64,000 nt of DNA from Meghimatium bilineatum (Eukaryota > Mollusca > Gastropoda > Stylommatophora > Philomycidae). The notes under the pieces were generated by a model. The model searched no databases, was not told where the DNA came from, and saw only the letters and a program-made list of their open reading frames with translations. Below, in pieces: positions 1-64,000 of the stretch. The first letter of the stretch is position 1. Each line of letters opens with the position of its first letter. The translations under genes were made by a program, and so were the position numbers. Location: NCBI GenBank assembly GCA_034231615.1, contig CM067311.1, positions 14,435,860 to 14,499,859 on the forward strand. The letters run 5' to 3'.

Positions 1-151
1 GCATAACATAGAGTTATAATATAGCATAAAGTTATATCATATAGCATACTTATAATAATACAGCATATAGTTATAACAATATTCTAGATATCTTTGAAAA
101 TATAATATCATATTTAATCATTAATTCAAAGAAATGTCACTTTGTTTACAG
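1..151. repeat. AT-rich degenerate repeat, intron 5' of exon 1
   Basis: Bases 1-85 are a loose tandem repeat of an 'agcatanagttata' type motif. The rest is AT-rich intron ending in the acceptor tttacag at 145-151. No coding signal is seen. Confidence 0.5.
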
Positions 152-276
152 CTTCAAGAAAATTCATCTCGTAATCGCTTGTCTAGTACTGGATCCATCA
201 CAGCAGCAGTTACAACAGCCCCTCCTTCTTCTACTACAACGACAACTACAGAGACTGAAGCCAAGCCTGGTGACAG
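152..276 (+). CDS. PPP1R12A: MYPT/PPP1R12 exon 1 of window (Ser/Thr-rich linker)
   Basis: Internal coding exon of the myosin phosphatase targeting subunit, the scaffold that brings PP1 catalytic subunit to myosin. It starts in phase 0 after tttacag and ends after 125 nt with AG of a split Arg codon, before donor gtttgt. It encodes about 41 residues beginning LQENSSRNRLSSTGS and then a Thr-rich run (STTTTTTETEAKPGD). The linker between ankyrin repeats and phosphorylation region in vertebrate MYPT1 is similarly Ser/Thr-rich, but this segment alone would not identify the family. The assignment rests on its phase-2 join to exon 2, which leads into the conserved exons 3-4. The ATG at 134 is intronic and is not a start. 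Confidence 0.75.
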
Positions 277-1429
277 GTTTGTTATGTATGCTGTATTGTA
301 CTTGAGAATGTTGACGTAGACACTTTAGTGAATGTGTTGAGAACTGACTTGCCCAAGTGCCTGATTTTCAATGTGGAGTTTTCTTCTGTTTCAGATTTTA
401 TTTTTCTTGAACATATTTTAGAAGATTGTTGAAAACATTGTGTTTTTCAAGTGGAAAAATATGCATATGTCAGGTAGGAACTAGTAATGATATCATATTA
501 GATGCAATGGAAAGGATCACCTTTAAGTGTAAGCTACTATGAAATTAATTTTGTGGGATTAGACATTATCATAAATAATTAATAGATTAGATAGTAACGT
601 AATGAATTATTAGATTATATTTTGAAAGTATCGTACATAATTAATGGATTAGATTTTGAAAGTATCGTAAATAATTAACAATTATAACATTTAACACTAA
701 ATTACAAGGAAGCACATTTATCATATTACAAAATATCACTGAATTACTAGGAAATATAATTTGAAAGACATGAAATATGATACTGGACTAGACAGTACAG
801 ATTAAACATGATCACCTGTTTGAATCTACCATGTTTACAAGACCGTACAAAATTTACTGCAATCTCCTGTGTTGTAATTGTAAGTGAGGCAGTTTCATAG
901 TCACAAATCTTGTACCCAAATCTCGTAAACTAGTTTGAGATTCAAGCTTGGTAGAAATCATGTGGCTCATGTTACACTGAACCTGTTACTGAGTATATAA
1001 GTGAGGTTTAAACATTCTACAATACTTGAAAAGCAATGTCCTTTACTTGATAATCTTCAACTATTATATATGATTTTTCCTTCCTTAATTAGAGTCTTAA
1101 TATTTGATCATGTCATTAAAACATTACAGAAATGAGATGACAAAAACATAATATAATAATTCATTCTATTTTACGACTTCATTTCAGTGTTGTTTTTGTT
1201 TCAATACTGTCCATGTGTCACCTAGAATCAACTTGGTATTTGATCACATTTGTTCCTGTATTAACTTTTCATGTACATTATGTATGAATATTATTCATTT
1301 AGAATTAGTGCAGCAAGATGGCTGATCTATACTTTCCATATGCCAGCTAGAATTAACTTGTTCTTTTCTTAAATTTGCTCTGGTTTCTAATTTTATTTTT
1401 ACATCAGATTATATGAATATTATGTAGTC
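277..1429 (+). other. Intron 1, unique AT-rich part
   Basis: AT-rich intron sequence. A local direct duplication of about 50 bp (attaga-ttttgaaagtatcgta type) lies at 590-690. No gene or recognisable element otherwise. Confidence 0.4.
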
Positions 1430-1495
1430 GCAACACATTCCATTCTCCAGACTACATCCTGCTAATCTGCACGAGTTTGAGAATGAATGCACAAA
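1430..1495 (-). repeat. Interspersed repeat family A, fragment
   Basis: Reverse-strand fragment of the window's most frequent dispersed repeat: caacacattccattctcc, then ctacatcctgctaatctgc, then gagtttgagaatgaatgcac. Compare the long copy at 45007-45290. Confidence 0.6.
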
Positions 1496-1851
1496 AATAT
1501 CATACAATTATAATTATTGAAACACGATGGCCAATATTGCTGGAAAACACAGTGATATATCTGAAAAACTGTGACACATTTCCCTAATTTCTTTCAGTGA
1601 GTTCTTAAAGCGGCATAGAATCATAAACTCTAGGAGGTATATTTATTATCAGTGTTCTGTTCTGTAATATTCTTACTGACATGTTTTCTCTCAAGTTAAC
1701 TGTGACTAAAACAAAGGGAAACGTGTACTATTTCATTATTTCCCCTTCATGTATTCATATAAATCTATTTGCATGTACATTTACAAGTAGTTACAGTAAT
1801 ATTTCAAGTATATGTTGACCACTAGGAAACAGAAAATATATGCTGAAAATA

Positions 1852-1901
1852 AATAGGAATAGAATAGAATAGAATAGAATAGAATAGAATAGAATAGAAA
1901 A
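1852..1901 (+). repeat. (AGAAT)n pentanucleotide microsatellite
   Basis: About eight to nine tandem copies of agaat in the first intron. Confidence 0.9.
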
Positions 1902-1929
1902 TATGTGGTGGAAGAATAGACAATAATAT

Positions 1930-2150
1930 AGTAATGGTGGGCAAAATATGGCCCACTGGTTAAATTCAATTTGCCGAACCATTTTTTGTGTGGCCTACCA
2001 GACAGATCTAAAAGTAATATGTGCATTGTCCCCAATGCTAAAAAAACTACTTGCAGTTCCAAGAGCCTACAAATATGTTGTTTGGCCCCATACCAAGTAA
2101 AATAAGCACAATCTGGATGGCCCACTCAAAAAGGGTGCCCACATCTGTAA
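1930..2150. mobile_element. hAT-like non-autonomous element, degenerate
   Basis: One end reads ggtgggcaaaatatggcccac and the other ggcccactcaaaaagggtgcccac, so the ends are imperfect inverted copies of a tgggcaaa-type terminus. Such termini are common in hAT DNA transposons. No transposase is present and target duplications were not resolved, so the call is tentative. Confidence 0.35.
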
Positions 2151-2359
2151 TTTAGTAAAAACAACGATTATTTATTTAACAAATATAATTCTGAAAAGAG
2201 ACTGATATGAGATGTTTATTCCAGTTGTTAATCATTATACCTGCAGGCTTAGCAAAATAGGGTAGAATTATATCTCCTCTGGAGGTGAAGCCTACACTTT
2301 TTCAACCTTTAAATCTGGTCTTGGAGAAGGAAGACTTTCTTATATCATCCAGCATTTTA

Positions 2360-2640
2360 CATTTGTAGAAGTGGATTGGAAATTTAACTGTTTAGAAAGA
2401 CAAATAATGGAGGGAAGAGTACCTGGGAAGAGGAGAAAGGGCAGACCAAGAAGACGATGGACAGACGACATTAAAGATAACATGAATACATCGCTAGAAA
2501 ATGCAAGCCACATCGCCCAAAAAAAAGAGAGAGAGGTTCAGAGAGTTCATTGGGAAGACAACGTTCTGGAAGGAATACGTCACAAACACAGAAGTGGATT
2601 GTGCAGTCTACACAACTATGTATCTGTTTTTACTTTCTAA
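2360..2640 (+). pseudogene. LINE reverse transcriptase C-terminal fragment
   Basis: The translated 2371-2640 frame contains LERQIMEGRVPGKRRKGRPR followed by RRWTDDIK, then ASHIAQ and VHWEDNV. This is the typical C-terminal tail of non-LTR retrotransposon polyproteins that invade animal genes. It is a fragment without its RT core and gives no host function. The clade is not certain. Confidence 0.75.
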
Positions 2641-2674
2641 AGTCAGTTCTCTATTACCATTCTTGAGGTGTTAA

Positions 2675-2765
2675 TCTTCTTCGTTCGTTCTCAAACTCCT
2701 GCAGATTAGCAGGATGTAGTCCGGAGAACAGAATGCGTTGTGTCATGGTTTAGAGATGTTAATAA
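2675..2765 (+). repeat. Interspersed repeat family A, fragment
   Basis: Matches the 5' part of family A: cgttcgttctcaaactcctg, cagattagcaggatgtagtc, cggagaacagaatgcg, tgtcatggtttagag. Confidence 0.7.
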
Positions 2766-2769
2766 AAAT

Positions 2770-3360
2770 TGTTGGTATCTTTGCCTTCTATGAATCTACA
2801 CTTCTCTTGACCAATTTTCATTTGTAGTATTTTTCTTTCTCTTCTAATAATAATTCTTAGAAAGAGTTTTTGGTTCATAAGGCTGATTGTTCAGTGTTTT
2901 TCATATTCATTGGCCCCTGACTTCTTTGGTGAGAGCTTTAAATATGAATCTCATTAAGCCGTTTGTAAACACTATTTTAGATGTATAATTGTTTATATGG
3001 ATTAGTTCTACACTAAAATCACTCAAGGCGTCCATGTCTTTTAAATGTATATTGTCTGAACCTGGTACCTTGTCATTTTCCATGTGTCATATGAAATCCT
3101 TCACTTCCGCTGCGAGTATTGGTGGTCCATCACCATATCTTATATGTTTATATCTGGTCGATCCACATCATAGATTTCACTGATGTATTTCGTCCATCTG
3201 TGTATTATGTTTTTCCTTCCTATTATTACATTACCTGTGTTAGATTTCAAGCATTCTGTAATTCTATAAGTTCTTTGCTTAATGTAATTACTTGTCAGTA
3301 TAATGTTAATAACAGAGAACCAGCCCGTATTCAATGTGACTGGATACAAACACAATTATT
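2770..3360 (-). pseudogene. LINE reverse transcriptase N-terminal part, decayed
   Basis: The reverse strand has a frame at 3355-3140 with NVIIGRKNIIHRWTKYISEI and YDVDRPDI, the segment that precedes the RT fingers in non-LTR elements. Further along, with frame breaks, come a DFIRHMENDK-like stretch and an RTISLM-like stretch (here TISLMNQKLFLRIIIRR). Several stops and frameshifts are present, so it is dead. It runs tail-to-tail with the LINE fragment at 2360-2640, separated by a family A piece. Confidence 0.65.
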
Positions 3361-4295
3361 TCAGTAGTATCATTACTTTACAGGTATGAAATATGTTACC
3401 TATAATTCTCTAGGCCTTTCTGGATAAGAAGTGTTCTGTAGTTTATAACATTTCATAATAAATTTACATCACAAAATATAACTAGTTCTATTTTGAAACT
3501 CCATTGACAAATCTGTTGTGTTATGATGGGTTTTATCAACTTTTGCATGCGGTGATCTTCCATGTTCGAATTGTGTATAATTTTACTATAATTTTATGCA
3601 GATGCCATATGAATTAACTTTATAATGATGGAAAACTGTTCTATAATTTTATAACATCTTAAATAAGGTTGATTTGTTGAAGTTGATCCCACTGAAATAG
3701 ATAGCCAGAGTCTTTAACTTTATAAACAAACAGTACACAAGTAAATGCCTGTTGACACATGCATTCTATCCCAGGCATTAATACTAGCATTTTTTTCACC
3801 CTGGGCAAACTCTAGCGCTGACACCTCCCACAATTTAAATAAACTAAATTCATTTAAGTTGTGGCAACCCTGGGGATTTTCTTGGTTCTGAAGAAAACTT
3901 ACACAATACACAAGCTATGTTATGAGTTCCTGCGAATATAGTAGTAGATTATGTGGAACAGCAGCAAGGAGCAATCTTCAATATAGTCGAATAGGCACAC
4001 AATTTAGTAATGGGGTTGGTGACAGGTACCATGATACTCCAATAATAGCAATGGAGAGTTTGGTTTGATCACATTCCCAACAAGAAAGAATAGATATTAA
4101 AAAATTTTAACTTAATCTGCCAGATATCAGCCTCTGGAAAACTACCTTCTAAGCAGTGCCGTGTTATGATGCAAAGAGGCAGCTGCATCAGGCCGCACCA
4201 ATCAAAATACATTTAAGAGGCAGCATTTCGAAGAAAAATCTTTTAATGGGAAGGGGCGGAATTTCGAAGGCTTTCATCATACTCAAAAAATCTAC
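3361..4295 (+). other. Intron 1, no recognised feature
   Basis: AT-rich sequence without exon-like frames or repeats I can name. 4160-4270 contains two short copies of an aaagaggcagc / taagaggcagc motif. Confidence 0.3.
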
Positions 4296-4692
4296 CACAA
4301 GGTCCTGCTTCTAAACTACAGATTAAACAATCTCTAATGAGAAAACCAGCTTCTAAGCTATAGAGTAAACAATAAGTGATAAGAAAACCACCCTCTAAGC
4401 TACAGATTAAACAATCTCTGAAGAGAAAACCACCCTCTAAGCTACAGATTAAACAATCTCTGAAGAGAAAACCAGCTTCTAAGCTACAGATTAAACAATC
4501 TCTGATGAGAAAACCACCCTCTAAGCTACAGATTAGACAATCTCTGAAGAGAAAACCACCCTCTAAGCTACAGATTAAACAATCTCTGAAGAGAAAACCA
4601 CCCTCTAAGCTACAGATTAAACAATCTCTGAAGAGAAAACCACCCTCTAAGCTACAGATTAAACAATCTCTGATGAGAAAACCAACTAGAAA
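4296..4692 (+). repeat. 42-bp minisatellite, about 9 copies
   Basis: The unit is gagaaaaccaccctctaagc, then tacagattaaacaatctctg plus two bases. Because 42 is a multiple of 3, one frame (4376-4711) stays open and encodes a 14-residue basic repeat (RKPPSKLQIKQSLK). It lies within intron 1 and has no start context, so it is not called coding. Early copies (4300-4375) are more diverged. Confidence 0.9.
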
Positions 4693-5222
4693 GAAACAGT
4701 TTTGTAAATGAGGGTGACATACTTAGAGGGAAACTACAACCAAGTCGTATAACCTCTACAAAAAAAAATAACCCATATAGTCTGTATCTCCCTTTGGTCC
4801 AAAAACCCTTACCAAGAATAGAAGACTACAAAATGTAAAGACAGAATATGATCAAGATCTAAGTGTTCTAACACAAATAGTATTGAGGAGGCTACAAAGT
4901 GACTACCCAAAACTCTTTTAGGCAAGAGTATATATATAGATAGCTCAATGGAGGAGGCAATGGGAAATGGTGGTGTAATAATCTATGTAGAATGGCCCAA
5001 TGGAAACCAATGAAAAATCAGTAGCCACAAGTCTTCATTCTACAAGCTTGAAGACAGAGTGTGAAGCAACTCTTGCTGGAGGGATCATATCATTTCCAGG
5101 AAGAAGTCCATCATCAAAAGCTCCATTAACTTGGAATGAAATTCAACTCACCCATTCAACCAATAAGATGATGTTATCTACAGGATTGGAAGAAAGGAAC
5201 ACACAATCCTTTTTCTGTTGAG
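4693..5222 (+). other. Intron 1, unique spacer between arrays
   Basis: No element recognised. A 73-codon frame at 5000-5221 lacks any family signature and runs into the next repeat array. Confidence 0.3.
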
Positions 5223-7411
5223 AACAGGCCACAACAGACTCAAACAACACATGTACAGGAAGTTTGGAGCTAGTAAACAGGCCACAACAGACTCAAACAA
5301 CACATGTACAGGAAGTTTGGAGTTGGTAAACAGGCCACAACAGACTCAAACAACACATGTACAGGAAGTTTGGAGTTGGTAAACAGGCCACAACAGACTC
5401 AAACAACACATGTACAGGAAGTTTGGAGTTGGTAAACAGGCCACAATAGACTCAAACAACACATGTACAGGAAGTTTGGAGTTGGTAAACAGGCCACAAC
5501 AGACTCAAACAACACATGTACAGGAAGTTTGGAGTTGGTAAACAGGCCACAATAGACTCAAACAACACATGTACAGGATGTTTGGAGTTGGTAAACAGGC
5601 CACAATAGACTCAAACAACACATGTACAGGATGTTTGGAGTTGGTAAACAGACTCAAACAACACATGTACAGGAAGTTTGGAGTTGGTAAACAGACTCAA
5701 ACAACACATGTACAGGAAGTTTGGAGTTGGTAAACAGACTCAAACAACACATGTACAGGAAGTTTGGAGTTGGTAAACAGGCCACAATAGACTCAAACAA
5801 CACATGTACAGGAAGTTTGGAGCTAGTAAACAGGCCACAATAGACTCAAACAACACATGTACAGGAAGTTTGAAGTTGGTAAACAGACTCAAACAACACA
5901 TGTACAGGATGTTTGGAGTTGGTAAACAGACTCAAACAACACATGTACAGGATGTTTGGAGTTGGTAAACAGACTCAAACAACACATGTACAGGATGTTT
6001 GGAGTTGGTAAACAGACTCAAACAACACATGTACAGGAAGTTTGAAGTTGGTAAACAGACTCAAACAACACATGTACAGGAAGTTTGGAGTTGGTAAACA
6101 GGCCACAATAGACTCAAACAACACATGTACAGGAAGTTTGGAGTTGGTAAACAGGCCACAATAGACTCAAACAACACATGTACAGGAAGTTTGAAGTTGG
6201 TAAACAGACTCAAACAACACATGTACAGGATGTTTGGAGTTGGTAAACAGACTCAAACAACACATGTACAGGATGTTTGGAGTTGGTAAACAGACTCAAA
6301 CAACACATGTACAGGAAGTTTGAAGTTGGTAAACAGACTCAAACAACACATGTACAGGAAGTTTGGAGTTGGTAAACAGGCCACAATAGACTCAAACAAC
6401 ACATGTACAGGAAGTTTGAAGTTGGTAAACAGGCCACAATAGACTCAAACAACACATGTACAGGAAGTTTGAAGTTGGTAAACAGACTCAAACAACACAT
6501 GTACAGGAAGTTTGAAGTTGGTAAACAGACTCAAACAACACATGTACAGGAAGTTTGAAGTTGGTAAACAGGCCACAATAGACTCAAACAACACATGTAC
6601 AGGAAGTTTGAAGTTGGTAAACAGGCCACAACAGACTCAAACAACACATGTACAGGAAGTTTGAAGTTGGTAAACAGGCCACAATAGACTCAAACAACAC
6701 ATGTACAGGAAGTTTGAAGTTGGTAAACAGGCCACAATAGACTCAAACAACACATGTACAGGAAGTTTGAAGTTGGTAAACAGGCCAAAATAGACTCAAA
6801 CAACACATGTACAGGAAGTTTGAAGTTGGTAAACAGACTCAAACAACACATGTACAGGATGTTTGGAGTTGGTAAACAGACTCAAACAACACATGTACAG
6901 GAAGTTTGGAGCTAGTAAACAGTCCACAACAGACTCAAACAACACATGTACAGGAAATTTGGAGTTGGTAAACAGACTCAAACAACACATGTACAGGAAG
7001 TTTGGAGCTAGTAAACAGTCCACAACAGACTCAAACAACACATGTACAGGAAGTTTGGAGCTAGTAAACAGTCCACAACAGACTCAAACAACACATGTAC
7101 AGGATGTTTGGAGTTGGTAAACAGACTCAAACAACACATGTACAGGAAGTTTGGAGCTAGTAAACAGTCCACAACAGACTCAAACAACACATGTACAGGA
7201 AGTTTGGAGTTGGTAAACAGACTCAAACAACACATGTACAGGAAGTTTGGAGTTGGTAAACAGACTCAAACAACACATGTACAGGATGTTTGGAGTTGGT
7301 AAACAGACTCAAACAACACATGTACAGGATGTTTGGAGTTGGTAAACAGACTCAAACAACACATGTACAGGATGTTTGGAGTTGGTAAACAGACTCAAAC
7401 AACACATGTAC
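5223..7411 (+). repeat. 43/53-bp two-length minisatellite, about 46 copies
   Basis: The unit core is aggaagtttggagttggtaa, then acagactcaaacaacacatg and tac (43 bp). A longer form has ten extra bases, gccacaacag or gccacaatag, after 'aaacag' (53 bp). Subtypes differ at aggaag/aggatg, gagttgg/gagctag/aagttgg and ggccac/gtccac, so the array is a mosaic of variants. Frames on both strands are by-products. Confidence 0.95.
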
Positions 7412-7870
7412 TAAAAACGCTACAAAATAATATAAACTGACAGTGTAAATGTGAAAGTAATGTTATATGATAGTAACATTATTATTTTACACTATTTTAT
7501 AGCAGATACTCAGAGTATTACCTACCAAAGATAGCAATATCATTTTAAATCTCTGTAATAACACAACTAGGCACTGCCCCTTAATTACATCATAAACTCT
7601 TCTTTCTACCTAAAATTTCCACATTTATAAGAGAAAATTCAAATTCATACACTATAATGAGTGCCAAGAAAACCACTGGCAACAACAGTGAAACGTTTAC
7701 AGGTACACACCCCCTCGCCTCTCTGTTGTTGGCGTAATATATGGACATCCCTTACCTACCAAAGACATTATCATGACATAAGGCATTCTGTTCTCCAGAC
7801 TACAGCTTGCTGATCTTCAGGATGTTGAGAATGAACACAGAAGAACAAGAAGATAACACTATCCTATAAT
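7412..7870 (+). other. Intron 1 spacer with family A fragment
   Basis: Unique AT-rich sequence to about 7770. Then a reverse-strand family A fragment at 7775-7852 (ggcattctgttctccagac, gagaatgaacacagaag). Confidence 0.5.
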
Positions 7871-9030
7871 ATACATCTGTGACAGCACTGTTACCTATCA
7901 AAGACACCATTAGTATCATACAACTCTGTGACAGCACTGTTACCTATCATAAACAACATTTGTATCTTAGTACTCTGACAGCACTGTTACCTATCAAAGA
8001 CAACATTAGTATCTTACAACTCTGTGACAGCACTGTTACCTATCATAAACAACATTTGTATCTTAGTACTCTGACAGCACAATTACCTATCAAAGACAAC
8101 ATTAGTATCTTACAACTCTGTGACAGCACTGTTACCTATCATAAACAACATTTGTATCTTAGTACTCTGACAGCACTGTTACCTATCAAAGACAACATTA
8201 GTATCATACAACTCTGTGACAGCACAATTACCTATCAAAGACAACATTAGTATCTTACAACTCTGTGACAGCACTGTTACCTATCATAAACAACATTTGT
8301 ATCTTAGTACTCTGACAGCACTGTTACCTATCAAAGACAACATTAGTATCTTACAACTCTGTGACAGCACTGTTACCTATCATAAACAACATTTGTATCT
8401 TAGTACTCTGACAGCACAATTACCTATCAAAGACAACATTAGTATCTTACAACTCTGTGACAGCACTGTTACCTATCATAAACAACATTTGTATCTTAGT
8501 ACTCTGACAGCACTGTTACCTATCAAAGACAACATTAGTATCATACAACTCTGTGACCGCACAATTACCTATCAAAGACAACATTAGTATCTTACAACTC
8601 TGTGACAGCACTGTTACCTATCATAAACAACATTTGTATCTTAGTACTCTGACAGCACAATTACCTATCAAAGACAACATTAGTATCTTACAACTCTGTG
8701 ACAGCACTGTTACCTATCATAAACAACATTTGTATCTTAGTACTCTGACAGCACAATTACCTATCAAAGACAACATTAGTATCTTACAACTCTGTGACAG
8801 CACTGTTACCTATCATAAACAACATTTGTATCTTAGTACTCTGACAGCACTGTTACCTATCAAAGACAACATTAGTATCATACAACTCTGTGACAGCACA
8901 ATTACCTATCAAAGACAACATTAGTATCTTACAACTCTGTGACAGCACTGTTACCTATCATAAACAACATTTGTATCTTAGTACTCTGACAGCACTGTTA
9001 CCTATCAAAGACAACATTATCTTATAATAC
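7870..9030 (+). repeat. About 48-bp minisatellite with 337-bp higher-order repeat
   Basis: Two monomer types alternate: gacagcactgttacctatca plus aagacaacattagtatctta, and gacagcactgttacctatca plus taaacaacatttgtatctta. A marked monomer with 'cacaattacctatc' after 'ctctgtgac' recurs at about 8216, 8553 and 8890, exactly 337 bp apart. That gives a higher-order unit of seven monomers present about 3.3 times. The three 123-codon frames spaced 337 bp apart are shadows of it. Confidence 0.93.
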
Positions 9031-9345
9031 AAATTCTTCGTTGCAGCATTATTACCTACCAGAGAAACATTATAACAAACTCTCTGTGACAGCATTATTG
9101 CCTAACAGAGACAACATCTTATAACAGAAACACTGTGACATCCTTATTGCCTAACAGAGACAACATCTTATAACAGAAACACTGTGACATCCTTATTGCC
9201 TAACAGAGACAACATCTTATAACAGAAACACTGTGACATCCTTATTGCCTAACAGAGACAACATCTTATAACAGACACACTGTGACATCCTTATTGCCTA
9301 ACAGAGACAACATCTTATAACAGAACCTCTGTGATAGCATTATTA
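9031..9345 (+). repeat. 49-bp minisatellite, about 5 copies
   Basis: The unit is tgacatccttattgcctaac, then agagacaacatcttataaca and gaaacactg. It is related to the preceding array (gacagca-ttacctatcaaagacaacat), so it is probably an older diverged flank of the same array. Confidence 0.88.
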
Positions 9346-9660
9346 CTTAACCAGAAACATTATCTTCTATAAAGACACTCTCTGTGACATCACTATTACC
9401 TACCTGTGACAACACCAAGACTTACCATAGACAACAATATCGTATAACAGAAGCTTCGTGAATGAATGAAGTTAAAAATGAGGAAAATCTTAACCTACTG
9501 TCATTACTAACCTCTAACAGTGTCATCTAAACACAAATATAACACATTTTTCTTGAAACTCATATTTATAATATTACATAATGCTCCATCTGAAACGTCT
9601 TATGTAAACACATACTTTGGTGCATCAGCCCAGGAACAACTCTATAAATGTTTCATGTAC
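9346..9660 (+). other. Intron 1, unique spacer
   Basis: No recognised feature; contains degenerate remnants of the previous repeat to about 9450. Confidence 0.3.
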
Positions 9661-9962
9661 ATGACTATTTTGCTCACATAACACAGTTATAACTCTTTAC
9701 TTGTTCACATAACACAGTTATAACTCTTTACTTGTTCACATAACACAGTTACAACTCTTTACTTGTTCATTTGAACACAGTTATAACTCTTTACTTGTTC
9801 ACATAACACAGTTATAACTCTTTACTTGTTCACATAACACAGTTATAACTCTTTACTTGTTCACATAACAGTTATAACTCTTTACTTGTTCACATAACAC
9901 AGTTATAACTCTTTACTTGTTCACATAACACAGTTATAACTCTTTACTTGTTCACTTGAACA
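9661..9962 (+). repeat. 31-bp minisatellite, about 9-10 copies
   Basis: The unit is ttcacataacacagttataa followed by ctctttacttg. Nearly identical copies, one with a 3-bp deletion and one with 'catttgaac'. Confidence 0.9.
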
Positions 9963-10094
9963 ATCTACTGCTTCCATTTTTTTCATTATGTTTTTCATTT
10001 ACTAGAAGCACAAAACTATATTAGCATATACAAGATTTAAGAATTTATTGTGAAATCTCTTAGTTATCATGTGGGAAAATTTGAATTGGAAGCT

Positions 10095-11235
10095 TATTTT
10101 AATATTTTATTTAGCTTCAACTGTAAGTGTGAAATGATATGTGTGTGTAATGTGATATTTTCATTAAGATATGTGTGTGTGGTGTGATGTGATATTTTCA
10201 GTGGAATAAATGTTTTCAATGTGATATTTTGGTTGGTGTTTGTGTGTGTAATGTGATATTTTGGTTGGTGTTTGTGTGTGCAATGTGATATTTTGGTTGG
10301 TGTTTGTGTGTACGATGTTATATTTTGGTGATTTGAGGGTGGAGTTGGCTGTTGTGATCCTAAAGCCATATTGAAGTCAAATATGTCAGACAGAAATTCA
10401 CAGTTAAGTTGTGTAAACTATGACAGAATACATTCCATTTGTTTTAATGTGATACTTGATTGTAGTGTGTAATGTGATATTTGGTCATAATTTATGCAAT
10501 GTGATACTTGATCACATGTGATATTTGGATGTAATGTGTGCAATGTGATATTTGTGTGTAATGTGATATTTGGTTTTCATGTGATATCTGGTTGTAATTT
10601 TTACATGTGATATTTGATTGTAATGTCACGTCTGCTATTTGGTTTGGTTGTTTTTTAATGTGATATTTGGATGTAATGTATGCAATCAAATATTTGTTTC
10701 TACTATGTCTAATGTTATATTTGATTGAAATTTGACATGTAATATCTGGTTCTAATGTGTCTAATTTGATATTGAAATCTGACATGTAATATTTGGTTGA
10801 AATGTGGCATGTAATATTTGGTTGCAATGTATCTAATGCCATATTTGATATAAATGTGATATATGGATATTTTTGTATAATGTCAGTATGTATAAACCAA
10901 ATTTTATATTGTAAATTATTATATTATAGTGTTTGTATAATGTAGTTCGTGGATGTTACGTGACATTTGTTGTAATATTTATAGTTGTTTGTGTAATGTG
11001 ATGTGGGGTTGTCATTTAATATTTGGTTGTATGTAATATTTATGGTTGTGTTTTTGTAATGTGATATTTGGTTGTATGTAATATTTATGGTTGTGTTTTT
11101 GTAATGTGATATTTGGTTGTATGTAATATTTATGGTTGTGTAATGTGATGTCTGGTTGTCATGTAATATTTGCTGGTATATATACCGGTATATATTTATG
11201 GTTGTGTGTGCAATGTGATGCTTGTTTACAATAAA
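10095..11235 (+). repeat. Degenerate TG-rich repeat (aatgtgatatttggttg)
   Basis: Loose copies of aatgtgatatttggttgt with variable gtgtgtg spacers occupy most of this stretch. The most regular part is 11040-11140 (about 55 bp repeated twice). A reverse-strand family A fragment (ggtggagttggctgttgtga to aatacattccatt, about 10338-10440) interrupts the array. Reverse-strand open frames here (10094-10842) are artefacts. Confidence 0.75.
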
Positions 11236-11431
11236 AGTGTCATGTGGTGTTCATTTAGGAACTGTATATATTTTCATTAGTTTAGTTTTCAGCTTGAGTA
11301 CTGCATGATAATACTGCCACTAATGCATGTAGTTTTTTTTTCTCTCTTTATCTATACCCAATTGCCACCTACCCCACGCCACCAAAATTCTCTTAAACAA
11401 TTTGTGACTACCAATGGTGTGCTGAAATCAG

Positions 11432-11710
11432 GAACAGTTACACATTTGGTCAGAGCTACAGTGGCTACAGAAGTATCTATGGAGGTAGGACAGGCAGCTA
11501 TGTATCCAGCTTTCAGCAGCGTCAGCAACAGAGAGAAGCCCAACAGAACAGTGAAGAGAAACCGGGCACACAGGAACTCGGTCGATTACATGAGCGCACG
11601 CCAGTTAGTGGGGTGACAACCACAACTGCCTTCGATACTTCTCCCTCCCCCAATCATGCCAATGCTACTAGCACTACTAGCACCTATACTACCAGCTCAA
11701 TTTCCAGAAG
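11432..11710 (+). CDS. PPP1R12A: MYPT/PPP1R12 exon 2 (Tyr/Gln/Thr-rich linker)
   Basis: The acceptor is gctgaaatcag ending at 11431; the exon is 279 nt, phase 2 at both ends, with donor gtgtgt. The joined frame reads RNSYTFGQSYSGYRSIYGGR, then a Gln-rich QQRQQQREAQQN stretch, then a Ser/Thr-rich segment ending TTSSISRR. Its last two bases (AG) complete Arg with the first base of exon 3, giving the R-R-S-Y junction also present in vertebrate MYPT1 just before the conserved phospho-site block. In-frame stops upstream of the acceptor (a TAA at about 11395) rule out a longer 5' end in this frame. The acceptor has only a weak pyrimidine tract. The 103-codon frame at 11305-11616 is in another phase and is a shadow. 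Confidence 0.8.
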
Positions 11711-12229
11711 GTGTGTGCTTCTAATATTACTACTATACTATACTATACAATTTACACTTTTAGATTTGCTTTTCTAGAAACGTTGTTTAGACATCGGCCC
11801 AATTGAAATATCATGTTTGAATGTACATAATATTTGTAGAAACATGTGTACTCAGAAATCAGTGATGCAAAATAGAGTAAAATAAGAGAGAGCATATTCA
11901 TGACTGTGGTTTTTTTTTAAAATGTGGGTAAATACTTGATTATTTTGTGATTAGCGTATCATTTCACAAATTTGAGAAAATGGTTCACAATTGTGAATAT
12001 AGAAATGGATTAGGCTTATTTAAGGAATTTACATGCGTCAGGATCCTTGCTACTTTTGTTGCAAGGTTTTATGTTAGAGATAGTACTTGCGTAGAACACA
12101 GGTTTTAGAAAGTTGCGCTTGAATACAACAGACTATCACTAAAACTAAGGGGTTACGAGGTGTAAACATTAAAACATACAAATTACAATATACAACACAT
12201 TTTTAACATTTCATTAATTTATATTGATT
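11711..12229 (+). other. Intron 2, 5' unique part
   Basis: AT-rich intron sequence with no recognised feature. Confidence 0.35.
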
Positions 12230-13790
12230 ATGTTAGAGATATTTCAGTGTTCCATATTAATAGAAATATTGCAGTGTTCCATATTAGTAGAGATATTTCA
12301 GTGTTCCATATTAGTAGATATATTTCAGTGTTCCATATTAGTAGATATATTGCAGTGTTCCATATTAGTAGATATATTGCAGTGTTCCATATTAGTAGAG
12401 ATATTGCAGTGTTCCATATTAGTAGAGATATTAAAGTGTTCCATATTAGTAGAGATATTAAAGTGTTCCATATTAGTAGATATATTGCAGTGTTCCATAT
12501 TAGTAGATATATTTCAGTGTTCCATATTAGTAGATATATTTCAGTGTTCCATATTAGTAGATATATTTCAGTGTTCCATTTTAGTAGATATATTTCAGTG
12601 TTCCATATTAGTAGATATATTGCAGTGTTCCATATTAGTAGATATATTGCAGTGTTCCATATTAATAGAGATATTGCAGTGTTCCATATTAGTAGATATA
12701 TTGCAGTGTTCCATATTAGTAGATATATTGCAGTGTTCCATATTAGTAGAGATATTGAAGTGTTCCATATTAGTAGAGATATTGCAGTGTTCCATATTAG
12801 TACAGATATTGAAGTGTTCCATATTAGTAGATAAATTTCAGTTTTCCATATTAGTAGATATATTGCAGTGTTCCATATTAGTAGATATATTGCTGTGTTC
12901 CATATTAGATATACTGCAGTGTTCCATATTAGTAGAGATATTGCAGTGTTCCATATTAGTAGAGATATTAAAGTGTTCCATATTAGTAGAGATATTGCAG
13001 TGTTCCATATTAGTAGATATATTGCAGTGTTCCATATTAGTAGAGATATTGAAGTGTTCCATATTAGTAGAGATATTGCAGTGTTCCATATTAGTAAAGA
13101 TATTGAAGTGTTCCATATTAGTAGATATATTTCAGTTTTCCATATTAGTAGATATATTGCAGTGTTCCATATTAGTAGATATATTGCAGTGTTCCATATT
13201 AGATATACTGCAGTGTTCCATATTAGTAGAGATATTGAAGTGTTCCATATTAGTAGAGATATTGCAGTGTTCCATATTAGTAGAGATATTGCAGTGTTCC
13301 ATATTAGTAGAGATATTAAAGTGTTCCATATTAGTAGAGATATTGAAGTGTTCCATATTAGTAGAGATATTGCAGTGTTCCATATTAGTAGATATATTGC
13401 AGTGTTCCATATTAGTAGATATATTGCAGTGTTCCATATTAGTAGAGATATTGAAGTGTTCCATATTAGTAGATATATTGCAGTGTTCCATATTAGAGAT
13501 ATTTCAGTGTTCCATATTAGTAGATATATTGCAGTGTTCCATGTTAGCAGAAGTATTTGCAGTGTTCCATATTAGTAGAGATATTGCAGTATTCCATATT
13601 AGTAGAGATATTACAGTGTTCCATGTTAGTAGAGATATTGCAGTGTTCCATAATAATAGAGATATTGCAATATTCATATTAGAGATACTGCAGTGTTCCA
13701 TATTAGAGATAGTGCATTGTTCCATATTAGTAGTGATGTTGCAGTGTTCCATATTAGTAGAGATATTGCAGTGTACCCATATTAGAGCAT
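12230..13790 (+). repeat. 27-bp minisatellite, about 57 copies, with CArG-like motif
   Basis: The unit is cagtgttccatattagtaga followed by tatattg, with 24-bp variants lacking gta. Each unit holds CCATATTAGT, one base from the CArG box CCATATTAGG bound by serum response factor. All common length variants are multiples of 3, so frames stay open on both strands, the longest 573 codons (12224-13945). These frames are repeats of nine residues with no family match known to me and lie inside an intron. Confidence 0.95.
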
Positions 13791-13977
13791 ATCAGCAGAA
13801 GTATGAGGTTTCTACTCAAGCTTTGCAAATTTCTGAGAGTTTTTATCTTCTGTATGAAATAAAGATCTGGAGATACCACCCCCGCCCAAATATGTGCATA
13901 GTATATAAGCACTGTACTGCTCAACAATTCCTGGAAATTAAATAAAAGAAGTAAGAATATGGTGGTGTCCATATGGT

Positions 13978-14290
13978 GGTATTTTTGAAATTTTTTTTTT
14001 TATTCCCAGGAATTGCAAGCAGTTTGCAATTTTACTTCCTATGTACAGTAGAATGGTTTCTCTTACTTCCTATGTACAGTGAGGTGGTTTCTCTTACTTC
14101 CTATGTACAGTGAGGTGGTTTCTCTTACTTCCTATGTACAGTAGAATGGTTTCTCTTACTTGCTATCTACAGTAGGATGGTTTCTCTTACTTCCTATGTA
14201 CAGTGGGATGGTTTCTCACACACCTTTTTTTCATACCCAGGAGACCAGCATTCAACTTATTGAAGAAGCCTTCTATTCATAAGTGGTCTA
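13978..14290 (+). repeat. Interspersed repeat family B with internal 31-bp array
   Basis: The start (cccaggaattgcaagcagtt) and end (cataccc-aggagaccagc, then gaagccttctattca) match related copies at 32195-32345 and 40690-40850. Inside, cttcctatgtacagtgaggt plus ggtttctctta is repeated about six times (14032-14215). The other two copies have this segment only once, so the array arose within this element. Confidence 0.75.
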
Positions 14291-15340
14291 TGTCACGAGA
14301 CAAGCTGGTATTTGCCTGGGTCATCCACTGTGCATCTATCTTCAGATGAGGCACTTCACAGCTGATAACAATTTACCATCCAGAAAGATCTATTCATTGT
14401 CCATTGTGTCCCTAGGACCTAATTTCTTCTATGTGAACCGTGTTTGGCGATGGCAACATTCAAATTATATTTGGGTTGCTTTGTCTTCATACAAAGGCCT
14501 CTTTCACCTGCAGCTCCGCCAAACTCGTCCTGAGTCTGGAATTCGACCTGGGCATTTTCCACACACTCACCTCGTCTGCCTGAAATGACCTTCCAATTCA
14601 TTTCGAAGCATGGCCTGTGTTTCAACTCATGCAATCAGGAGCTGTATTCACAATTCTCAGTACTTGATCTAGGCTGGCGTATCCAATACATGAAGCATGG
14701 TTCTTTGAATGTGAGATTTTGCTATCTGTCATTTTATTTTAACTATTGCATGTTCTCAACCATGAACAATACTTCAGTCGATTTCATGCTTGACATTTGT
14801 GACACTTGCCTTTTCCTTGACACAATGCTGCTCTGTAGCATATGTTGCCTTTCCAGAAACATTCAATGTGTACTCTTGGTGCTATTACACCATAGCAACA
14901 TCTACTCCTATCAGGATGTCTACATTGATCACCACTCCAATGGCACTGCATTACAGCTGTTCAAGTCAGAGTACATTGATCACCACTCCAATGGCACTGC
15001 ATTACAGCTGTTCAAGTCAGAGTACATTGATCACCACTCCAATGGCACTGAATTACAGCTGTTCAAGTCAGAGTGACTTGATTTACTGTGTGATGACAAT
15101 GCAGCTGATTGTGTCGGCTGAGAAGTGTTGGAGATATTGCTTGTCTCGTTCAAATCGATTCTCATTCTATAAATCGAGCCTCCACAGCCCATGATGCAAT
15201 CTCTAAAAGTCTCTGCCAGAAGCAGCACATGAGCCTTGGTATATCTCTTTCCAAGATATACCACAAGAAGGTACTTTTAGAACCTTGTTTATCTGCTAAC
15301 CCTGGGAATCTCATGAAAGCAGGACTAAACTTTCTACACC
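14290..15340 (+). repeat. Interspersed repeat F-like region
   Basis: Relatively GC-rich, with several long frames but no recognised protein. The 3' part (ccagaagcagcacatgagcc, ccacaagaaggtac, tatctgctaaccctgggaat) resembles 24008-24110 (ccagaatcagcacgagccgc, ccacgaggaggtac, tatctgcttaccctgggtct). The two regions therefore share a dispersed repeat of unknown type. Three tandem 51-bp copies (acattgatcaccactccaat...) lie at 14922-15074. Confidence 0.5.
14922..15074 (+). repeat. 51-bp tandem triplication
   Basis: Three almost identical 51-bp copies beginning acattgatcaccactccaat and ending gttcaagtcagagt. They keep a frame open by being a multiple of 3. Confidence 0.9.
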
Positions 15341-15524
15341 TAGTATTTTTTGCATAATATACTCATGTTTCTTTAGTAATCTAGTCTTTGCCAGTCTGCA
15401 TCGGCAGAGTAGTTGGCGAGAAATCAACCCAGATGTGCGTAAACTTGGTCGAGATATAGAAACCGAACATAGATCAAGTCACAACTTAGGTCACACCTAG
15501 AAATCCAACAGTAAATCTTTTTCT

Positions 15525-15715
15525 GCATTTGTTATCAATTTGCTGCAGATTAGCAGAACATAGTTGGAGAAAGAGTGTTTTATCATGGTTATATGTTGAC
15601 TGAGATATTTGCATTTTCAGCTCAACACATCCGACTTCAGCATGACTTTTTGGTAACCTTGACCTTCTATGGCCTGGGGCAATAAATACCACCCTTATAG
15701 CCCACCCACTCCCCT
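15525..15715 (+). repeat. Interspersed repeat family A, diverged copy
   Basis: Order of family A landmarks is preserved: ctgcagattagcagaacata, catggttatatgttgactga, cacatccgacttcagcatga, then a C-rich end (cccacccactcccc). Confidence 0.65.
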
Positions 15716-15889
15716 ACCCCTCTCAGTTGCAAAGACAATGTTGAAATCAGTTTCCTTCACATAATATGCTTCAATTGTTATTAGATAGTAGTATTTATTC
15801 AGAATTCGAGTCACGTAGTCTATGCATAATTTTGGGCTGAAATAGTGGTCAGTAAGAATGAATAATTTGCTTCTTATTATAATGGCCAT

Positions 15890-16940
15890 TAACAGTTTGT
15901 GATTTCTTACACCTTATGGTAGTCAGTGATTTTCTATACCTTATAGTATTCAGATGTGATTTCCTCGTACTCCCTATAATAGAGAATAGAAGTGTGTGAT
16001 CTCATACACTTTATAATAGAGAATAGAAGTGTGTGATCTCATACACTTTATAATAGAGAATAGAAGTGTGTGATCTCATACACTTTATAATAGAGAATAG
16101 AAGTGGGTGATCTCATACACTTTATAATAGACAATAGAAGTGAATGATTTCTACATACAGATTATATTAGTCAATAGAAGTGAGTGATTTCCTCATTCAA
16201 TATATATCTTCTTCTTCTTCGGCGTTCATTCTCAAACTCCCGCTGGATCTCTGTCCCACTAGATTTCCAGCAGGATGTAGTCCAGAGAATGGAAATGCGT
16301 TGTGTCTCAATTTTATTTGCACCAATGGTCCGACACATCTGTCTTCTGCGGTATTCAATATATATTAGTCAATAGAAGTGAGTGATTTCCTCATTCAATA
16401 ATATATTAATCAATAGAAGTGAGTGATTTCCTCATTCAATAATATATTAGTCAATAGAAGTGTGTGATTTCCTCATTCAATAATATATTAATCAATAGAA
16501 GTGAGTGATTTCCTCATTCAATAATATATTAATCAATAGAAGTGAGTGATTTCCTCATTCAATAATATATTAGTCAATAGAAGTGAGTGATTTCCTCATT
16601 CAATAATATATTAATCAATAGAAGTGAGTGATTTCCTCATTCAATAATATATTAGTCAATAGAAGTGTGTGATTTCCTCATTCAATAATATATTAATCAA
16701 TAGAAGTGAGTGATTTCCTCATTCAATAATATATTAGTCAATAGAAGTGAGTGATTTCCTCATTCAATAATATATTAGTCAATAGAAGTGTGTGATTTCC
16801 TCATTCAATAATATATTAATCAATAGAAGTGAGTGATTTCCTCATTCAATAATATATTAGTCAATAGAAGTGAGTGATTTCCTCATTCAATAATATATTA
16901 GTCAATAGAAGTGAGTGATTTCCTCATTCAACTTATATTA
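15890..16940 (+). repeat. 37- and 41-bp minisatellites, about 20 copies
   Basis: 15990-16135 repeats tttataatagagaatagaag plus tgtgtgatctcatacac. 16155-16940 repeats aataatatattagtcaatag plus aagtgagtgatttcctcattc, alternating attagtc/attaatc. The two types share 'caatagaagtgagtgat', so one derives from the other. A family A' element interrupts the array at 16208-16352. Confidence 0.92.
16195..16365 (+). mobile_element. Family A' short element with 13-bp target duplication
   Basis: The element is 16208-16352 (145 bp), from cttcttcttcttcggcgttc to gtcttctgcggt. It is flanked by perfect direct repeats attcaatatatat at 16195-16207 and 16353-16365. Removing one flank restores the surrounding 41-bp unit, so this is a real insertion into the minisatellite. 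It shares caaactcccgctgg and gtagtccagagaatgg with family A, but its 3' half is different (ttttatttgcaccaatggtc). Confidence 0.85.
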
Positions 16941-16959
16941 ATCAATAGAAATTTCACTA

Positions 16960-17965
16960 CTAAAACAGTAGATAATAACGTAATAACAATAAACATATGT
17001 AGTTGTATTGAAGACAGAAAGTTTTATTACATTGAAGACTAACCCATACATTTTTCTATTTTATTGACCATTGATAATAACAATTTGTGGATGAGACATA
17101 ACAATAGCCACAATGTTCTCCTTCATCTTCAAAAACACAAGTTAAATCAGCTTTATAATGAACTCACAGACTATTGGGTAAGGGTAAAAAAAATGCAAAT
17201 AAGTGTACAAGACAGTTTCAGCTGTAAGGTCTTTTTTAAGAAAATACAAGACAAACAGTAAAAACCAGTAAAAATAGTGGCATTGTCGCAGAATAATTAG
17301 ACAGCAGACATTTAGCAGCAGAGCATCCAAGGTAACACTTACGTTATATATACACAAGTATTGTCTTAGAAACATTAATTTAAAAAATATGGGGAATGAG
17401 AATGATATAAAACAACTATGCATGAATACAACATAAACCACAATGCAACAAAGAGACCCCGTGTCCCAAATCTAAATAAATGAATGATCAGTATTTAGAA
17501 CATATGGCGTAAGGGTACTAAACTGCAATTTTCAAGAGTGTATTTAGCTCGATCGTCTTTGCATGATTTTAGTGCAGTGACCTGAATATCACAACACCAT
17601 GATGATCAGACCCATTGAAATGTATAGTGACAGGAGTAGGTGTTCTGTGAGTAATGACATGAAGATGTCACAGAGACAGATTTCACACTCGGAATACAGA
17701 ATTCTCAGGTCTACCACACATATAAGAGATGGGTTAGGATTTTGGTTAGATCAGATTAACTGGCATTAGTTGCATGTTATGCCCCTACACACAGATCTGG
17801 GTGAAAACAGGACTATGATTATAAATCGTTATAAGTATGAAGGTTTTGACAGATGATTAGTCAACTTTTGGTATGGCTATTTGCCATGTATGTATAATAT
17901 TGCTAAAACCATATAGTGTGTTTTTGTATGCGACTAATGTGCAGTGAGGTATGTTTTGGTTTTGA
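16960..17965 (+). other. Intron 2, unique 3' part
   Basis: AT-rich unique sequence. A reverse-strand 99-codon frame (17441-17142) and a forward 65-codon frame have no recognisable motifs. Confidence 0.3.
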
Positions 17966-18525
17966 GTACTTGTCAATACTAATATATGAAATGTTCAGTA
18001 AGGTATATATGCTTTGAGCACCTGTTAGTACTAATATATGAAATGTTCAGTGAGGGTATGTTTAGGTTTGAGCATCTGTTAATACTAATATATGAAATGT
18101 TCAGTGAGGGTATGTTTAGGTTTGAGCATCTGTTAATACTAATATATGAAATGTTCAGTGAGGGTATGTTTAGGTTTGAGCATCTGTTAATACTAATATA
18201 TGAAATGTTCAGTGAGGGTATGTTTAGGTTTTGAGCATCTGTTAATACTAATATATGAAATGTTCAGTGAGGTTATGTTTAGGTTTTGAGCATCTGTTAA
18301 TACTAAATATGAAATGTTCAGTGAGGTTATGTTTAGGTTTGAGCATCTGTTAATACTAATATATGAAATGTTCAGTGAGATGTGATTTGTTTTTGAGCAC
18401 CTGTTAATACTAATATGAAATATTCAGTGAGATATGTTTAGGTTTTGAGCACCTTTTAATATAGGAAATGTTCAGTGAGGTATATTTTGGTTTTAGTTTT
18501 AAGCACTGTTATTACTAATTTATGA
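17966..18525 (+). repeat. 54-bp minisatellite, about 10 copies, next to exon 3
   Basis: The unit is tactaatatatgaaatgttc, then agtgagggtatgtttaggtt and tgagcatctgttaa. The array ends about 35 bp before the exon 3 acceptor. Every complete unit carries TACTAAT, close to the optimal U2 branch-point sequence UACUAAC. Confidence 0.9.
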
Positions 18526-18558
18526 AATGTACAAAAACTTTTAAATGTTTATAATCAG

Positions 18559-18649
18559 GTCATATGAACCACCAAAGAGAGATGAAGAGACAGAGACTCA
18601 ACGTAAAGCCCGTGCTAAACATGCTAGGCAAACTAGAAGATCAACACAG
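18559..18649 (+). CDS. PPP1R12A: MYPT exon 3, first inhibitory phosphorylation site
   Basis: 91 nt between ataatcag and donor gtacat; phase 2 in, phase 0 out. It encodes SYEPPKRDEETETQRKAR then AKHARQTRRSTQ. Vertebrate MYPT1 has a near-identical block (S-Y-x-x-P-x-R-D-E-E-x-E-x-QRKAR...ARQ-RRSTQ) that ends in the Thr696 site phosphorylated by Rho-kinase and ZIP kinase; phosphorylation inhibits the PP1-bound holoenzyme. The Thr is the penultimate codon of this exon (ACA at 18644-18646), and the preceding Ser matches the PKA-type Ser695. This is the strongest identifying segment of the locus. The exon is enclosed by minisatellites on both sides. Confidence 0.95.
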
Positions 18650-18689
18650 GTACATGAATAGTTGTTGACATGTGTTTCACTATATGTTT

Positions 18690-19300
18690 ACTATATTAGT
18701 CAAGTAGTTTTGTGTTCTAACTTACCATCACAGGAGACTGGTTTTGTGTTCTAACTTACCATCACAGGAGACTGGTTTTGTGTTCTAACTTACCATCACA
18801 GGAGACTGGTTTTGTGTTCTAACTTACCATCACAGGAGACTGGTTTTGTGTTCTAACTTACCATCACAGGAGACTGGTTTTGTGTTCTAACTTACCATCA
18901 CAGGAGACTGGTTTTGTGTTCTAACTTACCATCACAGGAGACTGGTTTTGTGTTCTAACTTACCATCACAGGAGACTGGTTTTGTGTTCTAACTTACCAT
19001 CACAGGAGACTGGTTTTGTGTTCTAACTTACCATCACAGGAGACTGGTTTTGTGTTCTAACTTACCATCACAGGAGACTGGTTTTGTGTTCTAACTTACC
19101 ATCACAGGAGACTGGTTTTGTATTCTAACTTACCATCACAGGAGACTGGTTTTGTGTTCAAACTTACCATCACAGGAGACTGGTTTTGTGTTCTAACTTA
19201 CCATCACAGGAGACTGGTTTTGTGTTCTAACTTACCATCACAGGAGACTGGTTTTGTGTTCTAACTTACCATCACAGGAGACTGGTTTTGCTTTCCAGCT
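18690..19300 (+). repeat. 34-bp minisatellite, about 17 near-identical copies
   Basis: The unit is ttttgtgttctaacttacca followed by tcacaggagactgg. It begins about 45 bp after exon 3. Each copy holds a branch-like TTCTAAC and, 11-12 nt later, ACAG/G, resembling a minimal 3' splice site. The reverse strand of each copy reads GGTAAGTTAG, a donor-like sequence. Copies are very uniform, suggesting recent homogenisation. Confidence 0.93.
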
Positions 19301-19784
19301 CAAACTCGTGCTGGGGAACCTAAGAGAAGAAGTTGTACCTACACTGAGTTAACCCAACATTTGGTCTTTATGTAATACATTTGTCCCCGATATATTAGTC
19401 TCAAAGACTTATAAGTCAAGCATTACTTGGATATAGTAAATACTCAAATGTAGGAAGACAAGTGACTTAGTACATTGTGGGAATGTACATTCAAATAATG
19501 GTGGCAATAGATTGACAGAATAGTATGCTTGTTAAATATGTTTTTTCATAATAAAATAGTTTACTGAAAATTAGATATTTCTGTATAATTAAATCAAATG
19601 TAAAACTGAGAATCTTTAACTTGAATCAGTGATATTGCCATTTCTCATAATTGTAGACAATATACACGTAAATGTAAAAACAACCAAAAACAACAATAAA
19701 TATATTTTTAGTTATGTGAATAATAGAGAATAGAAAATGTGTTAGGATTCATCAATGACGAACTTCAAAGTGCTAAACAGTGTG
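19300..19784 (+). other. Intron 3, unique part
   Basis: AT-rich unique sequence with no recognised feature. Confidence 0.35.
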
Positions 19785-20300
19785 CTGCCAATCGCGAAAG
19801 GGGAACAAAGAATAATAGCACTGTTTACCTTCCATGCATATCGTTTAAAGCGACTAAAGAGGTTTACGGGTGGAGTTGGCTGATCCATCCCATATAGTGT
19901 CAAAGTGACCCAGAAGCCATGCTGAAGTCAGACCAAAAGGTACAGATAATCACAGCCAAGCTGTAAACCATATTCCTATGAGAAAATTAGAATAGTAAAG
20001 TTTGAATATTAAGTAACTATCATAAAGATCGAGAGAAGAGTAGAGGTAGAGAAAAAACACAAAACACAGCATTTATTTACACCCAAAACACAGCATATAA
20101 TTAACCAAAAACACAGCATTTATTTACACCCAAAACACAGCATATAATTAACCAAAAACACAGCATATAATTAACCAAAAACACAGCATATAATTAACCA
20201 AAAACACAGCATATAATTAACCAAAAACACATCATATTCCTTCTCAGATTACATCTTGATAATCTGCAAACATTTGAGAACAAATGCAGAAGAAATAGAA
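19785..20300 (-). repeat. Family A copy split by an inserted segment
   Basis: The reverse-strand 3' portion of family A is at 19785-19985 and the 5' portion at 20229-20300. The gap holds 19990-20065, which resembles the reverse strand of 25180-25250 (agtaaagtttgaatattaag), and a 23-bp tandem array (ttaaccaaaaacacagcata taa, about 6-7 copies, 20070-20228). Confidence 0.6.
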
Positions 20301-20514
20301 TTAAACACTGAGGGATAGAAAGAGTTTGAGAAACTAGAGAGAGATAAAAGCCATACATTAAGGAGACCAACAGAAAGTATTACACGATGGACATTGCTTT
20401 TGAAGAAACAAAGAAGAAAAGAAATATCTGAAGAAAATAGTCTGAAACTATAGATTTCATGTATGTGCTGTGAGTGCTGAAAAATTGGAAACCAAAAAAG
20501 TGAAACTTTTGATG

Positions 20515-20685
20515 ATTACATTTACGATTGGCTAATCCGCTCATAGAAGATCACAGTGATCCAAAAATGACAGGCTGATGTCAGATGTAGCAGATAAAAA
20601 TCTGCAGAGATCACAACTAAGCTGTAAAGCATAACACATTCCATTCTACAGACTCCATCTGCTAAGTGGTAGGATAATAAATGAA
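20515..20685 (-). repeat. Interspersed repeat family A, partial
   Basis: Reverse-strand family A landmarks (tcacaactaagctgtaaagc, acacattccattctacagac, tccatctgctaa) in the right order. Confidence 0.6.
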
Positions 20686-20714
20686 GAATATAATATAGAA
20701 GATATAACTAGCCC

Positions 20715-22092
20715 TAACTAGCGATGTGGAGTAGTAATCAGGTGCTCAGGTAACTAGTGATGTGGGGTAATCAGGTGCTCATGTAACTAGTGATGTGGAG
20801 TAATTGGGTGCTCAGGTAACTAGTGTTGTGGAGTAATCGGATGCTCAGGTAACTAGTGATGTGGAGTAATCGGATGCTCAGGTAACTAGTGATGTGGAGT
20901 AATTGAGTGCTCAGGTAACTGGTGGTGCGGAGTAATCAGGTGCTCAGGTAACTAGTGATGTGGAGTAATCAGGTGCACGTGTAACTAGTGGTGTGGAGTA
21001 ATCACATGCTCAGGTAACTAGTGTTGTGGAGTAATCAGGTGCTCAGGTAACTAGTGATGTGGAGTAATCAGGTGCTCATGTAACTAGTGGTGTGGATTAA
21101 TCACGTGCTCAGGTAACTAGTGATGTGGAGTAATCAGGTGCTCAGGTAACTAGTGATGTGGAGTAATTGGGTGCTCATGTAACTAGTGATGTGGAGTAAT
21201 CAGGTGCTCAGGTAACTAGTGATGTGGAGTAATCAGGTGCTCAGGTAACTAGTGATGTGGAGTAATCAGGTGCTCAGGTAACTAGTGATGTGGAGTAATC
21301 AGGTGCTCAGGTAACTAGTGATGTGGAGTAATTGGGTGCTCATGTAACTAGTGGTGTGGAGTAATTGGGTGCTCATGTAACTAGTGATGTGGAGTAATCA
21401 GGTGCTCAGGTAACTAGTGATGTGGAGTAATCAGGTGCTCAGGTAACTAGTGATGTGAAGTAATCGGGTGCTCATGTAACTAGTGGTGTGGAGTAATTGG
21501 GTGCTCATGTAACTAGTGATGTGGAGTAATCAGGTGCTCAGGTAACTAGTGATGTGGAGTAATCAGGTGCTCAGGTAACTAGTGATGTGGAGTAATCAGG
21601 TGCTCAGGTAACTAGTGATGTGGAGTAATCAGGTGCTCAGGTAACTAGTGATGTGGAGTAATTGGGTGCTCATGTAACTAGTGGTGTGGAGTAATTGGGT
21701 GCTCATGTAACTAGTGATGTGGAGTAATCAGGTGCTCAGGTAACTAGTGATGTGGAGTAATTGGGTGCTCATGTAACTAGTGGTGTGGAGTAATCACGTG
21801 CTCAGGTAACTAGTGATGTGGAGTAATCAGGTGCTCATGTAACTAGTGATGTGGAGTAATCAGGTGCTCAGGTAACTAGTGATGTGGAGTAATCAGGTGC
21901 TCAGATCACTAGTGTTGTGGAGTAATCAGGTGCTCATGTAACTAGTGATGTGGAGTAATCAGGTGCTCAGGTAACTAGTGATGTGGAGTAATCAGGTGCT
22001 CAGATCACTAGTGTTGTGGAGTAATCAGGTGATCCGGTAACTAGTGTTGTGGAGTGATCAGGTAACTAGTGATGTGGAGCAATCGGGTGGTC
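20715..22092 (+). repeat. 33-bp minisatellite, about 40 copies, donor-like motif
   Basis: The unit is gtaactagtgatgtggagta followed by atcaggtgctcag. At each unit junction ctcag/gtaact resembles a U2 5' splice site (CAG/GTAA). Most units contain CAGGTG and a few CACGTG, both E-box type hexamers. Variants (aatcagg/aattggg/aatcacg, ctcagg/ctcatg) are mixed along the array. Confidence 0.93.
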
Positions 22093-22139
22093 ATGCTTAC
22101 CCTCCTGAATTAAGGAACACAGAAAGAATAGAAAGATGA

Positions 22140-22312
22140 GGACATTGTGTAGACATTGTAGGGAATAAGTAAGACATTGTAGAAACTGGAGGGAATAAGT
22201 AAGACATTGTAGAAACTGGAGGAATAAGTAAGACATTGTAGAAACTGGAGGAATAAGTAAGACATTGTAGAAACTGGAGGAATAAGTAAGACATTGTAGA
22301 AACTGGATTTAC
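22140..22312 (+). repeat. 29-bp minisatellite, about 6 copies
   Basis: The unit is ggaataagtaagacattgta followed by gaaactgga, directly after the 33-bp array in intron 3. Confidence 0.9.
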
Positions 22313-22468
22313 TATTGGCTAAAAATGAAAACATTTATTGATGACTTGTGCTAGTCTAAAAGTTTTTTTTAAAAATGAATGAGACGTAAAAGTTTTACAT
22401 TACATTTTTCTTTACAGATTGTTTATGTAATCTCACTTTGTGTTTTTTTTTCTCTTTTTGGTCTTTAG

Positions 22469-22765
22469 GGAGTAAGTTTAGAGGACATAGAAAAGGCAGA
22501 AGAGTCACTAAAGAGTGACAAAGATGCAATCGATATCAATGCATTATCCTCACATCCGCCTTCATCTCGGAACTCTCTTATCGCTAAAGGAAATGTGCCT
22601 GCTGGTAGTGGAGAAATGACTAATACCACTGGAATACCCACGGCGAGCTTGACCACTACCACCGGTAGTATTTCTTCGACAACTGGAGGCAGTGATGCTG
22701 ACCTGAAGGAGGACAAGACTATTATGTCTGCTTACAGGCATAGGACTTCTGAAGATAAGAATGAT
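22469..22765 (+). CDS. PPP1R12A: MYPT exon 4, downstream of first phospho-site
   Basis: 297 nt, phase 0 at both ends; acceptor gtctttag after a long T-rich tract, donor gtatgt. It begins GVSLEDIEKAEESLKSDKD, matching the GVTL-D--EAE-T stretch that follows Thr696 in vertebrate MYPT1, so the kinase recognition site RRSTQ-GV is assembled only after splicing. The remainder is Ser/Thr/Gly-rich (SSRNSLIAKGN, TTTTGSISSTTGGSDA) and ends in a charged stretch SAYRHRTSEDKND. It is the largest exon found and intact. Confidence 0.92.
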
Positions 22766-22814
22766 GTATGTATAACCTTTTTTTCTTAACTTTCTATTTT
22801 TACCATCCTTTTTT

Positions 22815-24207
22815 TTCAATACAAAATTGAAGGAAATCAAATATCAGGTGAAGACATTATGAACAATATTGAATTCTTCTTCTGCGTTTGCTCTCATATA
22901 ACCACCACAAATATATTGTGTGATTTCCACTGGGGAGCGTGAAGTACGTTGTGCTGCAAGTTCCACAGTAGAACTGTGTTATTTGCACCTTGGTTGGCCA
23001 CTCTGTGGTCTGGGCATCTGAGGTCCAGCACATCCGTTTTTGTCATGCCTTTAATTCAGGTAGGCTTCCCTAGTCCGTGACAGCCTGCCTATCTGTTGAC
23101 GAGCACGAGGGTGTGTAGTGCCTCGTTGCCAAGACGATTGTCGTTCACGTCTATCTCGCATGATCTATGGATTCACCTCGTGTAATTGTACGGCCTGAGC
23201 CTGTGCCCATCGAGTGCTGAACCATTTCTCATCCACGACCCTGGTTCGGTATGAGGAAGAACTCAACAGAAGAGTTGGACCTGACTCTTTCGCCTTCTTA
23301 GCAGAGGTGTCGTTCACAGACATTGTGTATCCCTCGCCCAAGTTCGAGTCTCACACTACGTGTTTGAGAGCAAGGTGTTCTCGAGCTGAGCGACCTTGTC
23401 CCGATAGCGCCTGAGCCCATCAGGTACTGAACCCTTTCTCTCTGCAAGTGTATTTCCGGTATAGGAAAGCTTGACAGTGGAGTTGGGCCAGGGCTAAAAT
23501 CGTTGTCCCTTTTATGCCTGAGCCTATCGGGTACAGAACCCTTTCTCTTCGCGAGCATGTTTCCGGTATAGGAAGGCTTGACATTAGAGTTAGGCCAGGT
23601 CTTCTTGCTTTGCTAGACGCCCATGATTGGGTCTAGGTCTCTGCCCATAAGGAGAACAAATAACTAAAAACTCATTTTATCTATTTAAAAACTCATCGAG
23701 CTAACAGAGCTTGTAGTTCCCATTTCCTTGGAATGTTTTAACTTTCTATTTGCAGTTGGCGCTGTTCTGCCCTTTCATTGTACTCAGTATGAAATCTATT
23801 CGTCTCTCGCCATGCATCTACCTTTTCGTGCCTTTTTCATTGGCCGCCCCTCCAATGTTCGGACTGGACTGACTAGCGTCACTGTATGTCGACAGTGCCG
23901 CTGCATGTGGTGATGCTGGTGGTGTCAGAGATATTGACTATCTCTTATGCAGTCATATCTCTTTCCATCTGCTTCCTCCACATTCTTGGACATGATCCCC
24001 AAATTATTTAGCCAGAATCAGCACGAGCCGCTGTATTTCTGTTTCCAGGGTGCACCACGAGGAGGTACATTCAGGATCTTCGTTATCTGCTTACCCTGGG
24101 TCTGCCGAGAGCTTTGCGTTCCCTTTGCACCCCATATTGAATTCAAAACTGAAGGAAATCAAATATCAGGTGAAGACTTTATGAACAGTATTGAATATAA
24201 AAAATAA
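22815..24207 (+). repeat. 1.26-kb segment between 55-bp direct repeats
   Basis: Nearly identical sequences flank the segment: 22820-22874 (aaattgaaggaaatcaaata, tcaggtgaagacattatgaa, caatattgaattc) and 24137-24198 (aaactgaaggaaatcaaata, tcaggtgaagactttatgaa, cagtattgaa). Inside are a family A-like start at 22876, three degenerate copies of a gcctgagcc-atc-ggtactgaaccctttctc unit (23195-23600), and a 3' part shared with 15100-15310. It looks like an inserted or duplicated unit in intron 4; it has no recognised protein. Confidence 0.55.
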
Positions 24208-24533
24208 AGCATGGCTATTCTGATTGCTTAGTTTACAGATCTTACTCACTGCGCATCCAAACATTTTTTTCTGCTCCTACAATTATGTTTCGACCTGTTT
24301 TCACGTCTAATGTTATAGATCAAAGGTTATCGGTTTAATCTATATGGCCCAAACTCTAATCCTCCCCCAACTTCAGGAGGCCATAGTAATTTTCATAGAA
24401 GGGGGCCACAGGATAAAAATGTATGTATGTATGACATATATATGTCTTAGAAAAATCAAGGATTTTCAATATTTTTTCTGTTTTTAAAATGAAAAATTGA
24501 CCCAAAATGGGACCAATAGCTCAAAAGTATTTA

Positions 24534-24632
24534 GATCCACTGTTATAAATGATCACAGGGAACACTGGATGAGCCCATGGAACACTGGATCAGCAACCAA
24601 CCAACCATATCCACTGTTATAGATGACCATGA
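24534..24632 (+). mobile_element. 5'-truncated copy of the 584-bp element with target duplication
   Basis: About 24558-24610 matches the 3' end of the element at 27651-28234 (gagcccatgga, actggatcagcaaccaacca). It is flanked by imperfect repeats atccactgttataaatgatc (24535-24554) and atccactgttatagatgacc (about 24611-24630). 3'-end retention with 5' truncation is what target-primed reverse transcription leaves. Confidence 0.65.
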
Positions 24633-25110
24633 TTCTCCACAACTCCTTGTTTATTATAATCTTAATAAGTTTGATTGGTGGCATTCTCCCATGCCATGAT
24701 GACAACCCATCCAGTAGCTCCTCTCTTTGTCTCATCAGAACCATGCCAGCTGGCATAGGTGATCATGGCTCTCCATAGCTCTCTATCTCCAGCATTATGT
24801 ATCAAGATTGTTGTTGTTTGCCTGCCGTGCCAGGTTATCAAACTGTCTAATATTTTCTCACGTTGTCACCCTTTGTCTCTGTTGCCTTAAATCTTGCCTG
24901 TTGTGACTATGTACTCCAAACCTACCTGTCTCATGAAGTGGCCAAAAAATGAAAATGGCTTTCAACACCTCCATATTAGTTTTTCTGGCAGTCCATGGTA
25001 TTGTCAGCATTCTTCTGTAGAACCACATCTCTATTGCCTCTAATTTCCCTCTTTATTGCTCCCATTTGTCCCAACATAAAGTATTGTCAAAGGTAGTGGA
25101 TATAAATGGA
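24610..25110 (-). pseudogene. LINE C-terminal fragment
   Basis: The reverse strand holds an ELWRAMITYASWHGSDETKR-type tail (about 24775-24725), preceded by a decayed stretch like that at 42400-42960 (aaaactaatatggaggtg, agaagaatgctgacaat). It is broken by stops and by the insertion at 24558. Non-functional. Confidence 0.6.
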
Positions 25111-25149
25111 TATCACCCATATGGATCTGGAAAGCAACGGGAAACTACC

Positions 25150-25400
25150 ACTTTATTTTCCCAAGAAGAAAGTCTCTTTGCCTAACTGTACTCTTCTCTC
25201 AATCTTTACGATAGTTACTTAATATTCAAACTTTACTTTTCTCATCTCATGCCCAACAAATCTTCACTGCCTGCCTCTAATTTTGAGCTATAATTTGCCT
25301 CTTTTCTCCTTCTCTGAGTATTCTTATACTTTCAATATTCTTCTCATAAACCACATCTTAGTAGTCTCCAGTTCACTTTTAACTTTTTTTTGTTGACTAG
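25150..25400 (-). repeat. LINE-like degenerate segment
   Basis: The reverse strand reads MWFMRRILK-like sequence with frame breaks, and part of it (about 25190-25250) matches 19995-20050 in the opposite orientation. An old interspersed repeat. Confidence 0.4.
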
Positions 25401-25414
25401 TCTCTTCCTATTTA

Positions 25415-26115
25415 GTTTGATCTGTGTGGTGCTACTCTGTATAATTTGTGCAGGCTGCTGAGAACCATAGTCACACCCTCTTTGATGGTTGTTCTGCAAG
25501 GAGTCTATCTTGTAGTACTTCACATTCCTATTAAAGTATTCAAAGTGTGTAGAGGATTGGCTTCATTGTACTCAGGTTGTGCCGTATGTACTCAACCTCT
25601 CAATGAAATGGTACCCTCTTGCCAAGAGTACCAGTCTTAGCATGTAACTGAGTAATTTCAAGAGATAATCCCCCAGAGATCTCTGAAAAACAATCAACTA
25701 CACAAGACATCATGACCGGGGATTGGACTCTTCAGCACAGGGCAAATCATTATGTCAAGGAGATCCATTTCTTCTTTCCCCCCCCCCCCACCTTTCCTTA
25801 AAATAAACAATAACAGTATTGTTTTGATAGGCCATCCTGACACTCAAGTTTTTTTTATATACATTGATAGTGCTCCATTGCATAAAATATTTCTATTTTT
25901 GTTACTGTTTATTTCGCTTGTTCAATCATAATCTTTATCTTCTGTTGTTAAACATTCTATCTATTGTTCCTTCAGCCCCGAACACGGTGCATAGGGCAGA
26001 AACCAGAGTTCTCCAGTTTGATCTGTGTGGTGCTACTCTGTATAATTTGTGCAGGCTGCTGAGAACCATAGTCACACCCTCTTTGGTGGTTGTTCTGCAA
26101 GGAGTCTATCTTGGT
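25415..26115 (+). repeat. 98-bp direct repeat pair, 600 bp apart
   Basis: 25417-25512 and 26016-26113 are almost identical (gtttgatctgtgtggtgcta, ctctgtataatttgtgcagg, ctgctgagaaccatagtcac...). The intervening sequence includes a C10 run at about 25781-25790. Part of the unit (ccctctttgatggttgttct) recurs at 38910. Unnamed dispersed repeat. Confidence 0.8.
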
Positions 26116-26440
26116 CTTTTTCTTTTGCCATCTGGTACCCATTTTAATGCTTGTAGTGGCAGTCTGTTTTCATTAATCCTAAGTACATGTCTGATATAAG
26201 CCCATCGTTTCTTCTTATTGTGGAAACATATTGTTGTGTGGTGTTTTTTTACCTGGTGTTGGTGGCATTTTACTTGCCTCTTACTTGCGTGCTTGACTTG
26301 AATTCTTTCCAACCAATATTTAAGAGTTTTCTAAAACATTTATTTTCAAATGAATTGAATTTCTTCTCCAGTGCCTTTATCATTTTGCAACTTTCACAAC
26401 CGTATGACAACACGAATATCACACTACATGCTAAACATTA
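26100..26440 (-). pseudogene. LINE C-terminal fragment
   Basis: The reverse-strand frame 26312-26106 has KKKRWAYIRHVLRINENRLP then LQALKWVPDGKRKR. This matches the GH-LR-...-ALKW-P-GKRKRGRPK tail common to non-LTR element polyproteins. It ends abruptly, with decayed flanks. Confidence 0.75.
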
Positions 26441-26477
26441 CATCCCCAAAAAAGTAAAGCTTGTTTCCTTCATATGT

Positions 26478-26773
26478 ACTACATCACTATACAGGAGCCG
26501 TGTTAGCGCACTGGCTTCGCATATGAGTGGTCCTGGGTTCATTACCCAGCTGAGGCGGAAATGTTTTCAGATCGCAACGGCTCCCAGGTCGACCCAGCTT
26601 TAAATGGGTACCGGATTAATCCGGGAAGTAAAGACTGCGAGGGAGAGGAGATGGCTGCCGCCCTCATTTGCAGAGCCTGTGAAATGTGAGATCGCTAACA
26701 TCTCACCCCTACAGCATTAATAAATGCTATGGGTTACTTTACTTTTTTTTTTTTTACTTACTACACCACTATA
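26478..26773 (+). mobile_element. tRNA-derived SINE with target duplication, next to exon 5
   Basis: The body is 26492-26759 (268 bp). The tRNA-like head has an A-box-like gtgttagcgcactgg and B-box-like gggttcattaccc. A SINE middle follows (gtcgacccagctttaaatgg), and the end is T-rich (ctttacttttttttttttta). Flanks are actacatcactata (26478-26491) and actacaccactata (26760-26773), a 14-bp duplication with one mismatch. It ends 48 bp before the exon 5 start. Confidence 0.85.
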
Positions 26774-26807
26774 TATTCATATTAGATAATGCAATTTGTC
26801 TGTACAG

Positions 26808-26889
26808 TCTGCAGATGTCCCCAGTACCCGAAGTAGTTATAGAAGAGCCAGGGATGACAAAGATATCAATTCTTCGGGAGTCACATCCA
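26808..26889 (+). CDS. PPP1R12A: MYPT exon 5
   Basis: 82 nt, acceptor ctgtacag, donor gtaagt; phase 0 in, phase 1 out. It encodes SADVPSTRSSYRRARDDKD then INSSGVTS. It is basic and Ser-rich, as expected for the region between the two inhibitory phosphorylation sites, but is not specific to the family by itself. Both joins keep the frame. A SINE and its T-rich end sit just upstream, so the local pyrimidine supply for this acceptor may partly come from the insertion. The 81-codon frame at 26686-26931 is in another phase. Confidence 0.8.
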
Positions 26890-27024
26890 GTAAGTGTTGG
26901 TTCAAATAATGATCATTCAAGTTATAAATGATTGTGATTCATGAATAATGCTGTTACCCATCATCACCCTCAGCATGTTGATGACAGCAGCAAAATATGA
27001 TCTTAACAGCTTATTCCTCATACC

Positions 27025-27268
27025 TTCTTCTGTATTCGTTATCAAACTCTTACAGATTAACAGGTAATAATCTGGAGAACAGAATGTGTTGTGTCATGGT
27101 TTACAGCTTAGCTGCGATATCTGCACTTTTCAGCCTAACATATTTGACTTCAGCATGACAGATGGGTCACTTTTTCCCTCTATTGGATGTGGCAGCCATC
27201 TTCATCCCTCTAACCTCCTTAGTAGCCTCTTGCGACATGCCTAACATGTGACAATGGTGCTATTCAAG
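27025..27268 (+). repeat. Interspersed repeat family A, long copy
   Basis: All landmarks in order: cttcttctgtattcgttatc, cagattaacaggtaataatc, gtgtcatggtttacagctta, acatatttgacttcagcatg, cctccttagtagcctcttgc, ending gcccagcaacac. Confidence 0.8.
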
Positions 27269-27570
27269 CCCAGCAACACACTTTAAGTAACTGATGCTAT
27301 TTAGCCATCATTTCTGGTAGATATGAAACATTGTTTTTGGTTAGTAGAATGTGGAGGTGGATGTTGACATTGATTTACCATGAGTAATGTAATTAAATTC
27401 TCCACTGCCTTACATAATCACCTATTTATACAAAGATTGTGGAGGTATAAAATCTAAAATATGGAGAAGTTCTTACAGCATGGATGTGCAAATTGCAGCC
27501 AACCAAACCATCTTTACTGGCCCCTGAGCTCAAGAAATATCAAATCACAAGCTCTCTGAGTCAAATTGTT

Positions 27571-28325
27571 CTTCTTCTTCAGCTGTCATTCTCAAACTCC
27601 CGCTGGATCTCTCTTGTAGCAGAATAATGATGACCCTACTAGATTTCAAGTACGCATGTGGTTGCGTACTAGACATACCACCCATGCAACAGAAAACCTT
27701 AGTAGATGACATGCCATTATATTGAGGTTATCTTCTTATAGAAGCTTCATGGCATGTCATCTATACAATTATGCTTTTATTTTGTTGTTGAAATGTGTTT
27801 CATGTTTACCTGAATATATATGTATTTGGTTGTGGTTGGGAGGGAGCCAGACATGTACTGTGCAGCACTGGGGAGGAGGAAACTGACAGCACTGTTTTTT
27901 CCTGTGGCTAAACCCATCATAGAGGTACAGTGACTCAGGACGTGACAATCCTTTTGACTTGAACATTTGGTTGCATGCCTGGAGCAATAGAGAAGTTTGG
28001 CATAACCAGTGGTCAATTGGTGGCGGGGAATAAGCACAGTGAACCCTATCTTGGCTACAGTGGCTAGGACCAGTGCATAGGTTGAAACCTACCTTCCTGG
28101 AGGTGTGATAGTTATTCTCTGGCTCTGTCCCTGGGTGGGCCGAAAATCCACAGACTTCCCAGCAATATAATGCCATTTGATCGCATTAGGTCAAAGGGCA
28201 TGAGCCCATGGACCGCTGGATCAGCAACCAACCAACTAGATTTCAAGCAGGATTTAGTCCAGAGAATGGAAATGCATTGTGTCGCTGTTTTATTTGCACA
28301 TGTGGTCCGAGACATCCTTCAGCAG
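27571..28325 (+). mobile_element. Family A' element split by another insertion
   Basis: The 5' half is 27571-27650 (cttcttcttcagctgtcatt to ctagatttcaag) and the 3' half resumes at 28248 (caggatttagtccagagaat). It is flanked by caaattgtt (about 27562-27570) and caaattatt (about 28326-28334), a possible short target duplication. Same subfamily as 16208-16352. Confidence 0.7.
27638..28247 (+). mobile_element. Unnamed 584-bp mobile element with 13-bp target duplication
   Basis: The insert 27651-28234 is flanked by perfect actagatttcaag at 27638-27650 and 28235-28247, inside a family A' element, so its borders are exact. The 5' end holds a short hairpin (gtacgca...tgcgtac) and a 14-bp perfect stem, tagatgacatgcca (27703-27716) with tggcatgtcatcta (27750-27763). 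The 3' end is gctggatcagcaaccaacca, with an (aacc)n-like tail. No protein is seen, although a 135-codon reverse frame spans 28176-27769. Related pieces are at 24558-24610, 32340-32490, 38553-38590 and 56592-56670. Confidence 0.8.
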
Positions 28326-28904
28326 CAAATTATTTAACGTTGTGCTAAACTGCGATAAGGAGGAAATTATTAAATCAAACCTTTGATATTACTAGCTGAA
28401 AACAGTGTGTTGTCTGATATCAACTTTGGAGATATCAATCACACCCTTATAATGCTGTGATAATTTTCAGTACCTGGTGACAACTACTTCAACATCCTCA
28501 GAGACTTCAAAGCACTAATAAAATAAAACTTGTTGATCCCATTTCACATGAAAGATGCTCAATCCAGTCTGCTGAACTGAAATGTTGTCCACTTCTGCCC
28601 TAAGGAAATCTAGTGTTGTTTTTGTTAACATTCTAACGAATTGTGCAAAGACCCTTGAACAATACAGCATTGGCTATTGGTTTTCCTTGAACAATATCAG
28701 TCATGTATGAAGGAGAGAGGGTTCTGCTGCAATAGAAATAACTCATTTCTTTTTTTTTTAAACTGTTTCATTTGCCAGACACAACTGAGAGATATACATT
28801 GTTTATTCCTTTTGTGGTGATAAAGGTCACAACACACAAGGTCTCATGTTGTTACATATATTTTGTCTGACCCAGTTACTTGCTTGTGATTTTAAGTCTG
28901 TGCT
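28326..28904 (+). other. Intron 5, unique part
   Basis: AT-rich sequence with no recognised feature. Confidence 0.35.
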
Positions 28905-31275
28905 TAACAGATTGCCATCTTTATAATATGTTCAGATATAGATTGTAATCTTTATGATATGTTCAGATACAGAATGTCATCTTTATATGTTGAGATACAG
29001 ATTGTTATCTTTATATGTTCAGATACAGATTGTCATCTTTCTGATATGTTCAAATACAGATTGTCATCTTTCTGATATGTTCAGATACAGATTGTCATCT
29101 TTCTGATATGTTCAAATACAGATTGTCATCTTTATAATATATTAAGATATAGATTGTAATCTTTATGATATGTTCAGATACAGAATGTCATCTTTATATG
29201 TTGAGATACAGATTGTTATCTTTATATGTTCAGATACAGATTGTAATCTTTATATGTTCAGATACAGATTACCATATTTCTGATATGTTCAGATACAGAT
29301 TGTCATCTTTCTGATATGTTCAAATACAGATTGTCATCTTTATAATATATTAAGATATAGATTGTAATCTTTATGATATGTTCAGATACAGAATGTCATC
29401 TTTATATGTTGAGATACAGATTGTTATCTTTATATGTTCAGATACAGATTGTAATCTTTATATGTTCAGATACAGATTACCATATTTCTGATATGTTCAG
29501 ATACAGATTGTCATCTTTCTGATATGTTCAGATACAGATTGTCATCTTTCTGATATGTTCAGATACAGATTGTCATCTTTATAAAATGTTCAGATACAGA
29601 TTGTTATCTTTATAATATGTTCAGATACAGATTGTCAACTTTCTGATATGTTCAAATACAGATTGTCATCTTTCTGATATGTTCAGATACAGATTGTCAT
29701 CTTTCTGATATGTTCAGATACAGATTGTCATCTTTCTGATATGTTCAAATACAGATTGTCATCTTTCTGATATGTTCAGATACAGATTGTCATCTTTCTG
29801 ATATGTTCAGATACAGATTGTCATCTTTATAAAATGTTCAGATACAGATTGTTATCTTTATAATATGTTCAGATACAGATTGTCAACTTTCTGATATGTT
29901 CAAATACAGATTGTCATCTTTCTGATATGTTCAGATACAGATTGTCATCTTTCTGATATGTTCAAATACAGATTGTCATCTTTATAATATATTAAGATAT
30001 AGATTGTAATCTTTATGATATGTTCAGATACAGAATGTCATCTTTATATGTTGAGATACAGATTGTTATCTTTATATGTTCAGATACAGATTGTAATCTT
30101 TATATGTTCAGATACAGATTACCATATTTCTGATATGTTCAGATACAGATTGTCATCTTTCTGATATGTTCAGATACAGATTGTCATCTTTCTGATATGT
30201 TCAGATACAGATTGTCATCTTTATAAAATGTTCAGATACAGATTGTTATCTTTATAATATGTTCAGATACAGATTGTCAACTTTCTGATATGTTCAAATA
30301 CAGATTGTCATCTTTCTGATATGTTCAGATACAGATTGTCATCTTTCTGATATGTTCAGATACAGATTGTCATCTTTCTGATATGTTCAAATACAGATTG
30401 TCATCTTTCTGATATGTTCAGATACAGATTGTCATCTTTCTGATATGTTCAGATACAGATTGTCATCTTTATAAAATGTTCAGATACAGATTGTTATCTT
30501 TATAATATGTTCAGATACAGATTGTCAACTTTCTGATATGTTCAAATACAGATTGTCATCTTTCTGATATGTTCAGATACAGATTGTCATCTTTCTGATA
30601 TGTTCAAATACAGATTGTCATCTTTATAATATATTAAGATATAGATTGTAATCTTTATGATATGTTCAGATACAGAATGTCATCTTTATATGTTGAGATA
30701 CAGATTGTTATCTTTATATGTTCAGATACAGATTGTAATCTTTATATGTTCAGATACAGATTACCATATTTCTGATATGTTCAGATACAGATTGTCATCT
30801 TTCTGATATGTTCAGATACAGATTGTCATCTTTCTGATATGTTCAGATACAGATTGTCATCTTTATAAAATGTTCAGATACAGATTGTTATCTTTATAAT
30901 ATGTTCAGATACAGATTGTCAACTTTCTGATATGTTCAAATACAGATTGTCATCTTTCTGATATGTTCAGATACAGATTGTCATCTTTCTGATATGTTCA
31001 AATACAGATTGTCATCTTTCTGATATGTTCAGATACAGATTGTCATCTTTCTGATATGTTCAGATACAGATTGTCATCTTTCTGATATGTTCAAATACAG
31101 ATTGTCATCTTTCTGATATGTTCAGATACAGATTGTCATCTTTCTGATATGTTCAAATACAGATTGTCATCTTTCTGATATGTTCAAATACAGATTGTCA
31201 TCTTTCTGATATGTTCAGATACAGATTGTCATCTTTATAATATGTTCAGATACAGATTGCTATCTTAAGATATAT
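28905..31275 (+). repeat. 31-bp minisatellite with 642-bp higher-order repeat
   Basis: The monomer is tctttctgatatgttcagat followed by acagattgtca, with shorter 'tctttatatg' and 'tttataatat' forms. A marked monomer (tttataatatattaagatat) starts at 29131, 29339, 29981 and 30623. The last two gaps are both exactly 642 bp and the first is 208 bp. About 78 monomers in total. Confidence 0.93.
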
Positions 31276-31368
31276 TTAGATAAAAAATTGCCATCTTTAT
31301 ATATTCAGATATTCCAGTAGTACCTGTACCATCATTTAGTGAATAAATGTGTGTCCGTTTCTTATTTT

Positions 31369-31640
31369 GTGTCCATTCTCAAACTTCTTTTGATTATCAT
31401 AATGTAGTCTGGAGAACAGAATACTTTGTATCTTGTCTTACAGATTGACTGCAATAACTGCACTTTTTTAGCCTTATACATCCGGCTTCAGTATAGCTTT
31501 CAGTATATCTCCTTTAACCTAAGGGATGGAACAGCCAACTCCACGCCCACCCACCCCCTAACATTTATTAGTCACCTCTTATGATATTCATGGTAAGTCA
31601 CAGATCGCAATTCTTTTTCCCTCCATTTCAGGCCCATCAA
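31369..31640 (+). repeat. Interspersed repeat family A, long copy
   Basis: Full set of landmarks from ccattctcaaacttcttttg through catccggcttcagtatagct and ccaactccacgcccaccc to ttcaggcccatcaacaca. It ends 115 bp before exon 6. Confidence 0.75.
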
Positions 31641-31754
31641 CACATGGCTGATGTTGTCTCATATGTCACTGGTAATGCATGTATTACCTTGTAAGGCACA
31701 TTTGTTTAAATAGTTAAAGTTTGCTCTGGCATAATTGGAGTTTTCTGTTTTCAG

Positions 31755-31907
31755 CTTATATACCGCGCAGTCAAAGAAACAGTGCCCAGCAACCAACAGA
31801 CACCAGTTCATCTAGTCAGAGTTTGTTGCGGTCAACATCATTACGGGCAAATCGATTGGCTGACCAGGTCACACCTCAGGCTGATGAAGAAGCCAAGAAA
31901 GATGAAA
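31755..31907 (+). CDS. PPP1R12A: MYPT exon 6
   Basis: 153 nt, phase 1 at both ends; acceptor ctgttttcag with a good pyrimidine tract, donor gtaagc. The frame, joined to exon 5, reads TYIPRSQRNSAQQPTDTSSS, then SQSLLRSTSLRANRLADQVT and an acidic/lysine stretch ADEEAKKDE. Being phase-symmetric it could be skipped without a frameshift. LLRSTSLR is a basophilic kinase-type sequence by inspection. The family assignment comes from context. Frames 31721-31957 and 31782-31964 partly overlap but do not respect the exon ends. Confidence 0.82.
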
Positions 31908-32194
31908 GTAAGCTTATTTTGTTTCTTTCTTACTTTGATGGCCGTGTTGTCTGTTGATTTATGAACTAACACCACATCACTCTTAGCGCATCTATAGGTG
32001 CACAGTCTCCTCCAGCAGATATTGAAGGATGTACATTAGATGTATTCCCTGGTTCATAGTGAAACATGCTAGAATTTTAGGTATATGTCTTAGAATACTA
32101 GAATCTTACTAGAATCTTTAGTACATGGTTAAATTGGACAAACTATAATCTTAGATGTTATAACAAGGGAACATGCTAGAATTGTTTGTTTGTT

Positions 32195-32345
32195 TGAGAA
32201 CCCCAGGAATTGCAAGTGATTAGCTCTTATTTAATATGTGTAGTTGGGTGGTTTTTCTTAGCTTTCTTTCATACACAGGAGACTTCAGCTTTCGGATTAG
32301 TACAATGCCTTTTGAAAGAACCTTCTATTCAGAGGGGATCTATAA
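32195..32345 (+). repeat. Interspersed repeat family B
   Basis: ccccaggaattgcaagtgat, atgtgtagttgggtggtttt, catacacaggagacttcagc and aaccttctattcagaggg match the copies at 13978-14290 and 40690-40850. Confidence 0.7.
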
Positions 32346-32490
32346 TTGTATAGATGACATGATACAAGGCTTCCATAAGAGAGCCTTCAATATAACGGCA
32401 TGTTATCTACTATAGTTTTCTGTTGCATGGGTTGTTTCTCTAGTGAGCCATTGGTAAGACCCACAAACGCAACCGCATGCATGACATGCT
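32340..32490 (-). mobile_element. 5' part of the 584-bp element, reverse orientation
   Basis: The reverse complement matches the first ~125 bp of 27651-28234, including both sides of the hairpin (tagatgacatg..., ...ggcatgttatcta) and the gcatgcggttgcgt end. The 14-bp stem is partly decayed. Confidence 0.65.
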
Positions 32491-32699
32491 AGAATATATG
32501 TATAAATTACATGTCTTTGGTGTTTAATCATTAGCTGTTATCTTTTTTACCCTGCACAAAGGACATTGAGTTCGTAGTGCCTAGGGAAAGTGTTATTTAG
32601 ACCCTTTCTTGCTGCTTGATGAGGCTCCATTGAAATAAGCATCACACAGCTGTTCTATTTGATTGTGACATCACCATATTGAAATAATACTTTACACTG

Positions 32700-33125
32700 G
32701 TTCATTGTGAGGTATGGACATTAAATAAAACAGTAGCAAAGAGAATCACTGCTTTCGAAATGAGATGCTACAGAAGAATTTTATGTTAACCATGGACAAA
32801 TATAAAAAAACCAATCAAAAAGACAAATCAAGAAGTGATAAGATCAATAAACATCAAAGAGGGCTGGCTCCTTAATAACATCTTAACATTTTTTGGTCAT
32901 ATAAAGAGACATAACAGCATGAAAAGATTAGTAACTGAAGGTTGAGTTAACGACATCAGGGGAAGAGGGCGCTCAAGATGACGATGGTACAGTGATATAT
33001 CAGATTGTTTAAACATCATGTCTCTAGCTACCTACGGTCGACTCGCCCAGAATCTCAGAGTGTTCAGAGAATCCATAAGGAAGAACACATGGAAAAAAAT
33101 ATGTCACATGATCATGATGATGATT
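32700..33125 (+). pseudogene. LINE C-terminal fragment
   Basis: Broken frames read VAKRITAFEMRCYRRIL, then NNILTFFGHIKRHNSMKRLV, then IRGRGRSR and a tail SIRKNTWKKI. This is the usual order of a non-LTR polyprotein C-terminus. Stops interrupt it. Confidence 0.7.
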
Positions 33126-33489
33126 GACTCGTTTGACATGTAGTTCATTGCGTCAGATCTGACAGAACAAGGATTCTGGGAGACTGCTGCACTGGAATGC
33201 CTGCCTTCAGGGTCTAAAAATGCATCAACACAACCATTCCCTTTAAGACAACCTTATACGAGTCTGGTTGTCACCTTAGTTACTCAACTGATGAGGACTT
33301 GTACCTTTGTCAGAAAGTCGGCTGTTAAGAGCTATCTCCTCAAGCTAAAAGGATTATTTTATCATCATCAATCATGTTGAGTGAAACAAAATCCACAACT
33401 AATATGCTATACAAATGATATGTTTAGAAGATTCCTTCAGTGATTAGGAAAATGGCCATTGTTAATTCTTCACAATATTACTTGCATAG

Positions 33490-33593
33490 CAAATGGTCAG
33501 GAAAAGAAAGAGGAAAAGAAAGAACCATCATCTATCCGAGCCAGGAGGCAGCGAAGAGAGCGGCGGTCAACTGGTATAGTCATGGACAATGAA
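33490..33593 (+). CDS. PPP1R12A: MYPT exon 7, second inhibitory phosphorylation site
   Basis: 104 nt; acceptor cttgcatag, donor gtaagt; phase 1 in, phase 0 out. The joined frame reads NGQEKKEEKKEPSSIRARRQ then RRERRSTGIVMDNE. Vertebrate MYPT1 has a Lys/Glu-rich stretch followed by SIRERRRPREKRRSTGVSF, ending in the Thr853 site used by Rho-kinase. The Thr here is the ACT in RRSTG. A second conserved block at the expected distance from the first (exon 3) fixes the family. The polypyrimidine tract is poor, and the acceptor is tag rather than cag. Confidence 0.93.
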
Positions 33594-33984
33594 GTAAGTT
33601 TTGTTTCGTCATAGTTGACAGTTACATTACTAGGTTTCAAGCATTATATTTTACTATTGTTCATAACAAGCAGTCTTCTAGATTATTTTTTCTTGATGTT
33701 TTCATGTAATTCAAGTACACAACAAGCAGTCCTCTAAATTTTATTTTTTTTAAATGTAATTCAAGAAGTACAGAACAAGCAGTCCTAGATTTTTTTTTTC
33801 TTACTGTTTTAATGTAATTCAAAAAGTACACTGAAATGTGAGGCAGCTTTTTTTTTTAATTAGTTGATGCTATAGAGACAATTGTTTATAGAAAACTTAT
33901 CAGAAACATCAAAAATATGTTACAATTGGAGAAAAACTATGATTCATCAGGCAAACATTTAAAACATGTTAATGGAGTTTTGAA

Positions 33985-34290
33985 GAAATTAGGAAAAGAG
34001 TTGGTATAATATCATGTATTGAACACATTGAAAGACAGCAAGTAAAATGGTTCGGTTACCTTATGAGAATGAACCCATATAACAAAAGAATATCTAGCCA
34101 AAGGTAGACCAAGAAAACTGTGGATAGAAAACATCAAGATAACCTTGAATAAACATGGACTAAATGCAACAACAGCAACACGTCTGGCCTTAGAACAACA
34201 GCTTAAACTCCCACCCCTACGCTTAAAGGCAAGTTTGAACCATCATTCACCTGGGGATAGACAACAGACAATGAAGTTTTGCTTATCACT
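33985..34290 (+). pseudogene. LINE C-terminal fragment (same family as 41239-41520)
   Basis: Contains HIERQQVKWFGYLMRMNPYN and, after frame breaks, TLNKHGLNATTATRLALEQQ, then LKASLNHHSPGDRQQ. The reverse-strand copy at 41239-41520 has the same segments in a longer open frame. Decayed. Confidence 0.75.
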
Positions 34291-34542
34291 TGAAATGCAC
34301 AATTTGATGTTGTGCCCAAAACTAATTAATTACAAGTACAGGACGGCACCACCAATCATATCACAATGCTAAATAGTAACACAAATGCCCTGTCTGTAAC
34401 GGAGTGAGAGATAAATGACACAAAAACTTCATTAGAATGTTTCCAATTTTTACCTGTCAGAAAGAAGCATTTATCATTTTTTTTTACACAGGGGAGGTAT
34501 ATTATGGTGAACATCAAGACAACACGTAAAATGTAAAATCGA

Positions 34543-34875
34543 GGCATGGGGAGAGAGAAATTATTCTGGACAGTCGGATGAAGACATATGTAAGAGGTTT
34601 GGTGTTGGACTGACAGTCAACACTGTTGATAGAGAGTTGAAAATATTTATATTGCCTATGCTAATGAATACAGTGTCTGATGGTGATGATGAGGAAGACT
34701 ACATCAAACCACATGTAAATCAGATATAGTGAAAGGATGTTTGTCATTTGTGTTAACCCTTGTTTAGAAGATTGACATAGTACACTGTATGGTTTATATA
34801 CCACAAACTGGGTAGTCTTCTATTCCATATAGTGGGCAGTTTTTGGTGAGGATATAGCTGTGTTTTTTTCAAGCA
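34543..34875 (+). repeat. Left arm of inverted repeat flanking exon 8
   Basis: Reverse complement of 35970-36290 over about 310-330 bp, mostly matching by eye. Anchors: ggaatagaagactacccagt / actgggtagtcttctattcc, and ccccatg...caaagagaaattattc / gaataatttctctttg...catgggg. Spacer between the arms is about 1.1 kb and contains exon 8. Confidence 0.9.
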
Positions 34876-35278
34876 TGTTTGAAAATGTGACTAATGGGTG
34901 ATTTATTTTTTTTTCTAATTTAACGTCTGGTTTGCTCATAGACAACATTTTAACGAGAGTGTTTGGCAATGGTATCAATTTTTTTAGCATTCATAAATTT
35001 CTACATCATTACAGATGATTAAAATGCAGGCCAGCTGGACAATGAACACCTGAAATACTGAGTACTCTCATAACTGATTTTGATGATTTTCACTTTCCTT
35101 ATTTTGAGTATTATTTTTAATCAATTATAAAAGATCCCAAAAACAATTGCTGAATAGTTGTTTAAAGTTGAATGACAGACTTGTAAGAACTCATTTTGAG
35201 TCCACATCATCATCATCCACATGTACATATTAAACAGCATTATTTATTTGCTTATATTTGTTGTTGTTTTCTTTTCAG

Positions 35279-35329
35279 GATGGAGAAACAAGTAAAGACA
35301 ATAAACCTGAAGAGGATAAAAAAGATGAT
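35279..35329 (+). CDS. PPP1R12A: MYPT exon 8, acidic/lysine exon (copy 1)
   Basis: 51 nt, phase 0 at both ends; acceptor gttttcttttcag, donor gtaagt. Encodes DGETSKDNKPEEDKKDD. It is clearly related to exon 9 (DVITRKDNKPDEDKKDY) and of identical length, so the pair is an exon duplication. It follows the second phospho-site, where vertebrate MYPT1 has an acidic stretch (SFWTQDSDENEQEQQ-like). It sits in the loop of a ~300-bp inverted repeat. Exons 8 and 9 could be used together, alternatively or singly without changing frame; the sequence alone cannot say which. Confidence 0.82.
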
Positions 35330-35969
35330 GTAAGTTTTACCCATGTTTTTCAAGATTCATAAACCTTTAAGACTAAATGGCCAATGTATGTTTGTCAGAG
35401 CCCTAAAGGAAGCATGGTACGGTGTCATTGACTTGCCATGCATGTCATATGAAGCACCATAGGATGTTTTGGGGGCGGGGATTAGGTGTTCCATCTCAAT
35501 TTGGTCAAAGTGGTTAAACCATACCTAACTCACTGACTATCATGCCAAAAAGTACTGTAGTTTCGTAGATATCACCGATTTCTAGAGTGTACTAAGAACG
35601 TTGTAACTTCACACCTATATAGTTTTTCGTATTTGTGCTCAAAAATGAAGGGAGCACTTGTAGTAAAAGCAGAAAGGGGGATGGAATCTGTTGCCAAAAT
35701 GGAGAGAATCAAGCCAGAGGCTGCAGTCAGGACATGCACAGTGTTTTGTATCACACTGGCTAGTGTTAGATAGTCGTGCCCTACGGCATGTCTGGAATGA
35801 AAGCAGCGGCCTTATTCTTTGCGCCCTGAATTGTATGTTCATACAATGGTTGCTACACAACAATTTGATCTACTAAACCCTCTTGTTAAAATGTTCTCTA
35901 TGAGCTAACCTGACTTTAAATTAGAAAAAAAAATATCACCCTTTAGTTACATTTTGCTACATACTAGAA
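35330..35969 (+). other. Intron 8, 5' part inside the inverted-repeat loop
   Basis: No recognised gene. A segment at 35735-35770 (cacagtgttttgtatcacac tggctagtgtt) is repeated at about 36378-36413 (tagtgttttatatcacactg gctaatgtt), a second local duplication. Confidence 0.4.
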
Positions 35970-36290
35970 AGAACACTGCTATATTGTCACCAAAAACTGT
36001 CCCCTATATGGAATAGAAGACTACCCAGTTTGTGGTATATAAACCATACAGTGTGCTATGTCAATCTTCTAAACAAGGTTAACACAAATGACAAACATCC
36101 TTTCACTATATCTGATTTATATGGGGTTTGGTGTCGTCTTCCTCATCATCACCATCAGACACCATATCCGTTATCATAAATATTTTCAGCTCTCTATTGA
36201 CAGTGTTGACTGTCAATCTGCCACTAAATCTCTTACATACATTTTCATCAGACTATCCTGAATAATTTCTCTTTGTCTCCCCATGTCTCT
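35970..36290 (-). repeat. Right arm of inverted repeat flanking exon 8
   Basis: Inverted copy of 34543-34875. Includes the near-palindrome ggtatataaaccatac. Extends at least from the cagtgttc side (35972) to ccccatgtc (36287). Confidence 0.9.
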
Positions 36291-36424
36291 TTAGGTACAT
36301 TTTTACATAAAAGTTGCTCAGTTAGCAAGCAGGCCAGTGTAAAAGTTTTGTGGAACAATGAAGCCCTCAAAGCATACATAGTGTTTTATATCACACTGGC
36401 TAATGTTCAAAACATACACAGTCC

Positions 36425-37180
36425 TCAAACACTGTCATCATCAGGTATCCTGAACAGGATGTAACAGTCATCACAGCCTTGCAAAACTTCTGCCGATCTT
36501 GAGCCAGACTTCCTGTTTCTGTTACTGTCATGTTCGGGTGGTCTTTGATGTCTTGCGTCCATCTTCTTCTTGGTCTGCCTCTTGTTCATCACCCTGGCAT
36601 CATCCACCTTCATTATAGTCTTCTCTGGGCTGTCATGACTTTTGAGATGACCAAAATATTGCAGTTTTCTGGAAAGAACCATGCTGTTTGCCAGTTTTTA
36701 TATTCATTTCTCCCAGGATTGCTACATTGGTGATCTTTTTGGGCCATGGTATTCTGATGATTTTTCTATAACATTTTGTTTCAAATGCTACTATTTTATT
36801 TTTCACTTTGTTGGTGATTGCCAATGATTTACACCCATTTATTGCCACTGGGAATATGCAAGCTCTTAGAATGTTAGTTTTGTTGTTTTCCCATATGTTT
36901 GCCATATGCTCAGCCTTATGTTTTCATTTGTATCAGCTTCTTTGACATGATAGCCAACCTTCTTCTGAGTTCTTCATAGCAATCACCATTACTTTTGATA
37001 AGAGAACCATGGTATTCAAAACTTGCTAGTGGTTTTTGTCATTAATCATAATCTTGGTCTTGTTTCGATTCAGAAATAGGTTTTGTTTTCTCGCTATGTT
37101 CTTTAATGGAGTTTATGAGGTGTTTGAGACCTGCTTGAATGTGTGCCAATAATGTTGTATCTTCAGCCCTTAAACACTGT
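36425..37180 (-). pseudogene. LINE C-terminal half, decayed
   Basis: The reverse-strand frame 36905-36633 reads NILRACIFPVAINGCKSLAI, KIVAFETKCYRKIIRIPWPK and MNIKTGK. The next frame 36682-36425 has LQYFGHLKSH and KRQTKKKMDARHQ. These are the successive blocks of a non-LTR polyprotein after the RT domain. Upstream reverse sequence to about 37180 is decayed RT (NRNKTKIMI-like, near 37050). Confidence 0.75.
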
Positions 37181-37269
37181 GCATGTCCTTAATGATTTCA
37201 GTTATTTGAGTAGAAATATGTTGTCTATCTATCTATCTATCTACGCTTTGACCCTTGTTTGCCTTGCAG

Positions 37270-37860
37270 CGTCAGGGGTGGTAGAGCTCTCTGAAGATGG
37301 CCTTCTTGTGTGCTGTTTGTAAGCTTGTTCCTGTGACTTCTTTGATTTCTGTGATCCATCTTTTACATGGTCTGCCTCTGGCTTTATAGTCGTCATGGCT
37401 GTTAATGCTGTCTGTTGGTAGTCTGGAAGCGTGTGAATATGCTGTGCTACTAGTTTATTGGAGGACTACACTGTTTGCACATTTCTGTTTGACATGCCCA
37501 TTTAGTCATGATTTTTCAGCTTGATAGGGTAGCCAACATCACAAATAACCCTCCTTAGCAGCCTCATACACTATGCATTGCATGTGTGTGTGTGTCATGT
37601 GACGTATTCTTTCCAGAATATAGTCTTCCTTATGAATCTCCTGAAACTCCTGCTGCATTTGACAAGTTGCCCCACTTCCTCTAGCAACATGTGCATGCAT
37701 TCCTGAATATCTCTTCACCAACGTGTCGTCTTGGTCTGCCTCTAGTGCCTTCTACCGCACCCTCCAACAACACTCTTTCCATCCCATCGTCTCTTCACAT
37801 GGCTGATAAAACCTAACTTCCTTCTTAATATGGTGTTTAACAGTCAGCATGTGACACTGT
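37270..37860 (-). repeat. LINE tail-like sequence, two pieces
   Basis: The reverse strand around 37400-37280 resembles the KPEADHVKDGSQK-type tail. 37860-37540 carries a GRPRR-like stretch followed by HKEDYILERIRHM, like the end of the LINE fragment at 2360-2640. Both are broken by stops. Confidence 0.5.
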
Positions 37861-38010
37861 TTTATTCTTTGTTCATATTTCAGGTCTCAATAGCAAACTG
37901 AAAAACTGTTTTTGTTAATTTATTTGCTAATTAACAAATTAATAATAAATTAATCAATTAGTTAATTTATCCTGATTTTACTGTTGTTTGGTTTCATGTG
38001 TGTATTTCCG

Positions 38011-38265
38011 ACCTGAAAGGTGAACAAATAATAGCAGCACTGTCATGCACATCATAAGAGGAGACTAAGGAGGTTTGGGTTTACAGTTGGCTGTTCCATC
38101 CCATAAAGTGTCAAAAGGGCCCAGACACCAAACTGAAGATGTATGTCAGACCAAAAAGTGCAGATATCACAGTTTAGCTGTAAACCATGACACAGAGAAT
38201 TCTTTTTTCCAAACTACATGTTGCTAATCCGCAGGAGTTTGAGAATGAACGCAGAAGGAAGATAA
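38011..38265 (-). repeat. Interspersed repeat family A, long copy
   Basis: Reverse orientation, complete: aggtgaacaaataatagcag, ggaggtttgggtttacagtt ggctg, gctgtaaaccatgacacaga, gctaatccgcaggagtttga, gaacgcagaaggaag. It ends about 75 bp before exon 9. Confidence 0.85.
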
Positions 38266-38341
38266 AGAAATGAAAGTTTTATTATTTTTATTGTTTTTTA
38301 ACATATTTCTTTATTTTTTACATTGCTGATATATTCCTCAG

Positions 38342-38392
38342 GATGTTATAACAAGGAAAGATAATAAACCAGATGAGGATAAAAAAGATTAT
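38342..38392 (+). CDS. PPP1R12A: MYPT exon 9, acidic/lysine exon (copy 2)
   Basis: 51 nt, phase 0 at both ends; acceptor atattcctcag, donor gtaagt. Encodes DVITRKDNKPDEDKKDY. By eye it matches exon 8 at 11 of 17 residues and at most bases, including the gatgtaagt / tatgtaagt donor region, while the flanking introns look unrelated beyond the splice sites. The peptide is intact and both splice signals are good, so it is likely functional. This is the last exon of the gene I can find; the next must lie beyond or within the long following intron. Confidence 0.78.
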
Positions 38393-39143
38393 GTAAGTAT
38401 TTCATTTGTGTATGTTCATATATACGCTATCCTCCTTGACTGTCTGTGTCCCTGTCTATTTCTTTCAAAAAAATGTAAAAAAAGTGTAAAAGATTTTGAC
38501 TAAGAAATGTTCTCTTTGGTTTAATTGATGATTTGATGTGATGTTACTACTAAGGTTATCTTCTTATAGAAGCTTCATGGCACGTCATCATTATAATCCC
38601 GTAGTCGTAACCTTCGATAACAGTTAACATGTTGATCCGACAGGCCAATGTTGTGCTTGAACTAGTTACGGCACAGCGTCGGTGGGTTGAACAACAAAGT
38701 AACCTGTCGCAATGGCCAGAGTTGTGCCCTGGTGTCGACGTCTGTTTCGGCAGCATTAGACTCGAAACTCTATCGAGTCTAGTGGCTGCTGGAACAGAGA
38801 GCGGAGCACTTATGAGAATGCCCCACGTGCTGTGAGGCCAGTTTCTAATCAAGAATCAAGATGCTGCTACGTTTTGTCCTTGTATGTTGTCCAGCATGTA
38901 GATGTGCCCTCTTTGATGGTTGTTGTTCTTTGAAGTGTTTCTTTTCGATGCTCCTATTTTTCTGTTGGTCATTTTTAGTCAAAATAAATGGTAATATATG
39001 ACCATCATTGCATTTTTATGGTGGTAGAAACATTTGCTCTTTGAAATCTCCTCTTATTTATCCATATATCTTGACTACTCTCCTGCCCATAATTTATCCT
39101 ACTGCCATTACTAATAAGATACTGATACATTGATAGATAAATG

Positions 39144-39178
<35 letters not shown>

Positions 39179-39400
39179 GAGTAAATAAGTTATCATATTT
39201 GTGGTAAACAAATTCTAGTTACTTAATATCTAAATATTAAATGAGATTATATTACTGGATAGTAAAATAACAATAATTGGTTTTAAAAAAATGGATAGCA
39301 TACCCTATTTAGAGCATATCCATCAACCCAGGATTTGTTTGGCTGTAGTGATTTCTAGGCAATATAAATCTGTTCAATAGTTTGCCATTGCTTTCTAAAC
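38393..39400 (+). other. Intron 9, 5' part
   Basis: Contains a short piece of the 584-bp element (38553-38590, ggttatcttcttatagaagc), a GC-richer stretch 38600-38840 with open frames on both strands but no recognised family, and a (CT)n run at about 39147-39174. Confidence 0.4.
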
Positions 39401-39404
39401 GGTC

Positions 39405-39495
39405 CGAATGCATCATTGTCTTTGGCTGGATTCGAACCCGGGACCTAAGCTGTCACAGACATGCTTCTATACCACGCTACCACAGATTCGGACAT
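39405..39495 (-). mobile_element. tRNA-derived SINE head
   Basis: The reverse strand reads ggtagcgtggtatagaagca (A-box-like) and then cccgggttcgaatccagcc, a near-perfect B box. No tRNA cloverleaf can be completed convincingly, so it is called a SINE and not a tRNA gene. Confidence 0.6.
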
Positions 39496-40680
39496 AACAA
39501 TAATACTATACATTATTCTTGGTAGAACTTAGAGTATTAGGTATGTTGGTTATCCTCTTCGCACACCGGACAAGTCCATAGGTGCTCAGATCTCTGCTTC
39601 AGTAAGTCTCTCAGGGTATAATGGCTGATGGTTCCGGTTCTATGTTGGTTCACCACTCTTTTTTAAATCTTTGTCAGGGGTTTTCTACGGGCCACACCCA
39701 TCCTCACTCCCAATTCGCGCATTCTCGATATCGACTCATGCTCATTCATCTCCAAATCCTCTGATCGTGAGGATTCATGAAGAGCAATGAGTATGTCAGC
39801 TCTGTCCATAGGCTGACTGTCTGTTGTGGTGGCGAGGCTAGCTAATTGGTTGACTTGTTCGTTGTTTTGTTGCCTCACTTTGGTGTTTTTTTTGGGGTGT
39901 GGGAGGTGCACAATTTACAGTTTACTTGACAAGCTTAGCCATAAACCTCACGCACTCAGTGAGGCAGATGAACTGGGATGAGACAGCACTCTGTTGACTA
40001 GATGTTACCAAGTTCAAGATAGCTGATGACTAGTGATGACTAACTAGTAGAATCACTGGAGTACCACCATAGAAAGCAGCCAAAAGTAACCCTAAAACTA
40101 TGTATTTGACACACAAATATTTCTGTATAATGTACTTCACTAAAAGTAGATTCTTGATTATAAATCTGCATCATGACACACAGGACATTCCCATAAGTAC
40201 TCCGCTCTCCTTTCCAGCATCCATCCAAGAGTATGCAGACTCAAAGTCCTCCATCAGGTGTTGATTATGTGATCCCTGGTCATCCCCATTTGTGTCATTC
40301 TCTATATGTGCACGTTATCACCTTCATTGTCATCATCTTCACTCCGTAGTAAATAAATGACTGCCTTTATACGGCCAGCCCTATCTCTTTCGATACTGTG
40401 CCATCAACCACAACTTACCCACCAATGAGTCTAACTTTTCGTAGCCTATACCCCAGCATGACCAGGGCAATGTATCCATGTAATACTTTGGACAACCAAA
40501 TTGTTACTAGAAGTAAATACTAATGGTCAACATGGGTATATTCATAGCAACTTGAGGTATTACTTATACAAAACAGAAAATCTGTATATGTCTTCATCAG
40601 GTTATGAAAATATGTATCATCTGATTACAGTGTGTGCTCAAACTATGAGACCCTTGGTCTCATAATCATTTCTTACCACA
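39496..40680 (+). other. Intron 9, unclassified repeats
   Basis: 39560-39600 and 40180-40260 share ggaca-gtcccataagtg-ctc-type text with the array at 56245-56585. 40245-40275 shares tcaggtgttgattatgtgat with 56670-56690. Otherwise no gene or known element. Confidence 0.35.
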
Positions 40681-40689
40681 GCTGTTGTT

Positions 40690-40850
40690 GTTGTTGTATT
40701 GATCGGCAGGAATTCCTAGCGATTAGATCTTACTTCCTAAATGCAATGGATGGTTTCTTACAGTTTTATTTCATACCCAGAAAATGAACTCTCATCAGCA
40801 TTTAACAATGTTTTGAGAAGTCTCCTAATCAGAGGGGGGGGGGGGTAAAT
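40690..40850 (+). repeat. Interspersed repeat family B
   Basis: ggcaggaattcctagcgatt agatcttacttcctaa, tttcatacccagaaaatgaa and gagaagtctcctaatcagag match the copies at 13978 and 32195. A G10-G11 run follows at about 40835-40846. Confidence 0.65.
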
Positions 40851-41238
40851 TCTAAGGGTTTTGTGGGGTTGTTTTTTAACCTTTCTGCAACATTCAGAGT
40901 TGAAGTCATGGGCTTCAGCTCCCCTATAAAGCATCCTTTCCTGTCAGATGTCAGTTCACTAGTATGGGTGAAACAGCCAGCTATGCATTCCCTGCCATTC
41001 AAGAGGGCTAACACATTTGCCTAATTTTTGGGCTCTTCCTAATAGTTGTCACGTCATGCACAGAGTTGCTTTTCACTATACCACATGTGCCACCTGTTCA
41101 TTCCAGGCATATCATGCAAACATTGGCAGGTAGGACCATGTTCGGAATTGGAGCTCATTTCTTCTTCTTCTTCTTCAGCGTACATTCTGACAATGCTGAT
41201 TTCTCTGAATGTTGCACCATAAAGGGAAATGTAATTGT

Positions 41239-41520
41239 CTATTGTCTGTCACCAGGTGAATGATGGTTCACACTTGCTGTTAAGCGTAGGGATGGGAGCT
41301 TAAGCTGTCGTTCCAAAGCCAGATGTGTCATCGTGGTTGCATTTAGTCCATGTTTGTTCAAGGTTATCTTGATGTTTTCTATCCACCGTTTTCTTGGTCT
41401 ACCTTTCGCTTTACGCCCGGATATTCTTTTGTTATATGCTCTTACTGGTATTTGGTTTGGGTTCATTCTCATAAGGTGACAGAACCATTTTACTTGCTGT
41501 CTTTCAATGTTCAATACATG
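41239..41520 (-). pseudogene. LINE C-terminal fragment
   Basis: The reverse-strand frame encodes MNIERQQVKWFCHLMRMNPN, then GRKAKGRPRKRWIENIKITL and LNATTMTHLALERQLKLPSL. It is the cleaner relative of 33985-34290 and a typical GRPRKRW non-LTR tail. A cttcttcttcttcagcg stretch similar to a family A' 5' end lies just upstream on the + strand (41160). Confidence 0.8.
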
Positions 41521-42340
41521 ATATTATACCAACTCTTTTCCTGTAATGTAAGTGTAATTATACAGATGAAATTATGTAGGGCCTGCACATGAGGAAAGCC
41601 TCACTGTATTGGTATGTCATCTACTGAGAGTTTACTGTTGTATAATGCTCGGTCTGAAAGGTGGTCAATAGTGAGACAATCAGACCTTCACATGCGGGTC
41701 TTATTTTACAGCCTCTAAAATTTTATACATTCCTAACAGTAAAACATTGTTTCTCCACATTCGTTAGAGAAGATTGAAAGGTGGCTGTCCGGGCAAAACA
41801 AAACTGTTTTAAAACTTATACAAGACAACAGTGAGGATTCTGCAGTTGTGCGGTGCGCTCTAAATATAGAGCACGCACTTCGTGAATGTTACAAAACAGA
41901 TAAGAGAAAATAAGATCTACTAAGATGGTACAAATTCTGAAACTGGGAGTCCCCTTGGGTAACCTGAAAATAATTACATCCTTATTAGTACTGTAAAGTG
42001 ATAACTGACTGAAGAATGGTGAAGTAATGAATCACACAGTTCATTGAAATTATTAGTGCTGCGATGCGGTTGGAGATGCGGTTAGTCAAGTACGGAAGAA
42101 CGCGTGTGCAATAGTTGCTAGGCGATTTGGTGCCGTTGAACAGACTGGTTCAATTCCCGTTAGTCTCAAGAATTTTGGAAGCGTATCTAACGACCTGTAA
42201 CCGTCACAAGAATAATCCTGCTCTCTCAGATCCCAAACAGCGTCATTTGTTTCGACTGATGCGACAGTCTTTTTTTTGTGTGTGTTAGTTTCCTATTGAA
42301 TGGTGATACATAGTATACACGCAGTGACCAAGATGAGTGT
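41521..42340 (+). other. Intron 9, no recognised feature
   Basis: Unique sequence. A weakly palindromic stretch near 42255-42335 resembles the foldback family but is too diverged to call. Confidence 0.3.
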
Positions 42341-42349
42341 TTAGGATCA

Positions 42350-42970
42350 TCATCAGGTGCCATGCCGGCTGGCGTAGGTGGTCATGGCTCTCCACAGCTC
42401 TCTGTCCACAGTATTATGTATCAAGCCGTGTCAGGTTGTCAAACTGTCTAATATTTTCTCACGTTGTCACCCTCTGTCTCTGTTGCCTTCAATTTTACCT
42501 GTTGTAATGTAATGTTCTCCAAACCTGCCTCTCTCATGAAGTGGCCAAAAAATGAAGATTGCCTTTTACTTATATAATTGATTAAGGTCCATTTCGCATT
42601 TGACTCTTTCAACACCTCTACACTAGTTTTTCTGGCAGTCCATGGTATTCTCTGCATTCTTCTGTAGAACCACATCTCTGTTACATCTAATTTCCCACTT
42701 TCCAGTTTGTTTATTGTCCAAGACTCGCATCCATATGTTGGTATAATAGTTATATAGTAGTGCAGAACTCTCTCACCTCTAATGACAAGGTTATATTACA
42801 CAATATATTTTTCATTTTCTGAATGTTGTTTTTGTCTGTCCTATTCTGCTTCTTATTTCTGTTGAACTTCTTCCATCTGCTGTAATCATTGTGCCTAAAA
42901 ATTTGAATTTGTGGACCTGTTTTAATACTATATCATTCACTTTGATCTTGCAGGGTGTGGTATTTTGTTT
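42350..42970 (-). pseudogene. LINE C-terminal fragment
   Basis: The reverse-strand frame 42675-42448 reads MWFYRRMQRIPWTARKTSVE, then SFFGHFMREAGLENITL and VKLKATETEGDNVRKY. About 42420-42350 gives WRAMTTYASRHGT-like text. Upstream (42960-42680) holds decayed RT. Same lineage as 24610-25110 and 55290-55480. Confidence 0.78.
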
Positions 42971-42999
42971 CTGTGAAATAACTATTACTTCTGTTTTCT

Positions 43000-43860
43000 A
43001 TGTTTATGATAGGCGCGCAGAATTATTATGGAGAAGGACTTGTTGTTACACACAGATTATTTAATTAAAGGATGCATGTTTGCTTTGAGTATGTCAATCA
43101 CTGCGCGTGTGTATTTAAGTTGGGAATGTTTTAATAGATTATTTGTAGATGGAGAATCGAAAGCTTGTGTGTGAGTAATTGCGCATGCGTGATTATGCTC
43201 GCGCCTGCTGTGTTTATACACAAGAGCAGACATTTATTTAAGCAATATTTCAGCCGTGTTCTTTTCCCTTGCATCATCGTCCGTTTCCGGCTTTCTTTCT
43301 TGTCTTTCGCAACTTCCGAACACAACGTTGATAAATCTGTGATATTTAGCTCATGATGCGCGAGTCACTGACGACTTTTCTCCCTTGTTAAGCCATGGCA
43401 CAGTGAACGAGATAATGCATATTCATCATTCCAGTCATTAACATTCTTCTACCGTATGTAAATTAGAAAGTCAGTGTTAGTGTGTGCGCACGCTAATAAT
43501 CATCTGTGTTGTGTCTAAGATATATATATAATCAGGGTCTTCGGTTTGTTGTTTTTTAAAAGTGGAAATGGGGCGGGGTGTATTTTACCAATAATTTTTA
43601 CTATAGCTAATTTTCTCCTTGTAATCACCTCTGGGCAAGGGAGGGGGCAGTAGTACCCATTTTTTTGACGATTCCTAGTATTTAATGTTCCGTGTTCTGA
43701 CTTTGTAAGCAGGGTGAGAGGTTAATCCCTTCTATTCTTTACCCATCCGCTGTGTAAACTATCCCATCCTTGGTTACATGGTACGCATGTGTGTACAATT
43801 AATTATTGAACATAATGGCACTTCCACAAAGAACTGACCTTACTTAGTATAGATCTTTCA
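43000..43860 (+). other. Intron 9, unique, CpG-richer
   Basis: No repeats recognised. CpG and gcgc strings are more frequent than in the introns to the left. No coding signature. Confidence 0.3.
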
Positions 43861-43861
43861 A

Positions 43862-44050
43862 TATAATTAATTAGGTCTTCATTGGTGACGTTTTTGATTA
43901 TTGTCGTCGTTTCGGTTGGTCACTATTCGTATGCTTGGAGTAGCCTTGGCTATTTTTGACATGTGATTCCAAGTATATAAATAGTGATCAACCAAAATTC
44001 CGATAATAATCAAACAACGTAACGGATGAGGTTCTAATTAATTATGTACT
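43862..44050. mobile_element. Palindromic MITE-like foldback element
   Basis: The left arm (ggtcttcattggtgacgttt, ggttggtcactattcgtatg) is the imperfect reverse complement of the right arm (aagtatataaatagtgatca, caacgtaacggatgaggttc). Arms are about 75 bp around a short centre (ggctatttttgacatg). Flanked by taattaatta on both sides, a possible target duplication in an A/T palindrome. Confidence 0.75.
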
Positions 44051-44364
44051 GAGTTCTTCTACAGTCGAAGGTCTCGACCGAGCGCACAGATTCAAACATG
44101 GTTAAACCAGGGTCATAGTGGTTTGTGGTGTTGTTGTTTTTTTAACTCCGGAGGCTATAATTGTCCAAAATTGTTGATTTGCGAGTATCTGATATAACCG
44201 AGATTGGCTGAATCACATCCGTGTCTAGATATGGCATGTGCGCCGGTCATACACAGCTTATCTTCACTGATTCGACTGATTACTAATTTTAATAGTTCAC
44301 TTTCTGCGTGACCATCCAGATATATAGGACATGTGGGCTAAATTGATTCATCCTTCTAACGTGA

Positions 44365-45005
44365 CGCATTTTACTTTTCCGTGATTTTTATTGGCTGTCG
44401 ACACAGTGTATACACAAAGCGACCAATGAACATCGAGGGAAAAGTTAAATCGTGACTCTCGCCCGTGACCTTCTACGGCACTTATAATACCTTTCAACAG
44501 AATTAATCAGGCTTTCATTTGTTCCTTTTCTTGATCAATCTCGTACTTCTCGTTGGTCACTTTATATGCTTGGAATCGCATGTCAAAAATAGCTAATGCT
44601 GACCAACGAAAATAATCAAAATGGACCTTCTAGATCACGTTTACATTTTCTGCGCGCATGTCTTATATCCAGTATACGGTCACGGTTAAGTGCGCCACTT
44701 TAGAAAGATAACCGATAACACAGCAGGATTGTATATCTCTGCATATATGTTGTGTCTCCATCCCCAAAAAAATGGTTCTGATCAACCAATGTCTGTGACT
44801 GCATGACTATATGCAGTATAGAAGATAACAACGCAGAATTCATTAGGACTTCATTCGTTACGTTTTTTATTAGTGTCGTGTTTCCGTTGGTCACTATTTA
44901 TATACTTTAACAATTCCTTGGCTATTTTTGGCATGCGACTCCAAGTATATAAATAGTGACCAACGGAAATCACGACAGTAATTTTTTTACATATGACGAA
45001 TGAAG
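44365..45005. mobile_element. Cluster of foldback elements, three copies
   Basis: 44372-44452 is a hairpin cttttccgtgatttttattgg ... ccaatgaacatcgagggaaaag type. 44490-44640 and 44835-45000 repeat the 43862 element (cattcgttacgttttttatt, ccgttggtcactatttatat; arms about 65 bp in the last copy). No transposase is present. Confidence 0.7.
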
Positions 45006-45006
45006 G

Positions 45007-45290
45007 TCTTCTTCTTGTGCGTTCGTTCTCAAACTCCTGCAGATTAGCAGGATGTAGTCCGGATAACCGAATGCGTTGTGTCCTGGTTTACAGCATTGCT
45101 GCGATAGCTCCGCCTTTCGGCCTGACACATCCGACTTCCGCATGGCTTTGGGTCACTGGCCCTATATGGGATGGGTCAGCCAACTCCATCCCATAACCTC
45201 CTTAGTCGCCTTTTACGACGTGGAAGGTAAACAGTGTTGCTATTCTTTGCTCCCCTTTCAGGCCCTGGCAACACACGGGTGGCATGATGG
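45007..45290 (+). repeat. Interspersed repeat family A, best long copy
   Basis: About 284 bp, from cttcttcttgtgcgttcgtt to caggccctggcaacacac. Landmarks: tgcagattagcaggatgtag, gtgtcctggtttacagcatt, gacacatccgacttccgcat, tatatgggatgggtcagcca, cctccttagtcgccttttac. No Pol III boxes or terminal inverted repeats seen and no coding capacity. Class unknown; short related copies show 13-bp target duplications. Confidence 0.85.
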
Positions 45291-46539
45291 TCTAATTAAT
45301 TAAGTGCAGAGGTCTTCTGTTTTATACGGTCATGGACTGTGTGTGACCAGCCGTGACCGTCCATAGTTCTTATAAGACCTATGCACAAAATTAATTAGGA
45401 CCCCAAAAATTAATTAATTATTTTCGTTACGTTCGGAAGTACTCTACTATCGAGGGCCTCAGAAAAGCGCGCACGCGGGACTGTCTGTTAATTGCTTATA
45501 ATTTTTGGCCCTCCTGCTCCCTCCCTCCTTATCAATAGCCATGAATTAATTATGTCAATAAGTAGTTCCTCTTTTCCCTCCCTCCATCCCGTCCGTAAAT
45601 ATCGTTCCAGAAATAATGGGGGGGGGGATATATGATTTATTTCATATTTTTAGAACAATTTTTTAAAATCCTATTCAATGTAAACCCCGAGATGTTGACG
45701 TAATAGATAGAAGAAGCTTTATAGACAGTTCCTAGGGCCTATCTTGAAGAAGGATGTGACTGAGTCACTGATGACGAAAGATTCATGTCTCGTCAGAAAG
45801 AATATTATTCTAGCAATGTTCGTTAAACTCCTGTTGGTTAGCTTCTGCTGACAGATATAGCCATGTTTCAAGTGAACGAAAGAATAAGAAGCTCCTGTTG
45901 GTTAGCTCCTGTTGTAATCCGAAGAACTGAGTGTTGTTTAGCATGGTTTACAGTTTATTGGCGATAGCTGTGCCTTTTGGGTCTGACACATCCAAAAATA
46001 GACTTTGATCCCCCATTTCTACTCTACTCTGTGTGTTTTTATCTGTTCATTGTTTATTCAGTGATTCGTCCGTCATTCATGTTTTTGTTTCTTTAATTCT
46101 TATTTCTCAAATGTTTCTCATATAAAATAAATAATTCTCATTTTTCAAATATTTCATTTTTTTTAACTCTATGTTTTCAATTTCAAATGTGATTGTTTTA
46201 ATTGCGATGTTCTGACTGGTAATTTATTGATAATTCTCGAACGTTCTATTTGTCAGTATATTTATTCGTGTTCTCTTGTGTAAAGTAATTTGTTTATTAT
46301 AATTATGCTGTTTTTTTTACAGTTTATGCCTATATTGTTAACGGTGGAAAGGGGCGTTGTTGAACACGTCAAACTACACCCCCCACCCCTACAGTGTCTA
46401 CAGATATGATTATCTTGTATCACATGATAGTATTATGTTACCTGATAATTTGATAATGCTATTGGACTGAGCCTATAATATTCCTATATAAACTGGTTAT
46501 AGATAAAAACCGAATAACTGCCTAACTATAAAACAAATA
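45291..46539 (+). other. Intron 9, foldback remnant and family A piece
   Basis: 45340-45460 carries a foldback-family remnant (caaaattaattagga, ttttcgttacgttcg). 45820-45995 is a diverged family A copy in which tcctgttggttagct is repeated. The rest is T-rich and unremarkable. Confidence 0.45.
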
Positions 46540-47150
46540 ATCAATACATACAATATAGAACTAGAATGTGTAACCACATTCGAATATCTAGGAGCAAAAA
46601 GAAATAGTTCCGGAGATTGTTCAGTCGAGATTAGGAGACTCCCAGTTGCAACACTTAAATTAACCCAAAAAATGAAAAAAGATGTGGTAAAGTAGTAATA
46701 ACACCACTAAAATAACCCTTTTAAAATAATGTGTTTTCCCAGTGGCAACATATGGATGCGAGACTTGGTATTTAAGCAAGACAATATCCAAAAGAATAAA
46801 TTCATTTGAAATGAAGTGTTACAGAAATATTCCTACGAATATCGTGGAGAGAGGAAAAGAGGAACATTGAAATTTTAAAATTACAAACTAAATGAAGGGT
46901 GACTTTTAAATACCATCATAGGAAGGAAGCTACAGTATTTTGGACACCTAAAGCAACATGATGATTTCGAAAGGCTGATTCTGAAATGCAGAGTGCCGGA
47001 CGAGAGAAGAAGAGGAAGACCAAGAAGACGATGGACCAGCGACATCGAAGAATGTTTGCACGGTCTCTGGTCAATGCAGGCCTGCTTGCCCGGGACCGAG
47101 AGGCATTCAGAGTATCCACAATGAAGACAACGTCCTGGAAAAAATGTCAC
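46540..47150 (+). pseudogene. LINE C-terminal half, decayed
   Basis: + strand blocks in order with frame breaks: TFEYLGAKRNSSGDCSVEIR, then CVFPVATYGCETWYLSKTIS, then INSFEMKCYRNI, then EEDQEDDGP / GRPRRRWTSDIE in the neighbouring frame, and VHNEDNVLEKMS. This is the standard post-RT region of non-LTR elements. Frameshifts kill it. Confidence 0.8.
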
Positions 47151-47154
47151 TTTA

Positions 47155-47222
47155 TATATGTATATGTGTGCGTGCGTATATGTATATGTGTGCGTGCGTA
47201 TATGTATATGTCTGCGTGCGTG
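47155..47222 (+). repeat. 24-bp microsatellite-like repeat
   Basis: tatatgtatatgtgtgcgtgcg-type unit about three times at the 3' end of the LINE fragment. Confidence 0.85.
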
Positions 47223-47399
47223 TTACTGGTGGGAATGATTTGGGTATTTGTCGAGTTATGTGAATGGTCCTTTTGGAGGAAAGGTGTCACATTTCAAAAT
47301 ATTTATATTGTGTCAAATATGCATATTATGAGTAATTTTTTTTATTTTTTCAATATGAATATACTGATTGTAATTTATGAATTTTTTTAAACAAAAATA

Positions 47400-47965
47400 G
47401 AAATTGTGATTAATTTCTCGTTGGTTTTTTTTAAAAGGAATATTGTGACTGTAAAATGTGTGTGTTTATTTAATATCAATATTTTGACTGCGTTCTTAAT
47501 AGGAATATTACACCTGTAATTTCTCGTTTTAGTAGGAATATTGCAAGTGTAATTTCTCGTTTTTAATAGGAATATAGTGACTAATTTATCGTTTTTAGTA
47601 GTAATATTGCTACTGTAATTTCTCTTTTGTAATAGAAATATTGCAACTGTAATTTAGTGTTTTTAATAGAATATTGAGACTGTAATTTCGCGTTCTTAAT
47701 AAGAATATTACTTAATTTCTGGTTGTTTTTTTTTAATATGATTTTGCGACTGTAGTTTTTAGATTTTAATATGAATGTTGTGATTAATTTTTAATAGGAA
47801 TTTTGCGACTGTAATTTCTCGTTTTTAATGGGAATATTGTGGCTGTATTTCTCGTTTTTTATAGGAATATTGAGACTGTACTTTCTCGTTTTTAATAGGA
47901 ATAGTATGGCTTTAAATTATAGATTTTCATAGGAATATTGCGGCTGTAATTTTTTTATGAATCTC
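47400..47965 (+). repeat. Degenerate ~33-bp minisatellite, about 15 copies
   Basis: Loose copies of ataggaatattgcgactgta followed by atttctcgtttttaa. The copies are strongly diverged, so this is an older array than those in introns 1-5. Confidence 0.8.
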
Positions 47966-48689
47966 CGTATTTAGTCATTTCTGACATAAAGATGTCCGTA
48001 ATCTCAGCACACTCCCATGTGTTGATGGCTGACTTAAATTCATCTCAGCACACTCCCGTGTGTTGGTGGCTGACTTAAATTTGAGCATTTCACAATATAT
48101 TAGCTGCCAGGTAGATAACTGTGCTGTTAAACATTTGACGTTCGCTCGCACACTAGTTTATAGACTCGCGGACACACACTCATAGAACACAGAGCATCGG
48201 AACTCTCGGTATCTTCCAGACCTGAACACACTTACTTCTTCAGTCTCTAACGCCCGCATTGCTTAAATTGCAGCCTGTGGTATTTTGATGTACATTTTCT
48301 AATCATTTCGAATGTGCATCTTTATTGAAATAAAATTGGAGATAGCTTGTCCTGCGCCTATATATTTGAAGAATAAAAAATCTTAACATAGTGGATTAGT
48401 GAACAGTCAATGTGAAACAGTTGTGATACGATTCAAGTTGCCACAGTTAAACACGCTGATTGCCTGTAATAGCAACACAGACGGTGTAGTGTGTAGTGCT
48501 ATATTAATCTATGCAGGCGTGTGTTTATTATAGCCAATCTTAGCTTTCATATCTCCAGTAGACACTGATTCCAAGATGGAGGGGCGCACTCATTTTTATT
48601 ATTTGATATTAGGAATTCAGTGTTAATTAGTCATTCTCTACAAAGGAAAACAATATTCTTTCATTATCTCATTACACCGTTACTTCGTG
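47966..48689 (+). other. Intron 9, short direct repeat then unique
   Basis: 48000-48030 and 48042-48075 are a direct repeat (atctcagcacactcccatgt gttgatggctgacttaaat). The remainder is unique. Confidence 0.5.
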
Positions 48690-49810
48690 TTTGTGTACTC
48701 ACGTGTAACGAGTGTCTGTACATTGAAGTGTGCACTTGCGTGTGATTAGTGTCTTTATATTGAAGTGTGTACTCGCGTGTGATTAGTGTCTTTACATTGA
48801 AGTGTGCACTTGCGTGTGATTAGTGTCTTTACATTGAAGTGTGCACTTGCGTGTGATTAGTGTCTTTACATTGAAGTGTGCACTTGCGTGTGATTAGTGT
48901 CTTTACATTGAAGTGTGTACTCGCGTTTAACAAGTGTCTTTACATTGAAATGTGCTCTCACGTGTGATTAGTGTCTTTACATTGAAGTGTGCACTTGCGT
49001 GTGATTAGTGTCTTTACATTGAAGTGTGTACTCGCGTTTAACAAGTGTCTTTACATTGAAATGTGCTCTCACGTGTGATTAGTGTCTTTACATTGAAGTG
49101 TGCACTTGCGTGTGATTAGTGTCTTTATATTGAAGTGTGTACTCGCGTTTAACAAGTGTCTTTACATTGAAATGTGCTCTCACGTGTGATTAGTGTCTTT
49201 ACATTGAAGTGTGCACTTGCGTGTGATTAGTGTCTTTATATTGAAGTGTGTACTCGCGTTTAACAAGTGTCTTTACATTGAAATGTGCTCTCACGTGTGA
49301 TTAGTGTCTTTACATTGAAGTGTGCACTTGCGTGTGATTAGTGTCTTTATATTGAAGTGTGTACTCGCGTTTAACAAGTGTCTTTACATTGAAATGTGCT
49401 CTCACGTGTGATTAGTGTCTTTACATTGAAGTGTGCACTTGCGTGTGATTAGTGTCTTTATATTGAAGTGTGTACTCGCGTTTAACAAGTGTCTTTACAT
49501 TGAAATGTGCTCTCACGTGTGATTAGTGTCTTTACATTGAAGTGTGCACTTGCATGTGACAAGTGTTGTTACATTGAAGTGTGACATTTGTCTTTATATT
49601 GACTGTACTCACGTGTGACAAGTGTCTTTACATTGAAGTGTGCACTCATGTGACAAGTTTCTACATTTAAGTACACACTCATTTGATAAGTGTCTACATT
49701 TACATTGAGATGTGCACTCATGTAACAAGTGTCTACATTTAAGTACACACTCATTTGATAAGTGTCTACTTTTAAGTACACACTCATTTGATAAGTGTCT
49801 TTACATTGAA
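48690..49810 (+). repeat. 37-bp minisatellite with 111-bp higher-order repeat
   Basis: The monomer is attagtgtctttacattgaa followed by gtgtgcacttgcgtgtg. From about 48920 to 49540 the trio of monomers (actcgcgtttaacaagtg type, gctctcacgtgtgattag type, gcacttgcgtgtgattag type) repeats every 111 bp, about six times. Copies after 49560 are diverged and shorter. Confidence 0.92.
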
Positions 49811-50185
49811 GTCTGTATTATCACATTGTGTTCTCCCATTAGAGTTAAAATTGAGTTAATTTTGTGTTGTGTTTTAATGAACATACAGTTTAGTTTGTGA
49901 TGTGTTACAATCCTGCTTGAGTTTAGTTTGTGATGTGTTACAATCCTGCTTGAGTTTAATTTACAATTCTGTTTAGCTGATAATGTGTGCTGCTATATGG
50001 GTATGTAAGATACATCAGCTATTGTCTGTGTGTGGGTCCCTCGTCAGTATAGTCGCGTGGACTAATTGGTTCATTCTTCAAAAGTCTCTCTATGTGGCTT
50101 TCACTGTGATTCTCATTGTGTGTCGACATAAAGTATGCAAAGTGATCAATGACAATAATGGAAAGTCAGATAGCGTCACTTTTCA
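49811..50185 (+). other. Intron 9, spacer
   Basis: A 33-bp direct repeat (gtttagtttgtgatgtgtta caatcctgcttga) occurs at about 49888 and 49921. 50095-50160 is weakly foldback-like (tgtgtgtcgacataaagtat). No gene. Confidence 0.4.
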
Positions 50186-50186
50186 A

Positions 50187-50468
50187 GGATGAGTGCACTT
50201 GATTGTATAATTGATGAGTGCACTTGATTGTATAATTGATGAGGCACTTGATTGTATAATTGATGAGTGCACTTGATTGTATAATTGATGAGTGCACTTG
50301 ATTGTATAATTGATGAGGCACTTGATTGTATAATTGATGAGTGCACTTGATTGTATAATTGATGAGTGCACTTGATTGTATAATTGATGAGGCACTTGAT
50401 TGTATAATTGATGAGTGCACTTGATTGTATAATTGATGAGTGCACTTGATTGTATAATTGATGAGGCA
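50187..50468 (+). repeat. 25/24-bp minisatellite with 74-bp period
   Basis: Units gatgagtgcacttgattgta + taatt (25 bp) and gatgaggcacttgattgtat + aatt (24 bp) are arranged long-long-short repeatedly, giving a 74-bp higher-order unit about 3.8 times. Reverse-strand frames here are artefacts. Confidence 0.92.
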
Positions 50469-51995
50469 CTGGGATTCAGTATTGGTCTAGATGCGAGGTG
50501 TATTATAGTAAGTTGAACTAGCTCTACCCTCAAACAAATGTAATTAGCTCATTAACCTTCTAATGTATTCATGCAATTTTTTGCATATGGTCTTATATTT
50601 GGTTAGACCCTTCCGTTGATCCGTCTGTATACTAATTATTGTGTATCGAGAAAAGAAATTGTACCCATCCATTTAGACACATACTGTGAGTTGATTAGAC
50701 ATAGGATTGTCAAATATTGCAGTAATGTGTCCACCATATTTGCATAAGGATACCCGTTGAAGATGATTTCTAAATGTGATTTGTTTGCGAGATACTCGGG
50801 ACTATGCTTATCATCGATATTAAGTGCTCTAACCTTACTGAGACTTCATTGATGTAATTATTTCTGTAAGTATCACCACTTTGCGGTGCATAAATATCAT
50901 AGTGGATATCTTAAACAGATATTGCTCCTCTATTGTGCTTGTAAATAACGGTTATGTCATTTTTAAAGAAATTAAACTTATCTGAATCATCAGGTATGAA
51001 GAATATCTGAGAAATTGATAACCATTGTTCCAATATTTCTCTTCTTCTTTTACCTCATGGCTCTCACATTTCTTCCAATAATCCCTGGCTATATTAGAAA
51101 TCTTTTAATTTGAACATTTTATTGTCTGTTGCTACCTGTTAATTAATTTTAACCTAGACTAATTCTATTGGGTTTAGGTGAGAAAAGAAAGGTGGTAGTC
51201 TTAAACATCTGTGACCATGTTCCTGAATTGTCTTGTCTATATGAAATATCTTTGTATTCTGTGTCTTGTTCACAATTCCAAGTGATTCATGCTTCAGTGA
51301 CATTTCATTGAATGGAATGTTGTTTTTGGTCAACCAAATCTCAAGTACATCTATAGTACTTTATTAATTCGGAACTTTATCTTCTGGTGCTACAGTGTTG
51401 TGATATGAAGGATTGTCCATTATCAAACGTGACTGTCTAACCAAATAAGGAAGTACATGATTCACAAACCAATCTTGAAATATCTTGCCATTCAGCTCTT
51501 TTTTGCTGTTGGACCCGAAATTTTAAGATCTTTTTCTATAAAATCACTTGGGAGGTGTTTTTACCAACCTTTTAGTTAACTTCTTAACTTCCTAGGAATA
51601 ATATTCATTAGATTTGGGGGGGGGGAGGAGAATGGTCACCTCAAATTCCCCCATATCTATGTGGCTGTATAATAGAGATATTTGTGAATCTGGATATAGA
51701 AGAGATATTTTAAACGGTTGTGTAGAAGAGATATTTTAAATACGGATGTTAAAAGAGATCGTTGTGAATCCCGTAAATTCACCCCCCAAAAAAATTGTAA
51801 ATTGACGGTAAATTTTTGCCCTGTCATCGTCTCACGAGACATAATTGTATTTTTATTGCAATTCAGAGAACCTTCTCTTTTCGTTAGAAACAAATTGGTC
51901 TTAAAATGCCTGCAATAGTTCTTGTGTAACTGCAACAGTCAATAACGATATCAAGAAATGTCTATAGAGTACAAGATTCCATCGTCTATTAAAAT
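50469..51995 (+). other. Intron 9, unique
   Basis: AT-rich sequence. A short repeat of agaagagatattttaaa occurs at 51697-51740. No exon-like or element-like content recognised. Confidence 0.3.
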
Positions 51996-51997
51996 AT

Positions 51998-52060
51998 AGT
52001 CCTTTTAGTGAATTGGTTAGAGCACTGTACTACAAGTTCAAATTAGACTTAATCCACTCA
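51998..52060 (+). mobile_element. tRNA-derived SINE remnant
   Basis: tagtgaattggttagagcac is A-box-like and agttcaaattagact is B-box-like at tRNA spacing. It runs into the (AT)n tract, a usual 3' tail for SINEs. Confidence 0.5.
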
Positions 52061-52070
52061 GCAATGCTCA

Positions 52071-52245
<175 letters not shown>

Positions 52246-52254
52246 TGTGTGTGC

Positions 52255-52512
52255 GCGCCCACTACTTGCTGTATAGATAGAATTGTTTCTACCCACTAAT
52301 TGTATATAAACAGAATTGTTTCTACCCACTAATTGTTATATACCGAATTGTTTCTGCCCACTACTTGTTATATAAACAGAATTGTTTCTACCCACTACTT
52401 GTTATATACACAGAATTGTTTCTGCCCACTACTTGTTATATACACAGAATTGTTTCTACCTACTACGTGTTATACAGAGAGAATTGTTTATGCCCACTAC
52501 TTTTTATATAAG
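52255..52512 (+). repeat. 34-bp minisatellite, about 7 copies
   Basis: The unit is aattgtttctacccactact followed by tgttatatacacag, starting right after the (AT)n tract. Confidence 0.9.
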
Positions 52513-52515
52513 CCC

Positions 52516-52768
52516 CTAGACATATTCTTTTAGGCATGGGTAGCTGTGAGCATATTTGGGAAAGAATTTAGCAACCTTATTTGTGTTGGCAGTCATATTT
52601 TTCTTTTTTCGTTTGGCAAATGGCGAAAACACGTTTTCTAAGTTGAAACCTCTTAGTAGTGGTTTTTTTCTGAACTCTTCGTCCAGCTCATATAGTACTT
52701 TTAAATCACCTGAAGGACCAAACAAAATGGCGTGGTCCACAGGATGTGTCGCTTGGGCCATATTTTGA
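52516..52768 (-). CDS. Unrecognised protein-like open frame, probably a repeat remnant
   Basis: Reverse-strand 81-codon frame with protein-like composition: HPVDHAILFGPSGDLKVLYE, then LDEEFRKKPLLRGFNLENVF and a Lys-rich end. It is not low-complexity, and no splice signals or start context support it as a host exon. It may be a fragment of a transposon-encoded protein. I do not recognise the family. Confidence 0.2.
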
Positions 52769-52834
52769 TACCACTGATTTATGATTTAAACTGAGGTTGT
52801 GGGTTGCTGTGGTTATAGAAGTTTAGGGGCATTG

Positions 52835-52940
52835 CTATTAATTTTGCTATGAATATATTTAGACTGAGTTTAGGGTGATTACTATGAATATATTTAGACT
52901 GAGTTTAGGGTGATTGCTATGAATATATTTAGACTGAAAA
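52835..52940 (+). repeat. 41-bp triplication
   Basis: tgctatgaatatatttagac tgagtttagggtgat-type unit about three times. Confidence 0.85.
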
Positions 52941-53860
52941 ATACGAGCTCGTAATTAGATTATCTTTTTAATTGTCCATTGGGAAAGAAACATGTTTCTA
53001 GTTGGATTTGAACAAGCGCTGTGATAATTGATCTACAGGTGGTGATGTGCGTAGAACTAATACCAATCATTGGAAACACATTGATACCGAGCCAACAACT
53101 TGAAGAATTCATGACAGGCATTGACGCATGCATCCAGTAAGGAATGTAGATATTTCCCATGATACGCATTGGCAGACTTGAGTCTAAGAGTACTGGTTGC
53201 CAGGAGATAAAACTATTAGAAGATCATTCATGTTTTCTTCATTTTTTGGCCAAAGTTTGAGAGGGCCTACTTTATAAGGAGCAAACTAGGGCCCACTTGC
53301 TATAGGTCGGTGAGCTGATATCCTGTCCAGTCCTCCACTGGTGATACCGTAAGCACGTGAGGGGCATGAGTAAAATGAGAAATAGAACATAAGTTACAAC
53401 AGTATCTGCCAGTCGTGGTGCTCCTACAAGGAATCAGTGTGCCGTATCATTATGTCACGCCGGAAGGGACCTTAAAAAGCATGCATTTGGTTTTGTATGA
53501 TTTTGATTTTTTTGGTGGAAATCAGTTTCAGATAAACTGTTTTGAGCAAACTATAGTTTTTCTGAGTGGGAAAGGTCGTTTAAAACAATAACAAAATGGT
53601 TGATTACAAACATTCTACATATTTTGTCTGTGTTTACTAACCTAATAGGGTTAGGTTTGAACCTAAAACGCAGCTACTACGCTCTTATTTACGATCCTAA
53701 TGCCATGTAAGAAGTGAATTCAGTGATGTCAGATGAGTAAGCTAAATATAGTATATTGTAAACTACTGACTCCCAGAACTGTTATCGCCGACGTCGGAAT
53801 ATCAAGGCCTGTTGGCTTATTGGGAAATAGCCTCCTAAAATTACTAATTTGACTTTCTCC
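52941..53860 (+). other. Intron 9, unique
   Basis: No recognised feature. Confidence 0.3.
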
Positions 53861-53864
53861 GTGT

Positions 53865-53955
53865 TTCCATTGGTCACTATGTTTATACTTTGTGTCGTTT
53901 GTCAGTGAAAATCACGGGAAAAGTTAAATTAGTCATTTTAGAAGGTTGTTTTCCA
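53865..53955. mobile_element. Foldback (hairpin) element
   Basis: aatttgactttctccgtgtt with tccattggtcact, and the reverse-complementary tcacgggaaaagttaaatta, form an imperfect hairpin. Related to 44372-44452. Confidence 0.6.
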
Positions 53956-53984
53956 AGAAGATGGTGGTAACCTAGTTGACAGCG

Positions 53985-54135
53985 AGGTTACTTACTATCA
54001 GCGGGTTACAGCTTCCTAGGTTTGAAACCACGTCCGGATAGGAAAAAAATCCGGGTCGTGATATCCCTCCTGACATGACCGCTCCTCCAGTCGACCCAGC
54101 TGTAAATTTGTACTTTGCGCATGAGATAGGAAATG
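53985..54135 (+). mobile_element. tRNA-derived SINE, degenerate
   Basis: aggtttgaaaccacg stands in the B-box position, followed by cagtcgacccagctgtaaat, the same SINE body as at 26590 (gtcgacccagctttaaatgg). Confidence 0.6.
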
Positions 54136-54394
54136 TAAACTTATCAAGGAAAGAAACTAGCCACCCCATTTAAAAATTGCTGCGGCTTAGCTCATGAAGA
54201 GTAATCTTCATCTCCGACTACAGGTTGCTTCCATGGAATATACCTTTAGCTCTGCAATTGGGCAAAGCATGGCACTCATGTGTCCTGACATAAAGTGTTG
54301 TAAAATTCAGAGGATATAAATTTCGATACTCCACTTTATGGATGTGGAAAAACAACAGGATATGATCATATTATTCGCAGAAGAAGACAGTGAC

Positions 54395-54840
54395 ACACAA
54401 GATTAGACCTACACTTAAGAATATTACTATCGGAACGTGGACTGTTCAGATTGGTAGTTCAAAATAGAAAATTAGATAACATCAAGTAGAAAATGGATGG
54501 AAAGAAAGTGAATACTTTAAGAATGAACGAGATAAAATTGACTGAGGCGGGAGAGATGCAATCAAATAAAATTAAAATCATATACTCGGGTATATGAAAA
54601 ACACACTGAGGTAGGTGTATCTTTGGATACAGCAAGAACAACGGGGTGAATGGTTTCATGGACAATATCAGACAGAGTTCTATTAGTAAAGCTGAATGGA
54701 AGACCATTGGATATAGTACACAGAAAGAACATTATAAAGTATAAATCTAACATACACACTTGTAACAGCTTAGAGGATGACATCGAAAAATATGGAGAAC
54801 TAGACAGCAATGAAACAGTGTTTAAAAAATCATGAATTAA
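54395..54840 (+). pseudogene. LINE endonuclease domain fragment
   Basis: cggaacgtggactgttcaga encodes the IGTW start of a non-LTR apurinic-type endonuclease. Downstream frames read TISDRVLLVKLNGRPLDIVH and LEDDIEKYGELDS, which match the middle of that domain, with frame breaks between. The expected catalytic blocks are incomplete. Dead copy. Confidence 0.78.
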
Positions 54841-54894
54841 CTATAATAATAGGAGAAAATGGGCAATACGGATGTAGCTGGTAGATATGGCTCA

Positions 54895-55233
54895 GTAGGT
54901 TGGAAGAGGCTACACTTTGATAGAATGGGCAAGAATCACACAGTAGGTTGGAAGAGGCTACACTTTGATAGAATGGGCAAGAATCACACAGTAGGTTGGA
55001 AGAGGCTACACTTTGATAGAATGGGCAAGAATCACACAGTAGGTTGGAAGAGGCTACACTTTGATAGAATGGGCAAGAATCACACAGTAGGTTGGAAGAG
55101 GCTACACTTTGATAGAATGGGCAAGAATCACACAGTAGGTTGGAAGAGGCTACACTTTGATAGAATGGGCAAGAATCATACAGTAGGTTGGAAGAGGCTA
55201 CACTTTGATAGAATGGGCAAAAATCACATAATT
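54895..55233 (+). repeat. 48-bp minisatellite, 7 copies, inside a LINE fragment
   Basis: The unit is gtaggttggaagaggctaca, then ctttgatagaatgggcaaga and atcacaca. One frame of the unit reads GRGYTLIEWARI, resembling the RNERGERLIEWA block of non-LTR endonucleases, and the array directly follows the endonuclease fragment. This suggests amplification of a piece of the LINE. Open frames on both strands (206 codons reverse, 125 forward) are by-products. Confidence 0.88.
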
Positions 55234-55279
55234 TGATTATAGGAAATATATGGTTTTTAATAAAAATCCATAATACATC

Positions 55280-55490
55280 CAAAATACTACATCTTGTTCT
55301 GGAGAGCATAGTTATAACAGGCAAGATAGAAGGTAGGAGAGATCGAGGACGACAACGTGAGAAAATATTAGTCTGGCATCGTGGTATGGATTTAGTCAAC
55401 AACGATCGTGATAGAAGATACTGGAAATAGAGAGAATTGTGGAGATCCATGATCGCCTACGCCAGTCGGCACTGCATCTGATGATAAGTC
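55280..55490 (+). pseudogene. LINE C-terminal tail
   Basis: + strand: LESIVITGKIEGRRDRGRQR, EKILVWHRGMDLVNNDRDRR, then LWRSMIAYASRHCI and a stop. This is a complete-looking polyprotein end of the lineage also at 42350-42970. The RT domain is absent between here and the endonuclease piece at 54395, so the copy is internally deleted. Confidence 0.8.
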
Positions 55491-56035
55491 CTTTTACATC
55501 AGTTATTCGTGAGAGCCAGATGGCACACATTCATCATTCAGTGAAATGAGAAAATGTTATATTTCTCTGAGAATCTATCTTTTAAGAGCCCACAAGGTCA
55601 CATTTAACAATTTATATGAATTTATCAAAGGTGAATATACGTAGAGAGAATGAAACAGAAAAAGCTTGTGTATGTGGGAGCGTGTGTGTTAATTTGTGTC
55701 CAACGATATTCTTAATATAATCAAAATGGACTGGTGGCCAAGGTTAAAAATATATGTTTTATGATCATGATTTAACTTTTGAAAGAACGAGTTGGCAACT
55801 AGAAAATATTATTAGATTGTACGACACTTATAAAATGTAGACATCTGAATGTCAACTGTTAAATCTGCTGTCATCTTCTGTAAACCAGTCTTGCGTCATT
55901 TCCTTTCGATTTTAATTTAACATTAATTAAATAATCCGGCCCGCTCATACACAAGTACCAATGATGGAAGTAATAATTGTTGTAACTGAGAAAATGGGAC
56001 CTAGATTTTTAGTAGTAAACATGGGTGCTAAAATT
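55491..56035 (+). other. Intron 9, unique
   Basis: No recognised feature. Confidence 0.3.
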
Positions 56036-56185
56036 TAAAACGCAGAAGCTATGATGCGGTCGGATATGTGAGGCCAAAAGGCGAAAAATATCGCAGTCTA
56101 TCTGTAAACCATGACACAACGCATTCCATCCTTCTAACTACATTCTGTTATTCAGCAATAGTTTGGGAATTAACGCAGTGTCTGT
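56035..56185 (-). repeat. Interspersed repeat family A, diverged copy
   Basis: The reverse strand has the order ggtcggatatgtgaggccaa, ctgtaaaccatgacacaacg, cattccatccttctaactac, ggaattaacgcag. Confidence 0.7.
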
Positions 56186-56239
56186 ATGAAAAGAGAACTA
56201 CTGCTACCTACCATGCATGACGTAAGAATCTAATAAGAT

Positions 56240-56585
56240 TCTTAATTAGAAACTAGCATGACCGGGCACTCGCATAAGTGTTCCAATCTCTGTTCCGTCC
56301 CAGTGTATGTATTAGAAACTAGCATGACATGACCGGGCACTCCCATAAGTGTTCCAATCTCTGTTCCGTCCCAGTGTATGTATTAGAAACTAGCATGACC
56401 GGGCACTGCCATAAGTGTTCCAATCTCTGTTTCCGTCCCAGTGTATGTATTAGAAACTAGCATGACCGGGCACTCCCATAAGTGTTCCAATCTCTGTTCA
56501 GTCCCAGTGTATGTATTAGAAACTAGCATGACCGGGCACTCCCATAAGTGTTCCAATCTCTGTTTCCGTCCCAGTATATGTATAC
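56240..56585 (+). repeat. 66-bp minisatellite, 5 copies
   Basis: The unit is agaaactagcatgaccgggc, then actcccataagtgttccaat and ctctgttccgtcccagtgta tgtatt. The second copy has an internal 'atgacatgacc' duplication. Related single-copy text at 39560 and 40190 shows that the unit pre-existed as a dispersed sequence. Confidence 0.9.
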
Positions 56586-56591
56586 TCAGAA

Positions 56592-56670
56592 TCCTGGTTG
56601 GTTGGTTGGTTGCTGATCCAGCCGTATATGGGTTCATGCCATTTGACCCAATGCCATTAAATGGCATTAT
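56592..56670 (-). mobile_element. 3' end of the 584-bp element, reverse orientation
   Basis: tggttggttggttgctgatc then cagccgtatatgggttcatg and ccatttgacccaatgcc is the reverse complement of the 3' end of 27651-28234, including an expanded (ttgg)n tail. Confidence 0.7.
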
Positions 56671-57540
56671 CAGGTGTTGATTATGCGATCCTCCGGTATT
56701 TCCAAAAGGATTACTGTTTCTTCCCTCACCTCTAGATACTCCCGTTTCTGACATTCAAAGAGTACACATATAAAGAATGTCAGCGAATAGGAAATTGTTA
56801 GATTAGCTGGAACGAAACTCACTGAAGATCAATGCCAGGGCTGCAGGAAAGTAATCGATCCTTGTGTCTGCAGCATATCTCGTGTATTGCAAGGAAGTCA
56901 CGGCAGACTTCCCTCTTGACTAAAAGACTGCCAATGCATGACTATCGACAGTACTGCCGATCGGTCGGTCACGGTCCATGCAATACACCCTACAACTGCA
57001 TTGAGTGGTGGAACTATCCAACTCAGCGGAAACTTTCCCAACAGAAGAGAAGCACCAGTTTGAGAATGGTAGTGAAACTCCACCGCTTGAAATAGCGTGA
57101 CGTACTCCCTTGTGGCCTATCATCCTGGCACTGTGTATCTGCCCGTTTCTCAATTCCCCTTGCCTTTTGTCTATCTTACCTGTACTCCAGACTTACCTGC
57201 ATGTCTCTATTTGTATATGGTCTTCTCACGCCAAAATACACAATCCGTGACTCACCAGGGCTGTATTACCTGTAAGAAAATTCGGTTATCTCCACGTTTC
57301 TCACAGTTTTTCCCAGGCGTGCTCTATATTTAGTTTTCTGCTTTTAAAACAATAAAAATAAGGGAAAAGGCGAAAGCCATATTTACGCAAGTGTGGCTGA
57401 AGAGTGAGGACAGGCAAAGTCTCTCATACAAGGCGGGTCAGGCATGAAGCATGGCTGTAATCGTTATATTACCTGCAACGTTGCCGGCATATAAATATCT
57501 TCACGTTGTAGTCCTATATCATCTGTTGTTACTCTTTATT
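56671..57540 (+). other. Intron 9 or intergenic, unclassified
   Basis: Less AT-rich, with open frames on both strands at 56832-57153, but no known protein signature. I cannot assign it. Confidence 0.3.
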
Positions 57541-57544
57541 AGCA

Positions 57545-57765
57545 GGCATATCCCTGGTGTATTTGCTGGTGTATTGGTTAAACCGTTTTCCTTTGTGTTC
57601 AAGAGGGCGGTGTTTCGAATCCCGCTCGCGAAGTTTTGCTTACAAAGGGGATTTTTTAAGGAGATATTTGGGTGGGAATTATAGCTTGAATCCACGAAGT
57701 TACGTGCTACAAGTCGTACTCTCGGCAGGCGCCGTGCCGCTTGGTTAAGAGGGACAGAGTACATA
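57545..57765 (+). mobile_element. tRNA-like SINE candidate
   Basis: tggtgtattggttaaaccgt is A-box-like and gtgtttcgaatcccgc is B-box-like, spaced as in a tRNA. It is followed by a body ending in an aataaag-like string (57785). No copy elsewhere in the window to confirm it. Confidence 0.45.
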
Positions 57766-59330
57766 TGGGGGTAACCCGAGTACAATAAAGTCATTCTTCT
57801 ATGCCTTTCAACCGTTTCATCTGCTTAATTTAGAGCCGATGTAAATGGATTGAAGTTTAGGTTTTAAAACTCTTCAGCTTTTCTACTTGAGCTCGGGTAA
57901 CCGACCATCGATTGAAATAAAATTCAAAGTTCATTGTCCAATTAGAAGCTACCATATAAATCTAGCACTTGCAACAATTTGAATGGGACCTAATTCTATA
58001 TTGATGCGAACTAGATGCATAATTGTCTCTTTTTTAATAAATAAAAAAACTACACCATAGTCCGTCTACAAATTGGTAATCACCGTTGGAGAAGAATATC
58101 TAAGAAATTATCTATTAGATCGCAGAGATCTTTGGATATAACTTTTGATTCACTCCAACGCTATAACAAACATACTGGTCTTTCTAAAAATGTTAGTAAT
58201 TAAAAACGTTTCCTCTATAACCTATTGAAATATGCACTCCTCAATTGCATCGTATATAAAATAGTTTACAGTATTCATTCGAGTCTACCTACAGTAAATT
58301 GCTATCTAAATAATCGGAACACAATTTCATTGGTGACGTTTCGTTTATATTTTTGGGACTTTTCATTTGCTATGACAGATATAAAAAAAAATATATTGAG
58401 AAATTGAAGACATGATACAAATTAAGAACGTCACCAATCACGGCGTTTTCCCTATCTATGGGCAGGGCTATGTTTGCCTGTGATACGTCTTGTTATAAAA
58501 CAGAGGTTTTTGTTTGTGTGTTGTTGTTTTTTTTTAAACTAGGAATTTTCATTGTTTGTTTAGCACGGGAATATAGCCCATGTTTCAGAATTGGAACAAA
58601 ATTTCCTGAATACAAATGTTTTGTTTGAGATATCAATACAAACTGACGTAGTACGTCACTCATATTGACACTATTATCTATCCATTGCTCACTCCAAGGT
58701 ATTGTCAACACAGTGACAAATAAAAAATCACTAAAATAAACAGTTGTGCCAACAGAAGTGATGAAATAAGTACATTGAATTTCATGTGGGTTTTTGTCAG
58801 AGCACCAAAATCTCTGTATCTCAAATATAAGTTTGAAGTTGTCGTTTAGTCAAAGTAGTGTCATTAATTCGACGTGTGGTTGGTTATCTTGTTAGTTTCT
58901 TACATTTTATATTCTTATATAATTCAAAATGAGTTTGAAGTGCAAATTTATTACAATGCAGTAAGTTACTGTTTTACTCTATTTTGCAAAGAGTCTAACA
59001 TGGGTCATTTATATTGTAATATTAATAACCATAAAAAGTGAACTCAATTGACTCTGGTCTGGATAGATCACATTTTTCCCGTTGGATGAAATATGATTCA
59101 AAATGCACAATGTGCAAGGAAGAAACGTGAAAGTTGACGATTTTAACGTAGATGTCATAAAACTGGAGATGTTGAAAATGTTTGCTAAAAATTAACTTGT
59201 TCTTCGTCAGAAATTAAAAGTAAAATTGCAGATCGATTTTTAAATATCTAAAAGTTATGTGTGAAAAAATTATAAGAATTTCAGAAAAACCTTAGTTGGC
59301 AGGAATATTATTTGTGAAAAGCCACGCTTG
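57766..59330 (+). other. Intron 9 or intergenic, mostly unique
   Basis: AT-rich sequence with a foldback-like remnant at 58315-58445 (cattggtgacgtttcgttta and the reverse-complementary aagaacgtcaccaatca). No gene recognised. Confidence 0.35.
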
Positions 59331-59334
59331 ATTG

Positions 59335-60105
59335 CTTCCCGAAGTAAATACATGAGACAAAGTCTGGAGCAGAGAAGCCAGGGTTATGAAATTATGTATT
59401 TGACGAATCCTGTCAATGCTCACCACATACATACTAAAGAATGGCAATCAATAGCGGTGAACATAAAAGAAGCATTCCGAGCAACAAAGGCCAGCGAATT
59501 ATAACTCACACAGGCTGGAAATAACAACCTCGCCTAGTCCATAAAGCTGGATTTATTTTCCAATCATAATATACAGATGGCATACTGTATGGTCCCTACC
59601 ATACTGAAATGAATTGACATATTTTCAAGCCTTGGATAGAGAACAGTCTTCTTCCAATTCTATAAAGACCATCATGTTTAGTAATGGAAAATGCTTTCTA
59701 TCAAAATGCAGTATGACAAGAAGATAAAATACCAAATGCATAAACTACAAAAGACCAAATTAAGGAATGACTTACTAAGGAAAATGTACACTTCGACCAT
59801 ACTTCTTTTGAAGATCGAATTGTTACAGCTTGTGGAGAAAACAAATAAGACAAAGTTGTATCATTTTAAAAAAATCATTCTTCAATACGATCAAACTTTT
59901 CTGCTACTCCCGGCATATTATGCTGAACTTAATCCGACATAGTTAGTTTGGAATAAGGTCAAAGGACAAGTCGCCGAACAGAACACAACGTTTACAATGA
60001 GTGATGTTGAAGCTCTGACACGCGAGTGCCTTTCCAAAAAAAGACATTGAGTTTTTGACGAAAAAAATATTTGGATCATGTAATCCTAGGGGAAGATGAC
60101 TACTG
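59335..60105 (+). pseudogene. DDE transposase remnant (IS630/Tc1-like superfamily)
   Basis: Broken frames give NPVNAHHIHTKEWQ, LVMENA, then LLLPAYYAELNPT and LVWNKVKGQVAEQNTTFTMS plus DVEALTRE. These correspond to the 'DETWVNA', 'VMDNA' and 'LPPYH-DLNPIE-WA-VKG' landmarks of DDE_3-type transposases (second and third catalytic regions). The 83-codon frame at 59691-59942 is part of it. Several stops and shifts, including one right after ELNPT, mean no active enzyme. Terminal repeats were not found. Confidence 0.72.
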
Positions 60106-60449
60106 GCACCGAGATGGATTACAATTTCTACAACCATTAACAACAATAATCAACCTCTTTGAATCATCAGATTCGGAATTTGTAAGAAATTATTTCGTAG
60201 TCAGACCAGACCTCATAAAAGTAGTTTACTATTGCACTTAACTGACAACACATACACCAATTTGACCTATCAAGTATTTTTTAGGAGATACGCCTTTGAA
60301 TGCAACGTTACTTGACAGTAACGTGTTTACTGTAATATCTAAAATTTAACCCCACTTATTTTCAATGGTCTAAACACTTCAAAGGATTTCGCCGATATTC
60401 ACAATCCAGTGCAGTTATAACCAGAAATAACCACGGCAACTCCATATAT

Positions 60450-60545
60450 ATATATAGTGAGTGACCAACAGAAAGAAGACGACAATAATGAAAAACGTAA
60501 CGAATTACGTCCTAATTAATTCTGTATAGGGGTTCTATACTCCAG
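60450..60545. mobile_element. Half foldback element
   Basis: Has the right-arm sequence of the foldback family: atagtgagtgaccaacagaa, aaaaacgtaacgaattacgt, cctaattaattctgtatagg. The left arm is missing or too diverged. Confidence 0.6.
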
Positions 60546-60897
60546 ATGGTCATGGTATACTAGTGTCTGTTGAAAACAGGAAATTTCAAAAGTAACACCC
60601 CCATAACTGTGACCTGATAGTTTGTTCTATCTAATATATCCTGATGTCCGTGAATCATGTCACAAACTACTTGCATGTGATTGGAGGCAATGGTGTTTAT
60701 TAGATTCGATTCTCATCCTTGGTAACTATAGCTGTCATCTATAAATTTGTTAAGTGCAATCTCGTTTGATTTGTCCGTTGTTGCTTGTTAATTCCTCCCC
60801 TTAAATATTCCCGATATTATAGTTTACAATATTTTCCCCTGGACACGTGGTTGATTGATCACTTGTTCACTAATGTTATTGTACTGGAGTTAACGTA
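60546..60897 (+). other. Unique spacer
   Basis: No recognised feature. Confidence 0.3.
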
Positions 60898-61053
60898 ATC
60901 ATTGATGGTGACCGATTGATTTCCTCATGATGGTGACCGATTGATTTCCTCATGATGGTGACCGATTGATTTCCTCGTGATGGTGACCGATTGATTTCCT
61001 CATGATGGTGACCGATTGATTTCCTCATGATGGTGACCAATTGATTTCCTCAG
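60898..61053 (+). repeat. 25-bp minisatellite, 6 copies
   Basis: The unit is gatggtgaccgattgatttc followed by ctcat, nearly perfect. Confidence 0.93.
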
Positions 61054-61184
61054 TGCGTGTTTTTAGGAAGTTTTTTCATATGTATTTGTGTGGGTTTGTT
61101 GTTGTTTTTTTTTTTTGGTTTTTTTTAAACACTACGTGGTGATCACATCGACAGTACTATAATACCTAACTGCATGAAGTAAAC

Positions 61185-61345
61185 ATGCCTTTATTCGTTA
61201 CGTTTTTTATTATTGTCACGCATTCCATTGGTTACTATTTATATATAGCCTTGACTATTTTTGGCATGCGATTCTAAGTATATAAATATTGACCAACGGA
61301 AAACAGGAATAATCCAGAAAAGGAACGAATAAAGGCCTAATGAAT
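61185..61345. mobile_element. Palindromic MITE-like foldback element
   Basis: The left arm (cctttattcgttacgttttt, ttccattggttactatttat) pairs with the right arm (aagtatataaatattgacca, aaggaacgaataaaggc). Arms about 65 bp with the same centre (gactatttttggcatg) as the copy at 44835. Confidence 0.8.
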
Positions 61346-61999
61346 TCAGAGAACGTGTCATGTCTTCTACTGCCGATCGGTCGCGGGTGATTTTACCATT
61401 AAGCATTTTCGATTGGTCATATATGTGACCGCCTCGATATAACCACTATGGACACCAGTCCTAGGTTGAAAGAGGCGGGCCTCGACCATATGAGGCATAA
61501 ACCCCTACTAAACAAAGATTGGTCATATAATTAAAGTTGTATGTCTGTGATTATCAGGTATACAAAATAGTTTAGAACATAACTTAAATGATGTGTGGTG
61601 TGTAGTCATACGTGCTGTATGTTTTCCATTGTTCATCGACATCTTATCGTTGTCAGGTTCGATCGCAGTTTGATCCGTGAGTGTTTGCGAAATCGGACAG
61701 TAGAAAACATCTACCAGTGTTGTGTTCATTCAATAGTGTTCAATCTGAAATATCGATGTGTGGTTGCAACGTATCAACAAGAACTGTTATCATATATTAT
61801 TTGTATAGGTGTAAGTGTTGAATGACCAAGCATACTTCGATCAGACAAACACATTTCAAAAACGTGAAACTTAATTCATTCTGGATTGGTTATATTCTTG
61901 GTGTTTAGGTTAGCACGGATTTAACAGAAAACGGGAAGACTCGAGTTCACACATCTACTCTGACAATTGAACAACGTTGAGTATTGTTAGCAGTTCATC
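61346..61999 (+). promoter_or_regulatory. Putative 5' flank / 5' UTR of the Ser-Gly-Tyr exon
   Basis: No repeats after 61345. An in-frame TAG 12 nt before the ATG (tgttagcagttcatcATG) supports 62000 as the first start in this frame, with A at -3. An acceptor-like ggtgtttag at about 61907 could mark a non-coding first exon further upstream. No clear core promoter is identified. The role is inferred from position only. Confidence 0.35.
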
Positions 62000-62927
62000 A
62001 TGTCTTATGGTTCGCATCGTTACGGAGCAGGAAGTGGAAACTTGGGATCTACAGGGAGTAGCGGGATTGGGGGTTCTTATGGAAGCTACAACCCCACAAG
62101 TGGAAGCTATGGCTCTTCTAGCGGCGTAGGAGGGGCGGCTTCTAATATTTACGGTGGTGGAAATGGGTATGGTGCGGGAAGCGGGTTGGGGAATTACCCC
62201 AGTAGCAGTATGTATTCGGGTGGATCATACAGTAATCCATACACCAGCAGCTCATACGGAAGTGGTGGTAGTGGAAACTACGGAAGTGGGGGAGGTGCAT
62301 CCAAAAGTGGATCGTTTCACGGACATTCACCCAGTCCATACAGCTCTACTAGTGGCTATAGTCCGTCTCCAGGATCTGGACTAGGCAGCTCGGGTTCTAA
62401 GGGTTCCAGCGCAGGTGTTTTTTCATACACACCTTCAGCACTAGGATCTGTTGGAGGGTCGTCATATAGTTCTAGTATAGGCCCCCACATCCCCCTCCCC
62501 TTATGTTCCAGGATCTAAAATGACATCATCATCCAGCCCGTCTCCATATATCCCAGGTAGTAGTCGCCTTGGATCTGGGTACGGCTCCTCCACATTAGGA
62601 TCATCTGGAGGATCATTGTATGGAAGTTCGAGTTCAGCTTTGCCTCCGTCGTCATCACTAGGACCAGGTATTTCTACGTCGTCGTCTGTGAGTTCAGGTG
62701 GTGGATCCCTGGGACCTACTTCGCCACTTCCACTTACTGGTGGTTCAGGCCCTACTACTTCAACCTCAAATTTAAGCGGAACTAGTTTCGGATCTATGTC
62801 CACTCTACCTGGGTCCGGTTTGACATCAAGCTCAGGCTTGGGTTCCGGTTACAGCTCACGGGCAGGATCAACTGCTTCCTTGCCAGGCTCCTCTGCCTTT
62901 GCTTCAGGACTAAGCACATCACTAGCG
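62000..62927 (+). CDS. Ser/Gly/Tyr-rich low-complexity first coding exon (one frameshift)
   Basis: Starts MSYGSHRYGAGSGNLGSTGS and continues with repeated YGS/GSY, SSSYGSGGSGNYGSGGG and SPSPYSSTSGYSPSP motifs, like the prion-like domains of FUS-type proteins. The frame from 62000 runs to a stop at 62518. The next frame continues the same composition (SPSPYIPGSSRLGSGYG...) to 62927. Dropping one C from the run at 62482-62486 joins them in register, giving about 309 codons. It ends GLSTSLA at a phase-0 donor, GCG/gtcagt; read through, it stops at 62937. Family not recognised. Either an alternative first exon for the MYPT C-terminus or the first exon of another gene. Confidence 0.6.
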
Positions 62928-63680
62928 GTCAGTATTTAACTGTAAGCAGTGAATTATATATTACCTTGTTCATTACCTATCCTATATATACATTTCATTA
63001 TTCTATATGTACATTGATACTCTCATTTTAATGTCTTTTTCGCATCTGTCATCATTTGTGATTATGTGTCCATGATATTGATAATGTTCTACTTCTTGTA
63101 GTTTCTCTCCATGTATATTTATGTTTAGAACTTCTTCTGTGACTACTGATTATCATGGTTTTTGTTTTTTTAGATGTTTAGATCCAGTCCATATTCTTTA
63201 CTTAATTTATGGACTTGATCTATTAGTCTCTATAGTTCATGTTCACTTTCTGCTAAAATAACAGTGTCATCTGTATATCTCATGTTGTTTATTATTTTCC
63301 CATTGATCTTGAGTCATGGAGTTCCTTCTATATATCCTTCTATAGTCTCTGTGTAAATATTAAATAGGCTGGTTGATAAAATACATTCTTGTCTTACCCC
63401 TCTTCTTATTTCTATGTATAGTGAGTAGCTGTTTTCACACCTCATTGATACATTCTGTTCCCAATATATATTTCTAATTAGTTTGATATCTTTTCCATCT
63501 GTGCCCATTTCTTGAAGACATTTGATTAATTTTCCATGTTGGACTCTTGTCAAAAGCCTTGCTGTATTCTTTGAGACTATGTAGTCTTCTGATGAAATCC
63601 TCACAAAAAGACCAACATTATTGTCTCTAAAGACAAACAGAATGTCAATGATGTGCACCCATTCATAGATCATTGTCTTG
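62928..63680 (-). pseudogene. LINE reverse transcriptase core, reverse strand
   Basis: The frame 63673-63314 reads ...LLTRVQHGKLIKCLQEMGTD, GKDIKLIRNIYWEQNVSMRC and IEIRRGVRQECILSTSLFNI: RT blocks between the fingers and the catalytic YXDD. Further along the reverse strand (about 63290-63180) comes YTDDTVILAESEHEL and LSKEYGLDL, the catalytic block. The GVRQECIL form (usually GVRQGCVLSP) and the stops around 63250-63000 show decay. Lies just after the 62000 exon, presumably in its intron. Confidence 0.8.
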
Positions 63681-64000
63681 TCACGTAGCTAATCGATTAC
63701 GTGTCATAGAAACAGTAGTATCATTTCATTAGGGAGAAAAGAGGGTAGAAATTTCGTGGTCCGTGTTTGTTTATGCCCAGAAATATCGTTGGTAAGTAAA
63801 CATGGCAGAGAATTGTAAACTAAACTTAGATTACCCAGTTTCTCCTGTAGAGGTCATGGCTGTGAAAACAAAGACTGGTTTTGTCTGAGGCCAACTCTCT
63901 TCAGTATCGTTCTGTGTCAGCACCATCATCACTATACTTCGACCAATATGTGCACAGTGTGTGTGCTGCTGCCTCCTTCTCGGTGCAGTGCACAACACTG
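63681..64000 (+). other. Unclassified end of window
   Basis: No exon or element recognised. Confidence 0.3.

Follow-up and report, generated by a model that had tools for sequence, protein, structure and literature searches.

An exon-flanking inverted repeat around one of two tandem duplicated exons in a putative MYPT1/PPP1R12A homologue of the gastropod Meghimatium bilineatum

Main finding

A putative myosin phosphatase subunit gene of M. bilineatum carries an inverted repeat of about 430 bp whose arms lie on the two sides of exon 8, one of a pair of tandemly duplicated 51-nt exons. It is an instance of an already known kind, the exon-flanking inverted repeat. The reading that we prefer, and to which about half of our confidence goes on the strength of predicted folding and of analogy, is that the repeat acts as in TBXT: some transcripts would skip exon 8 in frame and the duplex would probably undergo A-to-I editing, with no dedicated switch involved. 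All coordinates refer to the window, i.e. the whole 64-kb stretch of DNA that was analysed, and continue beyond its two ends where needed.

The inverted repeat and its predicted fold

The original prediction placed reverse-complementary arms of about 300 bp at 34543-34875 and 35970-36290. These arms are real, and by alignment each of them is slightly more than 100 bases longer. The left arm occupies 34528-34965 (+ strand) in the intron before exon 8 and the right arm 35875-36303 (- strand) in the intron after it. As reverse complements they are identical in 377 of 445 alignment columns, the rest being 45 mismatches and 23 gap columns (89% identity across the 422 ungapped columns). The arms thus match well rather than poorly: their local score is 554, and none of 50 single-base shuffles of the left sequence scored above 31. 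Exon 8 does lie in the loop between them, as predicted, together with weak fragments of dispersed repeats detected by genome search; the loop itself (34966-35874, unstranded) measures 909 bases and not the expected 1.1 kb.

Divergence varies along the arms. Up to 116 consecutive columns of the 422 contain no more than one mismatch (p = 0.0003; 20,000 permutations with gap columns taken out), and allowing 0, 2 or 3 mismatches gives p = 0.019, 0.001 and 0.001. From the alignment, this clustering is suggestive of local constraint or of a tract of gene conversion. Transitions account for 26 of the 45 mismatches, and a G-U pair is kept in 18 of them and lost in 8 (two-sided p = 0.076). The lean is not significant, and since strand-biased mutation in transcribed DNA gives the same lean it is no evidence of selection. 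The left-arm segment 34637-34673 is perhaps a small dispersed fragment, with short matches in two other loci, two of them in L017 (81-83% over 36-37 columns) and one in L027 (95% over 21 columns).

RNA folding of 34450-36350 gave -820.6 kcal/mol compared with a mean of -456 (sd 7.7) for 10 dinucleotide shuffles, and a long arm-to-arm duplex is predicted. In this fold the bases of the left arm pair with the right arm with a mean predicted probability of 0.88. Taken by themselves, the arms are predicted to form a duplex of -582.5 kcal/mol. An exon flanked on both sides by arms that pair in the predicted fold is the TBXT-type geometry. In the prediction, neither exon 8 nor its splice sites become more or less accessible when the arms are included, so any effect would come through looping and not through masking. 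A hairpin across the exon 8 acceptor (35269-35316), in which the acceptor and its polypyrimidine tract would form 11 pairs with exon 8, does not stand out from shuffled sequence (z = -0.85; 34 of 200 shuffles equally good); the equivalent stretch at exon 9 gives z = -1.80, with 6 of 200 shuffles as good.

Gene identity and the duplicated exons

The host gene is best identified by its sequence as a MYPT1/PPP1R12A homologue, because ankyrin exons, two RRST exons and a C-terminal leucine-zipper region follow one another in order on one strand. Segments of human MYPT1 served as tblastn queries. On the + strand they located the ankyrin exons at about -39 to -33.6 kb, then an RRSTQ exon (18557-18649) and farther on the end of the leucine zipper (97660-97740). 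A coiled-coil match at 85481 (+ strand) was weak (E = 0.039), as were the remaining matches of this tblastn search. The RRST motif is found at 18635 and at 33561. The exon with RRSTGIVMDNE, which ends at 33593, was recognised by splice scores and motif reading and is absent from the tblastn list; we take this motif to resemble the Thr853 ROCK site of MYPT1. A genome-wide search with PF15898 returned two matches, both above the cut-off, at C14:14533513 (window position 97654) and on contig 22. Together with the ordered exons, the Pfam match bears out the predicted myosin phosphatase subunit. The contig 22 match is a second C-terminal MYPT-type exon (27033710-27033796) and probably belongs to a paralogous gene, judging by its sequence. 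The haemocyanin genes agree with a mollusc and lean towards a gastropod: the genome has 39 matches to PF14830, and two fragments, taken from two of four loci examined, match 14 PDB haemocyanin sequences each. Among the scores listed, the highest for a single domain is 69.1 bits to 3j32_A for the first fragment and 65.9 bits to 1lnl_A for the second. Both fragments score higher against the gastropod proteins 3j32_A (69.1 and 59.8) and 1lnl_A (65.0 and 65.9) than against the cephalopod proteins 1js8_A (53.0 and 48.9) and 4yd9_C (54.5 and 51.2).

Several long minisatellites are present in the window, at 28907-31266 (31 bp x 77), 12234-13785 (27 bp x 58), 20715-22063 (33 bp x 41) and 18707-19290 (34 bp x 17, 99% matches). 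Long Ser/Gly-rich open frames at 61991-62939 have no Pfam match at E <= 0.1 and are, from their sequence, a possible further exon of the MYPT1 homologue or of a neighbour. No structured RNA gene was found in the window (0 Rfam matches at the gathering score, 0 tRNAs).

The exons around the repeat were delimited with a splice-score scan that used approximate base frequencies. The 3' part of exon 7 (33545-33593, + strand) encodes RRSTGIVMDNE and ends in phase 0. Exon 8 (35279-35329, + strand; 51 nt, phase 0 at both ends, DGETSKDNKPEEDKKDD) scores 12.4 at the acceptor and 7.6 at the donor, and exon 9 (38342-38392, + strand; 51 nt, phase 0, DVITRKDNKPDEDKKDY) scores 7.3 and 6.2. The scores are higher for exon 8, which favours its inclusion. 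Both exons are free of stops and identical at 42 of 51 bases, in agreement with the prediction that exon 9 duplicates exon 8. With exon 7 ending in phase 0 and exons 8 and 9 both in phase 0, any combination of exons 8 and 9 stays in frame.

The two exons differ by dN 0.154 and dS 0.52 over 17 codons, and the introns flanking them show no likeness above background (scores of 22 and 19; 300-base segments paired at random within the region have a median of 19 and a 95th percentile of 26, n = 298). Because the exons have diverged to this degree and the surrounding introns share no likeness beyond chance, the exon duplication appears to be old; both copies seem to have been retained as coding sequence. 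Among the matches listed by a literature search, no description of a mollusc MYPT1 exon pair was present, which does not prove its absence in print.

Origin and age of the arms

When positions 34543-34964 of the left arm were searched against the 1.6-Gb genome, two places matched, namely the two arms, with the caveat that the search bypasses very common words and scores the best candidates only, such that a high-copy family could escape it. The loop, used as query in the same kind of search, gave at least 40 matches at E <= 1e-5, itself and exon 9 included, the best 40 of 78 first-look candidates having been scored. The search is therefore able to detect dispersed repeats. BLAST of both arms against the 183-kb gene region and the other sampled loci revealed no further full copy, and the partial matches there extend over at most 46 columns for the left arm and 54 for the right. 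Within the 64-kb window there are likewise no further arm copies beyond short weak matches.

A transposable element with terminal inverted repeats was considered as a source of the arms and rejected on the grounds that no other copy was found, genome-wide for the left arm and in the 183-kb region and sampled loci for both. A coding relic was also rejected: the left arm contains a 72-codon frame with one Pfam match, which reaches 13.9 bits against a cut-off of 26.3, and in the alignment the right arm carries a stop in the matching frame. An assembly artefact such as a fold-back read is a known generator of inverted copies in general, but it would leave them near-identical, and with the mismatches and gap columns counted above we consider its chance practically negligible. 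The sequence data suggest a local inverted duplication as the best-fitting origin.

The inner repeat is probably younger than the exon pair, since the Jukes-Cantor distance between its arms is 0.115 and the dS between exons 8 and 9, estimated from 17 codons, is 0.52. The dating would not hold if the arms have been homogenised by gene conversion, a process with which the clustered mismatches are compatible.

Other inverted pairs around the gene

The inner repeat is nested among other inverted pairs. An outer repeat with its left arm at 33991-34272 (+ strand) and its right arm at 41234-41542 (- strand) encloses exons 8 and 9 together with the inner repeat; its arms are 6,962 bases apart and 82.6% identical over 311 columns, with a duplex energy of -417.7 kcal/mol. 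The open frames in this pair resemble LINE 3' ends. Just upstream of exon 9 lies a repeat at 38012-38262 (+ strand) with inverted partners at 45010-45262, 31365-31592 and 27027-27231. Its pair with 45010-45262 (- strand) encloses exon 9 (73.9%, -275.3 kcal/mol, 6,748 apart). The pairs of 31365-31592 or 27027-27231 with 38044-38257 (69 and 71%) enclose upstream exons and exon 8, and the duplexes of these two partners with 38012-38262 have energies of -182.9 and -196.3 kcal/mol. The prediction that a duplex surrounds exon 8 and not exon 9 consequently holds for the inner repeat but not for the locus, where other pairs enclose exon 9. In terms of modelled pairing, the nested outer pairs may leave room for competition between loops.

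The frequency of comparable pairs was estimated in a background sample of 283 kb, consisting of the 183-kb gene region and ten 10-kb stretches taken elsewhere at round coordinates. Pairs were counted if the arms aligned over at least 250 columns with at least 80% identity and lay at most 2 kb apart; palindromes, in which the arms overlap, were excluded. Three pairs qualify: the inner repeat, one near -31 kb inside the gene, and one near 120 kb, past the last exon found. All three are in the 183 kb and none in the 10 stretches elsewhere (100 kb). Comparable inverted pairs are thus not rare around this gene, and a high genome-wide rate is not implied by the sample. Loops of qualifying pairs make up 0.53% of the sampled sequence, or 0.21% without the inner repeat, in a sample of limited size drawn mostly from the surroundings of that repeat. 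Very roughly, the chance of one exon falling in such a loop in a 26-exon gene is 5-14%, 26 being an earlier count for human PPP1R12A given in PMC9367544.

Discussion

In the TBXT-like reading that we prefer, an intron segment of about 430 bp would have been duplicated as an inverted copy across exon 8, probably at a time when exons 8 and 9 were both present. In the pre-mRNA of living cells the arms would probably pair into a long duplex with exon 8 in a 0.9-kb loop, and this would bring the splice site of exon 7 nearer to that of exon 9 or of a later exon. Some transcripts would then omit exon 8 and lose 17 residues just past the Thr853-type site, with the frame kept. The inner duplex would probably also serve as a substrate for A-to-I editing; ADAR editing is expected on general grounds by analogy with other long intronic duplexes, for which a review describes it as expected (PMC11263572).

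Exon skipping, one of the consequences originally proposed, is plausible by the TBXT precedent, since the inner arms are longer and closer together than the TBXT Alu pair. In TBXT, an inverted pair that flanks the exon, with 1,448 bp between its members, leads to in-frame skipping in human cells (PMC10901737). An Alu pair inserted in Tbxt (228/297 stem) also yields skipping in mouse ES cells, as does an unrelated 297-bp inverted sequence (PMC10901737). Mouse embryos with the inserted Alu pair produced the skipped isoform at low levels only (PMC10901737), hence the imperfect stem described here may, by analogy, have a small effect on splicing.

The same low level in embryos speaks for a neutral repeat, in which case the introns would be removed despite pairing, exon 8 would be included and the duplex would at most be edited. 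The strong splice scores of exon 8 fit with this, and two more inverted pairs of similar size are present in or near the gene and so are seemingly tolerated. The great length, small spacing and good match of the arms fall, however, in the range for which skipping was shown in TBXT (PMC10901737), and we give neutrality a substantial but minority share of the probability. A selected switch, in which pairing picks either exon 8 or exon 9 in a mutually exclusive manner, would account for the tandem 51-nt duplicates being open, in phase and diverged as described, for the lean of transitions toward G-U pairs, and for the alternative loops that nested pairs provide. Against it, the lean is not significant and is also expected from strand-biased mutation, the repeat seems younger than the exon pair, and exons 8 and 9 together are in frame, so that exclusivity is not forced. 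A switch also needs an alternative state, and no competing third copy of the inner arm occurs in the window or the 183-kb region beyond short weak matches. The docking-selector model, in which one site can pair with several selectors, therefore does not fit the inner arms within the window and that region. With several inverted pairs around the same exons besides, the structural switch for exon choice put forward originally is not borne out, and we regard a selected switch as unlikely.

An elaborate version, in which the nested repeats around exon 8, exon 9 and both would set whether none, one or both of the twin 17-residue segments stand next to the Thr853-type site under ROCK control, and in which A-to-I editing of the duplexes would tune the outcome by tissue, is less likely still and should be seen as speculative. 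Circular RNA of exon 8, another proposed consequence, would have the standard geometry of reverse-complementary flanking introns (PMC11263572). Exon 8 alone has only 51 nt, while single-exon circles come from unusually long exons with medians of 169-253 nt (PMC6376117), and in fission yeast the length of an exon is a strong predictor of its circularisation (PMC4479058). The inner repeat driving such a circle is thus very improbable.

If exon 8 is indeed skipped through the duplex, the locus would be an invertebrate counterpart of TBXT, next to a regulatory phosphorylation site of a contractility gene, with arms that seemingly arose by local inverted duplication and not from two transposon copies. 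If there is no skipping, the locus would be a clean negative case on how much intronic duplex splicing tolerates.

Comparison with known systems

The docking-selector or bidirectional pairing of Dscam and srp shares tandem duplicated exons and long-range intron pairing with the present locus (PMC6071210), but here no competing arm copies were found in the window or the 183-kb region, and the introns beside the twin exons resemble each other no more than chance stretches do. Intronic inverted Alu pairs are similar in their long intronic duplex with expected effects on editing and splicing (PMC11263572), whereas the inner arms here match no repeat family found. Vertebrate MYPT1/PPP1R12A has the cassettes E13, E14, E22 and E24, which likewise are optional segments in the same family, several of them in frame (PMC9367544); the pair described here differs in being a tandem duplicate that directly follows the Thr853-type exon. 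The closest tested precedent for the inner repeat, by analogy, is the skipping of TBXT exon 6 through AluSx1-AluY in apes. In both cases a single exon, the loss of which keeps the frame, is enclosed by inverted sequences in the introns on its two sides, with a spacing of about 1 to 1.5 kb and with arms of about 300 bp in TBXT and about 430 bp here (PMC10901737). The TBXT arms belong to a high-copy family while no other copy of the present arms was found, and skipping is demonstrated in TBXT and predicted in M. bilineatum, where the enclosed exon has a tandem duplicate (PMC10901737).
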